Assembly (NCBI GenBank): GCA_030748485.1
Contig: JASMLW010000476.1
Span: forward strand, 1 to 64,000
DNA from: Pirellulaceae bacterium
GTDB taxonomy: Bacteria > Planctomycetota > Planctomycetia > Pirellulales > Pirellulaceae
Direction of reading: 5' to 3'
DNA: 64,000 bases
Part shown: piece by piece, positions 1 through 64,000 of the stretch
How the letters are laid out: each line of letters opens with the position of its first letter
How positions within the stretch are numbered: the stretch's first letter is position 1
The notes under the pieces: model-generated
Seen by the model: only the letters and a program-made list of their open reading frames with translations
What the model was told of the DNA's origin: nothing
Databases searched by the model: none
Made by a program: the position numbers and the translations under genes

Positions 1-137
1 CGGGTGCGCATGTGGCGACCGTAACCGCGTGAGGAGTCTAAGGTGAGGGAGAAAATACCAGTTTCGCAATCTAAGCGCTTCGCCAGCGCATTGTCAAGGA
101 ATGGACTGTTCGGACGAGCGTCTGTCGCCGCGTTGTT

Positions 138-1079
138 TTAACTGCGCCTCGTCATTTCAAACAGTTGAGTCGCTTGCGGTCCGAGGAAGCCGTTGAAGCG
201 CACCTCTTCATCAGTGACTGGATCGCGCACATCGCCTCTTTCGGCCAGTTCAAGGTACGCGTAGGTCCACTGCGCGCCCTCGGGGGAGCCGCTGACCAGT
301 TCGCCGATCTCAATCTCGACTGCGCGCGTCGCCGTCTGCCGCAGCCTGGCCCCGCGGACTCCCTCAATACTCGCTTTCATGGGAACGCCGGCTGCGGCGA
401 GTGCGGCGGCGGTCTTTTCAATGTCGTCGAGTTTCGCGACGGCGTGAGAGTTGATCAATGCGGTGAAGTGATTCACGTTGTACCCGTGGACCAGCACCCA
501 GGCCGCGTATTGGCTCACCTCGTTGACAGCTACCACGTCAGCGTACGCCGGCTGCCTCCACGGCCTCTCTTCAAACACGGCAACCGCCGCGTCGAGCAGC
601 CGCGGATCAGCCGGTCCGTGGCCGAGATTGTGTAGAGCGGCCAATTGGTCGTCGGACAACTGACTGCGATGGTCCGTCAGGTAGGGCGACAAAGTCGCAC
701 GCGCCGCCGGGGGCAGCTCCCAAGTCCTCAACTCGGAAATGAACAGCTTTGGCAAATCGGGGTGAGTGTGTTCGTAGTGGAGCGCATTGAGGTGTTTGTC
801 GGGGAAGTCATAGGCTGCTCGGGCGCGATAGCCGAGCGCCTCGACCAACCGCGACAGAGAAGCGCCGCCGATCAACGGCGTTTGGGCGGCGAGCGTTCGA
901 AAGGCGATGTGGTCGTTTACAAACGTCGCTCCCAGATCGGCGATCACCGATTCGTAGACCCGCACGTACTCGACGCGCTCCCGATAGCGCGACCAGAGCC
1001 TGTCGAGTAGTTCCGCGGCGAAGCGTTCCCGCGGGTCGCCAAAGTCAAAGCGGGCGTGCGGGCCGAGTGGGACGGACAT
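138..1079 (-). CDS. DUF1338 family non-haem iron dioxygenase/decarboxylase-like protein
   Basis: 313-residue protein of the DUF1338 (HglS/YdcJ, vicinal-oxygen-chelate) family. Characterised members convert 2-oxoadipate to 2-hydroxyglutarate in lysine breakdown using Fe(II). Candidate metal ligands are H57 (in NDHIAF), H204 (in NVNHFTAL) and a glutamate in YLELAER (E277 or E280), the spacing expected for the His-His-Glu triad. It is shorter than the Pseudomonas HglS and resembles the compact members. ATG start is preceded by AAGGA in the 29-nt spacer after the decarboxylase beta subunit gene, so it is probably the last gene of that leftward operon. Family assignment is firm; the substrate here is inference. 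Confidence 0.8.
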   Translation of the reverse strand: MSVPLGPHARFDFGDPRERFAAELLDRLWSRYRERVEYVRVYESVIADLGATFVNDHIAFRTLAAQTPLIGGASLSRLVEALGYRARAAYDFPDKHLNALHYEHTHPDLPKLFISELRTWELPPAARATLSPYLTDHRSQLSDDQLAALHNLGHGPADPRLLDAAVAVFEERPWRQPAYADVVAVNEVSQYAAWVLVHGYNVNHFTALINSHAVAKLDDIEKTAAALAAAGVPMKASIEGVRGARLRQTATRAVEIEIGELVSGSPEGAQWTYAYLELAERGDVRDPVTDEEVRFNGFLGPQATQLFEMTRRS

Positions 1080-1085
1080 GATGAC

Positions 1086-1111
1086 GAGTCCTTGTTTAGA
1101 GTCCTTGTTTA
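1086..1111. repeat. 13-bp perfect tandem duplication in intergenic spacer
   Basis: GAGTCCTTGTTTA occurs twice back to back (1086-1098 and 1099-1111). On the minus strand each unit holds TAAACAAGGA, that is a TAA stop and an AAGGA Shine-Dalgarno-like sequence, so the duplication doubles the stop/RBS junction between the TPP beta subunit and the DUF1338 gene. Confidence 0.9.
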
Positions 1112-1726
1112 GTGGTCTGTTTGATGGCCTCGGTCGTGGTCGACCAGCGCCAGTTGTAGCCGCTCGAGCTGCTCGGCGATGGGGCAGGGAGGGTCGAGAA
1201 GATAGTTTTCGAACACCGGTTCAACTTCGAGCCAGGCGAATCGGGGACCGGGAAGGTCGAAGAAGCCGCCCACCCGCGCGCCCCACATCCGCGTCTCGTT
1301 CGCCCGCAGGACGGATTTGATTCCCGATCCCGAGGCGAGCGCGGCAAAGTCGACATCGACTTGCGAAGACGGCGTCTTCTGCCCGCCGGTGACTTCGTAA
1401 ACGCCATTGTCGATCAAAAAGATCGAGAGATTGGCGGGCGCCGCCGCCGCCGCTGTAATCAAGCAACCGAGGTTCATGATCAGCGAACCGTCGCCCGTCA
1501 TCACCCAGACGGCCAAGTCCGGCCGTGCGATCGCCAGCCCCACGGCGAGCGGTATCGCCTCGCTCATCGCCGAAGGGATGTAATGGAAATCGAGCGGGTG
1601 GGTATCGCAGAGTTTGGGCCATTCGCGCGCCGAGCCTTGATTGGTGATCAACAGAGTCCGATCCGTGCGCAGAGGCGTGAGAGTCTCCAAGGCGTCGGCG
1701 ACAGGCATGCGTGTGGGCCGGTTCAT
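1109..1726 (-). CDS. Thiamine-diphosphate-dependent decarboxylase, C-terminal (PP-domain) subunit
   Basis: 205 residues matching the diphosphate-binding half of ThDP enzymes such as sulfopyruvate or phosphonopyruvate decarboxylase beta subunit. The ThDP/Mg motif is visible as GDGSL followed about 25 residues later by DNGVYEVTGGQ. SAMSEAIPLAVGLA corresponds to the usual conserved helix before it. Its ATG directly abuts the TAG of the upstream gene (zero spacing), which implies translational coupling and a two-subunit enzyme. The pair decarboxylates a 2-oxo acid; which one cannot be read from sequence. Next to a DUF1338 protein, which also acts on 2-oxo acids, a shared catabolic route is plausible. 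Confidence 0.78.
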   Translation of the reverse strand: MNRPTRMPVADALETLTPLRTDRTLLITNQGSAREWPKLCDTHPLDFHYIPSAMSEAIPLAVGLAIARPDLAVWVMTGDGSLIMNLGCLITAAAAAPANLSIFLIDNGVYEVTGGQKTPSSQVDVDFAALASGSGIKSVLRANETRMWGARVGGFFDLPGPRFAWLEVEPVFENYLLDPPCPIAEQLERLQLALVDHDRGHQTDH

Positions 1727-2209
1727 CTACATCCGCCCTTCCGCGATCAACACGGCGCCGGCGGTCCGAGCGCGTCGACTGCGCTGGTAACTGGCGGAGA
1801 GTTTGTGTTTGTCGGCGGCTGACTCGATCAACTCGTGATCGATTCCCCAGGCGGCGAGGATGGGGAGCGTGAACCGTTTCGCGGAATCGCGCGAGCCCTC
1901 GACCAACCAGCTGCGGGCGCCGAGGATAGCGAACAACGGAATCCGCAGATCGAAGATCACGTTCCGCAACGAATCTCCCGATTCGAACAACCCGGTCGTT
2001 TGAATCATGACGACCGGTGACGCTCCACCGAGTTGCAAACCCGCGGCGAGCGACCATGCCTCGCCTTCGCGACAAACTCGAACAAGTCGCAATGAGGGGC
2101 AAGCTTCGAACTCATCTTCCCACGGTCCGAAAGCGGAATCGGGCAGCCAAACGACGTGGGTGACGCCGAGATCGACGAGTGCGGCGCAGATTTCTCGACC
2201 GGTGAACAT
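1727..2209 (-). CDS. Thiamine-diphosphate-dependent decarboxylase, N-terminal (PYR-domain) subunit
   Basis: About 160 residues resembling the alpha subunit of sulfopyruvate/phosphonopyruvate decarboxylases. The PYR-domain opening GREICAALVDLGVTHVVW and the REGEAWSLAAGL segment, with the glutamate that activates the ThDP aminopyrimidine, are visible. I chose the ATG at 2209; a TTG at 2230 would add seven residues. The stop abuts the start of the beta subunit. Splitting of one decarboxylase into two adjacent genes is typical of ComD/ComE-type enzymes. Confidence 0.75.
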   Translation of the reverse strand: MFTGREICAALVDLGVTHVVWLPDSAFGPWEDEFEACPSLRLVRVCREGEAWSLAAGLQLGGASPVVMIQTTGLFESGDSLRNVIFDLRIPLFAILGARSWLVEGSRDSAKRFTLPILAAWGIDHELIESAADKHKLSASYQRSRRARTAGAVLIAEGRM

Positions 2210-2276
2210 CGTTGCCCAGAACCGTTGCAAAGGCCACGAGATGAAGGCCCCAGAATAACGATCGGCGGCCTCGCCG

Positions 2277-3377
2277 TCAGCGGCCGATCTGTTTGGGCGG
2301 GCGAATCGCCGTCAACCACAGGAAGACGCGGTCGGCTTCATCCATGCGGATTTCGACTTTCATCTTGGCTTGAAACAGAGCCTTGTCGAGAATCCGTTTG
2401 TAGTAAGTGCGGCCCGGCGGCACGGTGACTTTGAATGTGGCGGGATCAATGTCCAGCGCGGCGGCCGAATTCAGGTCGATCAAGACCGGCATCTTCAGTC
2501 GCGGTTGGATGGCGTCAATCGCCTTCTGCAGCGGCACATCCGTAATCTCGACGTCGAGAAACTTGAACAACTCGGGAGCGGAGTCCTTGAGCGGTTTTTC
2601 ATTCGGCCAGCCGACCGGCCAAGCCTCTTTCGATTCGCGAAAGTCGACGATATGCAACTGCAAGTCTCGTCCTTCGCGGGTGACCGTGAGCACCAATCCC
2701 GCCGGCCGGATCGCGGCGGCGAGGGCCGTGCCCGCCGTCAATCCCTGCAGTTCATCGGCGACCGGATCGGCTTCCGCCAGCGCGCGTCGAGATGCGAGCG
2801 TCACATCGGTTCGCAACGCCAGAGATCGAGTAATCTGGTCGACGACGGCGGTCGGCTTCTGTCCCTTCGTGGATTTCGTCACCTTCACCGCCAGGCTCGA
2901 GTGCAGCTTGATCAACTCATCTTTCCGCAGACCGAAAGGCGTCTTGCCGCCGCTGAGTCCTTCAGGTCCGCTGGTGGCCAGTTTCTCAGCCCACCGCTTG
3001 AGGCGCGCCGAGTCGCTGATCCCGAACTCACCTCCCACCACGATCAACGAGTTGCCGCGAGTGAGGAGGCCGGTCACTTTGTAGGCGCTGGGGGGAGAAC
3101 CGATCGCCTTGATCTCGGGCCGATCGCCGCTGCGACCGCCCCGTATTCGCACGGAGGCGCGAGGAATCGACTTCAGGGTGTCCAGCCATTTTCGCGATCG
3201 AGTGATCGAAAACCCCGGCATGGTCACCAATTCAAACTCAATTCGCGGCTTCGACCCTTGGGCTGCTGCGGGCCGAGCTGGCCAAGCCACGGTGAGAAAC
3301 ACGGTGAGAAGCATCGTGAGAAACATCGGCGCATTCGCTAGCCGGACGGTCGTCGCCCGGCGGCTGCTGTCCACCAT
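2277..3377 (-). CDS. Secreted protein of unknown function
   Basis: About 366 residues from an ATG with GAGGAG eight bases upstream. The N-terminus has a basic stretch and a hydrophobic segment (MFLTMLLTVFLTVAW) followed by a PAAAQ-like cleavage region, so export is likely. The mature part has no motif I recognise. The hydrophobic segment is encoded by degenerate 12-bp tandem units (around 3289-3328). It ends 47-67 bases before the decarboxylase alpha gene and runs the same way, so it could head that operon, though no functional link is evident. Confidence 0.6.
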   Translation of the reverse strand: MVDSSRRATTVRLANAPMFLTMLLTVFLTVAWPARPAAAQGSKPRIEFELVTMPGFSITRSRKWLDTLKSIPRASVRIRGGRSGDRPEIKAIGSPPSAYKVTGLLTRGNSLIVVGGEFGISDSARLKRWAEKLATSGPEGLSGGKTPFGLRKDELIKLHSSLAVKVTKSTKGQKPTAVVDQITRSLALRTDVTLASRRALAEADPVADELQGLTAGTALAAAIRPAGLVLTVTREGRDLQLHIVDFRESKEAWPVGWPNEKPLKDSAPELFKFLDVEITDVPLQKAIDAIQPRLKMPVLIDLNSAAALDIDPATFKVTVPPGRTYYKRILDKALFQAKMKVEIRMDEADRVFLWLTAIRPPKQIGR

Positions 3378-3407
3378 CTCGCCACTCCTCGTTTTGATCG
3401 GCGCCAA

Positions 3408-3817
3408 CCCTTTGCCCTTTGGTGGGCGCCGCAGATGAGTGCGTCGGCTTCATCCGACGCGACGCCGAATTATAGCACCTCGAATTCGCCTGGCCGCGCG
3501 ACAACCGGCCGAGCAGGTTTCCCATCGTCAGGCTAAGTGCTGATCTAACAATGGCTTACTGATGGCGATTGTGGCGTTGAGGATGCGGGACTTCCCCGGT
3601 TGGATTCCAGCGGCAGCTTTGTAGCTACGTTCGCCAGAACGTGGAGGCGGTTCGTTTGATGCCAGACCAGAGAATCCGGGACTTCCCTGGTCGGCAGCTC
3701 GCTCTGTGGTTGGCACTGCCACTTGCACGGCCTCAGATCGACCGCCACAATAACTCGTTTCTGAGACTGGGGGCGACCCTCTCCCGGGTGAATCCATCAG
3801 CTGTTAAGGAGTTCCGC
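3408..3817. other. Intergenic region with one GCCA-loop hairpin
   Basis: About 400 bases between divergent genes. I see no credible coding sequence. It contains ACGTTC-GCCA-GAACGT at 3627-3642, a six-base-pair hairpin with the same GCCA loop as the hairpins clustered at 36.2 kb. A good Shine-Dalgarno (TAAGGAG, 3805-3811) precedes the rightward isomerase gene. Confidence 0.6.
3627..3642. repeat. Small inverted repeat with GCCA loop
   Basis: ACGTTC GCCA GAACGT: a 6-bp perfect stem around GCCA. The loop and flanks (GTAG before) match copies at 36167-36184 and 36205-36222, whose stem is GGAATTC/GAATTCC, so the stem sequence differs while pairing is kept. Confidence 0.6.
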
Positions 3818-4813
3818 ATGGCGCGTCCCGTCACGTTGTTTACCGGCCAGTGGGCGGATCTTCCGATCGTGGAGATGGCCCGGAAGACCAGAGAATTTGG
3901 GTATGACGGCATTGAGTTGGCGTGCTGGGGCGACCATTTCGAAGTCGACAAGGCGATGGCGGACGAAGGGTATTGCGCTTCGATCCGGGACATTCTCGAC
4001 AAGAACGACCTGCAGCTGTTTTCGATCAGCAACCATTTGGTCGGCCAGGGCGTGTTGGACATCATCGACGAGCGTCACAAGGCGATCTTGCCGCCCTACG
4101 TCTGGGGCGATGGCGATCCGGCCGGCGTCAATCAGCGATCGATAGAAGAGCTCAAGAATACGGCTCGCGCGGCCCAGCGGCTCGGCGTCGACGTCGTGAA
4201 CGGCTTCACCGGTTCCAGCATCTGGCACCTCAACTACTCATTTCCCCCAGTGCCGGAATCGATGATTCAGGCCGGTTTCGACCTGCTCGCCGAACGCTTC
4301 AATCCGATCCTCGATGTCTTCGCCGAATGCGGCGTGAAGTTCGCTCTGGAAGTGCATCCAACCGAAATCGCCTTCGACATCCACACGGCGCGGCGGGCGC
4401 TCGATGCGCTCGGCAATCGGGAAGAATTCGGCTTCAATTTCGATCCCAGCCATTTGCACTGGCAGATGGTCGATCCGGTCGAGTTCATACGCGAGTTCCC
4501 CGATCGGATCTACCACGTTCACATCAAGGACGCGGCGAACACGCTCAACGGCCGCAGCGGCATCTTGGCGAGCCATTTGAATTTCGGCGACCCCCGTCGC
4601 GGTTGGGACTTCCGGTCGCCCGGTCGGGGCGAAGTCAATTTTCAAGCGATCATTCGCGCCTTGAACGAAATCAACTACGACGGTCCTCTTTCGATTGAGT
4701 GGGAGGACTGCGGTATGGACCGCGAGTTTGGGGCCCGCGAAGCGGCGACCTTCACCAAGCAACTGGATTTCCAACCGAGCACGCGGGCGTTCGACGCCGC
4801 TTTCGAAGAGTAG
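3818..4813 (+). CDS. Sugar phosphate isomerase/epimerase family protein (xylose isomerase-like TIM barrel)
   Basis: 331 residues of the AP-endonuclease-2/xylose-isomerase-like TIM barrel family. Start chosen at the ATG after TAAGGAG. Metal-site motifs are recognisable: [11 protein letters not shown] (Glu), [11 protein letters not shown] (Asp, His), YHVHIKDA (His, Asp) and LSIEWED near the C-terminus (Glu). Members of this group isomerise or epimerise sugars or act in inositol catabolism; planctomycetes carry many paralogues, and the substrate is not predictable. It is monocistronic, with a pseudogene on the opposite strand downstream. Confidence 0.85.
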
Positions 4814-4845
4814 GCGGCGGCTTTAGACGGCTTTCGGCCCGCGAG

Positions 4846-5389
4846 TCAAAACAGACGTAGTTGCCCGGCGCTGTCGGTCGGCGCTCGAAACGACTTGCAA
4901 TTGAGTGTCGGCATGGGGCGGTCGAGTCCGTGTTTGCGCGAGAAGACTCGAAAGATGTCTCCGATCTGATCAGCGACAGCTCCGCTTCCCCTCATCCGTT
5001 CGCCGAATTCGGCTTGATTGAGACTGCCGTCGCGCGTTCCGCGAATCCGGTTCAGCACTCGCGGCGACTTCTCCGGCTGCGTTCGCGTGAGCCACTCGAT
5101 GAACACGGGCTCGACCGCCAACGGCAATCGCAGCAGAACGTACGCGGCCGACTGTGCTCCCGCCTCCGCCGCCGCCGCCAAGATGCGGGGCATCTCACTG
5201 TCGTTGAGGCCGGGAACGACCGGGGCGATCATGGTGCTCGTCGTATCCGGCTTGGGCGAGGCAAACTGCTTGCTCGAAATCTTCGTCGGGAAGAGCAGGA
5301 TTCAGGACAGTGTGGCCGTGGTCTTTGAGGAAGGTCGGTTTCTTGCCGCCCGGAACGCTGGTCCATCCGTGGAGGAAGAGGATTCTCAT
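4846..5389 (-). pseudogene. Chimeric pseudogene: alpha/beta-hydrolase start joined to radical SAM protein end
   Basis: Two incomplete coding segments abut. From 5389 leftward an ATG opens about 50 residues typical of a small esterase-type alpha/beta hydrolase (MRILFLHGWTSVPGG...), then homology stops near 5230. From about 5235 to 4846, in another frame, lies the C-terminal third of a PA0069/SplB-like radical SAM protein (IAPVVPGLNDSEMPRIL...LRLPLAVEPVF), lacking the N-terminal CxxxCxxC cluster motif. Neither part can be functional. The fusion is best explained by a deletion or insertion that joined two truncated genes, at the edge of the AT-richer defence island. Confidence 0.7.
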
Positions 5390-5410
5390 CGACTTATTGT
5401 TGCACTACTG

Positions 5411-6331
5411 TCACCGAGGTCCAAGCTGATTGAATAGTGTTTTCAGTTGCGAGCAAACTGGCCCGAGCGCCGTAGCAAGTCGTCTTTGGTCGCTCGGATC
5501 ACCGGGTGGAGAGAAAGTCAGCGGATTCAGTCCGAGTAAATCGCTCGGCATTTTCAGATCGATTCCTCTTGGGCTCACGATGACTGTTCGTTCCCGCCCA
5601 AGCTGCCCCATGAAGAGGCCGAGTTCAAAAACAACATTGTCTCGTGGTGCAGATTTCTGTTCTTTTCTGCTACGAACGACATCTTCGTCCATCACAACAG
5701 CTACGCCGAAGTCAGCCAACTCCAACTCTCGCTCAAGGTCTTCCATCGTTTGCTTTGTCGGGCCGAATACCTGATCAGTCCAAACGGACACACTGCTGGG
5801 GTGATGGTCCAGCCCCAACTGGATGCCCTCGGCGTATGCCAACTTTTCGCTCGACGAACAAATGAACACGTTGGGCACTTCATTTGGGCGACGGATCAAG
5901 CGATTCCGGCTGCGCAGCCGATCACAAAGCTCGACTGCAATTCGCCGCCAAAGGTCTGGGTTGTCGTCGGCGAGATGGCTAAAGTCTGGCTCCGAGACAC
6001 GAGCCACCACTGTCTTCTCTGCGGCCAAGACGGTAGCCGACCTGCGAGCTTTGCGGTCGATCAGTGCCATTTCACCAACGTGGGTTCCTGCACAGCGAGT
6101 CGCAACAGGACGACCGTTTGCTTCGATGGTCAGGCTACCAGAGATAACGAAGAAGATTTCGTTGTCTTCGGCGTTCTGAGCGATGAGGACATTGCCGGGT
6201 TCGAGTTCACGAAGCTGTGTGACTTCAAGCAGCTTCGCCGCTAGGTTCTCGTTCCCGCTCACGATTCCTTGATCGCACAGCATTTCCGCCAACAGGCGTT
6301 TTCCGTTTTCGCCCTCAAATCGTTCAATCAT
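5411..6331 (-). CDS. pycTIR: Pycsar-type effector: cyclic-nucleotide-binding domain fused to TIR-like NADase domain
   Basis: 306 residues from an ATG with AAGGTG upstream (a GTG three codons earlier is possible). Residues about 20-140 form a CRP-like cyclic nucleotide-binding domain; its phosphate cassette reads HVGEMAL...RRSATV with E87 and R97. Residues about 153-270 match the CAP12/Pycsar TIR-like domain; the catalytic glutamate is E236 in NVVFELGLFMG. In characterised PycTIR proteins, cCMP or cUMP binding switches on NAD+ hydrolysis and aborts phage infection. It is the third gene of the leftward operon, 17-26 bases after the E2-like gene. The assignment is strong; the nucleotide bound is inferred. 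Confidence 0.88.
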   Translation of the reverse strand: MIERFEGENGKRLLAEMLCDQGIVSGNENLAAKLLEVTQLRELEPGNVLIAQNAEDNEIFFVISGSLTIEANGRPVATRCAGTHVGEMALIDRKARRSATVLAAEKTVVARVSEPDFSHLADDNPDLWRRIAVELCDRLRSRNRLIRRPNEVPNVFICSSSEKLAYAEGIQLGLDHHPSSVSVWTDQVFGPTKQTMEDLERELELADFGVAVVMDEDVVRSRKEQKSAPRDNVVFELGLFMGQLGRERTVIVSPRGIDLKMPSDLLGLNPLTFSPPGDPSDQRRLATALGPVCSQLKTLFNQLGPR

Positions 6332-6357
6332 CCTCGACACCTTTCAAACGGCAGTCG

Positions 6358-6942
6358 TCATCTTCGCTCGAACTTTCGCATGTGGCATTTTTTGTATTTT
6401 AGGCCGCTGCCGCAGGGACATGGATTGTTTCTGCCCACGCCGCCCATTGCTTGAATCGCTTCTCGAACTCCCTTTTCACCGTGGGAACGATCCGCACCGG
6501 GCCACTTGGCCACGCATCCAGTGATGAGCGTCTTCGCCAATCGCTTTTGATAGATGCGCTGCTTGAACAGGAACGTGTGGATGACGGCGAACAGATCGTT
6601 GAGGGAGGCCGGGTCCGCAAAGTTAATCCCTGATTCTCCCGGAACGAATAAACAGAGCCGCCAATCGCTTTCGATATGACTGTCGCCGGAGTTTTTCCAA
6701 CAATCTCGGTGGCTTTCCAGAAACACCGAGGGGGGCTGGTTTCTGGCTGGGAAGTTCTGTGGATACTCGATTCGCAGTTTTGCCGACTCGTACAAGTGCC
6801 CGTGTTCGGAAAATACGCCCAGCGTCCCACGGATGAATGCAGTCCGTTCGCCGTCGATTCCAGCGTCGAAATCATCAACCAGTTGGGAAGCAATGGTTTG
6901 CTCCTGCTTCCAGCGATTCGGGTCGGTATCATGCCAGCACAT
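6358..6942 (-). CDS. Prokaryotic E2 (ubiquitin-conjugating)-like protein with C-terminal SEC-C motif
   Basis: 194 residues. Residues about 35-165 show the UBC-fold pattern of the E2-like proteins of short type II CBASS: YPQNFP...QPPSVFLES, then HIESDWRLCLF, where C97 is at the catalytic cysteine position after H89, and a later WPGADRSHGEKGVRE block. Residues 170-187 are a SEC-C zinc motif (NPCPCGSG...KKCH; C175, C177, C186, H187). Start lies 4 bases after the cyclase stop and the end 26 bases before the effector start, so the three genes form one operon. No E1 or JAB protease gene is nearby. It may conjugate or prime the cyclase, as E2-like proteins do in CBASS; here that is inference. Confidence 0.8.
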   Translation of the reverse strand: MCWHDTDPNRWKQEQTIASQLVDDFDAGIDGERTAFIRGTLGVFSEHGHLYESAKLRIEYPQNFPARNQPPSVFLESHRDCWKNSGDSHIESDWRLCLFVPGESGINFADPASLNDLFAVIHTFLFKQRIYQKRLAKTLITGCVAKWPGADRSHGEKGVREAIQAMGGVGRNNPCPCGSGLKYKKCHMRKFERR

Positions 6943-6946
6943 CGGC

Positions 6947-8512
6947 TCACTCCGACCTCCACGGCTTGCTGTCGTGCCACGGTCGAGCAGCCGTGGCCGT
7001 TGCCGCAGTCGTCACTCGGATGCGCCCCTCATTTACACTCGCACCCAGACTCCCGGCTTCCGCCGCCTTCTCTTCCTTCTTCTCATCGAGTTTGGGAAAG
7101 GTCAGATTGGTGGTTACATATGCCGAACCCCGTTTGGTGAACTCTTCGGTGACATCCTCATCGTCGAGTTGGTCGTATATCTCGCTGGAGATGCGGATTT
7201 GCTTTTCGGCGGAAATCGTCTGAAGCCGTTCGGCCTCCGTGACTTCAGGGCCAAAACAAATCGTGATGCGTTCACCCTGTTTGCCGAGCCGTGAAACCAT
7301 GACTTTTCCAACGTCCATGCCCACTGCAACGTGTATCTCTTTCCGGTCTGTCAGGTGGTCGTTCAGAACATGTTCCATCGACGATTGAAGCCCAATCGCC
7401 AGATCAACCGCATCTTGGCACCGTTCGCTGTGTTTGCCGTTGCCGGCAGGCAAATGCAGTATCCCGAGAATACAGTCACCTCGATGTTGCAGAGCCAATC
7501 CGTCGTAGTCCGTGCAGACAACGGAATGGAACTCAGCCCGGATCATGTGGAACTGTCGGATCAGACTGATGACCTTATCGTCCGTTTCGGCTTCTTGAAC
7601 GTACCGGGTGAAGCCATCGAGGTCAGCATAGAATGTCACCGCTTCCGTTCGTTTGCAGTTGCGTTCGGTCAGTTTTGAGACATCGATCAATGTCGTCGCC
7701 TCGGAAATCGTGATTTGGTCGAGCGGGAGGTTATCCTGATGTTTCTCCGTCTCTTTTTTCCATTTCTCTTCGTCCCATTCGACGCCAAGCTCGTTTGCCA
7801 ACTCGGTGTTGCGGCTCCAGCGAAGACCCGTTGCTAGGTACGTCTGAATCCCGGAAACCACTTCGTCTTTCTCGAAGTGGTCCTGAAGACACTCGGGTAG
7901 CACGTCGTACATTTCGTCGGTGATCGTGATCGAGTCCTTTCCACCGATGATCTTTGCCGCAAGGTTGGCACACGTGCCGAGTGAGATCAGTTCTCGCTTA
8001 CCGGACTTGCCGATGTTAGCGAGGTAGCTCGTGCCGCTGGCCAAGCCAACTGCACTGCTGAAATCACGCACATCACCGAAGACGCCGTTGAACACGTCGA
8101 GCACATACGTATTCTGTGTGATGGCATGAATCACCGCCTGCTTCGCTCGGTCGCCATCCTTCGGCGTGTCTTTGCCGTTGTAGGGCTTGTAAACCAACCC
8201 ATGCGCTCGGACGGACTGGCGTTGGATGTCACCAACGTCATCATTCTCCAACAAACTGCCTTGAATCCGCCGCAGCACGCTGGATGCACGCACCAGCTTT
8301 CGCTGCTTCTGCTTATCGTTCCCGGCATCATCCACGGCTCGGTGGAAGTTGGGAACATCCACATACAGGTGAACGCCCTGCGCCCGCCGAACATCCTTGG
8401 TGCCCAGATTGCTGAAGTCCATCGACCGGGACAGGTCTTCGACGTTGACCTCGAAGTCGCTGAAGTCGTTCCTCCGAACTCGGTCCTTGGACCTCTTTTC
8501 GTTCCAAGCCAT
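6947..8512 (-). CDS. pycC: Pycsar nucleotide cyclase with tandem class III cyclase domains
   Basis: 521 residues from an ATG with GAGGGAG upstream; a longer reading frame would begin upstream of the predicted promoter. Residues about 46-215 form one cyclase homology domain and 290-450 a second. The second carries both metal aspartates (D297 in YADLDGF, D346 in HRGDCIL) but has Thr (T425) in place of the catalytic Asn, keeping R429. The first lacks the second Asp but keeps the Asn (N183 in GTCANLAAK, Lys for Arg). Together they could form one composite active site. Adjacent CNB-TIR effector makes synthesis of cCMP/cUMP on infection the likely role. Tail beyond 470 is low-complexity. Confidence 0.85.
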   Translation of the reverse strand: MAWNEKRSKDRVRRNDFSDFEVNVEDLSRSMDFSNLGTKDVRRAQGVHLYVDVPNFHRAVDDAGNDKQKQRKLVRASSVLRRIQGSLLENDDVGDIQRQSVRAHGLVYKPYNGKDTPKDGDRAKQAVIHAITQNTYVLDVFNGVFGDVRDFSSAVGLASGTSYLANIGKSGKRELISLGTCANLAAKIIGGKDSITITDEMYDVLPECLQDHFEKDEVVSGIQTYLATGLRWSRNTELANELGVEWDEEKWKKETEKHQDNLPLDQITISEATTLIDVSKLTERNCKRTEAVTFYADLDGFTRYVQEAETDDKVISLIRQFHMIRAEFHSVVCTDYDGLALQHRGDCILGILHLPAGNGKHSERCQDAVDLAIGLQSSMEHVLNDHLTDRKEIHVAVGMDVGKVMVSRLGKQGERITICFGPEVTEAERLQTISAEKQIRISSEIYDQLDDEDVTEEFTKRGSAYVTTNLTFPKLDEKKEEKAAEAGSLGASVNEGRIRVTTAATATAARPWHDSKPWRSE

Positions 8513-8640
8513 CTCAAATTCTCCCTCGCAGGATTTCCGGGACTGCGGAAAAGCGTGCTTTTTCCCAGAAGCCTGATGGACTTCCCAACACTCGGTTGGT
8601 AAAAGAATTGGGCAATCGACAGCCGAAATGCCTCTGAATG

Positions 8641-8696
8641 CACAATATACTTGGCATTTTGGCTTGTCAACCACGATTTTCGTGCAATAATGCCAA
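8641..8696. promoter_or_regulatory. Divergent promoters with overlapping TTGGCATT/AATGCCAA operator
   Basis: Leftward (Pycsar operon): -35 TTGACA at 8670-8665 and -10 TATATT at 8649-8644 (15-bp spacer). Rightward (XRE operon): -35 TTGTCA 8664-8669 and -10 AATAAT 8686-8691 (16 bp). An 8-bp perfect inverted repeat, TTGGCATT (8651-8658) and AATGCCAA (8689-8696), covers both promoters. This is the layout expected for a site bound by the HTH protein encoded immediately to the right. The cyclase leader would then be about 125 nt. Confidence 0.6.
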
Positions 8697-8768
8697 ATGA
8701 GTTGTGCATGTCATGCCGAAGATGCCCAAGGTGTTTGATTGTGTCTCCTACCGAAAGGAGAAGGAAGG

Positions 8769-9953
8769 ATGGCTAAAACGACGAAACGAACCACCAAACG
8801 AACACTTCAGATTGGAACAGCGATTCGCAGCCAGCGAGAGTCGATGCGTATGACGGTCGGCCAGCTTGCGAAGCGGGTCGGCGTTAGCCGCAACACCATC
8901 ACGAACTACGAATCCGGCAAGACCGAGCCGTCTGCGAGTGACTTGGTGCGCTTGAGTGAAGCCCTTGGCTGTCAAGTTGCTGAGCTTCTTGGGATCGGCG
9001 AGATTACGCCGCCACCACGATTCGCATTCCGAGCCCACGTCCCGCTGCGAAAAGACCCGTCCATCATCGTCTCTGCTCGAAAGTACCTGCGTGCCTATGC
9101 AGAGATCGAGGAGATCATGGATTCCCGGCTGTCCGGTCAGCTTCGACGCTTTGTCTGCAACAAGGATGGCCCGCTCAGCGACCGTGACATCGAGGCCGTT
9201 GCGGACACTCTTCGCCAATCCTGCGGACTTCATGACACCGGACCAGAGAACATCGCAAGCATGCTGGAGAGTCTCGGTGTCCGAACTCTTTTTTTCGAGC
9301 ACGACGGGAAGGGGCTGGAAGGGCTGAGCACCATTCAGGGCGACATGGTTCTGGTTCTACTTCGTTTGCGAAGCAGAATCGTCGAACGCACGATCTTCAG
9401 TGCAGCACACGAGCTTGGACACTTGGTGTTGCATCCACAACTCTTTTCGGACAACTCGGAAGAAGTCGCCGACGAGGACAGCAAAAGATACGAGAAAGAG
9501 GCGGATAGCTTTGCTGGCAACTTCTTGGTTCCCAGTGATGAGGTCGTTCGCATTTGGCGAGAAGAGCGGTTGGATCGACTGTCGCTGTTCAATGCGCTCC
9601 TCTTGCTGAAACGCATTTTTCATGTGAGTTTCCATTGCCTGTACCATCGTGTGACCGAGCTTGATTTGACACAGCCAGTGGATAGGCCGATCTTCATCAA
9701 TCAAATCAAGAGGCAGTTGGGAATCACAGGTAAAGCGACGATGGAGGAGCTTGAGCCAGATCCGCTTAACCCTGACATTCTCTACCGTACAACACGATTC
9801 AGTCGTCTCATCCGGTCTGCGTTCTTGCAAGAACTGATTGGCGTGTCCAAAGTGGCCGAGATGTTCCAAGTCACGGTTGATGAGGCAAATGAGATCACCA
9901 GCGGATGGTTGAGGCCACGCTATGAGATGGTGGACGAAGAATGCCCTGTATGA
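8769..9953 (+). CDS. XRE-family HTH regulator fused to ImmA/IrrE metallopeptidase domain
   Basis: 394 residues from an ATG after AAAGGAGAAGGAAGG. A classic XRE helix-turn-helix spans about 14-75 (VGQLAKRVGVSRNTITNYE). The ImmA/IrrE zinc peptidase motif is HELGH at 214-218 with a likely third ligand E244 in EKEADSFAGNFLVP. Such proteins repress mobile-element or toxin genes and cleave a partner repressor on damage or infection. It is divergent from the Pycsar operon across a shared operator and overlaps the PIN-domain gene by 32 bases, so it may control both units. Toxin-antitoxin style pairing is inferred from the overlap. Confidence 0.85.
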   Translation: MAKTTKRTTKRTLQIGTAIRSQRESMRMTVGQLAKRVGVSRNTITNYESGKTEPSASDLVRLSEALGCQVAELLGIGEITPPPRFAFRAHVPLRKDPSIIVSARKYLRAYAEIEEIMDSRLSGQLRRFVCNKDGPLSDRDIEAVADTLRQSCGLHDTGPENIASMLESLGVRTLFFEHDGKGLEGLSTIQGDMVLVLLRLRSRIVERTIFSAAHELGHLVLHPQLFSDNSEEVADEDSKRYEKEADSFAGNFLVPSDEVVRIWREERLDRLSLFNALLLLKRIFHVSFHCLYHRVTELDLTQPVDRPIFINQIKRQLGITGKATMEELEPDPLNPDILYRTTRFSRLIRSAFLQELIGVSKVAEMFQVTVDEANEITSGWLRPRYEMVDEECPV

Positions 9954-10446
9954 CACATGTTCGCTCATCACGCTGGACAAGCTGTTGATCGAACGGCCAG
10001 CGTTGGCTCGACATTTTCCAAAACGGATTCTGGCCTTGGAAAAGAGCTTCTCTGCTGATCAGTTGCGGGAGGAGACCGTTCAACGAATGCAGGATCGAGT
10101 GACACATCAGGAACTTCCACCGACCAATGATCTAGCGACGATTCTAACTTCAGCAGGACTTCCGAAGGCTCTCGCTGAAGTTGACACGCTGATCTACGCT
10201 ACGTCGGTCCATTTCAGTTTGTCAGTTGTGACTGGAGATCGGCAACTTGCACGTGCTGTACGAGATGCTGGGCTTCAGGTCGGCAACATGGCAATGATCC
10301 TGCGTGAACTGGTTCAGTCAAACAAGCTGGCAGCCAGTGGATGTGAGCGACTGCTCAGAGCACTTGCCGACCGAAACGAGTTGCTTTTGGGAAGTCCCTC
10401 ACCAACTTGGGACGAACTTGAACAGCACACGTTTCCCGACCGATGA
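9922..10446 (+). CDS. PIN-like domain protein (putative ribonuclease toxin)
   Basis: 174 residues. A PIN-type acidic set is visible: D11 in ALYDTCSLI, D88 in AEVDTLIYA, D106 in VVTGDRQLARAV. VVTGDRQL followed by a short helix and a hydrophobic strand is typical of PIN nucleases. It overlaps the end of the XRE/ImmA gene by 32 bases and its own stop overlaps the next small ORF as ATGA. A toxin role with the XRE/ImmA protein as partner is likely but unproven. The exact start within the overlap is uncertain. Confidence 0.7.
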   Translation: MRWWTKNALYDTCSLITLDKLLIERPALARHFPKRILALEKSFSADQLREETVQRMQDRVTHQELPPTNDLATILTSAGLPKALAEVDTLIYATSVHFSLSVVTGDRQLARAVRDAGLQVGNMAMILRELVQSNKLAASGCERLLRALADRNELLLGSPSPTWDELEQHTFPDR

Positions 10447-10577
10447 TAGAGTCTCGGGTCCAGCCGGTGTTTGAAAAAGTGAAGTCGCCTCATGCTGTTA
10501 GGCGAGAAACGAAAACACGACCCGCTCGTTCCGGCAAACGCTTCAAGAAGTGTTGTCTCAAGAAAGGCTGCCTTTGA
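10443..10577 (+). CDS. 44-residue SEC-C-like microprotein or remnant
   Basis: ATG overlaps the PIN stop as ATGA and the frame runs 44 codons. It ends in RSGKRFKKCCLKKGCL preceded by AVRRET. This matches the end of SEC-C motifs (VRRE...NDPCPCGSGKKYKKCC) except that the first cysteine pair is gone: the DNA reads CACGACCCG...TTCCGGC, as if about 7 bases covering CPC were deleted. It could be a broken SEC-C tail from another gene copy or a translated three-cysteine peptide. The SEC-C of the E2-like protein lies 4 kb away. Confidence 0.45.
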   Translation: MIESRVQPVFEKVKSPHAVRRETKTRPARSGKRFKKCCLKKGCL

Positions 10578-10620
10578 TGGCGTGAACCGGGAACACTACT
10601 TTTAGGGACTGAACATCGAA

Positions 10621-10657
10621 GGCCCGCTCGGTTCAAGACAACCGAGCGGGCCTTTTT
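10621..10657 (+). terminator. Rho-independent terminator of the XRE-PIN unit
   Basis: GGCCCGCTCGGTT and AACCGAGCGGGCC pair perfectly over 13 bases around a CAAGAC loop (10621-10652), followed by a run of five T. It closes the rightward XRE-PIN-microprotein unit. Confidence 0.9.
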
Positions 10658-10685
10658 GCATTTGGGAGTGTGAACGAAGTTAGTC

Positions 10686-10826
10686 ATGGAAGCAGTCGAA
10701 GTGCATCTGATCACCGACAGCGGCAAGACTGAATTCCACGGTGAGCCGACCGACACCTGCTTGGCGATTGGACCAGGCGAGGCTGACAAGATCGACGAAA
10801 TCACCGGCCATTTGCAGTTGTTGTAG
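10686..10826 (+). CDS. Small acidic hypothetical protein (46 aa)
   Basis: ATG-started frame of 46 codons beginning MEAVEVHLITDSGKTEFHGE and ending GHLQLL, just downstream of the terminator. Its composition looks protein-like, with no homology that I can name. It overlaps a GTG-initiated extension of the following ankyrin gene, so only one of the two is likely translated in that stretch; I favour this small ORF followed by the ankyrin gene from a TTG. Confidence 0.35.
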   Translation: MEAVEVHLITDSGKTEFHGEPTDTCLAIGPGEADKIDEITGHLQLL

Positions 10827-10875
10827 GAAGCCTCGATGTTTGTTCGGCACGGCCGATGAATTGGAGACGAATGAC

Positions 10876-12576
10876 TTGAACATCCACTCATACGCATCGG
10901 TCGGTGATTGCAGCGGAGTTCGGGAAGAGCTTGAGAACGGCGTGCCCGTTGATGCCCGAGACTATCAAGCCTTCACTCCGCTGGCACATGCGGCCCGTGG
11001 CTCTGACGCCGGTGAAGAGATAATTCGGCTGCTGGTGGATTCTGGAGCCGATGTCAACGCAGTCGTTGACAACTCCAGCGAGTGCCCGCTGGGACTCGCC
11101 GCATGTTCGGGCGACTTGAGGAAAGCACAAATCCTCTTCGATGCCGGGGCGGACATCAACTTGGTGTTGCCCAAGGGTTATACGGTCTTGATCAAAGTCA
11201 TGTATGCTCTTCACGACGACGAGATGCTCATTCCGGTTGCTGCCTTCTTGGTGCAGAACGGAGCCGAGATCAACTGTGAAACCGAATACGGCGAGTCGCC
11301 TCTCAACGTCGCTTCACGGCTGGGACGTTTCGATGCAGTCAAACTCCTTCTCGATGCTGGAGGAGATCCAACTCCGCTGGGGTGGACGGAGTTGATGAAG
11401 GCGATTGCCTGGGGCAGTTGTGACGACGTGAAAGCTCAACTGTGCGGGAAGGGAGAACTCGAACACCGAGACAGATGCGACCGCACGCCTTGGTTGCTGG
11501 CAGCATTCGTCGGCGAGCTTGAAAAGGCGAAGTTGGTTTTCTCCGCGGGGGCGAGTTTGGACGACCGTAGCCGACGTGGAGATACCGCTCTGACGTACTG
11601 TGCTGCCCGAGGCCATGCCGACTTGCTTCAATGGTTGATCGAGATCGGTGCGGACATCGAAGTAGCGGATGACGCCCGCAATACGGCGTTGATGCTCGCT
11701 TCCCAAGAGGGACAGACGACATGTGTTGAACTTCTGCTGAAAGCCAGTGCCGATCCCAGTCGCAAGAACGAATACGACAAGAATGCGATGTCCCTCGCCT
11801 CCAACGAGCCAATTATGCGGTTGCTGGAGAAAGCGGGAGAGGACATTGGTGACATCAACAAAAAAGCGAAGCGCACGCTAACCGGTTTGCACGATGGCGA
11901 ATCCTTGAAAGTCAGCAAGGCTGAATACGGGGCCGGGAAACGTCCACGGTTCGGCAAGTCAAATCCAGAGTTGATGGACATTCCCTTCTGGAAAGAGATG
12001 GCGCGGGCGGGGATCGCTGCCTATCAGGGGAAAGCCCAGTTCGGCGACGAGAACGACATGTCGGAACCCGCATGGTGTTTTAGCCGCTTTGGGATGTCAT
12101 TCACAGAATTGCCCGATGGCAGAATCGTCCAGATCGGCGGCGAGCACGAAGACTTCTACGATCCTGATTTCTGCATCTACAACGATGTCATCGTTCACGA
12201 GAGGTCGGGAAAGTTCCAGATTATGGGCTATCCAAAAGACGTGTTCCCGCCGACCGACTTCCATTCGGCAACGCACATCGATGGATTCATCTACATCGTC
12301 GGAGGTTTGGGCTACCACGGTTCGAGGCGGTTTGGGGTCACGCCGATCTACCGCTTGAATTGCCGTACATGGAAGATTGAAGCGGTCGAGTCAAGCGGTG
12401 ACAACCCCGGCTGGATCTTCGAGCACAAGGCACGTTTGGACGAACCCGGATCTCTCGTGGTTTCGGGCGGAAAAACTGGCACGGAGATCGGCGGGGAGGA
12501 ACAGCACGCTGAGAATGACGACGAATTCCACTTGGACCTTGCGAAGATGATCTGGACTAGGGTGAAAGCAAAATGA
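10876..12576 (+). CDS. Ankyrin-repeat protein with C-terminal kelch-like domain
   Basis: About 566 residues if started at TTG 10876 (GGAG nine bases upstream); a GTG at 10741 is the only longer alternative. The first 330 residues contain about nine ankyrin repeats with the usual TALxxAAxxGH and LLLxxGADxN patterns. The C-terminal 180 residues contain kelch-like strands (RIVQIGGEHEDF, GFIYIVGGLGYHG, GSLVVSGGKTG), suggesting a partial beta-propeller. No signal peptide is visible, so it is probably cytoplasmic and mediates protein contacts. It lies in the defence island, but a defence role is only positional inference. The next ORF overlaps its stop as ATGA. Confidence 0.7.
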   Translation: MNIHSYASVGDCSGVREELENGVPVDARDYQAFTPLAHAARGSDAGEEIIRLLVDSGADVNAVVDNSSECPLGLAACSGDLRKAQILFDAGADINLVLPKGYTVLIKVMYALHDDEMLIPVAAFLVQNGAEINCETEYGESPLNVASRLGRFDAVKLLLDAGGDPTPLGWTELMKAIAWGSCDDVKAQLCGKGELEHRDRCDRTPWLLAAFVGELEKAKLVFSAGASLDDRSRRGDTALTYCAARGHADLLQWLIEIGADIEVADDARNTALMLASQEGQTTCVELLLKASADPSRKNEYDKNAMSLASNEPIMRLLEKAGEDIGDINKKAKRTLTGLHDGESLKVSKAEYGAGKRPRFGKSNPELMDIPFWKEMARAGIAAYQGKAQFGDENDMSEPAWCFSRFGMSFTELPDGRIVQIGGEHEDFYDPDFCIYNDVIVHERSGKFQIMGYPKDVFPPTDFHSATHIDGFIYIVGGLGYHGSRRFGVTPIYRLNCRTWKIEAVESSGDNPGWIFEHKARLDEPGSLVVSGGKTGTEIGGEEQHAENDDEFHLDLAKMIWTRVKAK

Positions 12577-12767
12577 CTCCACGCATAAACCTGATTGTCA
12601 TTAGTTCGCTCGAGCCAAGACGGATGGTCGTTTTCTACGAGTCCCTCGACATTCGTTTCCGAGAGGAACAACATGGGAGAGGCCCCGTGCATTGGGCGGC
12701 TGATCTTGATGGCCTTGTGCTGGAAGTGTACCCGGCTCAGTCATTTCGATTCGCACGTTTTGACTGA
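12573..12767 (+). pseudogene. Truncated glyoxalase/bleomycin-resistance (VOC) protein fragment
   Basis: 64 codons beginning MTPRINLIVISSLEPRRMVV, which is the opening strand-helix of VOC-fold glyoxalase-like proteins, and reaching GPVHWAADLDGLVLEVYP. Intact relatives are roughly 120 residues, so only the first half remains before an early stop. ATGA overlap with the ankyrin gene could still allow translation. Functional activity is unlikely. Confidence 0.5.
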
Positions 12768-12823
12768 GATGAGCAGGCCGTGGTGCCCTTGTACGTAGGC
12801 CCTGAAACGAGAAGACTTTGGTC

Positions 12824-13079
12824 ATGGCAACCCAAGAACAAATCGATAACTTTTATCGCTTTGCAACCGAGCAACTGCGGCAACGGCGGCTCTGAGAAGA
12901 CCGTGGACGAGTTGTATGACCAATGGCGATTCGAGAACCTCGGCCCCGATGAGGTCGTTGAAAACGTGGCCGCGATTCAGGCCTCAATCGACGATATGAA
13001 TCGTGGCGAGACGGGACGCGATGCCGCCGATGTCATTCGAGAGCTGCGAGACGAGTTGGACCTTCCCCCAGCCGAATGA
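12824..13079 (+). pseudogene. Frameshifted small antitoxin-like gene (ParD-like position)
   Basis: ATG 12824 opens MATQEQIDNFYRFATEQLR and reaches a stop at about 12892. In the adjacent frame the sequence continues NGGSEKTVDELYDQWRFEN...RELRDELDLPPAE to 13079. One extra base around 12881-12886 (CGGCAACGG instead of CGGAACGG) explains the break; reconstruction gives an 84-residue protein. Its end overlaps the start of a ParE-like fragment as ATGA, the usual antitoxin-toxin arrangement. Antitoxin identity rests on that context. Confidence 0.5.
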
Positions 13080-13153
13080 AACGTCGCGTAAAGAACCTCC
13101 CACGAGCTGAAGCCGACATCCGGAGCATAACTCGCTACATCTGTTCTCCTTGA
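13076..13153 (+). pseudogene. Truncated ParE/RelE-family toxin fragment
   Basis: 25 codons, MKRRVKNLPRAEADIRSITR then YICSP and stop. This is the characteristic N-terminus of ParE toxins (xRAExDxxxIxxYI). The remaining 70 or so residues are absent. It follows the frameshifted antitoxin-like gene with a 4-base ATGA overlap, so both halves of an ancestral toxin-antitoxin pair are dead. Confidence 0.55.
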
Positions 13154-13163
13154 CCCATGACTC

Positions 13164-13394
13164 ATGACCCATCCCTACCTATACGTTGGACCGGTCGAGA
13201 TTGCCGACGGTGTTCATGGCGACCGGGGTGGATTCGTTGTTGATTCGATGGAGAAGGTCCAGAGCGTTCTTCGCTCAATGGACGGCTATCGTTGCGGAGA
13301 GAGCTTCACTATCACTTTGTCGTCAAGGATGATTGGTACGTGTGCGAGGTCTGCCAGTCGCCGCTTTCCAAGCGATGGAACTTTGACTGACTGA
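13164..13394 (+). pseudogene. Small hypothetical gene, probably frameshifted
   Basis: ATG frame starting MTHPYLYVGPVEIADGVHGD. After about residue 45 the reading frame becomes arginine/serine-rich, while the neighbouring frame from about 13300 gives HYHFVVKDDWYVCEVCQSPL ending at a TGA at 13388-13390. The second part, with a CxxC pair, looks like the true C-terminus. An indel near 13290-13300 would join them. No family recognised. Confidence 0.35.
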
Positions 13395-13606
13395 TACTAT
13401 CGCTTTACGACCTGTTGATTTCCGTCGTAGCAGATGGCCTTCTGCCGTCCGGCTTACCTTCACGAATGGCTTGTGATGGCGAGTGGTTTGTTATCGAAGC
13501 GCGGAAGCTGCTAGCACGATGGATTGGCTTCTATCTTTGTCGATCGGCGGCCAACCGGTAGAATCCCCGCGACCTTTGTCCGCCATCGTATGGAAGGGAG
13601 TCCGCG

Positions 13607-16600
13607 ATGCGAAACGACGATGATGGGCGTGCGCCTAAAAGGCGGCGGTGGTGGATCCTCGCCATTGCCCTCGCAGTGCTGCTGTGGTTCTTGCCGACGC
13701 TGGTTGCGCACACTCCGCTCCGCGACAGAGCGCTGGCCGCTGTTAGAAGTCAGATCGCCGGCGACCTAACGGTTGGGTCGGTGAAACTCGGCTGGTTCTC
13801 AGCGGTCGTCGTTCGCGAAATCGAAATCGTTGATGAGCAGCAGCGAGTTGCTGCGCGAGTTTCCGAACTGTCGACCTCAGAGACGTTGCTGACGTTGTTG
13901 CTCAACCGGCGGCCAGCGGGGACGATTACGCTCAAGCAGCCGCGAATTCGCGTCATCGTTGATGGGCCGGAGACGAACTGGGAACAGATCGTCGCGCCGA
14001 TTCTGAAAGCTCCCAGTTCGGAAGAGTCGACCGTCGTCTCGGCGGAGTGGGAAGACGGGTACGTTGAAGTCACGACGGGCGACGCCCGCGAAGTCTGGAA
14101 GATGGAGGGGCTGAAAGGAGCCGCATCCATCGACACCGGCGCGGGCGAGCTCTCATTGACGACGAGCGGAGTGGATACTGCGTTTCGGGTCGAAGCCAAC
14201 GCCGCGTGGTCTGAGCGGAGCGGCAAACTGAATCTGCAGATGACGGAAGCTCCTCTGGCCGTGACGGACGCGCTATCGCGGCGCTTCGACGTGGATTTCG
14301 CCGCCGACGGTAAGGTGACACTGAACGGTCATTTGGATTGGAGCCCGGCGTCGACTCGAGCGACGATTGAAAAACTGGTTATTGCCGACTTGGATGTTAC
14401 TGCTCCCGTTCTGCGGGGCGACCGGCTGCGGGCCGATGAAATCGCCATGCAGGGCGTCTCGTCATACGCAAACGGTCGCTTTGAAATCGCCGATTGGATG
14501 GTGACGTCCGAATGGGGAGAAGCGACGGGTTCGGGATCGGTTGCGGTGGCCGACCTGCAGCCGTCAACCTGGTGGCGGGCGGCGGAGGGTGAGGCGAAAG
14601 TCGCCGTCGACTTCGCTCGACTCTCACGCATGCTTCCGCGGACGCTGCGGATGCGGGAGGGAGTCGTCTTGGATCGCGGTGTCCTGCGCGCTCAGGCGAC
14701 CGCCGTGCGGGGCGACGCGTATTCCTGGCGGATGTCGGCCGGAACATCTTCGATATCCGCGACGTTGCCTTCCGGTCGACGAGTAGCTTGGAGTCCGGTG
14801 CAGGCGGACGTCGATGTCGTCCGCGACGCTCGCGGCTGGCGCGTCTCGAACGCCACCTGCAAGTCGGATTATTTTGAATTGCAAGCGCGGGGCGACGCGA
14901 CGCTGACCACGGTGACCGCCCGCGGCAACCTGGACCGTTTCGCCAAAGACGTCAATCAAGTCGCCGACCTCGGCGAGGTTGAGGTGGGCGGTGAGCTGCA
15001 GTTTACGGGTCACTTTCGGCCCTCGCCGGATAACGGTTGGGCGGCGGCGGGCGATTTGCATCTCAGCCAGTTCGTAGTCGCTCTGCCCAAGTGGCGGCCG
15101 ATTCGCGAGCCGCAACTTAAACTGGACTACAACGTCTCGACCTCGTCCGGTGAAAGCGGCGGGCTGCAACTGAACTCCGCGACAGTCAACCTGAACGCGG
15201 GCGGCGACCAACTCTCCGTCACAATGGACGAGCCCGCGCAGAACCGCGAACAATCCGACCTGCACTTGAGGCTCTCGGGCGAATTGAGTTCCTGGCTCGC
15301 TCGCGCTCAAGCCGTGTTGCCCAATCACGCCTGGCGAGGCTCGGGCGCGGTGGATGTCGAGCTGACCTGCGCCGTGACGGGCCAGTCGATCGCTGTGCAG
15401 GAAGCGGACCTGCAGCTGGAGCAGGCCGTCATCCATGGCCCCGGCTTGACGATCGATGAGCCGCGGATTCTGTTAGCGCTCCGCGGCGTTTGGGACGGTC
15501 AACAGCGTCATTGGCGAGGCGACAATCTATCGCTGCAAACATCGGCGGCGGCCCTCGGATCCCGCGACTACCAAGTGGCGCTCGCCGATGCTCCCACCGC
15601 AATCGGGCTGTTTCAGGTTCGCGGCGATTGGGAGCGGTTGACGCGCTGGCTCGATCAACCGCCGGCCGCGCGGGTGGCGGGCGGATTCACGGGGACCGTC
15701 GCCCTGGAACAACAGGGCGATGCTGTCGCCGTGGAATGGTCGACGGACCACGAGGACCTTGTCGTATTCTCGAAGCAGGCGGACGGTGGAGCAACTCGTC
15801 AAGCGACCGCGCCGCGGGCGACGCCGTTGTGGGAAGAGCCGCACGTTTCCGTTAAGGGGCGCGGGCAATGGCGTCCCGCTGAAGGCTCCTGGCGGTGGGA
15901 GCAACTGGAGGTGTCCACGAATTGGCTGCAGGTCTCCGCCACCGGCCAGGTCGCCTCGACGCCCGCCGCGACCGTCGATGTTCGCGGACAACTGGTGTGC
16001 GATTGGCGGCTGGCGTCTCGGCGCCTCGAGCCGTTGTTCCGTTCGCCGGTCCAATTTGAAGGGCAAGGCGCGTGGCCTTTTCAATTGAAGTACGCCGCCG
16101 CCGACGGTAGCCGCGCCGACGGAGCAGCCGCGATCGACTGCCAAGCCGAGTTTGGCTGGGAGCGAGCGCAATTCCAAGGACTGGAATTTGGCGCGGCGCA
16201 TGTCAGCGCTCGTTATGACGGCGGAAGAGCCGCGATTCAACCGTTGGACGTCGCCGTGGGAAAGGATGGAAAACTGCATCTGGAACCCACCCTCTGGACG
16301 AAGGCCTCCGGTAACGTCTTGCAGATTGGCGAGCGGTCGAGCCTGCAACGCGTTCACATGACGCCCGAGATGTGCACGCATTGGCTGAAGTATGTGGCTC
16401 CACCACTGGCCGATGCGACGCGCGTGGAGGGACAACTCACGGTCGAGTTGGCGGAAGACCTCCTCGCCCCACTTCACGATTGGGGCGGCTCCCAGGGCAA
16501 GGGTGTGCTCACCATTCATCGCGCTCGCGTCGGCCCCAGCGCGATAACGGCTCCCGTTCTGCAAGCTTGCCAAGTGATGCTGTCGATCGCCGATCCGGCC

Positions 16601-17005
16601 ACCGCCAGCCGGCTCAAACTCTCCCGAGACACCTGGCTCGACCTGCCGACTCAGGATGTGCCATTCGACGTTCGCGATCGACGAGTCTATCATCAAGGAG
16701 TCGTGGTTCGGCTCGGCGAAGTCGAACTCAGGTCGCGGGGGTCCGTCGGACTGGACGACGAATCTCTCGACCTGGTGATCGGAGTGCCCGTTCGCGATCG
16801 CTGGATTAAGAACCTACCCGTGCTCGCCGGCATCGCTGGGAAGCAAGTCGAGTTGCGAGTCAACGGGACCTTTCGCGATCCCGGCGTGGACGAGCGAGTG
16901 TTTCGCGACCTGTTGAAGAAGTCCGGAACCGAGGCGGCGCGCGAAGCAGCTGGGCGATTCCTCTTCGATCAACTCGACAAGCTGATCAAGCCGCCGCGCA
17001 ATTGA
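13607..17005 (+). CDS. Large AsmA/DUF748-like membrane-anchored protein
   Basis: 1132 residues from an ATG 8 bases after GGAGT. A basic N-terminus precedes a transmembrane segment (WWILAIALAVLLWFLPTLVA), then TPLRDRALAAVRSQIAGDLTVGSVKLGW, the hallmark opening of AsmA-like proteins. The rest is a long series of beta-strand-rich blocks, and the C-terminus LDLVIGVPVRDRWIKNLPVL...VNGTFRDPG matches the AsmA-2/TamB-like end. Such proteins bridge inner and outer membranes and are proposed lipid carriers or assembly factors. The stop overlaps a TTG of the next gene; the two may be co-transcribed. Confidence 0.7.
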   Translation: MRNDDDGRAPKRRRWWILAIALAVLLWFLPTLVAHTPLRDRALAAVRSQIAGDLTVGSVKLGWFSAVVVREIEIVDEQQRVAARVSELSTSETLLTLLLNRRPAGTITLKQPRIRVIVDGPETNWEQIVAPILKAPSSEESTVVSAEWEDGYVEVTTGDAREVWKMEGLKGAASIDTGAGELSLTTSGVDTAFRVEANAAWSERSGKLNLQMTEAPLAVTDALSRRFDVDFAADGKVTLNGHLDWSPASTRATIEKLVIADLDVTAPVLRGDRLRADEIAMQGVSSYANGRFEIADWMVTSEWGEATGSGSVAVADLQPSTWWRAAEGEAKVAVDFARLSRMLPRTLRMREGVVLDRGVLRAQATAVRGDAYSWRMSAGTSSISATLPSGRRVAWSPVQADVDVVRDARGWRVSNATCKSDYFELQARGDATLTTVTARGNLDRFAKDVNQVADLGEVEVGGELQFTGHFRPSPDNGWAAAGDLHLSQFVVALPKWRPIREPQLKLDYNVSTSSGESGGLQLNSATVNLNAGGDQLSVTMDEPAQNREQSDLHLRLSGELSSWLARAQAVLPNHAWRGSGAVDVELTCAVTGQSIAVQEADLQLEQAVIHGPGLTIDEPRILLALRGVWDGQQRHWRGDNLSLQTSAAALGSRDYQVALADAPTAIGLFQVRGDWERLTRWLDQPPAARVAGGFTGTVALEQQGDAVAVEWSTDHEDLVVFSKQADGGATRQATAPRATPLWEEPHVSVKGRGQWRPAEGSWRWEQLEVSTNWLQVSATGQVASTPAATVDVRGQLVCDWRLASRRLEPLFRSPVQFEGQGAWPFQLKYAAADGSRADGAAAIDCQAEFGWERAQFQGLEFGAAHVSARYDGGRAAIQPLDVAVGKDGKLHLEPTLWTKASGNVLQIGERSSLQRVHMTPEMCTHWLKYVAPPLADATRVEGQLTVELAEDLLAPLHDWGGSQGKGVLTIHRARVGPSAITAPVLQACQVMLSIADPATASRLKLSRDTWLDLPTQDVPFDVRDRRVYHQGVVVRLGEVELRSRGSVGLDDESLDLVIGVPVRDRWIKNLPVLAGIAGKQVELRVNGTFRDPGVDERVFRDLLKKSGTEAAREAAGRFLFDQLDKLIKPPRN

Positions 17006-17022
17006 AAGTTCCGCGAACCGCT

Positions 17023-17772
17023 ATGGACATCCACCTGCTGGGCAGCACCGGCTATCATCCCAACCAACGCCGCCACACGTTCTGTTTGATGATGCCGGAA
17101 ATCGGCGTCGTCGTTGACGCGGGCACCGCCCTCTTCCGCGCTCGTCCGTTGATCGAGACGGACTCGCTCGACATCTTGCTCACCCATGCTCATCTCGATC
17201 ATGTCGTCGGACTCACCTTTCTATACGATGTGCTCTACGGTCGCTCGCTCGATCGCGTCACTGTCCATGGACAGTTGGATAAGCTGCAGGCGATCGAACA
17301 GCACTTGTTCGCTGAACTGATTTTTCCGGTAGCGCCGCCATTTCAAAGTCAACCGTTGGCTGAGCCGCTGGCGCTCGGCGGCGCCGTCGTCACTTGGTTC
17401 CCGCTGTCTCATCCGGGCGGTTCGGTCGGCTATCGTTTCGACTGGGAGCAAGCGTCGTTGGCGATTGTGACCGATACGACCGCGGCGGCCGACGCCGAAT
17501 ACATCGAGCACATTCGGGGCGTCGACTTGCTGATCCACGAGTGCTACTTCGGCGACGAATACGCCGAGTTCGCCGCCAAAACGGGACATAGCCACACCAC
17601 TCCCGTCGCACAATTGGCGGCCGCCGCCGCCGTCAAATCTCTGGTGCTCGTCCACGTCAACCCGCTCGACGAATCCGATGATCCAGTCGGAATCGAGACG
17701 GCTCGACGGATCTTCCCCAACACGACTCTGGGCGAAGATGAAATGGTGTTGCGCCTGCCCATCTCAACGTAA
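17023..17772 (+). CDS. MBL-fold metallo-hydrolase (RNase Z-like)
   Basis: 249 residues from ATG 17023; a TTG at 17002 would overlap the previous stop. The metallo-beta-lactamase signature THAHLDHVVGL is at about residue 55, followed by HPGGSVGYRF, a TDT motif, and VHVNPLDE near the end as the last metal-ligand strand. The insert-poor architecture resembles the RNase Z/PhnP group of phosphodiesterases. The substrate is unknown. Shares direction with the AsmA-like gene and converges with the small membrane protein gene. Confidence 0.82.
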   Translation: MDIHLLGSTGYHPNQRRHTFCLMMPEIGVVVDAGTALFRARPLIETDSLDILLTHAHLDHVVGLTFLYDVLYGRSLDRVTVHGQLDKLQAIEQHLFAELIFPVAPPFQSQPLAEPLALGGAVVTWFPLSHPGGSVGYRFDWEQASLAIVTDTTAAADAEYIEHIRGVDLLIHECYFGDEYAEFAAKTGHSHTTPVAQLAAAAAVKSLVLVHVNPLDESDDPVGIETARRIFPNTTLGEDEMVLRLPIST

Positions 17773-18057
17773 GGCGCCTGAAATCTCGCCGTAGCACCAG
17801 GCCATGAGCAGGATGAAGACCCAGAAAATCAAACCTGTATAGGCCAGCACGATGACGGTCCAAATGGCCTTGGACACCGGCGAGAACGAAGTGCTGCGCC
17901 AAAGCAGCGGCAGCCCGATGCAGGCGGTCACAAAGAACAAGATCGCCAGCACCACCCAACCGTTGTTCAGCATCCCCCAAAAACGGTCCCGCTCGGCAGC
18001 CGCATTGGGCTGCTTTTCGGCGTTCTGATCGACGGCTTCCGCCTCGTAGATTGGCAC
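17764..18057 (-). CDS. Small two-helix membrane protein
   Basis: 97 residues if started at the GTG at 18057, which has AGAGGTG upstream; an ATG at 18108 would give 114. The N-terminal half is polar (VPIYEAEAVDQNAEKQPN), then two hydrophobic helices (WVVLAILFFVTACIGLPLLW and IWTVIVLAYTGLIFWVFILL). Its end overlaps the MBL gene end by 9 bases on the opposite strand. No family recognised. Confidence 0.55.
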   Translation of the reverse strand: MPIYEAEAVDQNAEKQPNAAAERDRFWGMLNNGWVVLAILFFVTACIGLPLLWRSTSFSPVSKAIWTVIVLAYTGLIFWVFILLMAWCYGEISGALR

Positions 18058-18144
18058 GCTCGCACCTCTAAAACCTGCTGTCAGTTGGAATATAGCATTT
18101 ATCGGCAATTGAGCTGGGAGTGAATTCGGCAGATTGCATCTATT

Positions 18145-18173
18145 TGTAAACTATGTGCTGAAAACTGTTTACA
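18145..18173. promoter_or_regulatory. Inverted repeat TGTAAAC/GTTTACA upstream of sigma-54 activator
   Basis: Perfect 7-bp inverted repeat (18145-18151 and 18167-18173) with a 15-base spacer in an AT-rich 250-base leader between divergent genes. It could be an operator; no regulator can be named. Confidence 0.3.
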
Positions 18174-18355
18174 TCGCTGTTTGTCGCTGATGTGGGGAGG
18201 GCTGCCGTGTTTTCAACTCTTATCACTTGAGAAAATAGAACGGTTAACTAATGTAGACAATTGAAAGCAGATCAGATGTTTAGGGGGTTTAAGTGGTTTT
18301 CAGTTCAGGCATATTTCACCCGCTTCTCCTTGGCGTCAGCCCTCAGGTGTAAACG

Positions 18356-19807
18356 ATGGAACTCAACCCCAGCTCCCCAGCCCCATCGATCTCGGGTGTG
18401 CAGTTCGGCGATTCGGCATTGATCGTCAGCAGTGACGGACAGCTAGTCCAGGATTTGACAGGAATCCTTCGCGACGATCACGACTGCGCTGCACAATCGG
18501 CTCCCTCGTACCATCATGCAGAGCACCAATTGCGAGCGGAGCGGCTGGAATCGGTGTTCATTGACTTGCGGATGGACAGCGTGGACCAGAGTCCGGTGCC
18601 CTTGCTCCAACATCTCTCGCGGCGTCGGGGCAACCGAATCCCCGTCATTGCGATCGCCGAACGCGGCTACGGCCGCGAGTGGGCCGGTCTGGCGGACAGT
18701 GCAGTGCACGGTCACTTGGAGGCTCCGATACAAGCTTCCCAGGTGACGAAGATCGCAGCGGACCGCCAGGTGCTGCATTCGTTCCAGGCGCCGCCGCTGC
18801 CGGCTCATCCCCGCGCCGTGGAGACGAGTTCCATTTCATTCCGGACGTATACATCGGACATGTATGCGATGCTGGACCAGTTGGTCATGATGGCGTCGCA
18901 CGATGTCACGCTATTGCTGATTGGTGAGACGGGCACAGGCAAGTCGACGATCGCCCGAATGATCCACGAACTGAGTCCTCGCCGCAACGAGATGTTTTTG
19001 ACGGTCGCCAGCGGAGCGTTGCCGCCGGACCTGATTGAGAGTGAGTTGTTCGGGCACGTCAAAGGAGCTTTCACGAGCGCCGATCGCACGAAGATGGGAA
19101 AGTTCGAAGCGGCCCATTCGGGATCGTTGTTGCTTGACGAAATCGACACGCTCCACCCGGACCAGCAGGCGAAACTGCTACGAGTCATAGAGACGGGTGA
19201 ATTTGAACCGGTGGGATCGAACGAGACGATCCAGTCGCGGACACGATTGATTGTCGCTTCCAACGTGGACTTGCACGAGCGGATGGAGCAGGGTGAGTTT
19301 CGACCGGATCTCTACTACCGGTTGAACGTGCTGGAGTTCTACATCCCGCCGTTGCGGGAACGACCGGCGGACGTCGTTCCGCTGACGCTATCGTTCGTTC
19401 ACGAATTCTGCTCACAGCACAACATACAAATCCGCCGGATCCACCCCGAATTTCTCATTGTTCTGAAACGGCACACGTGGCCGGGGAACATCCGCGAGTT
19501 GAAGAATCACGTTCGCCGAGCGGTGCTCTTCTGCCGCACGGGCGAGTTGACGCCGAACGACCTGGCGTTGAATCTGCTCAAACACGATTCCGATCAGCCG
19601 GCGAATGGAACAATGCTCGGCTCGACGCTTTCCGAGAAGGTTGCTCGAACGGAGCGCGAGATCCTTGAAGAGGCGCTCAAGGCCCACGACTCCAACCGCA
19701 CGGCGACGGCGCGGGCGCTGGGGATCAGCCGCGTCGGCTTGTATAAGAAGATGAAGAAGTACGGCATGATTGAGAGCCGGAATGGTCGCAAGCGATCGAG
19801 TAAATAG
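18356..19807 (+). CDS. Sigma-54-interacting transcriptional activator (NtrC-like)
   Basis: 483 residues. An N-terminal region (about 15-130) is laid out like a receiver domain, but the usual phospho-acceptor surroundings are degenerate (SVFIDLRMDS). The AAA+ sigma-54 domain covers about 160-390, with Walker A GETGTGKS near residue 190 and Walker B LLLDEID. The sigma-54 contact loop reads GAFTSA instead of GAFTGA. A Fis-type HTH ends the protein (TATARALGISRVGLYKKMKK). It would activate sigma-54 promoters by ATP hydrolysis. The pilin/membrane cluster downstream is a possible target, but I found no clear -24/-12 site. Confidence 0.88.
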   Translation: MELNPSSPAPSISGVQFGDSALIVSSDGQLVQDLTGILRDDHDCAAQSAPSYHHAEHQLRAERLESVFIDLRMDSVDQSPVPLLQHLSRRRGNRIPVIAIAERGYGREWAGLADSAVHGHLEAPIQASQVTKIAADRQVLHSFQAPPLPAHPRAVETSSISFRTYTSDMYAMLDQLVMMASHDVTLLLIGETGTGKSTIARMIHELSPRRNEMFLTVASGALPPDLIESELFGHVKGAFTSADRTKMGKFEAAHSGSLLLDEIDTLHPDQQAKLLRVIETGEFEPVGSNETIQSRTRLIVASNVDLHERMEQGEFRPDLYYRLNVLEFYIPPLRERPADVVPLTLSFVHEFCSQHNIQIRRIHPEFLIVLKRHTWPGNIRELKNHVRRAVLFCRTGELTPNDLALNLLKHDSDQPANGTMLGSTLSEKVARTEREILEEALKAHDSNRTATARALGISRVGLYKKMKKYGMIESRNGRKRSSK

Positions 19808-19865
19808 CTCGCGCGGCGAGTAATCGGGCGGCGTTTCCGCGCCGCGTTTTCTAACGGCTGATGAG

Positions 19866-21596
19866 TTGGCCATGTCGATGCCGATCAGCACCCCGACTTC
19901 GCACTCTCTTGCCGCCGGCGGCGAGGACGTCTCACGATTCGGCTGGTGTGGGCCGGTGGTGATCGCGGCGATTGCCTGGGCCGGCGTCTGTTGCGTCACG
20001 ATCGCCGACCCGGATCTGTGGGGCCACACTCTTTACGGCCTCCGCGCTCAATCGCAAGACCTGTTGCTGGAACGACACGATCCGTTTTCCTACACGGCTC
20101 CGGGCAGCGCGTGGACAAATCACGAATGGCTCGCCGAGTACGTCTTTGGAATGCTCTGGCGGCTGGGTGGCGACCGCGGACTGTGTTGGTGGCGGAACGG
20201 CTTGATGGCGGTAGTGTTCGGCGTCGGCGCGTGGGCGGCCCACCGACAGCGAGCGCCTCTCGGGGGCCAATTACTACTGTTGCTCTACGCGGCCATTTGC
20301 CTGTCGGCGTTCGCCACTTACGTGCGACCGCAACTGGCGACTTTCGCCCTCTTCGCCACTCACTTGGCCGTGCTGCGATCGCACTGGGATCGCCCGACTC
20401 GATGGGCTTGGCTGCTGCCGGTGTCGATGGTGGCTTGGGTCAACATGCACGGTGGATTCCTGGCCGGGCTGGGATTGCATGTGATTTTCTGCGGGGCGGC
20501 AATCGCGTTGGCGGTTATCGGGAGGGCCGAATCGCGCGGCCGCGGCATTCACTTCGCGACGATCTGCGGGCTGACGTTCCTCGCCACGCTGATCAACCCG
20601 TACGGCGTCGAACTCTATTCGATGCTGTGGAATCATCTGGCTCCCCATCAAGCCGTTCGCGAATGGGAGCCGCTCTGGACGCACCTTCAAGCGCCTTTGC
20701 ACTACCTCCCGTTTGTCTTGCTGTTGATGGCGCTCCGCGGTTCCACCAAGTGGCAATGGATCGATGCGATTGTGTTGGGAATCGTGGCCGTTCAGGCCTG
20801 TATGCATTTACGGCACGGCGCGCTGTTAACGATAGCCATTATGGTCTTGGCTCCGGCCGCGATCGCCGACTGCTTGAGCCGCATGTTCCCTTTGATCGCC
20901 GGCCGGTTGAGAGTGGCGAGTGGACCGCGGCGCTTGCTCGCGGCGGCCGCGCCGATCGCCGCCTTCATCGCCATTCAGGTTATCGGCGGATTACCTATCT
21001 GGCTCAGCGGAGCGTATCCGTGGCGGGTCGCGGTCGACTGCCACAGCGCGGCTCCAGGAGTGCCGCAGCGAGCCGTCGATGTGATGCAACGCGAGAGGAT
21101 GAGCGGAAATGTGATTACCTCTTACGGCTGGGGGCAGTATCTGATCTGGCGTCGCTTCCCCGACAATCTCGTCGCCTTCGATGGCCGGTATAGAACGGTT
21201 TACCCGACTCAACTTGAGCAGCAGTTCTTGACCTTCTTCTCAGTGAACGATTCGTCGGACGGGGCGTCGCGATGTGACGCGATGCTGAACGAGTATCCGA
21301 CAGCGATCTCCCTGCTGCCCACCGAATCACCGCCGGCGGCGCGAGTCCGTCGTTCGTCTGACTGGATCGTTGTTTACGAAGACGAGCAAGCCAGTTTGGC
21401 CGTGCGCCGCCGCCGCGAATACGCGCAACTCATTCGGCGAGTCGAACGAGGGCGGATTCGGCAGCCAGCGTCACCGCGGTGGCGAGTTTTTCCCTCGGCT
21501 ACACCGGCGGCCGCGACGACATCCGCGACGACATCCGCGCCGACGTCCGCTGCGGATAGCGGCAAACCAAAATTATCCGCTGTTTCCGCTCGTTAA
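19866..21596 (+). CDS. Polytopic membrane protein, GT-C/PMT-like paralogue A
   Basis: 576 residues; ATG at 19866 or 19872. About ten hydrophobic segments are visible from residue 28 to 385, followed by a soluble tail. A first extracytoplasmic loop carries DPDLWGH...DPFSYTAPGSAWTNHEWL, an Asp-containing arrangement typical of GT-C lipid-linked sugar transferases. The C-terminal part has SYGWGQYLIWRRFPDN. A second copy (22039-23769) shares both landmarks, so they are paralogues. Pilin-like genes alternate with them; glycosylation of those proteins is a guess. The end is encoded by 12-bp repeats (ATSATTSAPTS). Confidence 0.6.
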   Translation: MAMSMPISTPTSHSLAAGGEDVSRFGWCGPVVIAAIAWAGVCCVTIADPDLWGHTLYGLRAQSQDLLLERHDPFSYTAPGSAWTNHEWLAEYVFGMLWRLGGDRGLCWWRNGLMAVVFGVGAWAAHRQRAPLGGQLLLLLYAAICLSAFATYVRPQLATFALFATHLAVLRSHWDRPTRWAWLLPVSMVAWVNMHGGFLAGLGLHVIFCGAAIALAVIGRAESRGRGIHFATICGLTFLATLINPYGVELYSMLWNHLAPHQAVREWEPLWTHLQAPLHYLPFVLLLMALRGSTKWQWIDAIVLGIVAVQACMHLRHGALLTIAIMVLAPAAIADCLSRMFPLIAGRLRVASGPRRLLAAAAPIAAFIAIQVIGGLPIWLSGAYPWRVAVDCHSAAPGVPQRAVDVMQRERMSGNVITSYGWGQYLIWRRFPDNLVAFDGRYRTVYPTQLEQQFLTFFSVNDSSDGASRCDAMLNEYPTAISLLPTESPPAARVRRSSDWIVVYEDEQASLAVRRRREYAQLIRRVERGRIRQPASPRWRVFPSATPAAATTSATTSAPTSAADSGKPKLSAVSAR

Positions 21597-21806
21597 CACC
21601 TGCCAGCCGCACCAACCGCGTTTGAGTCGCAAAAGACCAGTCAATTGGGATTTAGGTCGCTTCGGCACAGCAGCTGCATGTGAAAGGTCGGGCTACCCGT
21701 GCGCCAAGACGACGGCGGCCAATTCGTCGTCACAACCAACAGCGCGCCACGCTCTCCAAACCAACTGCCAAAACCAACTGCCCCAACCGTTGAAGACGAG
21801 ACGATC

Positions 21807-21986
21807 ATGAAGCGCAACCGCCTGTTACGCAAGGCACGTCGACAGAACGAAGGATCCGTGTTTGTCGAGTACTTGCTTTTGCTGACGTTGATTGGCATCG
21901 GAGTGATCGCAGGATTGGCGACGGTCCGATCAGCGTTGATCAACGAACTGAACGACTTGGCTCAAGCGATCAACGCGATCACTTAG
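21807..21986 (+). CDS. Flp-pilin-like small membrane protein 1
   Basis: 59 residues: a basic leader MKRNRLLRKARRQNEGSVFV, then hydrophobic EYLLLLTLIGIGVIAGLATV and an amphipathic tail ending LNDLAQAINAI. A charged leader, a Gly before the cleavage region and a Glu near the start of the hydrophobic helix resemble type IVb (Flp) prepilins. Two similar genes follow at 25.1 and 25.5 kb. No prepilin peptidase or Tad ATPase lies in the window. Confidence 0.6.
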   Translation: MKRNRLLRKARRQNEGSVFVEYLLLLTLIGIGVIAGLATVRSALINELNDLAQAINAIT

Positions 21987-22038
21987 GGCGAGTTGAAATT
22001 CATGACCGCCTCATCGGTGGTGCGCGATCGGAACGGCC

Positions 22039-23769
22039 GTGTCGACAACAGGCAAGACGCAGAACTTTCAAGTTGAGTCTCTCCAGGCGGTATTGCTTGA
22101 CCGCTGGGTTTTGAACAAATGGCATTTCGCCGTTTGCGCTTGGTTCTGCGTATTCTTCATGTACCTCAACTACATCCCTCTCTATCACTCCGATCTCTGG
22201 TGCCATCTCAACTACGGCAACTGGATGATCGATCACGGCAAGTTGGTTGAGGAAGATCCGTTTCTCCCGCTGGCGAAGGGCATGCCGGTTGTCAACAACG
22301 CGTGGCTGGCGCAGTTGTCGTTCGCCGGAGCGGAACGGCTCGGCGGCCCGCAGTTTCTCTCCAATTTGTTCGCGTTGGTCGTGCTGGCGAGCCACTTGAT
22401 TTACGCCCGGTGTTTCTATCTCGTTTCCGGCCGCAAGTCGCTGGCGGTGGGCGGCGTGATCATGATCCTGTTGTTTGGATGGACGCGGCACGCCATTATT
22501 CGTCCGGAGATATTCGGCGGGTTGGGAATGGCCGTGCTGTTTTGGATGCTGGTTCGAGTCGAACCGTGGCGTTCGCGGACCCACGCTTTTGGCAAGTCGG
22601 CCGAGGGATTTCCGCGGTGGATGTGGTTTGCGGCACCCGCCATGTTTTGCCTGTGGGCCAACCTGCACGGTTCCTACGCTGTGGGCTTGGTCGTGCTCGC
22701 CTGCCACGCCTGTGGCGCGGTTGTCGAAACGTTGTGGCGGGAGAGGAATCTGGCGCGGACCATCAACGACGGCGAAGTCCGCCGCTGGGTCTGGCTGACC
22801 GAGTTGGCGGTTGCCGGCACGTTGCTCAACCCCTACGGCGTCGACTTGTTGATCGCGACCGCCCGCTTTGGCGGCAACGACAACCTCCGCGATGTGCTGG
22901 AGTGGTTTCCGCTGCGTCTAAAAGACTTTGAAGGAATCCAGTTCGTCGTGGCGATGCTGCTAACGATGGTGGTTTGGCGGCACAGTCGCGTGCGCGTGCG
23001 AGCTGCGGAGATCTGCATCTTGTTGTTCCTCGTCGTCATGATTGCGCCGACGGTGCGGATGATCGGCTGGCTGGCTCCGATGCTGACCTTCGCATTGTTG
23101 CCCCACATGCGCGAATTGCTGGAGCGCATCGAACCGAGTTTCAAGTCGATGATCCCGGAGCCCGCGGCCAACTCGAACTCGGATGATGAGCAACCGGAGG
23201 GCGCGTGGAAGAAACCGCGCTTCACCTACACCCTTTTCAGCGGCTTGGCGATTTGGTGTGCGTTCGCTCTGTCTCCGATCAGTCAGCCCGTGTTGAGTGA
23301 CACACCGCGAGATCCGCAGCAGATTTACAGCCGGGGGACGCCGCTCGGTGTAACGAAATTCCTTCGGGAGAATCCCCCGGAGGGAATGGTGTGGGCGCCA
23401 CAGTGGTGGGGTGATTGGCTTGTCTGGGATGGCCCTGACCAGTTGCAAGTTTTTATGACAACCACTCTCCACTTGGCTCCCCATCATGTTTGGCGAGACT
23501 ACATGCGCGTCGCGCACGCCCGCCCGGGATGGGACACCGCCCTAGACCGCTACGCAATCGACACCATCATCCTGCACAAGGAACTCGAGGCGCCGTTGGT
23601 GCGACTGGTCCGGCGTTCGGCGAGTTGGCGAGAGATCTACGAAGACGACCTCGGAGTGATTTTTCGACGAGTCGATCGACCGGCGACTGAGCCGACCACC
23701 GAAGTTGAGGACTCGGAATCCGAAACCGGGGCCATCGACGATCGGTTGAATGAGGAGGTGGATCGATGA
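22039..23769 (+). CDS. Polytopic membrane protein, GT-C/PMT-like paralogue B
   Basis: 576 residues, the same length as paralogue A, with matching landmarks: HSDLWCHLNYG, then DPFLPL...NNAWLAQL in the first loop, about ten membrane helices, and PQWWGDWLVWDG in the C-terminal soluble part. The start codon is a GTG at 22039. The last 30 residues are acidic. It overlaps the start of the next gene by 4 bases (GATCGATGAG), implying an operon with the secreted 449-residue protein. Confidence 0.6.
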   Translation: MSTTGKTQNFQVESLQAVLLDRWVLNKWHFAVCAWFCVFFMYLNYIPLYHSDLWCHLNYGNWMIDHGKLVEEDPFLPLAKGMPVVNNAWLAQLSFAGAERLGGPQFLSNLFALVVLASHLIYARCFYLVSGRKSLAVGGVIMILLFGWTRHAIIRPEIFGGLGMAVLFWMLVRVEPWRSRTHAFGKSAEGFPRWMWFAAPAMFCLWANLHGSYAVGLVVLACHACGAVVETLWRERNLARTINDGEVRRWVWLTELAVAGTLLNPYGVDLLIATARFGGNDNLRDVLEWFPLRLKDFEGIQFVVAMLLTMVVWRHSRVRVRAAEICILLFLVVMIAPTVRMIGWLAPMLTFALLPHMRELLERIEPSFKSMIPEPAANSNSDDEQPEGAWKKPRFTYTLFSGLAIWCAFALSPISQPVLSDTPRDPQQIYSRGTPLGVTKFLRENPPEGMVWAPQWWGDWLVWDGPDQLQVFMTTTLHLAPHHVWRDYMRVAHARPGWDTALDRYAIDTIILHKELEAPLVRLVRRSASWREIYEDDLGVIFRRVDRPATEPTTEVEDSESETGAIDDRLNEEVDR

Positions 23770-25115
23770 GCGATCAAACAAGCGGCAAGAAGCCCGCCGG
23801 TCTGACCGGCTTTGTCATCATCCAAGTTGTCCTGCTGTCCGCCGCCATGGCGGCCACGTCGCACCGCATGCGAACGATCGACGCCCGCGTGACGCTTCCC
23901 GAGTCGCGCGAGTTTCCACTGGTCGTCGAGCCTCGGCACGACAACCCGCTGATCGTTTCAGACGAGCAACTAGTCGAGGTTCTAAACAAACTTCGCCCGC
24001 AGCTGCGCGGCGATCAACCCAAGATCAACCACATCGATCACGCCTTGAGAATGTGGGGAGTGTCCGCGAAGTTCGCCGATCCGAACTGCCTGTCGGGCTC
24101 CGAGATGCGAGCTATCCTCACCGACGCCGGCGAGTTTCAGAAAGTCTGGGGCGATGACGTCCAACCGTTGCTGTCGCGCGGACCACACGGCGTGAGGGTC
24201 TTTGTCCGAGGTGGCGATTCGACATCGAGTCATGTCGATCACACTCTCGCCGGACTCGCCGAAATCGGTACGCCGACCACGTTTGTCATGAACGTGGCGG
24301 GACGGCGCATGACGTTGGGCCAGATGCTGAACGAGTCGCTCGACCGATTTAGACTGAACCAACGCGAGTACGAGTGGTCGGCTCTCGCCTACGCCCTGTT
24401 CTTGCCGACCGACAGTTGGGTCACCGCGGAAGGGCAGACCATCAGTTTTGACGACATCGTCCAGCGGATCACCAGACAACCCTACGGCGAGGGTGTGTGC
24501 TTTGGGAATCATCGATTGCACACCCTGGCCATGATCTTGCGCATTGATGAGCAGGAGAGCATTCTCTCGACGGCCGCGCGGCAATCTGTCGTCGCTCATC
24601 TCAACGAAGCGACCGCCCGCTTGGTCGCCTCCCAGGAGGCCGACGGATTCTGGGACCAGGGCTGGACTGGGAAACAGCGGCCAGCGGCCAGTGGCGGTGA
24701 ACGCCAGTCCAGGATTCTGGCGACCGGACATGCGATGGAATGGTGGGCGTTCGCGCCCGCCGAAGTTCATCCGCCGCGCGAGGTGCTGATCCGCGCAGGC
24801 CAATGGCTGGCGCGAACGATCGGAGAAATGTCGGACGAAGAGATTCGCTCGAATTACACTTATCTAACACACGCTGGTCGCGCCCTGGCCCTGTGGCGGG
24901 GCAGTTTCCCGACCGACATTGTTGAACCGACCGAAGAGCAAGCTCTCCCCAAAACCGACGCTGAGCCAACCGACGCTGAGCCAACCGAACCGGCGGATGG
25001 TTCCGCCGATTTGGACGACCCCAAAAAGGAGCCCGCTGGCGGGCAACCGAACGAGTCATCGAAACCACCCACTGACGCGGGTCAGACTGCTACTGACAAA
25101 GAAGCCGCGAGTTAG
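23766..25115 (+). CDS. Membrane-anchored extracytoplasmic protein of unknown function
   Basis: 449 residues with one N-terminal transmembrane segment (GFVIIQVVLLSAAMAAT). The central region is helical, with repeats of the alpha/alpha-toroid kind (GNHRLHTLAMILRI, QEADGFWDQGW, ILATGHAMEWWAFAP), as in glycan-processing or prenyltransferase-like barrels. The last 60 residues are a Pro/Glu/Asp-rich tail containing a 15-bp tandem duplication (24954-24983). It is translationally coupled to paralogue B and precedes two pilin-like genes. No catalytic motif recognised. Confidence 0.6.
   Translation: MSDQTSGKKPAGLTGFVIIQVVLLSAAMAATSHRMRTIDARVTLPESREFPLVVEPRHDNPLIVSDEQLVEVLNKLRPQLRGDQPKINHIDHALRMWGVSAKFADPNCLSGSEMRAILTDAGEFQKVWGDDVQPLLSRGPHGVRVFVRGGDSTSSHVDHTLAGLAEIGTPTTFVMNVAGRRMTLGQMLNESLDRFRLNQREYEWSALAYALFLPTDSWVTAEGQTISFDDIVQRITRQPYGEGVCFGNHRLHTLAMILRIDEQESILSTAARQSVVAHLNEATARLVASQEADGFWDQGWTGKQRPAASGGERQSRILATGHAMEWWAFAPAEVHPPREVLIRAGQWLARTIGEMSDEEIRSNYTYLTHAGRALALWRGSFPTDIVEPTEEQALPKTDAEPTDAEPTEPADGSADLDDPKKEPAGGQPNESSKPPTDAGQTATDKEAAS
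24954..24983. repeat. 15-bp perfect tandem duplication within a coding region
   Basis: ACCGACGCTGAGCCA repeated exactly twice, in frame, giving TDAEPTDAEP in the acidic tail of the 449-residue protein. Confidence 0.85.
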
Positions 25116-25130
25116 AAAAGAGGCGTTCGC

Positions 25131-25454
25131 ATGCAGATCTTGAAACAACTCTGGTCCGACGAACGGGCGTTTGTCATCTCCTCCGAATTGGTCTTGGTGA
25201 GCACCATTCTGGTGATTGGACTCATCGTCGGGCTGACGACAATGCGAGATCAACTGGTGCAGGAGTTTGGCGACATCGGCTTGGCGATCGCCGGGCTCAA
25301 CCACAGTTATTCGTTCGCCGGCGTGACTGTTGGCGGCTTCACCTCGGCCGGCAGTTCGTTCGACGATCTCTCGGATTTTTGCGACGGGACGGACGTGGCT
25401 GGTGCTGCTCCGGCCTGCATTAATGTGACTGTCGCGGCCAGCGACGAAGGGTGA
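25131..25454 (+). CDS. Flp-pilin-like small secreted protein 2
   Basis: 107 residues. Leader MQILKQLWSDERAFVISSEL, hydrophobic segment LVLVSTILVIGLIVGLTTMR and QLVQEFGDIGLAIAGLNHSY are nearly superimposable on the next gene (WRDERG...VVGLTTMRDHIVQQFGDVAISIDALDQSF). A longer C-terminal part holds two cysteines that could form a disulfide. It resembles the planctomycete pilin-like family; function unproven. Confidence 0.65.
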   Translation: MQILKQLWSDERAFVISSELVLVSTILVIGLIVGLTTMRDQLVQEFGDIGLAIAGLNHSYSFAGVTVGGFTSAGSSFDDLSDFCDGTDVAGAAPACINVTVAASDEG

Positions 25455-25520
25455 CGTTTCAAGTTCGCATCCCTCAACCGAATTCGCGGGACTTGTTGAG
25501 GTTGCCTAGAGGTAAAGCAA

Positions 25521-25805
25521 ATGAATCTGATTCGAGATCTATGGCGCGACGAACGGGGCAACGCCAACTTGGCTTCGGTGATTCTGCTGACGACGATCAT
25601 CGGTCTCGGCGTGGTCGTCGGGTTGACGACGATGCGCGATCACATCGTTCAACAGTTTGGCGACGTCGCAATTTCGATCGACGCTCTCGACCAGTCGTTC
25701 TCGACATCGAACATGGGATCGTTCACCGACCCGGGCGCTGTAACTGATACGGCCAACACTGAGCCGGGCGGGCTGTACGTACGGCTGCCGGCGTCGAATG
25801 AATGA
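25521..25805 (+). CDS. Flp-pilin-like small secreted protein 3
   Basis: 94 residues starting MNLIRDLWRDERGNANLASV, hydrophobic helix ILLTTIIGLGVVVGLTTMR, then an amphipathic segment and a polar tail. AGAGG stands 7-11 bases before the ATG. It is a paralogue of the gene at 25131, 66 bases upstream. The three pilin-like genes and two large membrane proteins appear to be one functional cluster. Confidence 0.65.
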   Translation: MNLIRDLWRDERGNANLASVILLTTIIGLGVVVGLTTMRDHIVQQFGDVAISIDALDQSFSTSNMGSFTDPGAVTDTANTEPGGLYVRLPASNE

Positions 25806-26257
25806 GTTTCGCATTGTCGACGAGACGAAACTTGACAGTGTCACCCATTGTCACACCTGTTCTCCACACGCACTGCTGTGCGTCTCCGCGCGACGAAGTT
25901 GAAGGCGTAAAGTAGGTGGTGGTGCGAAGCTGCGTATTTCGCGGGAATCTGGCGCCGTTTGAATTCGCCCGCGCGCCGTCGGCACTCCGCCACTTCGACA
26001 CTTCGACACAGTCATCACCAGGTTCTCCACAGTTGCCAGCAACTCTAGCATCCCTAGGCCATTTGGGCATTTCTCTTGGCGGATGAAAAATAGATTGCAA
26101 ATCGGGCCCCTGCGCGGGACGATAGCGAGAACCAAATCTCTTCTGGGTCTTCCCTAGCGCAATTCGTCTTCGGACGAGTCAATAGTTGTGACAACGGTTT
26201 GTCATAGGCGTTCGACGCGCCAACTGCGCTATCATTCTTCAATTGGGAGGAAGACCG
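25806..26257. other. Intergenic region with a TGACAA-CGGT-TTGTCA palindrome
   Basis: About 450 bases with no believable gene. A perfect 6-bp inverted repeat with a four-base loop lies at 26189-26204, 54 bases before the hemerythrin-like start, and may be an operator. A strong Shine-Dalgarno (GGGAGG) sits at 26245-26250. Confidence 0.45.
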
Positions 26258-26737
26258 ATGAAAGCCACTTCGTCGAAAGCGGTGTCTTTGAACGCCGCCT
26301 TCCTGGATGAGATCAAACAGGTCCACGAGGAGCTCAACGAGCTGTTGAGTTCGTTGCGAGTTATCGCCCACTGCGACATTTCGGACGCTACTTCGCGCCG
26401 TCTCTTTGTCGATTCGTTAGGTGCGATGCGCGACCAACTGGCGTTGCGGTTTTCTCTCGAGGACGCGTACGGATACATCGAAAACCCGGTCGACGCGGCT
26501 CCCTGGTTGACGGAGGTCGCCGCTGAGCTGCGCGACGAGCACTCGCTGCTCTATCGGCAGGCGTCGCGATTGTCTGAGTTGGCCGAGTCGATGTGGCGAT
26601 CCGAGCAATTGGCGCAGCGATGGCAGATGTTGCTCGCCAAATTCATGTCGTTCGACGACCAGCTGACGCGACACGAGACGCGGGAGAACGAATTGGTGAT
26701 CGCGGTGTGCAACGAAGATGTGGGTGTCGGCGACTGA
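26258..26737 (+). CDS. Hemerythrin-like (HHE) domain protein
   Basis: 159 residues, ATG after GGGAGGAAG. Four-helix arrangement with His/Glu/Asp residues at hemerythrin spacings: EIKQVHEELNELL, IAHCD, LRDEHSLLYRQ and FDDQLTRHETRENELV. HHE proteins bind a di-iron centre and sense or store oxygen or NO. The following gene encodes a response regulator in the same direction, 66 bases on. Confidence 0.75.
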   Translation: MKATSSKAVSLNAAFLDEIKQVHEELNELLSSLRVIAHCDISDATSRRLFVDSLGAMRDQLALRFSLEDAYGYIENPVDAAPWLTEVAAELRDEHSLLYRQASRLSELAESMWRSEQLAQRWQMLLAKFMSFDDQLTRHETRENELVIAVCNEDVGVGD

Positions 26738-26803
26738 GGCCGTATCGGCGTCAGGTCATGACGGTTAGAATCGTGGAGGAACTTGTCACCAGGGGGGTCC
26801 GAG

Positions 26804-27274
26804 ATGGTCTTGGATGAACATGAATTCTCACGTCTGGCTGTTGGCCGACCCATGGAGATTCTGTTGGTCGAAGACAACCTGATGGACGCCAGGGTGACCA
26901 TTGAGGCGCTCAAAGGCAGCAGCATCAAGCATCGGATGACGCTTGTCCGCGACGGTCAGGAGACGATCGAATTTCTCAAACACGAGGGTCGTTTCGCTCA
27001 GGCTCCGGCGCCCGACCTGATCTTGCTCGATCTCAATCTCCCCAAGAAAGACGGCTTTGCAGTGTTGCAGGAGTTGCGCGCCGATGAGGCGCTGCAGCAC
27101 GTTGCGGTGGTTGTGCTGACCGCCTCGGGAGCCGAGCACGATCGGGATCGCTGCGAGCAATTCCACGTGCAGAACTTCATCCGCAAACCCGTCAACCTCG
27201 ACAAGTTCCTGATCGTGCTCAAGGATCTGCGGCGAGATTGGCTGCACGACGTCGTCTTGCCGTCATTCGATTGA
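26804..27274 (+). CDS. Single-domain response regulator (Rcp1-like)
   Basis: 156 residues; start at the ATG after a G-rich Shine-Dalgarno (AGGGGGG). The receiver fold spans 17-150: acidic pair in ILLVEDN, phospho-acceptor Asp in LILLDLNLPKKDG, Thr in VVVLTAS and Lys in FIRKPVN. The spacing between the acidic pair and LLDLNLP, with a long alpha2 segment, is typical of cyanobacterial Rcp1-type regulators that pair with phytochrome-like kinases. No output domain. The cognate kinase is not in the window. Confidence 0.9.
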   Translation: MVLDEHEFSRLAVGRPMEILLVEDNLMDARVTIEALKGSSIKHRMTLVRDGQETIEFLKHEGRFAQAPAPDLILLDLNLPKKDGFAVLQELRADEALQHVAVVVLTASGAEHDRDRCEQFHVQNFIRKPVNLDKFLIVLKDLRRDWLHDVVLPSFD

Positions 27275-28513
27275 CGGGTCGGGTTGCTCGCCCCAGACTC
27301 GCACGAGTTCGACGATCACTTCAACGGCGGATTGCATTTCGTCGAGGCACGCCCACTCGAGTGGCGAATGCGGATTGTGCTGGCCGGTTGACAGGTTGGG
27401 CGTGGGGAGCCCCATCTCGGTCAATTGTGAGCCATCGGTTCCGCCGCGGACAATCGTCTGATTGACGTGGCGATTGAGGTTGGCGTGTGCGTCGACGGCA
27501 AGTGCGACCGCGCGGGGCTCTTTGCTCAACCAGTCCGCCATATTGCGGTACTGGCGGGTGACATCGATTTCGATTCGGCAACCGGGAAAACCGCTTGCCA
27601 CATCAGCGGCCAGATTTCGCAGCAGCAGCTCTTGGTCGCGCAGCGCGGCAGTGTCGAAATCGCGCAGCAGAACCCGAATGTCGACCTCGGCGACTCCCCC
27701 TTCCATGACGTATGGGTGAACGAATCCGTCTCGTCCGCACGTTTTTTCTGGAGCGAGTTGATCGAGCGGCAGGCGACTCAGAAAGACCCCGGCGACGCGA
27801 ATCGCGTTGACCATGCGGTCTTTGGCGATCGACGGGTGGATGTTGACGCCTTGAATGCGGACATGGGCGACATCGGCCGAGAACGTTTCCACGTCCAGAT
27901 CGCCTGCGCCGCCGCCATCGAGAGTGTAGCAAGCGGTCGCCGCGAGTTTGTCGAGATCGACGTGGTTCACACCGCGGCCGATCTCTTCGTCACAGGTGAA
28001 CAAGATACGAACCGGTCCATGGAGGATGTCGGGGTTTTCGAGCAGGTGACGAGCCATCTCGACAATGACGGCGACGCCCGCTTTGTCGTCGCCGCCAAGG
28101 AGTGTCGTACCATCGGTCGTGATCAAGGTCGCGCCGACCAAGTCATGCAACTCGGGGTTGTCGGCCACGGAAATGGCGAGGTCGGCCGCGGGCAGTCGGA
28201 TGTCGCCACCCGGGAACTCGCGGATAACTTGTGGTTGAACGTTGGCGCCGCTGGTTTCCGGTGAGGTATCGAGGTGAGCGTTGAAGGCCACGACGGGGCC
28301 CGACTTTCCGTTGGTGGCGGGGACGGTCGCCCAGACCAAGCCGAATTCATCGTGCTCAACATCGGCGGCTCCGATCGCCCGCAGCTCGTCGGCGATGGCG
28401 CGGCCCAAATCGATTTGTCCCGGCGTGCTCGGATAATCACCGACGTCTTCGTCGGCGGTCGTCTCCACTCGCACATAGCGCAAGAATCGATCCAGCAATC
28501 GCTCTTTGTCCAC
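27263..28513 (-). CDS. pepT: Tripeptide aminopeptidase (peptidase T)
   Basis: 416 residues from a GTG preceded by GGAAGGA, close to the 408 of E. coli PepT. M20 metallopeptidase motifs: NAHLDTSPE, GDDKAGVAV, CDEEIGRGV, TLDGGGAGDLDVETF and RGGTDGSQLTEMGLPTPNLS near the end. It releases the N-terminal residue from tripeptides in the cytosol using two zinc ions. The C-terminus overlaps the response regulator end by 12 bases on opposite strands. Confidence 0.92.
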   Translation of the reverse strand: MDKERLLDRFLRYVRVETTADEDVGDYPSTPGQIDLGRAIADELRAIGAADVEHDEFGLVWATVPATNGKSGPVVAFNAHLDTSPETSGANVQPQVIREFPGGDIRLPAADLAISVADNPELHDLVGATLITTDGTTLLGGDDKAGVAVIVEMARHLLENPDILHGPVRILFTCDEEIGRGVNHVDLDKLAATACYTLDGGGAGDLDVETFSADVAHVRIQGVNIHPSIAKDRMVNAIRVAGVFLSRLPLDQLAPEKTCGRDGFVHPYVMEGGVAEVDIRVLLRDFDTAALRDQELLLRNLAADVASGFPGCRIEIDVTRQYRNMADWLSKEPRAVALAVDAHANLNRHVNQTIVRGGTDGSQLTEMGLPTPNLSTGQHNPHSPLEWACLDEMQSAVEVIVELVRVWGEQPDPSIE

Positions 28514-28702
28514 GTTGAATCCTTCCGCCACTGACAATTGTTTGACCGCGTCCGACGTTCTGGGCGTCTTCCCGCGTCCGCTGGCGGGTACGGGGTGGTT
28601 GCCGCCGATCGGACGGTGGCTCATATTGAGCACGCGGGTGACTGCGAGATCGGATTCGTGGCATCATGCCGCAGGCAATCGTCGCTGGAAAGGGGGCGAG
28701 GG

Positions 28703-29554
28703 ATGAGCCCGGACGATATTCGTTACTTCGTTTTTGATGTCGAGAGCGTCGCCGACGGCCGGCTGGTTTCCGCGTTGCGGTATCCGGGAGAGGGACTCGA
28801 GCCGGAAGAAGCCGTGACTCGGTACCGCGCGGAGTTGATGGAAAAGTACGGCTCGGATTTCGTTCCGTATACGTTTCAAGTTCCCGTTTCCGTCGTCGTC
28901 GGTAAGGTCCGCTCCGACTTCCAACTCGTCGATCTCGTCGCGCTGGACGAGCCGGACTACCGTTCGCACATCATCACCCAGACATTTTGGAAGGGTTGGT
29001 CGGCGTATCGTCAGCCGACATTGGTGAGTTTCAATGGCCGCACGTTCGACATGCCGTTGATGGAACTGGCCGCCTTCCGGTACGGCGTCGAACTTCCCGA
29101 GTGGTTCGACCTCGTCGGCCGCACGTATGAGCAGCCGCGCAACCGTTACAACATTGACTCGCATCTCGATCTTCACGACCTGCTGACCAATTACGGAGCC
29201 TCTCGCTTCACGGGCGGGCTGAATCTGGCCGCTCACTTGCTGGGCAAGCCCGGCAAAATGGACGTTCAGGGCTACATGGTCCAGGACCTTTACGACGAAG
29301 ACCGGCTCGCCGACATCAATGACTATTGCCGATGTGACGTGCTCGACACCTATTTTGTCTTTCTCCGCGCGAGCGTGATGCTGGGACGCCTGCCGCTGGA
29401 ACGAGAAAAGGAACTCGTCAATTCAACTCGCCAGTGGTTGGAAGAGCGAGTTGATCAACGGGCTGTCTTCGCAGCGTATCTAGAGCGCTGGGGAGATTGG
29501 GACAACCCGTGGAGCCCGTCCGCGGCCGTGGACCAGAAGACTGAGAGTTGTTGA
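28703..29554 (+). CDS. PolB-related 3'-5' exonuclease (DEDDy family)
   Basis: 283 residues from an ATG after GGGGGCGAGGG. The DEDDy ribonuclease-H-like fold shows FDVES (first Asp and Glu), SFNGRTFDMPLM (second Asp) and YCRCDVLDTY (Tyr and last Asp). It belongs to the predicted exonucleases related to the PolB proofreading domain, with roles presumed in DNA repair or nucleotide turnover. Monocistronic, 28 bases before the STAS gene. Confidence 0.82.
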   Translation: MSPDDIRYFVFDVESVADGRLVSALRYPGEGLEPEEAVTRYRAELMEKYGSDFVPYTFQVPVSVVVGKVRSDFQLVDLVALDEPDYRSHIITQTFWKGWSAYRQPTLVSFNGRTFDMPLMELAAFRYGVELPEWFDLVGRTYEQPRNRYNIDSHLDLHDLLTNYGASRFTGGLNLAAHLLGKPGKMDVQGYMVQDLYDEDRLADINDYCRCDVLDTYFVFLRASVMLGRLPLEREKELVNSTRQWLEERVDQRAVFAAYLERWGDWDNPWSPSAAVDQKTESC

Positions 29555-29582
29555 GCCACAACAGAGACGAGTACGCGCTTCG

Positions 29583-30029
29583 ATGGCCGGTCAAAAACAC
29601 TTTGTTCATCGCCAGGTTGAGGGTGTGTTCGTTCTTGAACTCAGCGACGCTCGACTGTTCGACGCCGACGTTCTGACTGAGTTCGAAGGCGAGCTGATGG
29701 AGTTCCTTGAAGACCGCGGCTCCGCTGCCATCGCCATTGATTTTACGGCAGTCCAGCAATGTTCAACCGCAGTGATCAATTCACTGCTGCGGGCGAAGAA
29801 ACGCCTGATCCAGAACGGCGGCCGATTGGCTCTGTGTGGAATGCGCGACACAGTTCGCGAAGCCTATCGCATCTTGAATCTGGATGGAGCCGTCTTTGAC
29901 ATTTGCGTCGATTGCGACGAGTCCGTGCGCGTGTTGCTGAGCAAGCAGGTCTGTGCTGACGTTCATCGAAATACTCCCATCACAGCAGCTAGAAACGGCA
30001 ATACAACGCGTTCAATGAATCGAGTGTGA
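29583..30029 (+). CDS. STAS-domain protein (anti-sigma factor antagonist-like)
   Basis: 148 residues. A STAS fold covers about 8-115: VFVLELSDARLFDADVL, then IAIDFTAVQQCSTAVINSLL, with a Ser/Thr at the SpoIIAA phosphorylation position, and GGRLALCGM. Such proteins sequester anti-sigma kinases when unphosphorylated. No partner kinase is adjacent. Its end overlaps the convergent acyltransferase gene by 67 bases; the basic last 25 residues may therefore be dispensable. Confidence 0.8.
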   Translation: MAGQKHFVHRQVEGVFVLELSDARLFDADVLTEFEGELMEFLEDRGSAAIAIDFTAVQQCSTAVINSLLRAKKRLIQNGGRLALCGMRDTVREAYRILNLDGAVFDICVDCDESVRVLLSKQVCADVHRNTPITAARNGNTTRSMNRV

Positions 30030-30850
30030 AACAGCAATCCGACCGGCGCGACGACGACCAGCCAAGCGAAGGCGCGACCGGTAACACCACGGTCGAGCGC
30101 CCAACGGCGACCGCGGTCGCTGTGTTGCAGCAGCACTGCCGCTCCTTGAATTGAGAAGTAAAGAGTCGGCAATCCCCAGCCGCCGCGCGCCGGCAGAGAG
30201 ACTCCCAGCTCGTGGACAACACCGGAGAACAGAAACACGAACGCGGTCGCCCACCGCGCGCCGCAGCGACGGACGGCCGGGCGAAAGACGAACCGGTGAG
30301 CCAGGTCGCGAAACGCCAGGTTCCAACGCCGACTCCAGAATTCGCTGATGGTGCGCGCGGCGGCGGGTCGATTCATGATCGGCGCGACGTCGGCGCCCAG
30401 GCGCCGCCAGGCAAGTGCGAGCAGACGGATCAATCCGCAATGCAACACCAACAGGATTCCCGCCATCGCGCACCAGCCGGCCGCGATTCGACTGTGGCTG
30501 ACCAGGCGATCAGCCAACACCAGCAGCGCGGCGCCTAGTCCTGTCTGGAGCAGGGTGAGCACCCATTCGCGACGCTGCGGACCGTCAGTCACTCGCCGAA
30601 AGAAGGCGTTCAAGTCCATTCCCGGCCACAGCAGCGTATACTCCCAAGCTCGCCGCAAACTGTCCGCTGAAGAGACTCGCGCGGTGAAGTCGCGGAGCGT
30701 CATCAGCTTGAAGCCGAAATACATCCCGGCGGCCAACGCCCACATGGCTAGCCATTCCGGTAGAGCTCGCGAGAACCAGAACGCGGCTCCCGTGGTCGTG
30801 ATCGCCGGCGTCCAGGCGATCCAAGGTGCTCGGCTTGATTTCTCGGTCAT
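29963..30850 (-). CDS. Membrane-bound O-acyltransferase (wax synthase-like)
   Basis: 295 residues with about eight hydrophobic segments. The motif block SEFWSRRWNLAFRDLAHRF plus ATAFVFLFSGVVHELGVSLP matches wax-ester-synthase-like MBOAT proteins (PF13813), in which the His of VVHEL is catalytic. It would esterify a lipid alcohol or a polysaccharide hydroxyl at the membrane; substrate unknown. GGAG stands just before the ATG. Confidence 0.78.
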   Translation of the reverse strand: MTEKSSRAPWIAWTPAITTTGAAFWFSRALPEWLAMWALAAGMYFGFKLMTLRDFTARVSSADSLRRAWEYTLLWPGMDLNAFFRRVTDGPQRREWVLTLLQTGLGAALLVLADRLVSHSRIAAGWCAMAGILLVLHCGLIRLLALAWRRLGADVAPIMNRPAAARTISEFWSRRWNLAFRDLAHRFVFRPAVRRCGARWATAFVFLFSGVVHELGVSLPARGGWGLPTLYFSIQGAAVLLQHSDRGRRWALDRGVTGRAFAWLVVVAPVGLLFHTRFIERVVLPFLAAVMGVFR

Positions 30851-31008
30851 GACGTTCTCCTGGCACCGTTCAACCGCAGCGGGGGCGCGGAGTTAACGGC
30901 AGCGACCTCGCCGCCGCCGGCGTCGACTCGGCCGAAGTCGAAACCTCACAACTCACCAGGGGTTGGCGGTATACTGGGGAGAACTGGCCGTGCTCGGAGT
31001 GAACGACG

Positions 31009-31719
31009 ATGAGACGAGTTACATCGATTCTGCTAGCGTCGGTCGCCCTCGGTTTCCTCGGGGCGAATTTCAATCATGAGAACGCCAAACAGGCTTTGAC
31101 CAAACTTCAGACGTATGTCGGTTCCTGGAAAGGAGTCGGTCAATTGCAGCGCGGATCGCGCCGCGGCGCGTGGCTGGAGAAGTCGGAGTGGAAGTGGAGT
31201 TTTTCCGGCGACGCTCCCACGTTGGCGTTCTCGGTCGAGCAGGGAAAGTACTTCAAAACGGCCAAGTTGTCTTCCGTCGCAGGCAAGGGTTCGTCCTATG
31301 TGCTCGACGCCACCACGGTGGATGGAAAAGAAATGAAGTACCTGGGCGACCTGAAGAAAGGTGTGCTCGTCTTATCGGCCGACAAGGTCGCCAACAGCGC
31401 ACCGGCGCGGATCACCATTCGCACCGTCGCCAACGGCAAGCGACTGGTCATGCTCTACGAGCGATCGGTCGGAGCCGATCAGTACCGCCGCATGTCGGAG
31501 GTCGGTTACACGCGCGAAGGAAGCAACTTCGGCAAGGGCGTTACGTACGTTGAATGTGTCGTGACCGGCGGCAAGGCGGCCATTCCCGTCAAGTACGAAG
31601 GCCGGACTTATTACGTCTGCTGCGGCGGCTGTCGCGAGTATTTTGAGGACGATCCCGGCGCGGTGATCGCTGAATACAAAGCCCGCAAGGCCGAGGAAAA
31701 GCGAAAACTCGACAGCTAA
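31009..31719 (+). CDS. Secreted protein with C-terminal YHS/TRASH-type cysteine motif
   Basis: 236 residues with a signal peptide (MRRVTSILLASVALGFLGA). The body (40-170) is beta-rich, with no named family. The last 60 residues read VECVVTGGKAAIPVKYEGRTYYVCCGGCREYF, the metal-binding YHS/TRASH arrangement seen in copper or other metal chaperones, then a charged helix (KARKAEEKRK). A TATACT -10-like element lies at 30970-30975. Extracytoplasmic metal handling is a reasonable inference. Confidence 0.65.
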   Translation: MRRVTSILLASVALGFLGANFNHENAKQALTKLQTYVGSWKGVGQLQRGSRRGAWLEKSEWKWSFSGDAPTLAFSVEQGKYFKTAKLSSVAGKGSSYVLDATTVDGKEMKYLGDLKKGVLVLSADKVANSAPARITIRTVANGKRLVMLYERSVGADQYRRMSEVGYTREGSNFGKGVTYVECVVTGGKAAIPVKYEGRTYYVCCGGCREYFEDDPGAVIAEYKARKAEEKRKLDS

Positions 31720-32049
31720 AAACCGCCGCCGATCCGCGAACCTCGACGACCACATCAGCTCTATCACTTCAGTATCGGATGCTTTCCAGCAGCGACAGTG
31801 AAAGAGCCAAACAATGCAGTTGTCGACTTTACCGCTGCGAATCGGTTTATCCCGCGGGTCCGAGTTATGGGGACTTGGCGTTGAGCGATTGCGTTGTTGA
31901 GCCGGAGAAGAGCCGACCAAGGCCTAGCCCCGGCGCGACGACGCCGGGGCTTTTTTTATGGCCAGAGGCGAGTCGCTCGCCGCCGACGCAGCACGCGCCT
32001 CGCTGCGCGGCGGCAGCCAATCCCCAATCAGTAGACGTTGCTTCAACGC
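31720..32049. other. Intergenic region with terminator
   Basis: Holds no gene that I can support. Contains one strong rho-independent terminator at 31926-31957, 200 bases after the YHS gene and 92 before the first tRNA gene. Confidence 0.6.
31926..31957 (+). terminator. Rho-independent terminator
   Basis: AGCCCCGGCG and CGCCGGGGCT pair over 10 bases around CGACGA, followed by seven T. Confidence 0.9.
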
Positions 32050-32121
32050 GTGCCCTTGGCCGATCGGCTGAGGCGTCAGGCTTCCAACCTGAATAGGCGG
32101 GTTCGATTCCCGCAGGGCACT
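32050..32121 (+). tRNA. tRNA-Gly (anticodon TCC)
   Basis: Cloverleaf by eye: acceptor GTGCCCT/AGGGCAC, D-stem GCC/GGC with GG in the loop, anticodon stem TCAGG/CCTGA with loop CTTCCAA (TCC), 4-base variable region, T-arm GCGGG-TTCGATT-CCCGC. Discriminator is T, as in bacterial tRNA-Gly. No CCA is encoded. First of three tRNA-like genes within 320 bases. Confidence 0.8.
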
Positions 32122-32203
32122 TCGGGAAGGTCCGAATCGGCGAGTCACACGGCTAGTCCGTTGGCCGCCGGTTCGGCTTTACTCCTCGCGTTTCCCATAC
32201 TTC

Positions 32204-32278
32204 GCCCAGATACGCCAACAGGTAGAGCGGCCTCGGTTTAAACCCGAGGGTCTGCGGGTTCGAATCCTGCTCTGGGTA
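32204..32278 (+). tRNA. tRNA-like gene, anticodon TAA (Leu), short variable region
   Basis: Acceptor GCCCAGA/TCTGGGT (first pair G-T), a 3-bp D-stem GCC/GGC enclosing an unusually long loop with GGTAGA, anticodon stem CTCGG/CCGAG with loop TTTAAAC, 5-base variable region, T-arm GCGGG-TTCGAAT-CCTGC, discriminator A. The anticodon TAA decodes leucine, but tRNA-Leu normally has a long variable arm, absent here. No CCA. Confidence 0.65.
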
Positions 32279-32289
32279 CTGACGAACAC

Positions 32290-32365
32290 GGCGCGGTGCG
32301 CAATCTGGCAAAGCGGCCAAGCTCAAACCTTGGTGATTTTGTGGGTTCGACTCCCACCCGCGCCA
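32290..32365 (+). tRNA. tRNA-like gene, anticodon CAA (Leu), short variable region
   Basis: Acceptor GGCGCGG/CCGCGCC, D-stem CGC/GCG with GG in the loop, anticodon stem CCAAG/CTTGG with loop CTCAAAC, 7-base variable region TGATTTT, T-arm GTGGG-TTCGACT-CCCAC, discriminator A. The leucine anticodon is combined with a class I (short variable arm) body. No CCA encoded. 11 bases after the TAA gene. Confidence 0.7.
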
Positions 32366-32419
32366 CTTGGATCCGATCCGATGGATGATGGATCTATCGA
32401 GATCGGGACCGATCATCTC

Positions 32420-33142
32420 TTACGGGCTGGTCGCTTTGGCCGGCGGCCTGTTGGCTTGCTGAGCGATTTCATCGAGGTGCGCGGCGACTTGTTTCTTCAT
32501 CGCTTCATCGCCGCGGCGGGCGGCCATTTGGAAGTAGATCTTGGCAGCTCCCGTGCGACCGGCTCGCTGAGCCTTGACGGCCTTTTGGTAGATCGCCAGC
32601 GCCTCTTGTTGTGTCTGGCTCTTCGCCGCTGCGCGAGCCGCTTTGATCGACTTCACGCTGGCGGACGTGTTGGGTCCCAGCCGCAACGCTGGCGTGGACG
32701 TTGAAGACGGGAGTGAGCTGGTCAATGTCAACGGTGCGGAAGTCATGTGCCTGGCCAAGTCGGCTGCGCGGGCGAGGGCGAACGCATCGGTCGCCGCCGT
32801 CGCACTCGACCCCGTTCCAAACAACTCCTCTTCCATTTCACTCAACGAGATGATCGTGGCGTGAACCGACAGACCACGGCGGCTAGCTTCGCGGCCGATG
32901 CCCTTGTTCTTCGCCAAACGGCTCAGTCCCGGAAGCTTCCCGAAGATGGGTACGCCTCTCGACGTGCTGCCTTCGGCGAGCCGGCTGACGCCGCCGAGCG
33001 AGATCGCGCCTCGATCCGGAACCGATACGGTGGTGCTGACCGTGAAGATGTCAAACGTGGGGAGTTGCACGGCACCGCCCTGCGCAAACAGAGGAGATGC
33101 GACCCCGATCAGGGAACATGTCAAAAACAGATTCCGCCACAT
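32420..33142 (-). CDS. Secreted protein with secretin-tail-like segment
   Basis: 240 residues from an ATG with GGAG eight bases upstream. Signal peptide MWRNLFLTCSLIGVASPLFA. Residues about 28-100 resemble the C-terminal beta region of secretins: TVSTTVSVPDRGAISLGGV, then a loop, GVPIFGKLPGLSRL, and LSVHATIISL, the same order as VPDGG...LGG...VPxLGDIP...IxITPxII. Only this short piece of a secretin is present, with no pore domain. The C-terminal third has a TPR/Sel1-like stretch (ALAIYQKAVKAQRAGRTGAA). An outer-membrane scaffold role is speculative. Confidence 0.6.
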   Translation of the reverse strand: MWRNLFLTCSLIGVASPLFAQGGAVQLPTFDIFTVSTTVSVPDRGAISLGGVSRLAEGSTSRGVPIFGKLPGLSRLAKNKGIGREASRRGLSVHATIISLSEMEEELFGTGSSATAATDAFALARAADLARHMTSAPLTLTSSLPSSTSTPALRLGPNTSASVKSIKAARAAAKSQTQQEALAIYQKAVKAQRAGRTGAAKIYFQMAARRGDEAMKKQVAAHLDEIAQQANRPPAKATSP

Positions 33143-33261
33143 GGCTCTTTCTCCGAAACAGAACCCCATGCAACGAGTATATCGGATGGCCGAGCCGATC
33201 GGCAACGGAAAAGATTCTCGCCAAAGCGCCCGATCCGGAGACTCGGTCGACGTGGCGAGGT

Positions 33262-34722
33262 TCAAGGGCGCAACCGCATTACGTAGTCTCGCCACGTCTT
33301 TTCGAACTGGTCTGGATCTTCGATTTCCAAGACCTTTTGCAGCGTCCGCCAGCCCGTCGGATCGGAGTCGGCGTCGCGGCGGAACCGATGAAAAAACTCA
33401 ATCAGCTTGCCTCGGTGCTGAAGGTAGTGGCACAAGTACCGAGCCTGCGCGTAATTGTCGCCCGAGTCGCCGTAGAATTCGCGAGTTGAGGTGGCGCACA
33501 GGGACTCAGTTGTCGACAGCTCATCGGCGCCAATCTTGGCTTGCAGGTTGCGCAGCCGCCAATTGACGCCGCCCCATAACGACCCGTTGCGCTCGCTGCA
33601 ATGTTCGTAGAGGGACGCCAAGCCTTCGTTGAACCACGATGGGCATCGCGGGAAGTTGGTTGCCATGAAGGGGTGTACGATTTCATGTACGAGCGTGCCG
33701 CCGCCCGTGGCGATGTTCATGATCAACGCTCCATGCCGGCGGGAGTAATAGCCGTAGGGCGTTGTCGGTTCGTCGCCGAAGATCTCCAGCGCGTGCTTCT
33801 CGTAACTCTCCTTGTCCCGAAATAGCCAGATGTCGAGGATGCGGCGGGGATCGCGCGAGAAGTAATCCTGCTTCAACAATCGGACCGACCACGCCACTGT
33901 CCCTTTCGCGTGGCGCTGCACCTGGCTGAGCGACTGATCGCCGACGATGACGAATGGTCTCTCCAACACGATATGGAAGTCCTCCGACGGAATGCGGCGT
34001 TTTAGCCGCATGATGTGTTGCGCGTACTCGGCGTCGCCCAACCCGCGTTGACTGGGCGGCGGTTCGATTTTGGCGGGGCGCATTGTCATGCGAACGATCA
34101 GTGACTGATTCCGCTCGGCGTCGAGAGGCCAAAGCGCCAGGAATCGACTGCGCGGCAGGCGGAGAAAAGCTCCGTCAGCCCGCGCCGGTTCATGGTAGAT
34201 CACCTCGTCGGTCTCAACGTCGTAGCCGACGACCAGGCGGAAGTGCGCAGGAGAACTTTCTCGATCGTCGTAGCGCATGCAGACAATCGATGGCCAGCCG
34301 GCGTCGAGTTGATCGAGCAGCTGAACGAACTGCCGCTGAAGCTCTCGGCCGTCGCCCCGCGTCGAGTACCGCCAAGTCGGACCGATTTGGAACCCGATGC
34401 GCCGCAGCGACCGCGCCAAATCCGCCGTGTAACAGCCCCGCGCTTCGAGCGGATCAACGCCCGACACGTCGAACACGTCTTCTTGACGGTAGGAGAATCC
34501 GAGGTGTTGCAATTGCATCACGGCGCAAGCTTCGCCACAGAAATCGGGCAACTGATGCGCGTGAGGGATCTCCGCCAACAGAACGCCGCGGGCGACGGGC
34601 GGCGAATCGACGAGCGCGGAGTCCGTTGGCGAGAGCGAGTGAACGGCCTCTAGATGAGCGCGATGCGCAAACCAGGTTGCGGCCGCAATGCCGATGGCGA
34701 AGCAGATCCAACGTTTCTTCAT
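33262..34722 (-). CDS. Fusion of C39-like cysteine peptidase and gluzincin-type metallopeptidase
   Basis: 486 residues with an N-terminal membrane or signal segment (MKKRWICFAIGIAAATWF). Residues 50-215 match C39-like papain-fold domains: HQLPDFCGEACAVMQL with C62 as the probable nucleophile, and H160 in AHFRLVVGYD. Residues 240-480 contain a zinc site HEIVH (346-350) and a downstream E366 in FNEGLASLYEH, the DUF1570-like gluzincin pattern of planctomycetes. Two unrelated proteases in one exported chain suggest processing of an extracytoplasmic substrate. Start chosen by the signal segment and GGAGC upstream of ATG. Confidence 0.72.
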   Translation of the reverse strand: MKKRWICFAIGIAAATWFAHRAHLEAVHSLSPTDSALVDSPPVARGVLLAEIPHAHQLPDFCGEACAVMQLQHLGFSYRQEDVFDVSGVDPLEARGCYTADLARSLRRIGFQIGPTWRYSTRGDGRELQRQFVQLLDQLDAGWPSIVCMRYDDRESSPAHFRLVVGYDVETDEVIYHEPARADGAFLRLPRSRFLALWPLDAERNQSLIVRMTMRPAKIEPPPSQRGLGDAEYAQHIMRLKRRIPSEDFHIVLERPFVIVGDQSLSQVQRHAKGTVAWSVRLLKQDYFSRDPRRILDIWLFRDKESYEKHALEIFGDEPTTPYGYYSRRHGALIMNIATGGGTLVHEIVHPFMATNFPRCPSWFNEGLASLYEHCSERNGSLWGGVNWRLRNLQAKIGADELSTTESLCATSTREFYGDSGDNYAQARYLCHYLQHRGKLIEFFHRFRRDADSDPTGWRTLQKVLEIEDPDQFEKTWRDYVMRLRP

Positions 34723-34797
34723 GACGGGCTCCGTTCGCGCGAGGCCGAGTTGTTTGGAATGACGATTGGCGGATGCCGATTGGACATGGAAACTGAG

Positions 34798-34819
34798 CAG
34801 CCAGTCGGCAGCCAGTCGG
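34798..34819. repeat. 11-bp tandem duplication in intergenic spacer
   Basis: CAGCCAGTCGG occurs twice in a row (34798-34808, 34809-34819) followed by a degenerate third unit CAGCCAAGCGG, in the spacer between divergent protease and FIST genes. Confidence 0.7.
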
Positions 34820-34981
34820 CAGCCAAGCGGCGCCGCGTATCTTGCGTGGCTCCGGTTGCAACTGTAGGTATCATGATCGCCATCGACCATGGCCGCGCGT
34901 GTAACGAACATGTATCATGTCGCGCTCGCGTGGGCTTTTTTGCCGCTTTCTTACCGCCACAACTCGGAGTACTCACCAGAA

Positions 34982-36130
34982 ATGTTCGCCGCGGCGTTGA
35001 GCACGGAAGTTGATTCTTCGCGAGCGGTCGCGGAAGTCAGCGAACGGATTCGAAGTTGCCTGGGAGGTCCGCCGGACATCGTCTGGGCGTTTCTGGCGGC
35101 CGACCACGTTCCCGCCGCGCAGTCGATCGCCTCAGGGCTATGCGAGCAATTGCAGACGAATCAACTGTTGGGCTGCACGGCGGAGTCGATTGTCGGCGTG
35201 GGCCGCGAGGTCGAGGAGGGTGCGGCGCTTTCCGTATGGGCCGCCCGAACTCCCCAAACCCGCTGGCGGCTCGCCCGTTTGACCATGGAGAACACCCCCG
35301 ATGGCGCGCTCACGAGCGGCTGGTCGGACGAGTTGATCGACCAGTGGCCCGACTCGGCGACGGTGCTCATGTTGGCCGATCCTTTTAGTTTCGCCGCCGA
35401 CGTCCTGCTCGCTCAGTTCAATCAGGACCATCCCAGCACACAAGTCATTGGCGGCATGGCCAGCGCGGGTTTTTCGCCCGGCATGAATCGGCTGCTCTGT
35501 GGAACTGACGTGACCAGCACCGGCGCGGTCGCCGTCGTCGTCGACGGACAGTCTGCGCCCCGCGCGGTCGTTTCGCAGGGCTGCCGACCCGTCGGCCGGC
35601 ACTTCGTGATCACGAAAGCCGAGCGCAACACGATCATTGAGTTGGGTGGCGAGCAGGCGGTCAAGCGTCTGCAGGACGTCTTCAACTCGCTTGCCAATCG
35701 CGAGAAAGAACAAGCTCAACAAGGAATCCACTTGGGCCGCGTGGTCAGCGAATACCAAGACGAATTCTCGCAGGGCGACTTCCTCGTTCGCAATGTTGTC
35801 GGTGTCGATCCCAGCACGGGCGGACTCACCGTCGGCGACTATTTTCGACCGGGTCAGACCGTTCAGTTTCACGTCCGCGACGCCGAGACGGCGGACGGCG
35901 AACTGCGAGAATTGCTGGCTCGCGTGGACGACCCGCCCCAATCGGCGCTCGTCTTCACCTGCAACGGACGAGGAACTCGACTCTTTCAGGAGCCCCATCA
36001 CGACGCGGCGGCGATACTCAATCGCTGGGGCGACATTCCCGTCGCCGGCATGTTTGCTCAAGGTGAAATCGGCCCCATTGGGGGCGGCAATTTCGTACAC
36101 GGATTCACCGCCAGCATCGCACTCTTCTAG
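34982..36130 (+). CDS. FIST-domain protein (FIST N and FIST C)
   Basis: 382 residues from ATG MFAAALST. FIST N features: GCTAESIVGVGREVEEG and VIGGMASAG; FIST C features: DYFRPGQTVQFHVRDAE, ALVFTCNGRG, GMFAQGEIGPI. These proteins are thought to bind small ligands such as amino acids and feed signalling modules; here the domain stands alone without a kinase or cyclase partner. GC-rich divergent neighbour is the protease fusion gene. A hairpin-repeat cluster begins 20 bases after the stop. Confidence 0.85.
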   Translation: MFAAALSTEVDSSRAVAEVSERIRSCLGGPPDIVWAFLAADHVPAAQSIASGLCEQLQTNQLLGCTAESIVGVGREVEEGAALSVWAARTPQTRWRLARLTMENTPDGALTSGWSDELIDQWPDSATVLMLADPFSFAADVLLAQFNQDHPSTQVIGGMASAGFSPGMNRLLCGTDVTSTGAVAVVVDGQSAPRAVVSQGCRPVGRHFVITKAERNTIIELGGEQAVKRLQDVFNSLANREKEQAQQGIHLGRVVSEYQDEFSQGDFLVRNVVGVDPSTGGLTVGDYFRPGQTVQFHVRDAETADGELRELLARVDDPPQSALVFTCNGRGTRLFQEPHHDAAAILNRWGDIPVAGMFAQGEIGPIGGGNFVHGFTASIALF

Positions 36131-36152
36131 CAAGATGTTCTGGCAAGGTGGC

Positions 36153-36228
36153 AAGATGTCCGTAGTGGAATTCGCCAGAATTCCCTGTTCAAGATGTCCG
36201 TAGTGGAATTCGCCAGAATTCCCTGTTC
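36153..36228. repeat. 38-bp perfect tandem duplication containing GCCA-loop hairpins
   Basis: Two exact 38-bp copies (36153-36190, 36191-36228). Each contains GGAATTC-GCCA-GAATTCC (36167-36184 and 36205-36222), a 7-bp hairpin with a GCCA loop. A near-identical inverted match (one mismatch over 19 bases) lies at about 36281-36299. Confidence 0.9.
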
Positions 36229-36310
36229 GATTCGCGGTGTCGCGACTTCTTCGTAAAGTCGCAGGCAGACCCAATAGCTAACAGGGAATCCTGGCGAATC
36301 CCGCTCGCGC

Positions 36311-36413
36311 GAATCTCGATGCGCGCGAGGAATTCTGGCGAATCTCGATGCGCGCGAGGAATTCTGGCGAATTCCACTACGCGCGAATTCTGGCGAATCT
36401 CGACGCGCGCGAG
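36311..36413. repeat. 29-bp tandem repeats, inverted relatives of the GCCA hairpins
   Basis: Unit 36311-36339 is repeated exactly at 36340-36368, then a shortened copy (36369-36394) and a partial copy (36395-36413). Each carries GAATTC-TGGC-GAAT, the reverse complement of the upstream hairpin core; 36358-36375 is a complete GGAATTC-TGGC-GAATTCC hairpin. GCGCGCGAG separates the cores. Located between the FIST gene end and the nrdJ end. Confidence 0.85.
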
Positions 36414-36439
36414 GGAACTCTGGAGCATCTCACTACGAA

Positions 36440-39394
36440 CTAGGAGCACCCCATGCTATTGCCGCAGTTGTGGCACAAATAACAATTGCCATTTCGAATG
36501 GTGAGGTTGCCACAGTTGTCGCAACTGGGAGCGTCAGTCTGGAATTCCTTCGACTGGTCGTTGCGATCTTTGATGATTGCCCGCAGATCGGCTTCGACGT
36601 CGTGCTCTGCGTGCGTTTTGCCGTTGCCGTTCGTCGCGGCGGCTCCGTTGGCGGGGGGGGCCGCCGAGCCACTGGCGGGTTCGCCGTTCGCGTGGCCGTT
36701 GCTTTCGGCCGCCGGCGGCTCGGCTTTCGCGGCGGGCAGCACGTGCTCGCTAGGCTTCTCCTGCGGAGGCAGCCCATTGGCTTCGCGGAAGCCAGGCAGG
36801 AACGTGACTCCCAACCAGCGAAAGATGTAATCGACGACGCTCTTGGCGACGCGAATGTCCGGGTTGGTGGTATGCCCTTGAGGCTCGAAGCGAGTGTGTG
36901 AGAACTTGTTGACCAGCACTTCGAGCGGAACTCGATACTGCAGGCTCATCGAAATGGCCGTGCCAAACGAGTCCATCAGCCCGCCAATCGTGCTCCCCTC
37001 TTTCGCCATGGTGATGAACAATTCACCCGGTCGACCATCGGGATAGAGACCGACGTTGATGTAGCCTTCGTGACCAGCCACGTTGAATTTGTGAGTGATT
37101 GAATTGCGCGTGTCGGGCAGCCGCTCGCGGAGCGGTCGCCGCTTCTTGCTCTTGCCTTCCTCTTCTTTCTTCTCGCCGTCCGTCTTGGTGTTCAGCGGCT
37201 GGCTCTGTTTGGAGCCGTCGCGATAGATGGCGAGCGCTTTGAGGCCGAGCTTCCAACCCCAGGAATAAGCATCGGCGATCTCCTCGGGCGTCGTCTCCGT
37301 CGGCATATTGACGGTTTTGGAGATAGCTCCGGAAAGGAACGGCTGCGCGGCCGCCATCATCCGGGCGTGAGCCTTCCAGGCGATGCTGCGAACGCCGTTG
37401 GCCGGCTTGAACGCGCAGTCGAACACGGACAAATGATCGTCGCTCAAGTGAGGAGCGCCTTCGACCGTGTCGTTCTCGTCGATGAATGCGACGATGTCTT
37501 CAATCTGATGCTCGTCGTAACCCAATTTCTTGAGACCGAGCGGGGCGGTCTGGTTGACGATCTTCAGCATCCCGCCACCCGCCAGTTGCTTGTATTTCAC
37601 CAACGCGATGTCGGGCTCAATGCCGGTCGTGTCGCAGTCCATCATGAAGCTGATCGTGCCCGTCGGCGCCAACACCGTCGACTGAGCATTGCGGAATCCA
37701 TACGTCCGCCCCAACTCGAGGACGTTGTCCCACAGTTGGCGAGCGGCGACTTTGAGATACCTCGGGCTCGCGTCGTTGATGTCCTCCACCGCGTCGCGAT
37801 GCATTTGCATCACTCGCAGGAACGGTTGGCGGTTGGACGAATAACCTTTGAACGATCCGACGGCGCCGGCCAATTCGACACTCGTCAGATTCGCCGCTCC
37901 GTGCAGCAATGCTGTGATGCTGCCGCACAGGCCGTAAGCCTCGTCCGAATCGTACGCCAATCCGCTGGCCATGATCACGCTGCCCAGATTCGAATAGCCG
38001 AGTCCGAGCGGGCGGAACAGATGACTGTTGTGAGCGATGTCGGCCGTCGGATAACTCGCGTGATCAACCAGAATCTCCTGAGCGATGAAGAACAGCCGGC
38101 AAGCGGTCTGAAAACCGTCCGCGTCAAACTGGTCGTTGCCCCGGAACTTCATCAGATTGATGCTGGCCAAATTGCAAGCCGTGTCGTCCAGGAACATGTA
38201 TTCCGAACACGGATTGCTGGCGTTGATGCGGCCCGAGTTCGGGCATGTGTGCCAACGATTGATCGTCGTGTCGTACTGCACGCCCGGATCGCCGCACTGC
38301 CAAGCGCATTCAGCCATCCGCTTGAGCAACTCGGTCGCTTCGTAAGTCGGCCCTTCTTGATCGGAATCGGTTACCCATCGAGTCGCCCACTGACCGCCCT
38401 TGTCGACCGTCTCCATAAACTCATCCGTGACACGCACCGACAAGTTGGCGTTCTGGAAGAGAATCGAGCTGTAGGCTTCGCCATTGAAGTTCGACTCGTA
38501 ACCGCCCTTTTCGATGAGCACATGAGCTTTGCGCTCCTCTTTCCATTTGCACTCGATGAACTCGAGAATGTCCGGGTGCCACACCTTCAAAGACTGCATC
38601 TTGGCTGCGCGACGCGTCTTGCCGCCGGACTTCACGACGGCGGCGATCTGGTCGTAGACCCGCATGAACGACAGCGGTCCAGATGGCTTGCCGCCACCCG
38701 ATAACTTCTCCCGCTCCGAACGAATTGTCGACAAGTCCGTGCCCGTTCCCGAACCGAACTTGAACAACATCGCCTCACTCGTCGCTAACCGCATGATGTC
38801 TTCCATGTTGTCATCCACGCTCTGGATGAAACACGCCGACCCCTGCGGGAACTCATAAGGGTTCTCCGGTTGCAGCACGGTCTGAGCTTCCGGATCCCAC
38901 CGCCAATTGCACTTGGCGCCTTCCACCTGGTATTGGTGGTAGAGCCCGACGTTGAACCAGACAGGTGAATTGAACGCGCCGTACTGATGCAGGCATAGCC
39001 ACGCCAGTTCGCGGTAGAACCGCTCGCCGTCATCCGCCGATCCAAAATAGCCGTCTTCGATCCCCCAGTCGGCGATCGTCCGGCAGACCCGGTGAATCAC
39101 CTGCCGGACGCTTGTCTCCCGCTCCTCCGTCCCCACTTCACCGTAGAAGTACTTGCTGACCACGACGTTGGTCGCCAGCTGGCTCCACGAGGCGGGAATC
39201 TCACAGTCGGTCTGCTCAAAGAGCGCCTCACCATGCTCGTCCTTGATGGCCGCTTCCCGCACTTCCCACTCGACCGTTTCGAAAACGTCCTTGTCCGTGG
39301 GGCAGAAGTGACTCTCGATTTGAATGCCCTGCTCGATCCCTTCGAGGCGATCAGAGTTGGACTTGGGTTGCTGTTCCATGCCGACGCTTGCCAT
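36440..39394 (-). CDS. nrdJ: Vitamin B12-dependent (class II) ribonucleoside-diphosphate reductase
   Basis: About 984 residues from the ATG after GGAGG. Catalytic landmarks: GTGTDLSTIRSE, NPCSEYMFLDDTACNLASIN with the active-site Cys, and PTGTISFMMDCDTTGIEPD. A Pro/Ala-rich linker (residues about 890-930) leads to a C-terminal zinc-ribbon-like tail (CDNCGNLTIRNGNCYLCHNCG). The enzyme makes deoxynucleotides using adenosylcobalamin, without oxygen dependence. It is monocistronic. I could not find a cobalamin riboswitch in the 460-base leader, which contains a TATGTATACATA palindrome (39442-39453). Confidence 0.93.
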   Translation of the reverse strand: MASVGMEQQPKSNSDRLEGIEQGIQIESHFCPTDKDVFETVEWEVREAAIKDEHGEALFEQTDCEIPASWSQLATNVVVSKYFYGEVGTEERETSVRQVIHRVCRTIADWGIEDGYFGSADDGERFYRELAWLCLHQYGAFNSPVWFNVGLYHQYQVEGAKCNWRWDPEAQTVLQPENPYEFPQGSACFIQSVDDNMEDIMRLATSEAMLFKFGSGTGTDLSTIRSEREKLSGGGKPSGPLSFMRVYDQIAAVVKSGGKTRRAAKMQSLKVWHPDILEFIECKWKEERKAHVLIEKGGYESNFNGEAYSSILFQNANLSVRVTDEFMETVDKGGQWATRWVTDSDQEGPTYEATELLKRMAECAWQCGDPGVQYDTTINRWHTCPNSGRINASNPCSEYMFLDDTACNLASINLMKFRGNDQFDADGFQTACRLFFIAQEILVDHASYPTADIAHNSHLFRPLGLGYSNLGSVIMASGLAYDSDEAYGLCGSITALLHGAANLTSVELAGAVGSFKGYSSNRQPFLRVMQMHRDAVEDINDASPRYLKVAARQLWDNVLELGRTYGFRNAQSTVLAPTGTISFMMDCDTTGIEPDIALVKYKQLAGGGMLKIVNQTAPLGLKKLGYDEHQIEDIVAFIDENDTVEGAPHLSDDHLSVFDCAFKPANGVRSIAWKAHARMMAAAQPFLSGAISKTVNMPTETTPEEIADAYSWGWKLGLKALAIYRDGSKQSQPLNTKTDGEKKEEEGKSKKRRPLRERLPDTRNSITHKFNVAGHEGYINVGLYPDGRPGELFITMAKEGSTIGGLMDSFGTAISMSLQYRVPLEVLVNKFSHTRFEPQGHTTNPDIRVAKSVVDYIFRWLGVTFLPGFREANGLPPQEKPSEHVLPAAKAEPPAAESNGHANGEPASGSAAPPANGAAATNGNGKTHAEHDVEADLRAIIKDRNDQSKEFQTDAPSCDNCGNLTIRNGNCYLCHNCGNSMGCS

Positions 39395-39860
39395 CCGTGC
39401 ATCCTCCAGATGTGGCGGGAAATGATGAGAGATAGGCCCTCTATGTATACATAAGTTCACTACGGAGTAGCAACGGCGTAATTCGGCTTCGACTTGAGTC
39501 TTTTGGCCTGTGAAGATACAGAAAAGGCCGAAGCTAGATAACGCGGCGAACCCCTAGATATTGTAGTAGCAGCGGCGGCCACCACAACATTTAGCGTGAG
39601 GAGTCAGAGTTTACACTTTTGTCTTCACTCGTCAATCACGACCCTGGACTCCGACGTAAATTGCGATCGGAAGCTGGGTTATGGCGAGTTGCCCGGCCGT
39701 CGTTCAGTCGCGGATCTTCGGCGCTGGTCGTCGCAACTCATTGAGACAAAACCAGTTGAGAAATTCACCCGCGATTCGACCAGATGAGGGCATTTTTCGC
39801 TGCCCGCAAAATTTTTTTCAATCGGTCAGGTCGGTCGGATCTTTTGATGATCGGTGATCG
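39395..39860. other. Leader region upstream of nrdJ
   Basis: About 460 bases between L21 and NrdJ, both leftward. No gene is supported; notably there is no rpmA. A 12-bp palindrome TATGTATACATA at 39442-39453 lies about 50 bases before the nrdJ start and may be part of a promoter or an operator; it is only loosely like an NrdR box. Confidence 0.45.
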
Positions 39861-40172
39861 CTAACTGGCGATGCCGCGGATGACGACCCGGGTGTAGAGT
39901 TGCCGGTGTCCGGTGCGGCGTTTGGAATTTTTCCGCTTGCGGAATTTCTGCACGAACAACTTCGGTCCACGGTCGACCCCGAGCACCTCGGCGGTGACGC
40001 TGGCCCCGTCGACGGTTGGTTTTCCGAGCTGGACGCCGGCGTCGCTGGAGACGGCCAGAACGTGATCAAAGACGATCTCATCGCCTGCACTCACATCGCG
40101 GTAGTCGACCGACAGTTCCTGTCCGCCTTCGACTCGATACTGTCGTCCGCCGTCGGAAATAATCGCGTACAT
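39861..40172 (-). CDS. rplU: 50S ribosomal protein L21
   Basis: 103 residues, the normal length. MYAIISDGGRQYRVEGGQEL at the start and KLFVQKFRKRKNSKRRTGHRQ near the C-terminus are diagnostic of L21. It follows the RNase E/G gene by about 100 bases in the same direction, a common order, but L27, which usually follows L21, is absent from the next 460 bases. Confidence 0.95.
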   Translation of the reverse strand: MYAIISDGGRQYRVEGGQELSVDYRDVSAGDEIVFDHVLAVSSDAGVQLGKPTVDGASVTAEVLGVDRGPKLFVQKFRKRKNSKRRTGHRQLYTRVVIRGIAS

Positions 40173-40274
40173 AGGTCACTCAATGGGGGAAGTGAGGTTC
40201 CGTTGGGGGGCCCGGAATGCAGGGAAACTCCCAGTTTATCCCTTGCTCGAAGCACCGTCGACCCCTGTTCGGCC

Positions 40275-41846
40275 TCAGTAGGTCACGGTGAGTTCGCGGT
40301 CATTCGCGTCGCGGCAGTCGAGTTCCAAGTGTTCGGGGAAGAGACTCTCGTTGCCGAGCACTTGAATATCGATGCCGCTATCTTCGAGGCGGGCGATTTC
40401 CTTGCGTTTCTTGTTGTTCAGGTAGGTGGCCACTTGGTCGTTGACGCGAACTGTTACGCGGACGACGCCGCTGCGTTGGCTGGCGAGCATGATGACGCGA
40501 ATCACTTCGATCGACATGCTCTCGGCCGTTTTGACCAGACCGCGTCCTTCGCAGCACGGGCAATCGTCGTAGACGCTCCGTTTGAGACTTGGTCGGACGC
40601 GTTGGCGAGTCATTTCGACCAGACCAAAGGGACTGGTGCGGAGGATCTTGGTGCGAGCTCGGTCGCGTTTCATGGCGTCGCGGAGCGATCGTTCGACACC
40701 GCGGCGGTGTTTCTCGCGCCGCATGTCGATAAAGTCGTTGACGATCACGCCACCCAGATCCCGCAGTCTCAGTTGCCGGGCGATCTCTTTGGCGGCGGCC
40801 AGGTTCAGGCGGTAGGCGGTTTCCTCGGCATTATCGTCGGCGCGGAAGTTTCCGCTATTCACATCGATGGCGACCAGCGCTTCGGTGGGGTCGATGACGA
40901 TCGATCCGCCGCTCCCCAGCGGCACTTCGCGCTGGTGGATGCGAGCGATTTCCTGCTCCAGGTTGTACTTGTGGAAGAGCGGCTCTTTGCCCTCGTACCG
41001 GTGCAAGCGGTCTTCAAACCGCGGCATGACGAGTTGGAGGAATTCATTGGCTCGCTTGTGAGCCGCTTCCTCATCGATGTAGATCGAATCGACATCCGCC
41101 GAGAAGATATCGCGGATGGTGCGGATGATCATGTCGCTTTCTTCGTAGATGTCGACCGGCGCGGGCTCGTTCTTGACGCGGCGGACGATCACTTTCCAGA
41201 GCCGCAGCAGGTAGGCCATATCGCGCGACAGTTCGCGACGATTCTTACCGGCTCCCGCGGTGCGGACGATGAAGCCGAGTCCTTTGGGGGGATTCAGATC
41301 GAGCAGCGTACCGCGCAGTTTGCGGCGTTCGTCGTCGTCCTCAATTTTCCGCGACACGCCAACTCGCCCCAGCGCGGGCATGAGCACGAGGTAGCGGCCG
41401 GGGATGCTGATGTACGTGGAGAGCGTGGGGCCCTTGGTGCCGATCCCTTCCTTGATGACCTGCACGAGGACTTCATCGCCGCGTCTGAAGATCTCTTGAA
41501 TGGGAGGCTTAATACGCGGACGACTGCCGGCTGGTCGTCGTCGGCCACGGCGTTTGTCGTCTTCCTCGGCGCCGGCCATGACTTCGGCCGGGTCGTAACC
41601 GCCCTGCCGAAAATACTGCGGCTCGACATCGCTGATGTGGAGAAAGCCATTGCGGCCGACACCGAAGTCGACAAAGGCCGCTTGGATGCTCGGTTCCAGA
41701 TTGACAACCTTACCCTTGTAGATGTTGCCAACGTAATTGTCTTGACTTGCTCGCTCGATATAGAGTTCTTCCAGCTGGCCGTCTTCAACGATCGCGATCC
41801 GGCATTCCTCCGGCTGCGATACGTTGATCAACATTTCCTTTTTCAT
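40275..41846 (-). CDS. rng: Ribonuclease E/G family protein
   Basis: 523 residues, near RNase G length, so without the RNase E C-terminal scaffold. S1 domain about 37-135 (NIYKGKVVNLEPSIQAAFVDFG, HISDV) interrupted by a basic insert (DDKRRGRRRPAGSR). DNase-I-like catalytic part contains VAIDVNSGNFR and GGVIVNDFIDM with the metal Asp residues. The Zn-link motif DDCPCCEGRG follows. It processes rRNA and mRNA 5' monophosphate ends. Positioned between a DUF2344 protein and L21, as in many bacteria. Confidence 0.93.
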   Translation of the reverse strand: MKKEMLINVSQPEECRIAIVEDGQLEELYIERASQDNYVGNIYKGKVVNLEPSIQAAFVDFGVGRNGFLHISDVEPQYFRQGGYDPAEVMAGAEEDDKRRGRRRPAGSRPRIKPPIQEIFRRGDEVLVQVIKEGIGTKGPTLSTYISIPGRYLVLMPALGRVGVSRKIEDDDERRKLRGTLLDLNPPKGLGFIVRTAGAGKNRRELSRDMAYLLRLWKVIVRRVKNEPAPVDIYEESDMIIRTIRDIFSADVDSIYIDEEAAHKRANEFLQLVMPRFEDRLHRYEGKEPLFHKYNLEQEIARIHQREVPLGSGGSIVIDPTEALVAIDVNSGNFRADDNAEETAYRLNLAAAKEIARQLRLRDLGGVIVNDFIDMRREKHRRGVERSLRDAMKRDRARTKILRTSPFGLVEMTRQRVRPSLKRSVYDDCPCCEGRGLVKTAESMSIEVIRVIMLASQRSGVVRVTVRVNDQVATYLNNKKRKEIARLEDSGIDIQVLGNESLFPEHLELDCRDANDRELTVTY

Positions 41847-41921
41847 CTATTTTACTTTCCAGTGCTAAGGACCGCGGGCGGCGGTCGGCGATCGGCACGG
41901 CGCGTCGATTGGCGGGACCCA

Positions 41922-42560
41922 TCATGAAGCGAGCTCCACGTTTGTGCGGCTCAAAAAAAAGCCCTGGGTCTCCAGGTCGCCCAAGTCCAGCGCAGTGAGC
42001 ACTTCGCGGGGTCGAACGCTGACGGAGCGGCCGGTCGCGCCGGCGGGCAGCTGAAACATCAGCAGCTCGTCGTGCAGCGCGATTCGTTCGACACCGGCTC
42101 GCAGGTCGAGCGGTTCGCGGCGCCCCTCGCGTTCAATCAAGTGCGTTGTTTTGGACATTAGCGATTCGATGGCGAGACGGACGTTGTCGCGGCGCGTTGG
42201 CGGCACCTCAATGGTGTAGTCAAACCGCGCGATGCGCGCTTTCTTCTCCCCCGTCTCCAGCAGACGGAGGTTGAGGATTTCGAGCCCGGCTGGAGCCAGA
42301 GCTCGAAAACGCTGTAGCAATTCGTCCGCGTCCGCCAGTTCCGCCAGTTCGACCTCCATGACCTCGTTGAGTCCAGCGATACCCAATCCCAAAGCGGAAG
42401 GAAACGTCATCCGCGCCTTGGGGTGGAACCCCTCGCTCATGCTCAACTGCACGCCGGCGCGCCGAAATAGGCGCTCCCACACGCGCACCAGATCACGGTG
42501 GCTGATCAGCCTTAAGTCGCCCTCTTTGCGAAATCGTATGCGTACACGTTGTCGAATCAT
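41922..42560 (-). CDS. DUF2344 / TIGR03936 family protein (radical SAM-associated)
   Basis: 212 residues from ATG 42560 (a TTG two codons upstream is possible). RFRKEGDLRLISHRDLVRVW and SEGFHPKARMTFPSALGLG are the family signature. The family is usually encoded next to, or fused with, a TIGR03960 radical SAM enzyme and RNase E/G. The radical SAM partner is not in this window. Function is unknown, perhaps RNA or tRNA modification. Confidence 0.85.
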   Translation of the reverse strand: MIRQRVRIRFRKEGDLRLISHRDLVRVWERLFRRAGVQLSMSEGFHPKARMTFPSALGLGIAGLNEVMEVELAELADADELLQRFRALAPAGLEILNLRLLETGEKKARIARFDYTIEVPPTRRDNVRLAIESLMSKTTHLIEREGRREPLDLRAGVERIALHDELLMFQLPAGATGRSVSVRPREVLTALDLGDLETQGFFLSRTNVELAS

Positions 42561-42733
42561 CGACAATTCACCAGAGACTCGGAGTCTCCTGTGTTCCTAA
42601 AATCGCCGCGACAGACGAACCCGCCAGAGGGCTTCGAACAGCCGCGTTGATACACGTTAAAAAACTGTTTGATGTGACATTTTCACGAACGGCTCCCAGC
42701 CCGCGCGGCCCAGATTGAGTTGTCGGATCTAGG

Positions 42734-44467
42734 TCAGGAAACGACCAATTCGGGGGCGACGCGCTTAAGTTCCTCCTGAAGATACTTGTCGATTTCCCGT
42801 GCGTTGTCCATCGACATTGCTCGTTGAGCGACAGATTTACAGTGATCCAGCGTCACAGAACGGCAGATCTTCTTGATCTCAGGCACCGCGCTGCTGGGAG
42901 CGCTGAGCGTATGTAACCCGAGTCCAAGCAACAACATAGTGCACGAAGCATTGCCGCTCATCTGCCCGCAAAGGCTGACCGGGACCTCGGCCTCGCGCGC
43001 CACATCGATGGCTGCCGCAATCATCCGCAAGACGGCCGGATCGGTGTGGTGGTAGAGGTGAGCCACATCGGGATTGCTGCGGTCCACCGCCAGAGCGAAT
43101 TGAATCAGGTCGTTCGTGCCGATGCTGATAAAGTCGACCTCCTTGACGAAGTGGTCGAGCATGGTGACCGCGGCCGGGACTTCCACCATCATGCCCACGG
43201 GCAATTCGCGGTTGAACGGCACACCGGCCTCGTCGAGGTCCTCCATCACATCGGCCAAGATCATTTTCGCTTGCCGCAATTCCTGCAGCGTGGTGATCAT
43301 CGGAAACATGATTCTCACGTCGCCGACGGAGCTGGCGCGAAGCATGGCGCGCAACTGGGTGCGGAACAGGGGAGGGTTCCTCAGCGACAGCCGGATACTG
43401 CGCAGCCCCAAGAACGGGTTCTTCTCTTCATCGACCAATCCGCCCGTGTCGATCTTGTCCGCTCCCAGATCGAGCGTGCGGAAGACGACCGGCCGTCCCT
43501 TCATCACTTTGACGACTTCGGAGTAGGCGTCGAAATGGTGTTGTTCGGTCGGCTCCTCGTCCTCACCCAGATAGAGAAACTCGGTGCGGTAGAGTCCGAT
43601 ACCGTCCGCGCCCCGATCGACGCAAGCAGTCGCCTCGTGGGGGAACTCGATGTTTCCCCACAGCTGGACGCTCGCGCCATCCGCCGTTTTCGCCGGCAGG
43701 TCGCGCAGTTCGTCGAGCCGCGCGGCCAACGACCGGTGTTCTTCCACCTCATGGCGGTAGCGAGCGATCGTTTCCTCGTCGGGTTGCAGGATGACGCGAC
43801 CCTGATCTCCGTCGACGATCACCAGATCGCCGCCCGAGACATCGGTGAGGAAGCGGCCGGTGCCGACGACCGCCGGAATCTCCAACCCCTTGGCGACGAT
43901 CGCCGTGTGACCGCCGGCGGCGCCCACTTCGGTCACGAATCCCATCACGAAGCGGCGATCCAGATGAGCCGTTTCGCTGGGCGTCAAGTTGTGGGCGAGC
44001 ACGATCACGGGCGAAGCCAGATGCGAGAGTTCTTCTCGCCGCCGACCGAGCAAATTGCGCAGCAGGCTCTTCTCCAGATCAATAATATCGTGCGCGTTGT
44101 GCATGTTGAGTTCTTCGAACACTTTCGCGTAGCTGCGAAGAACTCGACTCACCGCATACTCGGGCGAATAGTGCCGCTCGCGAATCATCTCGGCGATCTC
44201 AACCTGCAGACGGTCGTCGCGGAGCATTTGCAGATGAGCGGAGAAGATGGCGCCGATCTGTGCGCCGAGCTTTTGCGTGATCGAGTCGCGACTGCGTTCC
44301 ATTTCGGCGGCGACCGCCTCCACCGCGCGCTCAAATCTCTCCAACTCATCTTCCACCGCGTCGCGCGTGACGAACCGCCGAGGAATGCGAAAGCCCTCGT
44401 TGTCGATCACCATCGTTTCGCCAATGGCGACACCCGGTGAAACGGCGATGCCCTGCAGAATCTGCAT
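42734..44467 (-). CDS. ptsI: Phosphoenolpyruvate-protein phosphotransferase (PTS enzyme I)
   Basis: 577 residues, the standard EI length, from ATG MQILQGIAVSPGVAIGE. The phospho-accepting His is in GGHTAIVAKGLEIPAVVG; the PEP-binding barrel contains DGIGLYRTEFLYL, SIGTNDLIQF and VSLCGQMSGN. It transfers phosphate from PEP to HPr. The HPr gene lies 44 bases upstream, with PtsN and HPF above it, and no sugar-specific permease, indicating a regulatory PTS of the nitrogen type. Confidence 0.95.
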   Translation of the reverse strand: MQILQGIAVSPGVAIGETMVIDNEGFRIPRRFVTRDAVEDELERFERAVEAVAAEMERSRDSITQKLGAQIGAIFSAHLQMLRDDRLQVEIAEMIRERHYSPEYAVSRVLRSYAKVFEELNMHNAHDIIDLEKSLLRNLLGRRREELSHLASPVIVLAHNLTPSETAHLDRRFVMGFVTEVGAAGGHTAIVAKGLEIPAVVGTGRFLTDVSGGDLVIVDGDQGRVILQPDEETIARYRHEVEEHRSLAARLDELRDLPAKTADGASVQLWGNIEFPHEATACVDRGADGIGLYRTEFLYLGEDEEPTEQHHFDAYSEVVKVMKGRPVVFRTLDLGADKIDTGGLVDEEKNPFLGLRSIRLSLRNPPLFRTQLRAMLRASSVGDVRIMFPMITTLQELRQAKMILADVMEDLDEAGVPFNRELPVGMMVEVPAAVTMLDHFVKEVDFISIGTNDLIQFALAVDRSNPDVAHLYHHTDPAVLRMIAAAIDVAREAEVPVSLCGQMSGNASCTMLLLGLGLHTLSAPSSAVPEIKKICRSVTLDHCKSVAQRAMSMDNAREIDKYLQEELKRVAPELVVS

Positions 44468-44511
44468 GCGATGATCTTTTTCAGTACGTCGAATGACGCG
44501 ACTCAGCGAAA

Positions 44512-44826
44512 TCAAGTGGAAGCTGAGTCGTTGGCGGGATCGTCGTCGCGGATGATGTCGAAGTTTCGCTCCACCAGGGACGTCAGCCCGTCGACGGCCG
44601 CTTGGGCGTCCGAGCCCGTGGCGCTGATTGTCAATTCGGCTCCGTGGGCGGCGGCCAGCGCGATCAACTCCAAGATGCTCTTCCCGTCCGCCGTCACATC
44701 TTTGTTTTGGACCTCAATCTGGGCGGCGAACGATTTGGCTAGCGATACGAACGCGTCAGCCGGCCGCAGGTGCAGCCCCTCTGGCACGCCAACGGTCACT
44801 TGCCGTTGAATCGTCTGATCAGTCAT
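44512..44826 (-). CDS. ptsH: HPr-family phosphocarrier protein
   Basis: 104 residues. Active-site His19 in PEGLHLRPADAFVSLA; a serine (S50) in DGKSILELIAL matches the regulatory Ser46 site of HPr, although no HPr kinase is present here. The last 15 residues form an acidic extension (RDDDPANDSAST). It relays phosphate from enzyme I to the PtsN-like IIA protein encoded upstream. Confidence 0.93.
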   Translation of the reverse strand: MTDQTIQRQVTVGVPEGLHLRPADAFVSLAKSFAAQIEVQNKDVTADGKSILELIALAAAHGAELTISATGSDAQAAVDGLTSLVERNFDIIRDDDPANDSAST

Positions 44827-44928
44827 CTCGAAACGCCCACTACGGTTGGGCCGCGCGAATGCTCATCCAACACTTCCCCCCCATTCGCTCGCGCCGCTCT
44901 GGTCAGTTAACTCGGTCGCCCGAATCGG

Positions 44929-45405
44929 TTATCCGCCGAACTGGCCCTCGTCAGCTTCATCCAGCAACTGCTTGATGTCGTCTGCCGTTTTTGACTGCTT
45001 GAGGAACCTGCAGAACGTGTCGTCTTTGAGTTGTCGAGAGATGTTTTCCAACGCCCGCAAGTGGTCTCCGGGACGATCGGGCGGGGAGATCAAGAGAAAG
45101 AACAGCTGTACTTTCTCGCCGTCCAAACTTTTGAAGTCGAGTCCTTCGGCGCTGACTCCCACTGTACCCACGAGCAGATCGACGCTGGGGTGCTTTGTAT
45201 GTGGAACGGCCACGCCCCGGCCGATTCCCGTGCTGCCCAGCTCTTCGCGTTTCATAATCGCGCCGATGATGCTCTCGCGCTCATCCACCGGAATAGCGCC
45301 TGAGTCGACCAGGGCGCCGACGAGTTCTTCGATGACGGCGTCCTTCTCGTAGGACTCGAGATTGGCGCGAATGGCGTCGCCCTTGATGAATTCACCAAAC
45401 TTCAT
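44929..45405 (-). CDS. ptsN: PTS IIA component, PtsN-like (nitrogen-regulatory)
   Basis: 158 residues from ATG MKFGEFIKGDAIRANL, preceded by GAGG. The phosphorylatable His69 is in GRGVAVPHTKHPS, followed by VGVSAEGLDFKSLDGEKVQLFFLL, the fructose/mannitol IIA fold. It lies between HPF and HPr genes, the same association as in proteobacterial rpoN operons but without rpoN. Phosphorylation state probably reports PEP or nitrogen status. Confidence 0.9.
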   Translation of the reverse strand: MKFGEFIKGDAIRANLESYEKDAVIEELVGALVDSGAIPVDERESIIGAIMKREELGSTGIGRGVAVPHTKHPSVDLLVGTVGVSAEGLDFKSLDGEKVQLFFLLISPPDRPGDHLRALENISRQLKDDTFCRFLKQSKTADDIKQLLDEADEGQFGG

Positions 45406-45455
45406 TTGCGATGTCCTCTGATATGTTGCCAGCCGCACGCTCGCCGACGAGTTGC

Positions 45456-45806
45456 TCAACTCGCCTCGGGATCGATTTCCGCGCCAGGATCCAAATGTTT
45501 CAGCCCCGTGGCGCGATGGCCGGTGAGTTTTTCCTTGTGTTTGCGCAGCTGACGCTCCAACTTGTGGAGCACGCTATCCAGCGCAGCGAGCACATTGCCC
45601 GCCTCGTCCGCAGCCACAAATCCCTCACTGTGCTCAGCCGAAACGCGCACCTCCACTCGGGGCGTATCCCGGTGCTCCAGGTCGACGGTCACATTGATCC
45701 CCGTCAACCGATCAAAGAAACGGCGCAACTTTTCAGCTTTCTCGGTGATCTTGTCCTGAGTTTCCTGACTCAAGTTGCCGTGACGAACCGAGATATTTGT
45801 CTGCAC
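45456..45806 (-). CDS. hpf: Ribosome hibernation promoting factor, short form
   Basis: 116 residues from a GTG with AGGAGA at good spacing. VQTNISVRHGNLSQETQDKITEK is the start of the sigma-54 modulation/S30AE domain; VTVDLEHRDTPRVEVRVSAEH and AALDSVLHKLERQLRKHKEK follow. It lacks the C-terminal dimerisation domain of long HPF. It binds the ribosomal A/P sites in stationary phase. First gene of the HPF-PtsN-HPr-EI cluster. Confidence 0.92.
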   Translation of the reverse strand: MQTNISVRHGNLSQETQDKITEKAEKLRRFFDRLTGINVTVDLEHRDTPRVEVRVSAEHSEGFVAADEAGNVLAALDSVLHKLERQLRKHKEKLTGHRATGLKHLDPGAEIDPEAS

Positions 45807-46379
45807 CGAGCATCTCCTGTGTGCTAAACCCAGAAGTAGACTTATTTTGTCACGACGTTTGGGTTCGACGAAGCGGTCTATTCTACTGGCGCCCCACCAC
45901 CTCCACAAATCCAAATGGAGTTGATGGAGAGGCGCTCCAGTTTGCGGTGAAACGTCCCAATTTACCCATTTTCGGCCGCAGCGAAAGCGGCCCTCCGTCA
46001 ACCGCAGTCACTCGCAAACCGAGTTGCCCGCTGCTCGACCGCCAAGTTCGGGTTTGATCGGTGTTGTTTCGTCGCGAGTCGCCGGGGATCCGGCCAGGTC
46101 GCTATCAGTGACTACAACGACTTCTTCCTTCGCCCGCTCCCGTTGGTCGCTGGGGCCGATTGAGGGAAATCCCAGATCCTCAACGCCACAATTGTCTTTG
46201 ACAAGACCCGGAAATCGCGTATATGAATTGACTATTGGGACGAAAAACCTGGGGCCGTCCCGCGCGATGTCGCTGCTGATCGCACAACGATCTCCCGACC
46301 CAATCGGCGACGCCGCATCTCAACCCTATTCCCGGACTTTCACAGGTCCGCGGGCGAGAGAGCAGAGGAGATGCGTTTG
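45807..46379. other. Intergenic region between divergent genes
   Basis: About 570 bases. No supported gene. It contains one plausible rightward sigma-70 promoter, -35 TTGACA (46198-46203) and -10 TATATG (46220-46225), with a 16-base spacer. Confidence 0.45.
46198..46225 (+). promoter_or_regulatory. Candidate sigma-70 promoter
   Basis: TTGACA, 16-base spacer, TATATG, located about 155 bases before the start of the 602-residue membrane protein gene. Confidence 0.4.
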
Positions 46380-48188
46380 ATGTCCGAAGATCACGCGGGT
46401 CCACATCCCCTCCTGCCTCCCCTCGCCGCAACGGGCGGGTTGCCGAGCGAGCCGCCGGTTCATTTCAGCGTGCGAGTGTCCAGCTCGTTTCGACGCCGCC
46501 ATTGGTGGCGCGATCGACTGACCGAGGCTCCGTGCTGGTTGGCCAGCATGTTCTTTCACCTCGTCTTTGTCGTCGTCCTTGGTTCGATGACACCGCCGCC
46601 GACGCGCGTCCAAGGGCTCGACCTGATCGTCCGCAGCCACGTGCGCGCCGAGGACCAGGCGGACGAGGGAGACGGAGCCGTGGTGTTGCAGGGTTCCGAA
46701 GAGACCGAGGACGTTCGAGACGAAGGTGACCTGGGAGACGATTCCGACGAACCCGATCCGATGGACGAGGTCGACGAATCGGACCCGCTGGAAGAGGAAC
46801 AGAACGACCCGACCGAAGAGTCCGATGTCGACATGACCGATGAGGACTCGAGTGAGCCGATCGACGAGTTGCCGACCGAAGAGGAGTCGCCCGAACCGAT
46901 GACAACGCTCGTGGCTGATAATCAAGACGTCAAAGACGGCCCGCTATTCGAAGCTCCCGTTCGGCCGCTGTCGGACGACCCGTCGGAATTGTTGGACAAC
47001 CTCGTACCGGTTTCCGCTTTCGCCCCGCGGTCCGCCTGGTCGCCGCTCTCTTGGGTCCACTCCGCACCGATACGACCCGAACTGAAACAGCTCTCCGAAA
47101 GCGACGATCACGTCTCACGGTTCATCGAATACGACATCGGCGAACTGCGCGGCGAACCGGGCCAACGAGCTCGACGCAATTTCGAACAGATGGGGCCCAG
47201 CGCGATCCCCGCGCTGGTTCGCGGTCTGAACAAGTCGGCGTCGATTCAAGCGTCCTGCCCGGTTGGCGTGATCTCTACGAGATTGACGCGCGAGCTCAAA
47301 CAGTGCGACGACCCGGCGATGATTCGCTACGCGCTGGAAAACATCGGTCGCGGCGTGCCCGTTGAAGCTCCCCACTATCTGCGCATCGAATCGCTCCAGG
47401 CGCGGCTGCGAGATCACTTCACCGAGCAAGACAAGCGTTTCCAGCGGATTCTCACGGAACGTCGCACGCCCGTTTCCGCCGAAATGCTCGGTCGATTGAA
47501 TCGACTGGGAAACGGCAAGTACGCCGACCTGTTAGCTTCGCTCGACGATCCCGACGAACGCGCCCGGATCACCGCCTTGATTGCGGTCGAAGTCGCCGAC
47601 CCGCGACTCACTCGCCCGCAGCGACACGAGCTGGCGGCTCGCCTGATCCTCGAACTGCGGATGGGCACGCCGGAGACAAAAAAGCACGCTCACTACTCGC
47701 TCAGCGCTCTGGCTCACCGCTATCTGGCCGACCCGCCGACCACTTACACAAACACGCCCGGGTTGGCTGACGATTGGGAAGCGGCGTGGCGGGAACGCGA
47801 AGTCAACGGTCCCGGCGAGCGGGCTCGAGCCATCTACTCGCAGGCCCAACGGCTGGAGCGGACGGGGCAAGTGCGGATGGCTCGGCTCACCTACGGACGG
47901 CTCGTTAACGACTACGGCGACACCCAGTACGGCAAGCTGGCCAGGTCACAGTTGACGGTTTTGTCGCCCGAGCCTTACGCCGAGGGTCAGTTGCGCTTGG
48001 CCAACACGCTCAAGGATCTGGGCCGGACAGCCGCGGCGCTGCGGCGATATCGGGACATTGTTCGCAACTACCCGCAAACTCCGGCCGCCGCCCAAGCCGT
48101 CATCAAAATCGAGGAGATCGAGCAGGAGGGCGGCCCGGCCGTCGATCCGCTCAAAGGGAAGATCGAATCGGCGTTCGACGCGTTCTAA
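46380..48188 (+). CDS. Membrane-anchored acidic protein with helical-repeat tail
   Basis: 602 residues from the ATG nine bases after GAGGAG (an ATG at 46371 abuts that sequence). One transmembrane helix at about 53-70 (CWLASMFFHLVFVVVLG), then about 100 residues dominated by Asp/Glu (EDVRDEGDLGDDSDEPD). The remainder is helical: HEAT-like segments around 260-440 and a TPR-like end (ARAIYSQAQRLERTGQVRMA, RLANTLKDLGRTAAALRRYR). No enzyme motif. A scaffold for envelope protein interactions is a reasonable guess. Confidence 0.6.
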   Translation: MSEDHAGPHPLLPPLAATGGLPSEPPVHFSVRVSSSFRRRHWWRDRLTEAPCWLASMFFHLVFVVVLGSMTPPPTRVQGLDLIVRSHVRAEDQADEGDGAVVLQGSEETEDVRDEGDLGDDSDEPDPMDEVDESDPLEEEQNDPTEESDVDMTDEDSSEPIDELPTEEESPEPMTTLVADNQDVKDGPLFEAPVRPLSDDPSELLDNLVPVSAFAPRSAWSPLSWVHSAPIRPELKQLSESDDHVSRFIEYDIGELRGEPGQRARRNFEQMGPSAIPALVRGLNKSASIQASCPVGVISTRLTRELKQCDDPAMIRYALENIGRGVPVEAPHYLRIESLQARLRDHFTEQDKRFQRILTERRTPVSAEMLGRLNRLGNGKYADLLASLDDPDERARITALIAVEVADPRLTRPQRHELAARLILELRMGTPETKKHAHYSLSALAHRYLADPPTTYTNTPGLADDWEAAWREREVNGPGERARAIYSQAQRLERTGQVRMARLTYGRLVNDYGDTQYGKLARSQLTVLSPEPYAEGQLRLANTLKDLGRTAAALRRYRDIVRNYPQTPAAAQAVIKIEEIEQEGGPAVDPLKGKIESAFDAF

Positions 48189-48217
48189 AGCCGCTTCTCC
48201 GCCGAGTCAACCGAGCG

Positions 48218-49860
48218 ATGAAACTCTACGACCACCTGCGCGCGATCGCACCGGCGGTCGGAACTCGATCCGGCCGAGCCGCCTTCGTTCCGATCCGCGT
48301 CGCGATCTACGTGATGGGAGCGTTAGCCGTTGGATCGTTCGTTGTCGGCTGTGGCCCCGCGCCGCACAAACAACGGTCGAAACAGCCGCGGCGATCGACG
48401 TCGGTTGTCGGTCGAGTCGAGGACGAAACGGGGCGTCCGGTCGTCGATGCGATCGTGCGGTGGCGGACGCGCGAAACATCGACGATGTCGGACACGGACG
48501 GGCGGTTTGTCTTGCCGGCGGTTGATCGAGCCACGCGAGTCACGGCGGCCAAGCACGGCTACCGCATCGGCGGCGTGGATGTCCCCGACGATTTATGGAT
48601 GTCCCCGACGATTTAGCCGCCGATTCACCCGCCGATTCAGCCGCCGACAGCCTCGTGATTGTCTTGCGGAACGTCCCGAACAAGGATCACCCGGGCTACT
48701 CGTGGGTCGCTCCCGATCCCGACGACTCGCAGCCCGACAACTGCGGCAATTGCCATCCGCGGATTCACCGGGAGTGGTCCGGCGGTCCTCACGCGCGAGC
48801 CGCCTCCAACCGCCGGTTTCTCAACCTCTACTCGGGCAGCACCTGGAGTGGCGGGCACGCCGGTTGGAGCCTAGCTGACGACCACCCGGATGGTCTTTCC
48901 GTCTGCGCGCCGTGCCACGCGCCGTCGGTTGACTTTCTCGCCGGCGAGCACGAAGACCTCCGCCAACTCGACGGTGTGGCGGCCCGCGGCGTGCACTGCG
49001 ACTTCTGCCACAAGGCTCACGAAGTTCGCACCAATGAATTGGGATTAACTCACGGCCGGCACGCCCTCGAACTGCTCCGCCCAGCAAAGCGGAGCGAACA
49101 GGTCTTGTTTGGGCCGCTCGACGATGCGGATCGACCGGAGGACGCGTACGCGCCGGTCTTTGAGGAGAGTCGGTTTTGCGCGTCGTGCCACGAAGGGATC
49201 GTATTCGGCGCGGCCGTCTACACGACCTATTCGGAGTGGCAGGAGAGCCCCGCCGCCAAGCGGGGGAAGAGTTGCCAGACGTGCCATATGGCGAGCGACG
49301 GCGTTGCGGAAACGATCGTCTCCGGCGCGGGAAGTCTGCGACGGCGACCGGCGACACTTTCGTCTCACGCGCTGCTGAAGACCGGCAAGCGAACGATGCT
49401 CCGCGACTGCCTGCAACTCAAGGCGACCCGCGAAGACGCAACGCTGCTCGTCGAGATCGTCGCGACAGATGTCGGTCACCGCGTGCCGACCGGCTTTATC
49501 GATCACCACCTCATTCTGGCCGCCACGGCGGAGGACTCCGCGGGAGCCGCCATGAAGCAGGTGCGGGGCGAACGGTTGGGCGGCGAAGCGGGCCCCCAGG
49601 CGGGCCAGGCCGGCTTTCTCTTCGGCCGCGTGTTGCGAGACGAAGCGGGGGCGGGTCCGCTGCCCTTCTGGCGAGCTTTCGACGATCCGGTCGACACGCG
49701 ACTGGCGCCCGAGGAACCGAGACGATTTGAGTTTGAATTCGAGGCGCCGATCAAATCGTTCACCGTCCGATTGCTCTATCGCTCATTCTGGCCCCCAGTG
49801 GCCGCCGAAAAAGAGTGGCCCGACGACACGATTGAGATCCGGACACTCAAACAACAGTGA
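48218..49860 (+). pseudogene. Lipoprotein multihaem cytochrome c gene split by a 20-bp duplication
   Basis: The first frame (48218-48616) encodes a lipoprotein signal (SFVVGCGPAP) and a carboxypeptidase-regulatory-like beta-sandwich, ending GGVDVPDDL. The second frame (to 49860) resumes with the same VPDDL and encodes a protein with five CxxCH haem sites (CGNCH, CAPCH, CDFCH, CASCH, CQTCH). Between them 20 bases are duplicated exactly (48576-48595 and 48596-48615). Deleting one copy restores a single frame, GVDVPDDLAADSP, of about 540 residues. The second part might still be made from an internal ATG at 48595 but would lack an export signal. Confidence 0.8.
48576..48615. repeat. 20-bp perfect tandem duplication causing a frameshift
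   Basis: TGGATGTCCCCGACGATTTA occurs twice without spacer. Because 20 is not a multiple of three it shifts the frame of the cytochrome gene and creates a TAG at 48614-48616. Confidence 0.95.
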
Positions 49861-49933
49861 GCTCCACACCACAGTCGCTTTGCCGGGCGCTCTAGCGGGG
49901 CGCTCATGTGCGGCCGAATGTGCGGCGGCCGCT

Positions 49934-50497
49934 CTACACGTTGACCGTTAGCACGGCTTGGAAGGATGGATCGTCGCGGATCGCATCGAAGTCGGTCTCA
50001 TCGCTCACCAAGTCGCGGAAATTGGAGTCGATGTCGAAGGCGCTGCTGAGATAGGCGACGGCCAACTTCACGTTGTTGGCGAGACTCCAGTAGCAGGCCA
50101 AGTTGTAGTGCACGATCGCTTCGCTGGAGTCGACGTCGAGCGCCTCTTCGAGCGCCTGAATCGCCAAGTCGAGTCGTCCGGATCGCTTGTGGCACCAGCC
50201 GAGCGCCAGCCACGTGTGAATGTTCTCGGCGTCGAGTGACGAGGCTTTGTCATAGCAGTCGATCGCCTGTTCGTACTGCTCCATGATCTGGAAGGCCTGT
50301 CCGCGGAGATACCAATCGTGAGCGCGGCGGCTGCCGTTTTCATCGAGACGATTCAGCGCGTCGAGCGCGCGCTGGGCGATGCGGTCTCGCGTCGCAGTCT
50401 CCACTGGCCAACGGTCGGCCAGCACCAACACTAGATCCAGATAGCCTTCGGCTTCCCGAAGGAGCTGTTTTCGCCGGATTCGGTTGGATGATGACAT
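49934..50497 (-). CDS. TPR-repeat protein
   Basis: 187 residues with about three tetratricopeptide units: AHDWYLRGQAFQIMEQYEQA, IHTWLALGWCHKRSGRLDLA and AIVHYNLACYWSLANNVKLA. The C-terminus FRDLVSDETDFDAIRDDPSF is a motif often ending planctomycete TPR proteins. No signal peptide, so probably a cytoplasmic interaction module. Converges with the cytochrome gene. Confidence 0.8.
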   Translation of the reverse strand: MSSSNRIRRKQLLREAEGYLDLVLVLADRWPVETATRDRIAQRALDALNRLDENGSRRAHDWYLRGQAFQIMEQYEQAIDCYDKASSLDAENIHTWLALGWCHKRSGRLDLAIQALEEALDVDSSEAIVHYNLACYWSLANNVKLAVAYLSSAFDIDSNFRDLVSDETDFDAIRDDPSFQAVLTVNV

Positions 50498-50745
50498 GAC
50501 GAATGAACCTGGAAAGTGTCGGACGCGTCGCCGAAATCGATTGTGCTCGCGTCCCCTGCAACATGATCTCTATTGTAACTACGGCGTCCGTTGAGCCAAA
50601 AGAAAGTCTCTATCCGGTGACGGCAACTTCTGTCAGCGCCGCGACTAATGACAAGAATTCGAGCTGCGCGATCAAGTGGACGGTTCATTTTGACCCGATT
50701 AATCGGTCGCTCCGCGACAACGACCATGGACTTCGCCCCGCCGCC

Positions 50746-50774
50746 AAAAAAAAACGCCCGGTGGTCGCCGGGCG
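50746..50774 (-). terminator. Rho-independent terminator of the HDOD gene
   Basis: On the minus strand CGCCCGGCGACCACCGGGCG folds into a GC-rich hairpin (50774-50755) followed by nine T (50754-50746), 27 bases after the HDOD stop. Confidence 0.85.
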
Positions 50775-50800
50775 AAGAGTTGACAGTTCGGCCCTGTCGG

Positions 50801-51712
50801 TTACGGCGCGACCGATTCGCCGATGTCGAGATAGTCGACCAGCGAGCAAGACGGCGTGCCCAGTTTGATCACCGGCGCGAACTCGGCGAAGTCCGTGTCG
50901 ACTTGAGCGAAGACGGCCGCCAGCGGTTCGGCGCAGCGCCCGGCGATTCGCTCGTAGGCGGATTCGCATTCGACCCGCTCGGCCCACTGCTCATCGATGA
51001 TCGACGGCAGCAATGAGGAAACGCCGACCGCCGCCCGTTCGGGCGAAGTCGACGGGTCGTCCAGCCAGCTTTTACTTTCGGCGTGGGTCTCCAAAAGCTG
51101 TCCGAATGTCTGCGGTAACCCCCAGCCGCGCGCGATGAATGCGGCAGCCTGTCCATGGTGCCAACCAAAACGCTCCAACTCGAGGTGCGACAGTTGCCGA
51201 CGCCCGCCGTCGCGATTGTTGAGCAACTCGACGTAGTCGTCCGGCCGCTCTTTGGCCAACAGGGGCACGGCCATGTCTTGCAATAGAGCCGCCGTGAATA
51301 GCTCTTCGGGATCTTTTATCTGCAGCTGTCTTCCCAGCGCGCGGGCGAACAACGCGCGGCGCAGCGAGTCCTGCCACAGCGCTTTGAGATCGAAGTCGCC
51401 GCACTTCGGATTGGGCATCAGACTGAAGACGGCGCTCCACAGCGAGAAATTCTTGATCGTCCGCACGCCGACCAGCGTGATCGCCAGTCGAACGCTGCTC
51501 ACCTCCTGCGAGAAACCGAAGTAGGACGAGTTGACGAACCGTAAGACCTGACCGGTTAGACCTGGATCGGATTCGATCGGCACGGCGAATTCGGGCGGAC
51601 CGTTGTTGGGGTCTTGAGACAGTTCGAGTAGACGGATGGCGCTTTGGGGCAGCGCGGGGAGCTGCGCCCCGCTCAACAGCTCCGGTAATGTTGGCTTTTC
51701 GGAGTTCGACAT
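50801..51712 (-). CDS. HDOD-domain signalling protein
   Basis: 303 residues. The HDOD domain (about 10-215) shows LPALPQSAIRLLELSQDP, ESDPGLTGQVLRFVNSSYFG, SVRLAITLVGVRTIKNFSLW and AALLQDMAVPLLAKE; histidines of true HD phosphohydrolases are only partly kept, as usual. HDOD proteins act as non-catalytic hubs in c-di-GMP and motility control. A strong terminator follows. Monocistronic. Confidence 0.88.
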   Translation of the reverse strand: MSNSEKPTLPELLSGAQLPALPQSAIRLLELSQDPNNGPPEFAVPIESDPGLTGQVLRFVNSSYFGFSQEVSSVRLAITLVGVRTIKNFSLWSAVFSLMPNPKCGDFDLKALWQDSLRRALFARALGRQLQIKDPEELFTAALLQDMAVPLLAKERPDDYVELLNNRDGGRRQLSHLELERFGWHHGQAAAFIARGWGLPQTFGQLLETHAESKSWLDDPSTSPERAAVGVSSLLPSIIDEQWAERVECESAYERIAGRCAEPLAAVFAQVDTDFAEFAPVIKLGTPSCSLVDYLDIGESVAP

Positions 51713-52043
51713 AATCGGTTCGCAATGGGTGTCGCGACGTTGGATTCGAGCCTTGGTGTAGGCACACTAGAAAACCTAGGACACGCCTAGATCCACAGCA
51801 AATCTGTCTTCGGCAAAACAAGGTCGGTTTCGCCGGCGCGGCCGCGTGTGGGCCCGTCGGAGTGCTGCCCCGCCGCCACGGTCGTGGCGTTTTCGAAACA
51901 TGCGCGACTGATGTCGCTGCGCCCAATCGAACGCTCGCCCCGGTTGTAGCGCGTCGCAGCGCCGGTTGTGCCGGTTTGACCGAGTTGGGATCGAACTGGC
52001 TCAGTGCTTGCATCATCCATTTGCGTCCGCCACGGAGAGATGC
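51713..52043. other. Intergenic region between divergent genes
   Basis: About 330 bases upstream of both the HDOD gene and a short secreted-protein gene. I see no gene, repeat or convincing promoter in it. Confidence 0.4.
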
Positions 52044-52367
52044 ATGTCGCCGCGATTCGCAATCTGTTTGACATTGGCCGCCTTTCTGGTGATTCCTGCC
52101 GCCGAATTGCCGGCGCCGCCGCCCGAATCGGCGGACGCGATCGCTCCATCGACGCCGGACGCTGACTTCTGGCGTCGCACCACTCGCGGCTGGGAACGAA
52201 TGGATTTCTGGCCGCGGAGGCCGTCGTCACATCGGGTCCGCGCAATCCACCCGCTCAACATCGCTGGGCTGCAGTTCTTGCTCTCGCTAGGAGCATTGCT
52301 AGCCTGTGAACCACATCTCAGGCAGCGCCATCTCAGGCAGCGATGCCGCGCCGGCCAAATCCGATAA
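52044..52367 (+). CDS. Short secreted protein, planctomycete type
   Basis: 107 residues from ATG after GGAGAG. N-terminal hydrophobic signal MSPRFAICLTLAAFLVIPAA, then a polar region with DADFWRRTTRGWERMDFW and a second hydrophobic stretch LQFLLSLGALLA. This combination is familiar from small planctomycete membrane proteins, but no function is known. The C-terminus contains an in-frame 15-bp near-perfect duplication (52314-52343; HLRQRHLRQR). Confidence 0.5.
   Translation: MSPRFAICLTLAAFLVIPAAELPAPPPESADAIAPSTPDADFWRRTTRGWERMDFWPRRPSSHRVRAIHPLNIAGLQFLLSLGALLACEPHLRQRHLRQRCRAGQIR
52314..52343. repeat. 15-bp near-perfect tandem duplication
   Basis: CATCTCAGGCAGCGC followed by CATCTCAGGCAGCGA (14 of 15 identical), in frame near the end of the short secreted protein. 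Confidence 0.8.
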
Positions 52368-52462
52368 TCCTGAGGATTCTTGTACGAATTGTCGCGCTCG
52401 CGCCCACAGATACTGGCAACGGATGATCTCGATCACCTCGACGCCTTTTTGTGGAACAAGCC

Positions 52463-54643
52463 ATGCGTTTGACATTGCGGACTCTGTTGGCCTATTTGCA
52501 CAACGTTCTCGACAGCGAGGACGCGGCCGCTTTGGAGAGCAAGATCAAAGAGAGCGCGTTCGCTTCGGATCTGGTTCACCGGATTCGCACAGCGACCCAG
52601 CACGCCCGTCTCGGGGCCCCCAAGCTCGATGGCAAAGGGATGGGGGTCGACCCGAATTCGGTCGCCGCGTATCTCGACAGCACGCTCGGCGCGGACCGCG
52701 CGCCGGAATTTGAGCGGGTCTGCCTGGAGTCCGACATTCATTTAGCGGAAGTGGCTGCCTGCCACCAGATACTGGCGCAGGTGCTCGGCAATCCGGCGGA
52801 TGTGCCGCCCAACCTCCGGGAGCGCGTGTACGAATTGGCGGACATGGCGGGAGAACCCGAGGCTCCGCCGGTCGAATCGGCTCCCGCAGCGCCTCCGCAG
52901 TCGGAATCGGCGAGCCAAGAGGGCGAGCCGCCGATCTCCAATGGGAAGAAACCGGCCGAACCGAAGCCGGCTCCGGCGGACGACCCCACGGCGGCCGCGT
53001 TGGACGTGAGCGGGAAAGGCGTTCGTTGGCAGCCGCTCGTCCTGACGCTCGTCGTCGCATTCATCATCGTCGCCGGCGGCCTGGCTCTGATGGGGCCGTT
53101 CAACGAAACTCACCCAATCCTGGGTTCGTTTTTTGCGGCCGAAACCGTCGCCGAGGCTCCCGTGCCGGAAAACAGAGGAGGATCGCCGGCGAAGACCGGC
53201 GATGATCAGTCCCAGCAACCTGCGCAACCGGCGCAGGAACCGAATGGGCCAACATCTCCCGATGCGGGGTCTGGTGGCGCAGCCGCTCCCAGCGATTCGG
53301 ACAACGGGGCCAAAGCGCCCACCGCCACCGAAAACCCAGCAGCGCCGACTACCGACACGCCGACTACCGACAAGCCGCCGACGCCGGATGATCCTCCCCC
53401 GCCGGCTCCCACCCCAACCGGCGGGGAACCGGTGAAATCGGCGGAGGAGCCGATGGATCCTGTCGAGCCTCCAGCCGCCGACGCGGGCCGGTTGCTCGCC
53501 GCCGACCAAGTCATCCTGCGGTTGAATCCGGCGGAGAAGTCTTGGTTTCGCATGAGCGCGCCCAGCCTGATCAAGGCTGGAGATCAGTTGATCGTGCCGC
53601 CCACCTACCGGCCGGCGTTGGTGCTTACCAACGACGTTCAGCTCATCTTCGCCAACGCCTCGTCGGTCGCGTTGGCCGCCCCTGACGAACATGGAGCTCC
53701 CTCTGTCCGGCTCAACTACGGTCGCGGGATCCTCGTCACCTCGGGCAAGGCCGGCACGCAAGCTCATCTGGACCTCGCCGGTCGGATCGGAATCGCCACG
53801 TTCGCCGACGCGGAAACGGCGATCGCCGTCGAGGCCGCGCCGTACGCTCAGCCCGGCGTCGATCCGACTGCCGAGGGGGCAGCCGATGCGCCGTCCATCA
53901 TCGTCACCCGCATCTACGCGCTCAACGGCCGCGTTCAATGGAGCGAGGGCGAGACGAACATTACGATCGAACCCAACCACGTGTTGCTCGCGGCGCGGAA
54001 GGACCCACCCCAATTAGTCAAACTTGAGTCAGCTCCGCCCTGGGCGGCCCTGCAAGGACTGAATTCCAAAGATCGAATGGCCGCCGACGGGTTGGAGCCG
54101 GCGCTCACATTGGATCGCCCCGCCAGCCTTTCACTACACGAACGGGTGACCTTTCGTCGCGTCGAAGTCGCCGCGCTCGCCATTCGCTCGCTCGCCCATC
54201 TGGGCTTCTACGAACCGGGCGTCGATGCGCTCAGCAATGAATGGCAGCACGCCTACTGGACCGACCATATCGGCGAATTGAGACTCGCCCTGGCTCGCGG
54301 TCCGGAATCGGCCGCCCAAGTGCGCACGGCTATCGAGAAGCGGCGAGGCGAACATGCGGATACGCTCTGGCGACTGCTCCGCGGCTACAGCCCGGCTCAA
54401 CTCGAAGCTGGCGAAGCCGAGAAACTAGTCAAATTGCTCGAGCACGATGAGATGGACATCCGAGTGCTCGCCTTTGACAATCTCCATCGCATCACGGGGC
54501 GGAATTTTCTCTACCGGCCCGAAAAGACGGCCGTTCGGCAACGGGACCGAATTCGCCGTTGGAACGATCTGCTCGAACAAGGCCAGATCGTCTACGCCGC
54601 GCCGCCGACCCCTTTCCCTGAATTGCCGCCGGCTCCCGAATAG
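52463..54643 (+). CDS. Large single-pass membrane protein with anti-sigma-like N-terminus
   Basis: 726 residues from ATG 52463 (a GTG at 52451 is possible). Residues 1-125 contain a helical planctomycete module (LRTLLAYLHNVLDSEDAAAL, VAAYLDSTL) resembling the cytoplasmic part of anti-sigma/zinc-finger-like regulators, though without Cys ligands. A Pro/Glu-rich linker leads to one membrane helix at about 190-212 (PLVLTLVVAFIIVAGGLALM). A second Pro/Thr/Asp-rich linker precedes an extracytoplasmic part from about 340 (FecR-like VRLNYGRGILVTSGKAG, then helices). Sensing across the membrane is inferred from layout. Confidence 0.6.
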   Translation: MRLTLRTLLAYLHNVLDSEDAAALESKIKESAFASDLVHRIRTATQHARLGAPKLDGKGMGVDPNSVAAYLDSTLGADRAPEFERVCLESDIHLAEVAACHQILAQVLGNPADVPPNLRERVYELADMAGEPEAPPVESAPAAPPQSESASQEGEPPISNGKKPAEPKPAPADDPTAAALDVSGKGVRWQPLVLTLVVAFIIVAGGLALMGPFNETHPILGSFFAAETVAEAPVPENRGGSPAKTGDDQSQQPAQPAQEPNGPTSPDAGSGGAAAPSDSDNGAKAPTATENPAAPTTDTPTTDKPPTPDDPPPPAPTPTGGEPVKSAEEPMDPVEPPAADAGRLLAADQVILRLNPAEKSWFRMSAPSLIKAGDQLIVPPTYRPALVLTNDVQLIFANASSVALAAPDEHGAPSVRLNYGRGILVTSGKAGTQAHLDLAGRIGIATFADAETAIAVEAAPYAQPGVDPTAEGAADAPSIIVTRIYALNGRVQWSEGETNITIEPNHVLLAARKDPPQLVKLESAPPWAALQGLNSKDRMAADGLEPALTLDRPASLSLHERVTFRRVEVAALAIRSLAHLGFYEPGVDALSNEWQHAYWTDHIGELRLALARGPESAAQVRTAIEKRRGEHADTLWRLLRGYSPAQLEAGEAEKLVKLLEHDEMDIRVLAFDNLHRITGRNFLYRPEKTAVRQRDRIRRWNDLLEQGQIVYAAPPTPFPELPPAPE

Positions 54644-54668
54644 TCGGACTCGGGGCGCGAGAGGACGA

Positions 54669-54688
54669 GCGGCAAAGAGCGGCAAAGA
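54669..54688. repeat. 10-bp tandem duplication
   Basis: GCGGCAAAGA repeated twice exactly, just after the stop of the preceding membrane protein gene. Confidence 0.7.
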
Positions 54689-54855
54689 GCGCGCGGTGGC
54701 GGCAAGCTAGCAGGCAGCCGGATGTCGTCGCTGGGCCAGACGGCATTTTTGACAAAAAAGGTCAAACCCATAGGGGCCGAAAATCCGATAACCGAAGACA
54801 CGGAGTGTGACCATCGCACGGGCGTCATCCCCCCTCACTTGATCAAGGACGTTCA

Positions 54856-55098
54856 ATGTCACAGGGACGACTGCGAGTTTATTACGGTCCGCGGAACGAC
54901 CAGGGAAGTTTGGCCATGGAATCGGCCGAGCGCAAGGAGACGGTCGACGTCTCGTTGGGCGAGATCTTTCCGTTGTTGGCGGACGCGGTGAACAGCCAAC
55001 GGACGTGGCTGCGTGATTTTGAAGATGACCAGATCGCCGTATCGACCGACTTATACGAGGTGATTCTGGCCTACCAGCACTTTCGACCGTCGGCATAG
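54856..55098 (+). CDS. Small conserved hypothetical protein
   Basis: 80 residues starting MSQGRLRVYYGPRNDQGSLA, with AAGGA upstream, and a C-terminal half rich in Asp/Glu (SQRTWLRDFEDDQIAVSTDL). No signal peptide. It is followed directly by a strong terminator, which supports it as a real short transcription unit. No function recognised. Confidence 0.6.
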   Translation: MSQGRLRVYYGPRNDQGSLAMESAERKETVDVSLGEIFPLLADAVNSQRTWLRDFEDDQIAVSTDLYEVILAYQHFRPSA

Positions 55099-55120
55099 TA
55101 ATCGGCATCGGATTCGAGCA

Positions 55121-55148
55121 AGCCCGGCTGCGCCGGGCTTTTTTTTTG
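55121..55148 (+). terminator. Rho-independent terminator
   Basis: AGCCCGGC-TGC-GCCGGGCT hairpin followed by an uninterrupted T run, 23 bases after the 80-residue protein. Confidence 0.92.
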
Positions 55149-55310
55149 GGACCGACCGTTGAAATCGTTACGATCGGTCACATGGGCGCCGTGGTCGCAT
55201 TGTCGAGGATCCTATAATTGCGGGGCGCGAAGCGGCCGCTCGTCTCTTCGCCGTGGCGATGGACCAGGTTGGTGTGAACGGCGAGAGCGAACGAGGAGCA
55301 AGTGGAGAGC

Positions 55311-56342
55311 ATGGCATTGGACGATTCAACCATTCCGGGCGGCAAGGAGCGCGATGAAGCGACCCCACCAGCGAGCAGCCGTCGGATCGACGATCTGATC
55401 CGCCGCATCAAAGACTCAGCTGACAAGTTGGCCACGGATGGATCGACTCGCGGCGACCTCAAGATCATCAGCCGAACACTGCGGGAGTTGCGGTACGCCT
55501 TCAAGGTGTTCTCGCCGTACCGCCGTCATCGGAAAGTGACCGTTTTCGGCTCAGCTCGCACTCCGGCGGAGGATCCGGCCTACGTCCAGGCGGTCAATTT
55601 CGGCCGTTCGATGGCGGAGCGCGATTGGTTGGTCGTCACGGGAGCGGCCAGCGGGATCATGGAAGCCGGACACGAGGGAGCAGGCCGCGAGAAATCGATG
55701 GGATTGAACATCCTGCTGCCCTTCGAGCAGGAGGCCAATCCGGTGATCGCCGGCGACCACAAGTTGGTGCACATGAAGTACTTCTTCACTCGCAAACTGA
55801 TGTTTGTGAAGGAGTGCGACGCGGTCGTCTGTTTGCCGGGGGGCTTCGGCACGATGGACGAAGCGATGGAGGTGTTGACCCTGTTGCAGACGGGCAAGCG
55901 CGACATGGTGCCCGTGGTGTTGTTGAATCCGCCCGGCGGAGACTACTGGAACGGACTGAATGACTTCATCGTCAACCATCTGCTCGGCGGCGGCATGATC
56001 TCGCCGGAAGACCTGAATCTCTACCGCATCACCGACAGCGTGGACGAGGCGGTGGCCGAGGTGTTGCAGTTTTTCCGCGTGTTTCACAGCATGCGCTACG
56101 TGAAAGACAAACTCGTCCTGCGACTCATGGAGCCGTTGACGGACGAGGCTCTGACGCTGATCAACGACCGTTTCAGCGACATCTTGGCGGCCGGTGAATT
56201 CGAGCAGACCGGGCCGCTGGACCAGGAGAAGGACGAACCCGACCTGGCGGAGCTGCCGCGCTTGAAATTCTCTTTCGATCGCCGCAGTCTCGGCCGTTTG
56301 CGGCAGCTGATCGATTCCATCAATGCGGGCGTCACCGCCTAG
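55311..56342 (+). CDS. LOG-family protein (nucleotide 5'-monophosphate phosphoribohydrolase-like)
   Basis: 343 residues from ATG 55311; a GTG three codons earlier also follows GGAG. The Rossmann-like LOG signature PGGFGTMDE is preceded by VTVFGSARTPAEDP and VVTGAASGIMEAGHEGAG. Family members split nucleoside monophosphates into base and ribose-5-phosphate (cytokinin-activating LOG, PpnN). N- and C-terminal extensions (about 60 and 80 residues) make it longer than plant LOG and closer to PpnN-type proteins. Monocistronic. Confidence 0.85.
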   Translation: MALDDSTIPGGKERDEATPPASSRRIDDLIRRIKDSADKLATDGSTRGDLKIISRTLRELRYAFKVFSPYRRHRKVTVFGSARTPAEDPAYVQAVNFGRSMAERDWLVVTGAASGIMEAGHEGAGREKSMGLNILLPFEQEANPVIAGDHKLVHMKYFFTRKLMFVKECDAVVCLPGGFGTMDEAMEVLTLLQTGKRDMVPVVLLNPPGGDYWNGLNDFIVNHLLGGGMISPEDLNLYRITDSVDEAVAEVLQFFRVFHSMRYVKDKLVLRLMEPLTDEALTLINDRFSDILAAGEFEQTGPLDQEKDEPDLAELPRLKFSFDRRSLGRLRQLIDSINAGVTA

Positions 56343-56364
56343 CCGCATCGGTCGGTCGCGTCGG

Positions 56365-56922
56365 TTACGGTTGTGTTGGATCGATGCCGAAGTCCTCGAC
56401 GGTCAACAGCGTTTCCAACTGGTAGCCGGCGGCGGCGAAGGCCTCCTTGCCGCCTTGCAGACGATCGATGATCGCGACGACCCGTTCGACTTTCATGCCG
56501 AACGCCTCGACGTGTTCGATCGCCTGCAGCGAGCTGCCGCCGGTGGTCACGACGTCCTCGACGATGACGGCCGTGTCGCCGGCGGAGACGGGTCCTTCAA
56601 CGGCTCGTTTGGCCCCGTGCCCTTTGGCTTCTTTGCGAACGATGAAACCGCGGATCGGCTTGCCCTGCTGAGCGGCGACGGTGATCACGGCAGCCGAAAT
56701 CGGGTCGGCGCCGATCGCCATTCCGCCGACCGCGTCGGGCAGCTGGTCGCCCAGCAAGTCGAGGATGCCGGCCGCCACCAAATTCGCCCCCCGGCCGTCC
56801 AATGTGACCTGGCGGCAGTCGAGGTAGTAGGACGCCCGTTTCCCAGACGCGAGCGTAAAATCCCCGAATTTCAGGGCTTTCTCGCGAATCAACTCCTTTA
56901 GTCCATCGCGGTCGAACGTCAT
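56365..56922 (-). CDS. pyrE: Orotate phosphoribosyltransferase
   Basis: 185 residues from ATG with AGGTGA upstream. ASGKRASYYLDCRQVTL near the N-terminus, the PRPP loop AVIVEDVVTTGGSSLQAIE and FIVRKEAKGHG identify PyrE. It attaches orotate to PRPP to make OMP in de novo pyrimidine synthesis. Stands alone, convergent with the LOG gene. Confidence 0.93.
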   Translation of the reverse strand: MTFDRDGLKELIREKALKFGDFTLASGKRASYYLDCRQVTLDGRGANLVAAGILDLLGDQLPDAVGGMAIGADPISAAVITVAAQQGKPIRGFIVRKEAKGHGAKRAVEGPVSAGDTAVIVEDVVTTGGSSLQAIEHVEAFGMKVERVVAIIDRLQGGKEAFAAAGYQLETLLTVEDFGIDPTQP

Positions 56923-57100
56923 CGGGTCACCTGAAAGGTCTTGAGAAATCACCGCCGAGCGTCGACAACTTACCAGCCGCCGTCGACCATCGACAGGGGA
57001 CGCCGGCACGGGAAACTCCACACGAAAGATCGGCGAGTCAGCGATCGTTTGCTCATCTTCGACTGGCTGCGGACCGATAGAGGAGTTGGGAGTCTGGGCA

Positions 57101-57784
57101 ATGGAAACCTCGCTACATCGCCAGCTAAAAGAGATCTATGCGGGGGATGATGCGCAGACGGAGGTGAAGCTCGGGTCGTACCGCATCGACGCGGTCACCG
57201 ACGATCACCTGGTTGAGATCCAGCACTCCAGCCTGGCGGCCATTCGCGATAAGATCGGGATGCTTATCGAGGATCACGCCGTCCTGGTCGTCAAGCCGAT
57301 CATTCACGAGAAACGCCTCGTCAAATTGGACGCCAAGGGCGGTCGGATCGTGGACCAGCGGAAGAGCCCCAAGCGGGGTTCGTTACTCCACGTTTTCCAG
57401 GACCTGATTCACTTCACACGCGTCTTCCCCCACCCCAACTTGACGCTCGACGTCGTGTTGGTGGACGTGGAAGAGCGGCGGTTTCCCGGCCATGGACGGA
57501 GGCGGCGGTGGAGCAAACGCGATCATCAAGTCGAAGACCAGCGACTGGTTCGAGTCCGCAAGACCCATTCGTTCCGCGCGGCCACCGACCTGCTGAGGTT
57601 GATCCCCGGCAAGCTCCTGCCGGCGAGGTTTGATACGGCCGAACTGGCTTCGGCGCTCGACGTCAATCGGTCGGACGCCCAACAGATCGCTTATTGCCTC
57701 CGCAAAATGGGGGCGGCCGAAAACGTCGGCAAACGCGGAAACGCACTGCTCTACGAGTTGAGTGGCGACTCGACGGCCTCGTAA
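57101..57784 (+). CDS. Hypothetical protein with nuclease-like core and winged-helix-like tail
   Basis: 227 residues from ATG 57101. Residues 15-55 read TEVKLGSYRIDAVTDDHLVEIQHSSL, a strand-turn with D and E(x)Q spaced as in PD-(D/E)xK endonuclease folds (D30, E39, Q41 by position). A basic middle (GHGRRRRWSKRDHQ) follows, and the last 60 residues look like a winged helix (TAELASALDVNRSDAQQIAY). Nucleic-acid binding is likely; the endonuclease idea is inference from pattern only. Confidence 0.6.
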   Translation: METSLHRQLKEIYAGDDAQTEVKLGSYRIDAVTDDHLVEIQHSSLAAIRDKIGMLIEDHAVLVVKPIIHEKRLVKLDAKGGRIVDQRKSPKRGSLLHVFQDLIHFTRVFPHPNLTLDVVLVDVEERRFPGHGRRRRWSKRDHQVEDQRLVRVRKTHSFRAATDLLRLIPGKLLPARFDTAELASALDVNRSDAQQIAYCLRKMGAAENVGKRGNALLYELSGDSTAS

Positions 57785-57788
57785 CTTA

Positions 57789-57817
57789 CTAGGTCCCGCC
57801 CGCCGGGACTTCGCGGT
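57789..57817. repeat. Intergenic hairpin repeat, family 2
   Basis: AGGTCCCGCCCGCCGGGACTTCGCGG: the inverted part TCCCG...CGGGA is followed by CTTCGCG. A related element with the same ends, AGGTCCTGCC...GGACTTCGCG, is at 63748-63780. Confidence 0.5.
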
Positions 57818-57915
57818 GACCGCTCGACGGGCTGGAATGCCATTTGGAATGCCGTGGTGCGCAACTCCAGCGCAGAGCAACTCATGCTCACAACGGTTGG
57901 GGGCTGCAGTTGGGG

Positions 57916-58692
57916 CTACTTGGCTTTGGCCTTGGTGCGAGATTCCCGCAGGCCGCGGCTGAGGATGTCGCGAAGCAAAGGCGAGTAGTCTTCGAACTTC
58001 GTTTCGTCCGGGGCCCCGTTGGCGAATTGGTAGATGGCGTCGCGAGGTTTTTCGCCGAGCGAAAGCAATGTCGAGCAGACGGTGCCCCGCGTCTTGCCTC
58101 GCAAAACCATGCTCGGTCGATCCGGCGCGACCGGGCGACGAGCAAACACCTTGCTGGCCACCGCCAGGAACTTCACCGGCGAATCGAGCGTCTGCAGCGT
58201 CAGCAGCCGACTGGCCAACTGAACGCGCTCGTCGCGCTGGTCGTTCACATTGCTATTGCCGATAATGCTGAGCCCCTCTTGGAGCTCCACCGTTTCGTAA
58301 TCGTCGCCGCCGTGGACCACCCAGCCGCTTTCGGCGTCGGCGATCACAAAATTGACCCCGTCGTATTTGCTGGTGGCCAGTTCGTCGAGCGCCAGGTCAA
58401 CCGCTCGTCGGGCCGATCCGGCCCGCAGCAGATCGCGGCACAACGAACCCCGGGATCGGGGGGCGATCGGCGCTGAAATCTTGGGCCGATTGGACGCCCC
58501 GACGAATAATCCGTGCTGATTCACGCCCAGCCACGTGCCACCCGATTGCTGATCGACACAGCTGAGGATGCGGGGCTTGCCCGACTGGATTGAGGGGGGA
58601 GTGAAGGGTCGGTCGTAGAACTCCTCGCGATTGGCCGCTACCAAGATGGGCGCCTCTGGCACGAGGCGGTATTGGATCGCCAACAGGCACAT
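57916..58692 (-). CDS. NRDE family protein (TANGO2-like)
   Basis: 258 residues. Starts MCLLAIQY, where Cys2 would become the N-terminal nucleophile after Met removal, followed by the NRDE-type motif VAANREEFYDRP. WLGVNQHGLFVGASNR is the next conserved block. NRDE proteins are Ntn-hydrolase-like with unclear substrates; the human homologue TANGO2 has been linked to haem and lipid handling. Monocistronic. Confidence 0.85.
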   Translation of the reverse strand: MCLLAIQYRLVPEAPILVAANREEFYDRPFTPPSIQSGKPRILSCVDQQSGGTWLGVNQHGLFVGASNRPKISAPIAPRSRGSLCRDLLRAGSARRAVDLALDELATSKYDGVNFVIADAESGWVVHGGDDYETVELQEGLSIIGNSNVNDQRDERVQLASRLLTLQTLDSPVKFLAVASKVFARRPVAPDRPSMVLRGKTRGTVCSTLLSLGEKPRDAIYQFANGAPDETKFEDYSPLLRDILSRGLRESRTKAKAK

Positions 58693-59209
58693 GTTGTACT
58701 CGTCTACTCAAAGGTGATGATCTCGTGTACTCGCAGTCTCCAGCCCGCGAATGGAAACCGTCAATGTATTAGGAAACGGCCCCATTCAACACCCCCGAAT
58801 GGGGGAAACCGGAAGTGGTTTTCGGTGCTGGATTGTTAGAGGCTTTGTTAGAAACCGCGGTTTGCGAGGTCTGGGAAGGCCGGCTTTCTATCTCGCAAGT
58901 CGACTGTAAGTAACTGCCGATCAAGCACTTTACTTGACGAGGCGACGGAGCAGTCCGGCGTTTTGGTGGCCAACTGCCATTGACCGCATGTGAGGCGGCT
59001 CTCGGGCGACCGATCACCCGCCTTGGGCGCGAGTTTCGTCTCATTCGGCACGAGCCGGAGCGGTTAGATTCGGCTCGGATTTAAGCGAATTGGCGGAGTT
59101 TGGCGGCGTGTTTGACGACCGCGCGGGGACGTTCGATTTCTGCGAGAACGGGATCTTTTTTGTGCTATAGTGGCCGTTTCTTTTTCAATCTCCTGCGAGC
59201 CCTGGGCGA
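58693..59209. other. Intergenic region upstream of fabH
   Basis: About 515 bases. I find no supported coding sequence; in particular no rpmF (L32) or plsX, which often precede fabH. Short frames on the minus strand here have compositions unlike the neighbours and no start signals. Confidence 0.45.
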
Positions 59210-60277
59210 ATGTCATCGACCCTTTCCAATAACGAAACCGCCCACCGGGACAGGGGTCCGCGGCCATCGTTGAGCATCCCTAAACGCCGGGTGGTTCGCA
59301 CACTGACCGGGGTCGAACTGATGGCAGTCGGGGGATACGCCCCCGACAACCTGGTCACCAATGAGCAGCTGGCCTCACTGGGTTTCGACGATGATTGGAT
59401 CCTCAAGCGGACAGGAATCCAAAGCCGCCACCGGGCTTCACCCGACCAGGCGACCAGCGACATCTGCATTGCCGCGTCTCGCCGTTGTCTAGCCCGCGCC
59501 GGCGTCCCCGCGAGCGAACTCGACCTGATCATCGTCGGCACCATGACGCCAGACCAGCCGACGCCGTCGACAGCCTGTGTCGTGCAAGAGAAACTGGGGT
59601 CAAACGCCGCCGCTTTCGACATGAACGCCGCCTGTGCGGGTTTTGTCTACGCGTTGTCGACCGGCATGCAGTTCATCAAAACGGGCACCTATGAGCGCGT
59701 TCTTGTGGTGGGCGCCGATCTGATGGGACGGGCCGCCAACCCGGCCGACCGAAAGACCTTTCCGCTATTTGGCGATGGGGGGGGTGCGGTCTTGTTGGGC
59801 CCGGGCGGTGAAGATCAGGGTTTTCTGTCTTTCACGCTTGGAGCGGACGGCCGCGGCGGTGAACTCCTTTGCCAACCGGCGGGTGGTTCACGCGAACCGC
59901 TGACACCGGCGGGCATCGACGCCGGACGCCAATACCTGCAGATGGACGGTCGGGCGGTTTTCAAATGGGCGGTCCGCTTGATTGGGGAAACCGCTCGGGA
60001 CGTGATCCGCCACGCCGAGTTGGACCCCGAAGACCTCGACTGGGTCGTTTTTCACCAAGCCAATCAGCGGATTCTGGACGCGGCGGTCGACGATCTAGGA
60101 ATCGATCCGCAATGCGTCCTCTCCAACGTCCAGCGCTATGGCAACACATCCGCCGGCAGTATTCCATTGGTGCTGCACGAAGCCGACCAACGTGGCCAAA
60201 TCAAGCGCGGCGACCGCATCTTGCTATCCGGTTTTGGAGCCGGCCTGGCGTGGGGCGCAGCCGTCCTGCAATGGTAA
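59210..60277 (+). CDS. fabH: 3-oxoacyl-ACP synthase III
   Basis: 355 residues including a polar N-terminal extension of about 30 before LTGVELMAVGGYAPDNLVTN. Catalytic triad C142 (NAACAGFVYAL), H282 (VVFHQANQRI) and N312 (YGNTSAGS) is intact. It condenses acetyl-CoA with malonyl-ACP to start fatty acid synthesis in the cytosol. The usual fab/plsX neighbours are absent. Confidence 0.93.
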   Translation: MSSTLSNNETAHRDRGPRPSLSIPKRRVVRTLTGVELMAVGGYAPDNLVTNEQLASLGFDDDWILKRTGIQSRHRASPDQATSDICIAASRRCLARAGVPASELDLIIVGTMTPDQPTPSTACVVQEKLGSNAAAFDMNAACAGFVYALSTGMQFIKTGTYERVLVVGADLMGRAANPADRKTFPLFGDGGGAVLLGPGGEDQGFLSFTLGADGRGGELLCQPAGGSREPLTPAGIDAGRQYLQMDGRAVFKWAVRLIGETARDVIRHAELDPEDLDWVVFHQANQRILDAAVDDLGIDPQCVLSNVQRYGNTSAGSIPLVLHEADQRGQIKRGDRILLSGFGAGLAWGAAVLQW

Positions 60278-60336
60278 GCTAACACGCCGGACCTCTTCTG
60301 ACTCGTCAGCCGCGGACTGTAGATGGATCGCCCGCC

Positions 60337-62142
60337 ATGAGCACAATCGCCACGCTACCGCATCGTTCTGAAGTCGCCACGCCCGACACTTGGGATCTGT
60401 CGACGCTGTTTCCCAGCAACGAAGCATGGGAGGCGGCGTTCATTGAATTCCAAGAGCAAATCGTCGGCTATCAGCGGTTCGCCGGGACCCTGGGCGGCAG
60501 CCCAGCCGCGCTGGCTGAGTGCTTGAAATTCGACGCCGACCTCGATCGGCAAGCCGAGCGACTTGGCGTTTACGCCTTCCTCCGCACGACGGAAGACCAA
60601 TCAGCCAGCGCTTATCAGGACATGCAGGGCCGATTCCAGAGCGTGGCCGCGCGGTGCGCCAAAGAGGCCAGCTTCATCCGCCCCGAGATCATGGAGATCG
60701 ACCGAGACACGATGGACGAGTTCCTCGGCTCGAGCGAATTGTCCGATTACCAGCTGATGCTGGAACGCCTGCTGCGATACAAGCCGCACACGTTGAGCCA
60801 GCGCGAGGAGGAGCTGCTGGCGATGCAGGCCGAGATGGCCCAGACCGCTCGGCACGCTTTTGGGCAACTTCACGACGCGGATATGAAATTCGGCGCTGTC
60901 GAGGACGCCGATGGGCGGCAGGTCGAACTGAGCAACGCGACTTACGGCCAGTTCATGATCTCCCCGCAAAGGGATGTGCGGCGGACCGCGTTTCATCAGT
61001 ACTACGACCAGTTCGCGGCTCATGAAAACAGCCTCGCCGCTTTGCTCGGCGGGTCCATTCACAAGGACGTTTACTACGCTCGCGCCCGCGGCTATGAGAG
61101 CGCTCTCGAGGCAGCTCTGTTCCCCGACAACGTGCCGTCGTCGGTCTATACGAACCTGGTCGAGTCGGTGCACAAGCAACTTCCGGCCGTGCATCGCTAT
61201 TACGACGTCCGCCGCCGCAAGATGGGGCTCGACGACATTCACTTTTACGACACGTACGTGCCGATTCTCAGCGAGCTGGAGACGAGCCGCGAATGGGACG
61301 CCGCGGTGGAACTGATTCTCGACGCGCTCACCCCGCTCGGACGCGAATATGGGGAGGTCCTCCATAGCGGGCTCACCGCCAGCCGCTGGTGTGATCGGTA
61401 CCCCAACGCGGGAAAGCAGAGCGGCGCATTCAGTTGCGGTTCGTTCGACGCGGCCCCGTTCATCCTGATGAACTACAAGCCGGCTGTCTTCAACGACGTC
61501 TTCACGCTGGCGCACGAAGCGGGCCACTCGATGCACTCGCATTACTCGGCCAAACACCAACCCTACCTCTACTACGACTACACGATCTTCGTCGCCGAAG
61601 TCGCCAGCACGTTCAACGAACAACTGCTCAGCCATCACCTGCTGAACAACGCCGACGATGACCGGCACCGCGCCTATCTGATCAACCGGGAAATCGACGA
61701 CATGCGGGCCACGATCGTCCGTCAGACGATGTTCGCCGAGTTCGAAAAGATCACTCACGAAATGGCTGAGGACGGCGAAGCGCTAACCGTCGAGGCGTTC
61801 AAGAGCGTCTACCGCAATCTGTTGAAGCAGTACATGGGGCCCGAGTTCGAGATCGACGAACAGTTGGCGCTCGAGTGTTTTCGCATCCCGCATTTCTACC
61901 GCGCCTTCTACGTCTACAAGTATGCGACGGGGCTTTCCGCCGCGGTGGCGTTGAGCAAGCGAGTACTGAACGGCGGCGAGCCGGAACTGGCCGATTATCT
62001 CGGCTTCCTCCAAGGCGGCTGTTCCCGTGATCCCCTCGATCTGCTCCGGGGAGCCGGTGTAGACATGAGCGAACCCGATCCGGTCGACACGGCGCTGTCA
62101 CACTTCGCTGAGCTCGTCGAAGAGCTCGACCAAGTGCTCTAA
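60337..62142 (+). CDS. pepF: Oligoendopeptidase F
   Basis: 601 residues, standard length for M3B peptidases. The zinc motif is HEAGHSMHS followed about 25 residues later by a Glu in FVAEVASTFNE. The C-terminal QGGCSRDPLDLLRGAGVDM block is typical. It degrades oligopeptides of about 7-17 residues in the cytoplasm. A 12-bp perfect tandem duplication spans its stop region (62141-62164). Confidence 0.93.
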   Translation: MSTIATLPHRSEVATPDTWDLSTLFPSNEAWEAAFIEFQEQIVGYQRFAGTLGGSPAALAECLKFDADLDRQAERLGVYAFLRTTEDQSASAYQDMQGRFQSVAARCAKEASFIRPEIMEIDRDTMDEFLGSSELSDYQLMLERLLRYKPHTLSQREEELLAMQAEMAQTARHAFGQLHDADMKFGAVEDADGRQVELSNATYGQFMISPQRDVRRTAFHQYYDQFAAHENSLAALLGGSIHKDVYYARARGYESALEAALFPDNVPSSVYTNLVESVHKQLPAVHRYYDVRRRKMGLDDIHFYDTYVPILSELETSREWDAAVELILDALTPLGREYGEVLHSGLTASRWCDRYPNAGKQSGAFSCGSFDAAPFILMNYKPAVFNDVFTLAHEAGHSMHSHYSAKHQPYLYYDYTIFVAEVASTFNEQLLSHHLLNNADDDRHRAYLINREIDDMRATIVRQTMFAEFEKITHEMAEDGEALTVEAFKSVYRNLLKQYMGPEFEIDEQLALECFRIPHFYRAFYVYKYATGLSAAVALSKRVLNGGEPELADYLGFLQGGCSRDPLDLLRGAGVDMSEPDPVDTALSHFAELVEELDQVL

Positions 62143-62164
62143 GTCTCGCGGTAAGTCTCGCGGT
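62141..62164. repeat. 12-bp perfect tandem duplication at the pepF stop
   Basis: AAGTCTCGCGGT twice in a row; the first copy overlaps the TAA stop codon of pepF. Confidence 0.8.
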
Positions 62165-62187
62165 CGCCGGCGACTTGGCCGATCGCC

Positions 62188-63585
62188 TCAGCGACGGATC
62201 GTCACTTTGGATCCGATCGAGAGGATGTCGTAGATGTCGCCGGCGTCGACTGGGCTGAGGCTGATGCAGCCCAAACCTTGCGACGGAGCCGAGCCCGAGC
62301 CGTGGATGCACATTTCGCCGCCCAGATCGATCCACCAGTTTCCGTAGGGGTTGCTTGGATCCCCGATACTAAGATTCCGGCCGTCGCGGCTGTAATAGGC
62401 TTTCCCGGGCTCCTTGGCTTTGACCGTGTACTCGCCCGGTTGGGGCGACGGGTCGGCGCCGACGGAGATCATGAAACGCCCGGCGTAGAGTGAGTTGACA
62501 TAAACGACGATCCACTCCCGAGTGAGATCGACTTCGGCTCGCAGCGGGCCCTCGATCACTTTGAGTGGCTCCTGTTGAAGCAACAGATTCCCTCTCTCAA
62601 CGCCATTGATCTTCTTCAGCAATCGAGCCGGTACGTTGTACCGCTGGGCGATCGTGTCGAGTGTGTCGCCGGGGGCGACCATGTGCGGTCCGGTGAGGTA
62701 GTGCTCGCGCGAGTAGACGACCTTGGCGGCCAGGGGGTCGAGCATGGTGTAGAGCTCTTTTTCTTCGGCTGGCGTCAATGTCTGTTTTCCAAACACGCGC
62801 GACAATTCGAGCAAGGCGTCGTGGAATTTCCCTTGCTGCAACAGGGCGTTGGCGCGGGCTTTCGCCGCGGGGAACGGTGATCCGCCGGGCGTCAACGTCT
62901 GCGTGTCGGCGGGATTCCGTGTCTGAATTCCATACTGACCTTCGCCGCCGACCGATGGAAGCGAGGTCGCGGTGTCGGCCCCTCGTTCGGCGACCGTGTC
63001 TTGCCCAGTTTCGCCGTACCCGTTGAACCTTCCGCCACCGACCGCGTCGCCGCCGTAGCGTGTTCCGGTGGCGTCGTACGCCGTGTTGTCGGCGGCTGGT
63101 GTTCCGCCGAAGCGACTGCCGCTGGAACCGGTCGTTCCACCGGGCGCGGCCTCAATGTCCTGGTTCGCCGTATCGGCGGCGGGCAGGTCGGGCTGAAAAC
63201 CGCCATCGACCTGGCCGTAACCCTCCGGCGGCGGCAGCAGCTGATTGGTGCCGCCGATGGTCTCACTTCCCGGCGCGGTCGTCGAACCGCCGTCGGCCAG
63301 CTGCGAACCTTGGTCCGCATACGGAGCGCTCGTATCGGCCACCGTGGCGGGCGGCGCGGTCGAGGGGCCCGCCAAGGGATCCGTCCACTCGGAGGCTTCA
63401 CCCTCCTGGCCCGGACCCATGGGCAAACCGCCGCCTTCAATCGTCGGCGGCTCCAACTCGCCTTCCATGGCGAATTCGAAATCGGGCGGAGGTCCGGTAC
63501 TCGCATCTTTCGTGACCAGGGCGTAGACCCCGTACAGCACGACGAGTAGCAAGACCACAACAAATGCCGTCTTGAGCGTTTCCAC
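62188..63585 (-). CDS. LysM and L,D-transpeptidase (YkuD) domain membrane protein
   Basis: 465 residues from a GTG with GGGAGG upstream. One membrane helix at 6-25 (AFVVVLLLVVLYGVYALV), then about 200 low-complexity Gly/Pro/Thr-rich residues. LysM is HMVAPGDTLDTIAQRYNVPA and the YkuD domain runs from about 375 (WIVVYVNSLYAGRFMISVGA) to the end. The catalytic segment is CIHGSGSAPSQGLGCISLS: the His and Cys are present, but the Arg after the Cys-Ile pair of typical enzymes is Ser. It would cross-link or anchor peptidoglycan in the periplasm. Confidence 0.85.
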   Translation of the reverse strand: METLKTAFVVVLLLVVLYGVYALVTKDASTGPPPDFEFAMEGELEPPTIEGGGLPMGPGQEGEASEWTDPLAGPSTAPPATVADTSAPYADQGSQLADGGSTTAPGSETIGGTNQLLPPPEGYGQVDGGFQPDLPAADTANQDIEAAPGGTTGSSGSRFGGTPAADNTAYDATGTRYGGDAVGGGRFNGYGETGQDTVAERGADTATSLPSVGGEGQYGIQTRNPADTQTLTPGGSPFPAAKARANALLQQGKFHDALLELSRVFGKQTLTPAEEKELYTMLDPLAAKVVYSREHYLTGPHMVAPGDTLDTIAQRYNVPARLLKKINGVERGNLLLQQEPLKVIEGPLRAEVDLTREWIVVYVNSLYAGRFMISVGADPSPQPGEYTVKAKEPGKAYYSRDGRNLSIGDPSNPYGNWWIDLGGEMCIHGSGSAPSQGLGCISLSPVDAGDIYDILSIGSKVTIRR

Positions 63586-64000
63586 CGTGTCGTCCTCCCT
63601 GACGATCGCCTGCGGCGAGACTGGTTGATTAGGTAACGCGAACAGATCGCGCGGGGCGGATAATAGGAGACCGGACCGACGGACGCCAGAGCGGTTTCCG
63701 GCTTTTTTTCGATTCTTTGTGACTACCACGCCCCAGTAGGTCCTGCGCAGTAGGTCCTGCCTGCCGGGCAGGACTTCGCGACGAAGTCGCGACAATGGAC
63801 GTTCCATTCAACAGATCACGGCGAGGCGTTTATCGTCCCCGTCGACGGCGCGCTCGGACCACTCATCATCGGCTACTTCTTTGACACCTTTTGCGGACCG
63901 CCGCGTTAGAGTCAAACAGTCGGAACAATCGGTCCGTTCCACATAACCCGATAACCCGCGCTGAGAAAGTACACCAGCCCGAAGCGCAAGCGAGGGACAA
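63586..64000. other. Intergenic end of window with repeat element
   Basis: No supported gene to the window edge. It holds a 14-bp near-perfect tandem duplication (63734-63761) running into a hairpin repeat of the 57789 family. Confidence 0.5.
63734..63792. repeat. 14-bp tandem duplication and hairpin repeat, family 2
   Basis: CAGTAGGTCCTGCG (63734-63747) is followed by CAGTAGGTCCTGCC (63748-63761). The second copy begins a hairpin, GTCCTGCC-TGCC-GGGCAGGAC, then CTTCGCGAC and its inverted partner GTCGCG. Related to the element at 57789. Confidence 0.6.

Follow-up and report, generated by a model that had tools for sequence, protein, structure and literature searches.

Why would a bacterium keep, next to each other, two tRNA genes that carry leucine anticodons on bodies without the long variable arm of tRNA-Leu? 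The question is raised by a 64-kb stretch of Pirellulaceae DNA (the window), in which ARAGORN found exactly three tRNA genes, all on the + strand: an array-type tRNA-Gly(UCC) with U73 (32050..32121), a class I tRNA-Leu(UAA) with a variable region of 5 bases (32204..32279) and a class I tRNA-Leu(CAA) with one of 7 bases (32290..32366).

A trio of genes and a second tRNA set

The Rfam tRNA model (RF00005, gathering score 29) gave the three genes 59.1, 43.7 and 49.7 bits, respectively, with E-values from 5e-6 to 3e-10 over the entire window. Since these E-values are low and the order Gly-UCC, Leu-UAA, Leu-CAA is also that of the L073 array of a relative, the trio is more than a chance find. Thus, the three closely spaced genes noticed in an earlier, sequence-only reading are real, and the low covariance-model scores that could have dismissed them were not observed. 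The heading of that reading names leucine anticodons, as is correct for the second and third genes, and does not mention that the first is a glycine tRNA. The variable regions that it gives, 5 (TAA) and 7 (CAA) bases, agree with our recount, made assuming a five-pair anticodon stem, and neither gene has the long arm of class II. Nor do they fold differently into some non-Leu tRNA: both are normal cloverleaves with Leu anticodons, D stems of 3 pairs and D loops of 10-11 bases. Note that each Leu gene shows one departure, an extra base (n=1) 5' of the anticodon stem of Leu(UAA) compared with 37 relatives, and U15 in Leu(CAA). The Gly-UCC gene is 0.89 alike to the Gly-UCC of a relative's array. 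The trio is flanked by a weak YHS-domain match (below the Pfam cut-off) on one side and a secretin-domain protein on the other, with a class II ribonucleotide reductase gene farther away; its neighbours are ordinary chromosomal genes.

The draft source genome (G000; 8.73 Mb, 95.9% complete, 6.2% contaminated) has 70 Rfam tRNA matches, and ARAGORN was run on the stretches around them. The housekeeping tRNA genes are dispersed and include normal class II Leu genes for TAA, CAA, TAG, CAG and GAG, so the canonical tRNA-Leu genes that the sequence-only reading advised looking for do exist elsewhere in the genome. Beside them there is a divergent second set of 37 genes in five places, with 16 genes on contig C638, 14 on C79, 3 on C332, 1 on C579 and 3 in the window. 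Of these 37, 35 are at least 0.81 alike to an array gene of another planctomycete, the remaining two being a Tyr gene on C79 (0.72) and an unassigned gene on C638 (0.70); the likeness of the G000 genes outside the set to the relatives' array genes is at most 0.80. The second set covers 19 of the 20 amino acids (Cys was not found) and reads 51 of the 61 codons under strict wobble, or 55 if U34 reads four-fold boxes. The window trio provides its sole Gly-UCC, Leu-UAA and Leu-CAA genes. A set distinct from the housekeeping one is what characterizes long tRNA arrays and trn operons, and this is the case in G000; the 20 or more genes in tandem that also mark such arrays are not seen there, as the window has three and the largest pieces 16 and 14. 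Judged by gene likeness and order, the trio is one part of a nearly complete second tRNA set, which in G000 is split; it may be a live or weakened fragment, or a remnant, of an array.

Two further features lie in these pieces. A tRNA with the amber anticodon CTA is present at L026:1075-1149 (G000:C579:5074-5148), close to a Lys gene of the array type; elsewhere in G000 it is most like the place of a Trp tRNA (80%), and none of 59 relatives matches it above about 80% over most of its length. On C638, a frame of 268 aa (L009:2350-3156) lies between Thr-GGU and Leu-GAG; it has a HELGHH motif, looks metallopeptidase-like by eye and had no match in Pfam, PHROGs or NCBIfam.

The relatives carry the set in a more complete form. 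The C638 array had DNA matches in 49 of 60 genomes at E <=0.001, some of which, being weak, may be ordinary tRNAs, and in 32 of the 60 (own genome included) at E <=1e-12. The tRNA genes of the 20 relative stretches, as many as 42 in one stretch, mostly follow a common order, Phe-Glu-Pro-Pro-Ile-Lys ... Arg-Cys, and the L073 array alone reads 61 of 61 codons. In the pooled planctomycete arrays there are 34 Ile-UAU, 43 Arg-GCG and 3 Arg-ACG genes, from which, by established decoding rules, we infer that most of these arrays would need neither lysidine nor inosine at the Ile and Arg boxes. In cyanobacterial and in viral arrays the gene used is Arg-ACG (8 in each group). When an array was compared by BLAST with phage and plasmid records, no match covered more than 4% of the query. 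In six array loci tRNA was the sole Rfam family at gathering scores, and the open-licence literature yielded neither a description of planctomycete tRNA arrays nor a paper on a second tRNA set.

Leucine tRNAs without the long arm

Variable arms were counted in the 20 relative stretches and the loci of the source genome. Short arms were found in 10 of 10 Leu-UAA, 12 of 12 Leu-GAG, 10 of 11 Leu-UAG and, at 7 bases or less, 15 of 17 Leu-CAA genes. The long-armed array genes are Leu-CAG (10/13), Ser (37/37) and Tyr (10/10). Anticodons have been exchanged between the Leu bodies: L074 has a Leu-CAG on a short, UAA-type body, and L088 a Leu-CAA on a long one. The D-arm motif of the array Leu genes was present in 92 stretches of a species-level genome collection and in 12 viral contigs. 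At least five tRNA genes occur in 83 of the 92 stretches (69 planctomycete or unplaced, 12 cyanobacterial, one from Granulicella, one from Plesiocystis) and in 11 of the 12 contigs. In the cyanobacterial array loci the variable region is of 7 bases or less in 42 of 42 Leu genes. Thus, the short-armed genes are not the cell's ordinary tRNA-Leu, for which the class II set is present elsewhere, and they form a second lineage that recurs in cyanobacteria and viral contigs. Since the review PMC9976931 describes the long arm of tRNA-Leu as universal except in animal mitochondria, the class I Leu genes of the arrays are a recurrent exception to this rule in bacteria and viral contigs. Mitochondrial tRNA-Leu likewise lacks the long arm (PMC9976931); the array genes differ in being bacterial and phage genes with well-paired stems, and we do not claim common descent. 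With the variable region removed, the nearest neighbour of the class I Leu genes was a class II Leu in 10 of 50 cases, an SeC-called gene in another 10 of 50, and scattered in the rest, so that no single ancestor emerged.

Are these tRNAs charged with leucine? In E. coli, the leucine identity set comprises A73, A15-U48, G18G19 and A20a, and the long arm is not needed by LeuRS, according to PMC9976931; the variable arm is recognised by SerRS (PMC7609411). Loss of the arm in Leu but not in Ser fits these identity rules. In support of leucine identity, A73, A14, A15-U48 and A20a occur together in 30 of 46 class I Leu genes, with A73 in 46 of 46, and in just 1 of the 294 remaining class I array tRNAs. 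These counts use only loci not chosen by the D-arm motif, because that selection favours A14, A15, GG and A20a, and leave out 40 tRNAs that were not position-mapped, from 334 unique array genes for amino acids other than Leu, Ser and Tyr. Over all planctomycete loci the set is found in 136 of 200 class I Leu genes and 8 of 1043 others, figures that carry this ascertainment bias and leave out 159 of 1202 tRNAs that were not position-mapped. In the window, Leu(UAA) has the full E. coli set and Leu(CAA), with A73 and A20a present, has all but A15. Moreover, when 38 Leu-UAA genes were aligned, 98.2% of 760 cells were paired, 16 of the 20 pairs had changed on both sides, and 0 of 500 shuffles did as well. 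The compensatory changes indicate, at the level of sequence, that the array Leu cloverleaf is kept by selection on structure. Only one G000 gene scored above the LeuRS cut-off.

The sequence-only reading had suggested that these may be orphan or horizontally acquired tRNAs with leucine anticodons, which another synthetase charges or which serve outside translation. The class I bodies, the four class I Leu genes of G000 and the U15 of the window CAA gene are what such an origin would predict. We nevertheless regard it as very improbable: the class I Leu genes carry the bases of leucine identity, anticodons pass between long- and short-armed Leu bodies, and the genes sit within a set for 19-20 amino acids. 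Charging by another synthetase is not supported, given the E. coli identity set and the one genome gene above the LeuRS cut-off, and neither is use outside translation, given the place of the trio in a set covering nearly all amino acids. What is supported of the orphan or foreign origin is a separate, partly exchanged tRNA lineage. The array class I Leu genes look, from their bases, like leucine tRNAs and not like recoders.

Three other candidates were rejected: pseudogenes, on the compensatory changes in the 38-gene alignment; recoding tRNAs, on the distribution of the Leu identity bases; and a second LeuRS, on the one gene above the cut-off.

A leader upstream of the arrays

Among 44 planctomycete loci that begin with Phe and have enough upstream DNA, 41 have a common leader upstream of this first gene, the exceptions being L156, L177 and L183. 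The leader has a terminator in which 97.1% of cells are paired, with both-side changes at 6 of 11 pairs. About 50 bases upstream lies a conserved element, GUGACRCUCGG, that is complementary to the 5' arm of the terminator. The pairing between the two, a candidate antiterminator, holds in 90.0% of cells with both-side changes at 5 of 10 pairs; 9 cells have such changes compared with 2.5 in shuffles, and slid controls pair at most 47%.

A reading frame overlaps this element. A stop codon lies inside it in 41 of 41 leaders (39 UGA, two UAA), and in all 41 the frame leading to it runs for 31 or more codons without another stop, compared with 10/41 and 15/41 for the other two frames. In 34 of the 41 an ATG is present 30 to 46 codons upstream of the stop, giving a frame of ~33 codons. 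The predicted peptide ends in HPLRL in 8 leaders and in variants of it in most others, with Arg at -2 in 34, Leu at -3 in 25 and Pro at -4 in 25 of the 41, and Pro is encoded by all four of its codons. Substitutions in the frame number 373, 430 and 500 at the three codon positions, and single-base codon changes are synonymous in 168 cases and not in 229, so the coding signal may be called modest.

In attenuators of the erm and trp type, translation of a leader-peptide frame decides between two RNA structures. The array leader has the same parts in 41 cases, a terminator, a competing antiterminator and an overlapping frame whose translation would choose the structure; the difference is that it would control a tRNA array. 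We know of no leader that matches this peptide, control of a tRNA operon by a leader peptide was not found in the open-licence literature, and we found the leader to be undescribed.

Counting the training loci, a covariance model of the leader (R1) had matches at E <=1e-5 in 45 of 98 genomes, and in this sense the arrays are patchy among the relatives. Of 30 matched loci examined, 29 have array tRNAs downstream; in the remaining one the match is at the edge of a contig. In G000, R1 found C79 (67 bits, training set), C638 (60.5) and C332 (39), the latter two not in training; these leaders have different N-termini and all end HPLRL-stop. R1 found no leader in 27 loci from cyanobacteria, viruses, Granulicella and Plesiocystis.

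It could be argued that the leader is just a terminator and a boundary, with no ribosome-mediated attenuation. The terminator is indeed stronger and better conserved than the antiterminator, it forms in the minimum-energy folds of all six leaders examined, and the excess of third-position substitutions is small. Against this, the upstream strand is itself conserved and complementary to the terminator arm, it holds a stop codon in all 41 leaders even where this is UAA (two), the frame is open in every one of them, and the three G000 leaders, different at their N-termini, converge on HPLRL-stop. On balance, we find a boundary without attenuation rather unlikely.

Does the window trio have such a leader? 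Three array pieces of G000 have clear ones, the trio just a doubtful one. A strong terminator-like hairpin with a T run (31926..31951, + strand) lies 98 bases before the first tRNA gene. The match to the attenuator leader of intact arrays (31889..31953, +; R1 19.1 bits) and the 28-codon ATG frame that ends in the element (31814..31900, +) are lowered to doubtful because control sites score and frame alike: site 55075 of the window scores 19.7 bits, above the 19.1, and 2 of 3 terminator-like sites in the window have such a frame. A leader of the trio is therefore doubtful, at noise level, and the terminator alone is clear by sequence. No sigma-70-like promoter was found between 31600 and 32700.

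One genome, G014, has 33 weak R1 matches and no array matches; these perhaps represent a repeated terminator-like element.

Gene company, mobility and a possible role

Pfam was run on 90 of the 161 listed or hand-added proteins in or beside 19 array stretches. Among these 90 were five HNH proteins, four Band_7 (slipin) proteins, two TROVE proteins with the Ro60 vWA domain, one RtcB, two integrases and two recombinases. A TROVE gene is present in 19 of 60 relatives and in nine of these 19 is no farther than about 7 kb from array tRNAs (G013, G015, G017, G018, G019, G035, G039, G048 and G054), several of the nine being just past the final Cys gene; the chance of such linkage is 3e-13, a rough estimate made with generous array coverage. 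In G008, TROVE and a lone Cys gene share a 5 kb contig. RtcB is near an array in G057 and G018. In G000 itself the link of TROVE and RtcB to the array fails, because the stretches with these genes hold no tRNA gene.

These gene kinds recall a known system. The founding study of the trn operon of Anabaena reportedly appeared in NAR in 2021. In Anabaena sp. PCC 7120, according to PMC10272220, this operon has 26 genes and a repressor, TrcR, and is induced by translation-targeting antibiotics; loss of TrcR derepresses trn and raises the genes for RtcB 77-fold, slipin 42-fold and an HNH protein 17-fold, and deletion of trn in the trcR mutant left resistance to kasugamycin and BMAA unchanged. The likeness lies in a second set gathered in one array beside dispersed housekeeping tRNAs and in the kinds of partner genes, RtcB, slipin and HNH (PMC10272220); cyanobacteria also have array-type class I Leu genes in 12 array loci. 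Thus, the same gene kinds are tied to second tRNA sets in two phyla, through the regulator in Anabaena and through position in planctomycetes. The systems differ as well. The Anabaena operon is a 26-gene array on a plasmid under a repressor protein (PMC10272220), whereas planctomycete arrays reach 42 genes, lie on chromosomes or large contigs, have a candidate leader attenuator and are linked in cis to TROVE/Ro60; in G000 the array is split. Large-phage tRNA arrays (PMC7824862) likewise bring together numerous tRNAs, RNA ligases and, in some cases, TROVE proteins, and viral contigs share the class I Leu genes; the gene order is different, and the viral loci have no match to the leader. Long tRNA arrays are a known kind, and the arm-less Leu as a regular member, the leader attenuator and the Ro60 linkage in cis were not met in the open-licence literature.

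From the sequence comparisons, we propose that the second tRNA set of Pirellulales-type Planctomycetota, with its candidate leader attenuator, is probably an inducible back-up for translational stress. Ribosomes that finish the leader peptide would cover the antiterminator strand, the terminator would form and the array would stay silent; if translation stalled or failed, the antiterminator would form and the back-up tRNAs would be made. The spare set could then replace tRNAs that anticodon nucleases, toxins or antibiotics had damaged or depleted, its members, divergent in body, escaping the attack or standing in for those destroyed, with Ro60/TROVE, slipin and RtcB as putative repair partners. 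We count against this the departures of the two window Leu genes, the extra base and U15, the noise-level leader of the trio and the promoter search that found nothing, the TROVE and RtcB stretches of G000 that hold no tRNA gene, the patchiness of the arrays, the modest coding signal of the leader frame and the unchanged resistance of the Anabaena trcR mutant after deletion of trn.

The HNH, recombinase and transposase genes beside some arrays fit mobility as well as a back-up. An array that is mainly mobile or phage-derived, spreading by HNH homing and recombination with little gain to the host, would make the window trio a decaying remnant. It would account for the HNH proteins in or beside arrays, whose relatives at about 30% identity are found in cyanobacterial, Granulicella and viral loci, for the integrase and recombinase genes and the IS66 transposase beside arrays, for the several arrays of one genome, G019 (four, two of them nearly alike in gene content), for the class I Leu arrays on viral contigs and for the three genes that are all that remains in the window. 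It sits poorly with tRNAs kept by compensatory changes, with the 19 amino acids still covered in G000 despite the split array, with a leader conserved in 41 of 44 loci and with the linkage of TROVE to arrays, and we consider it improbable as the main explanation.

If the back-up reading is extended to other groups, planctomycetes, cyanobacteria and large phages might have a portable second kit for translation in common, consisting of a near-complete tRNA set whose Leu members are arm-less. In planctomycetes the kit would mostly do without lysidine and inosine (Ile-UAU, Arg-GCG), would be switched on by a leader peptide, as yet undescribed, through which failing ribosomes are sensed, and would team up with Ro60, slipin, RtcB and HNH to restart protein synthesis after tRNA attack. 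We hold this wider proposal with slightly less than even confidence. Should the leader sense translation failure, the purpose of large redundant bacterial and phage tRNA arrays would become testable, and tRNA arrays would be linked to RNA repair by Ro60 and RtcB. The 61-codon locus of L073, moreover, suggests itself as a second tRNA set for translation engineering.

Finally, some genes in or next to the arrays deserve mention. An IS66 transposase (L071:9105-10553) directly follows one of the four G019 arrays, which fits array copying via mobile elements. A protein of ~265 aa with the motif FLCGHDERHWF lies within arrays (L073:10873-11664, L076:5787-6617, L082:8634-9311 and L085:8680-9489) and was matched in 20 of 98 genomes; it had no Pfam, PHROGs, NCBIfam or PADLOC match and no relative in phage or plasmid records. 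Its predicted fold (pLDDT 89.7) had no PDB match at E <=0.001 and, in a viral library, one at 7.6e-5 with a low TM-score. A gene of the 23S rRNA intervening-sequence family (Pfam) occupies an array gap at L078:7812-8168, on the strand opposite to the tRNAs, and similar frames in L076, L082 and L087, also in array gaps and on the opposite strand, cluster with it.
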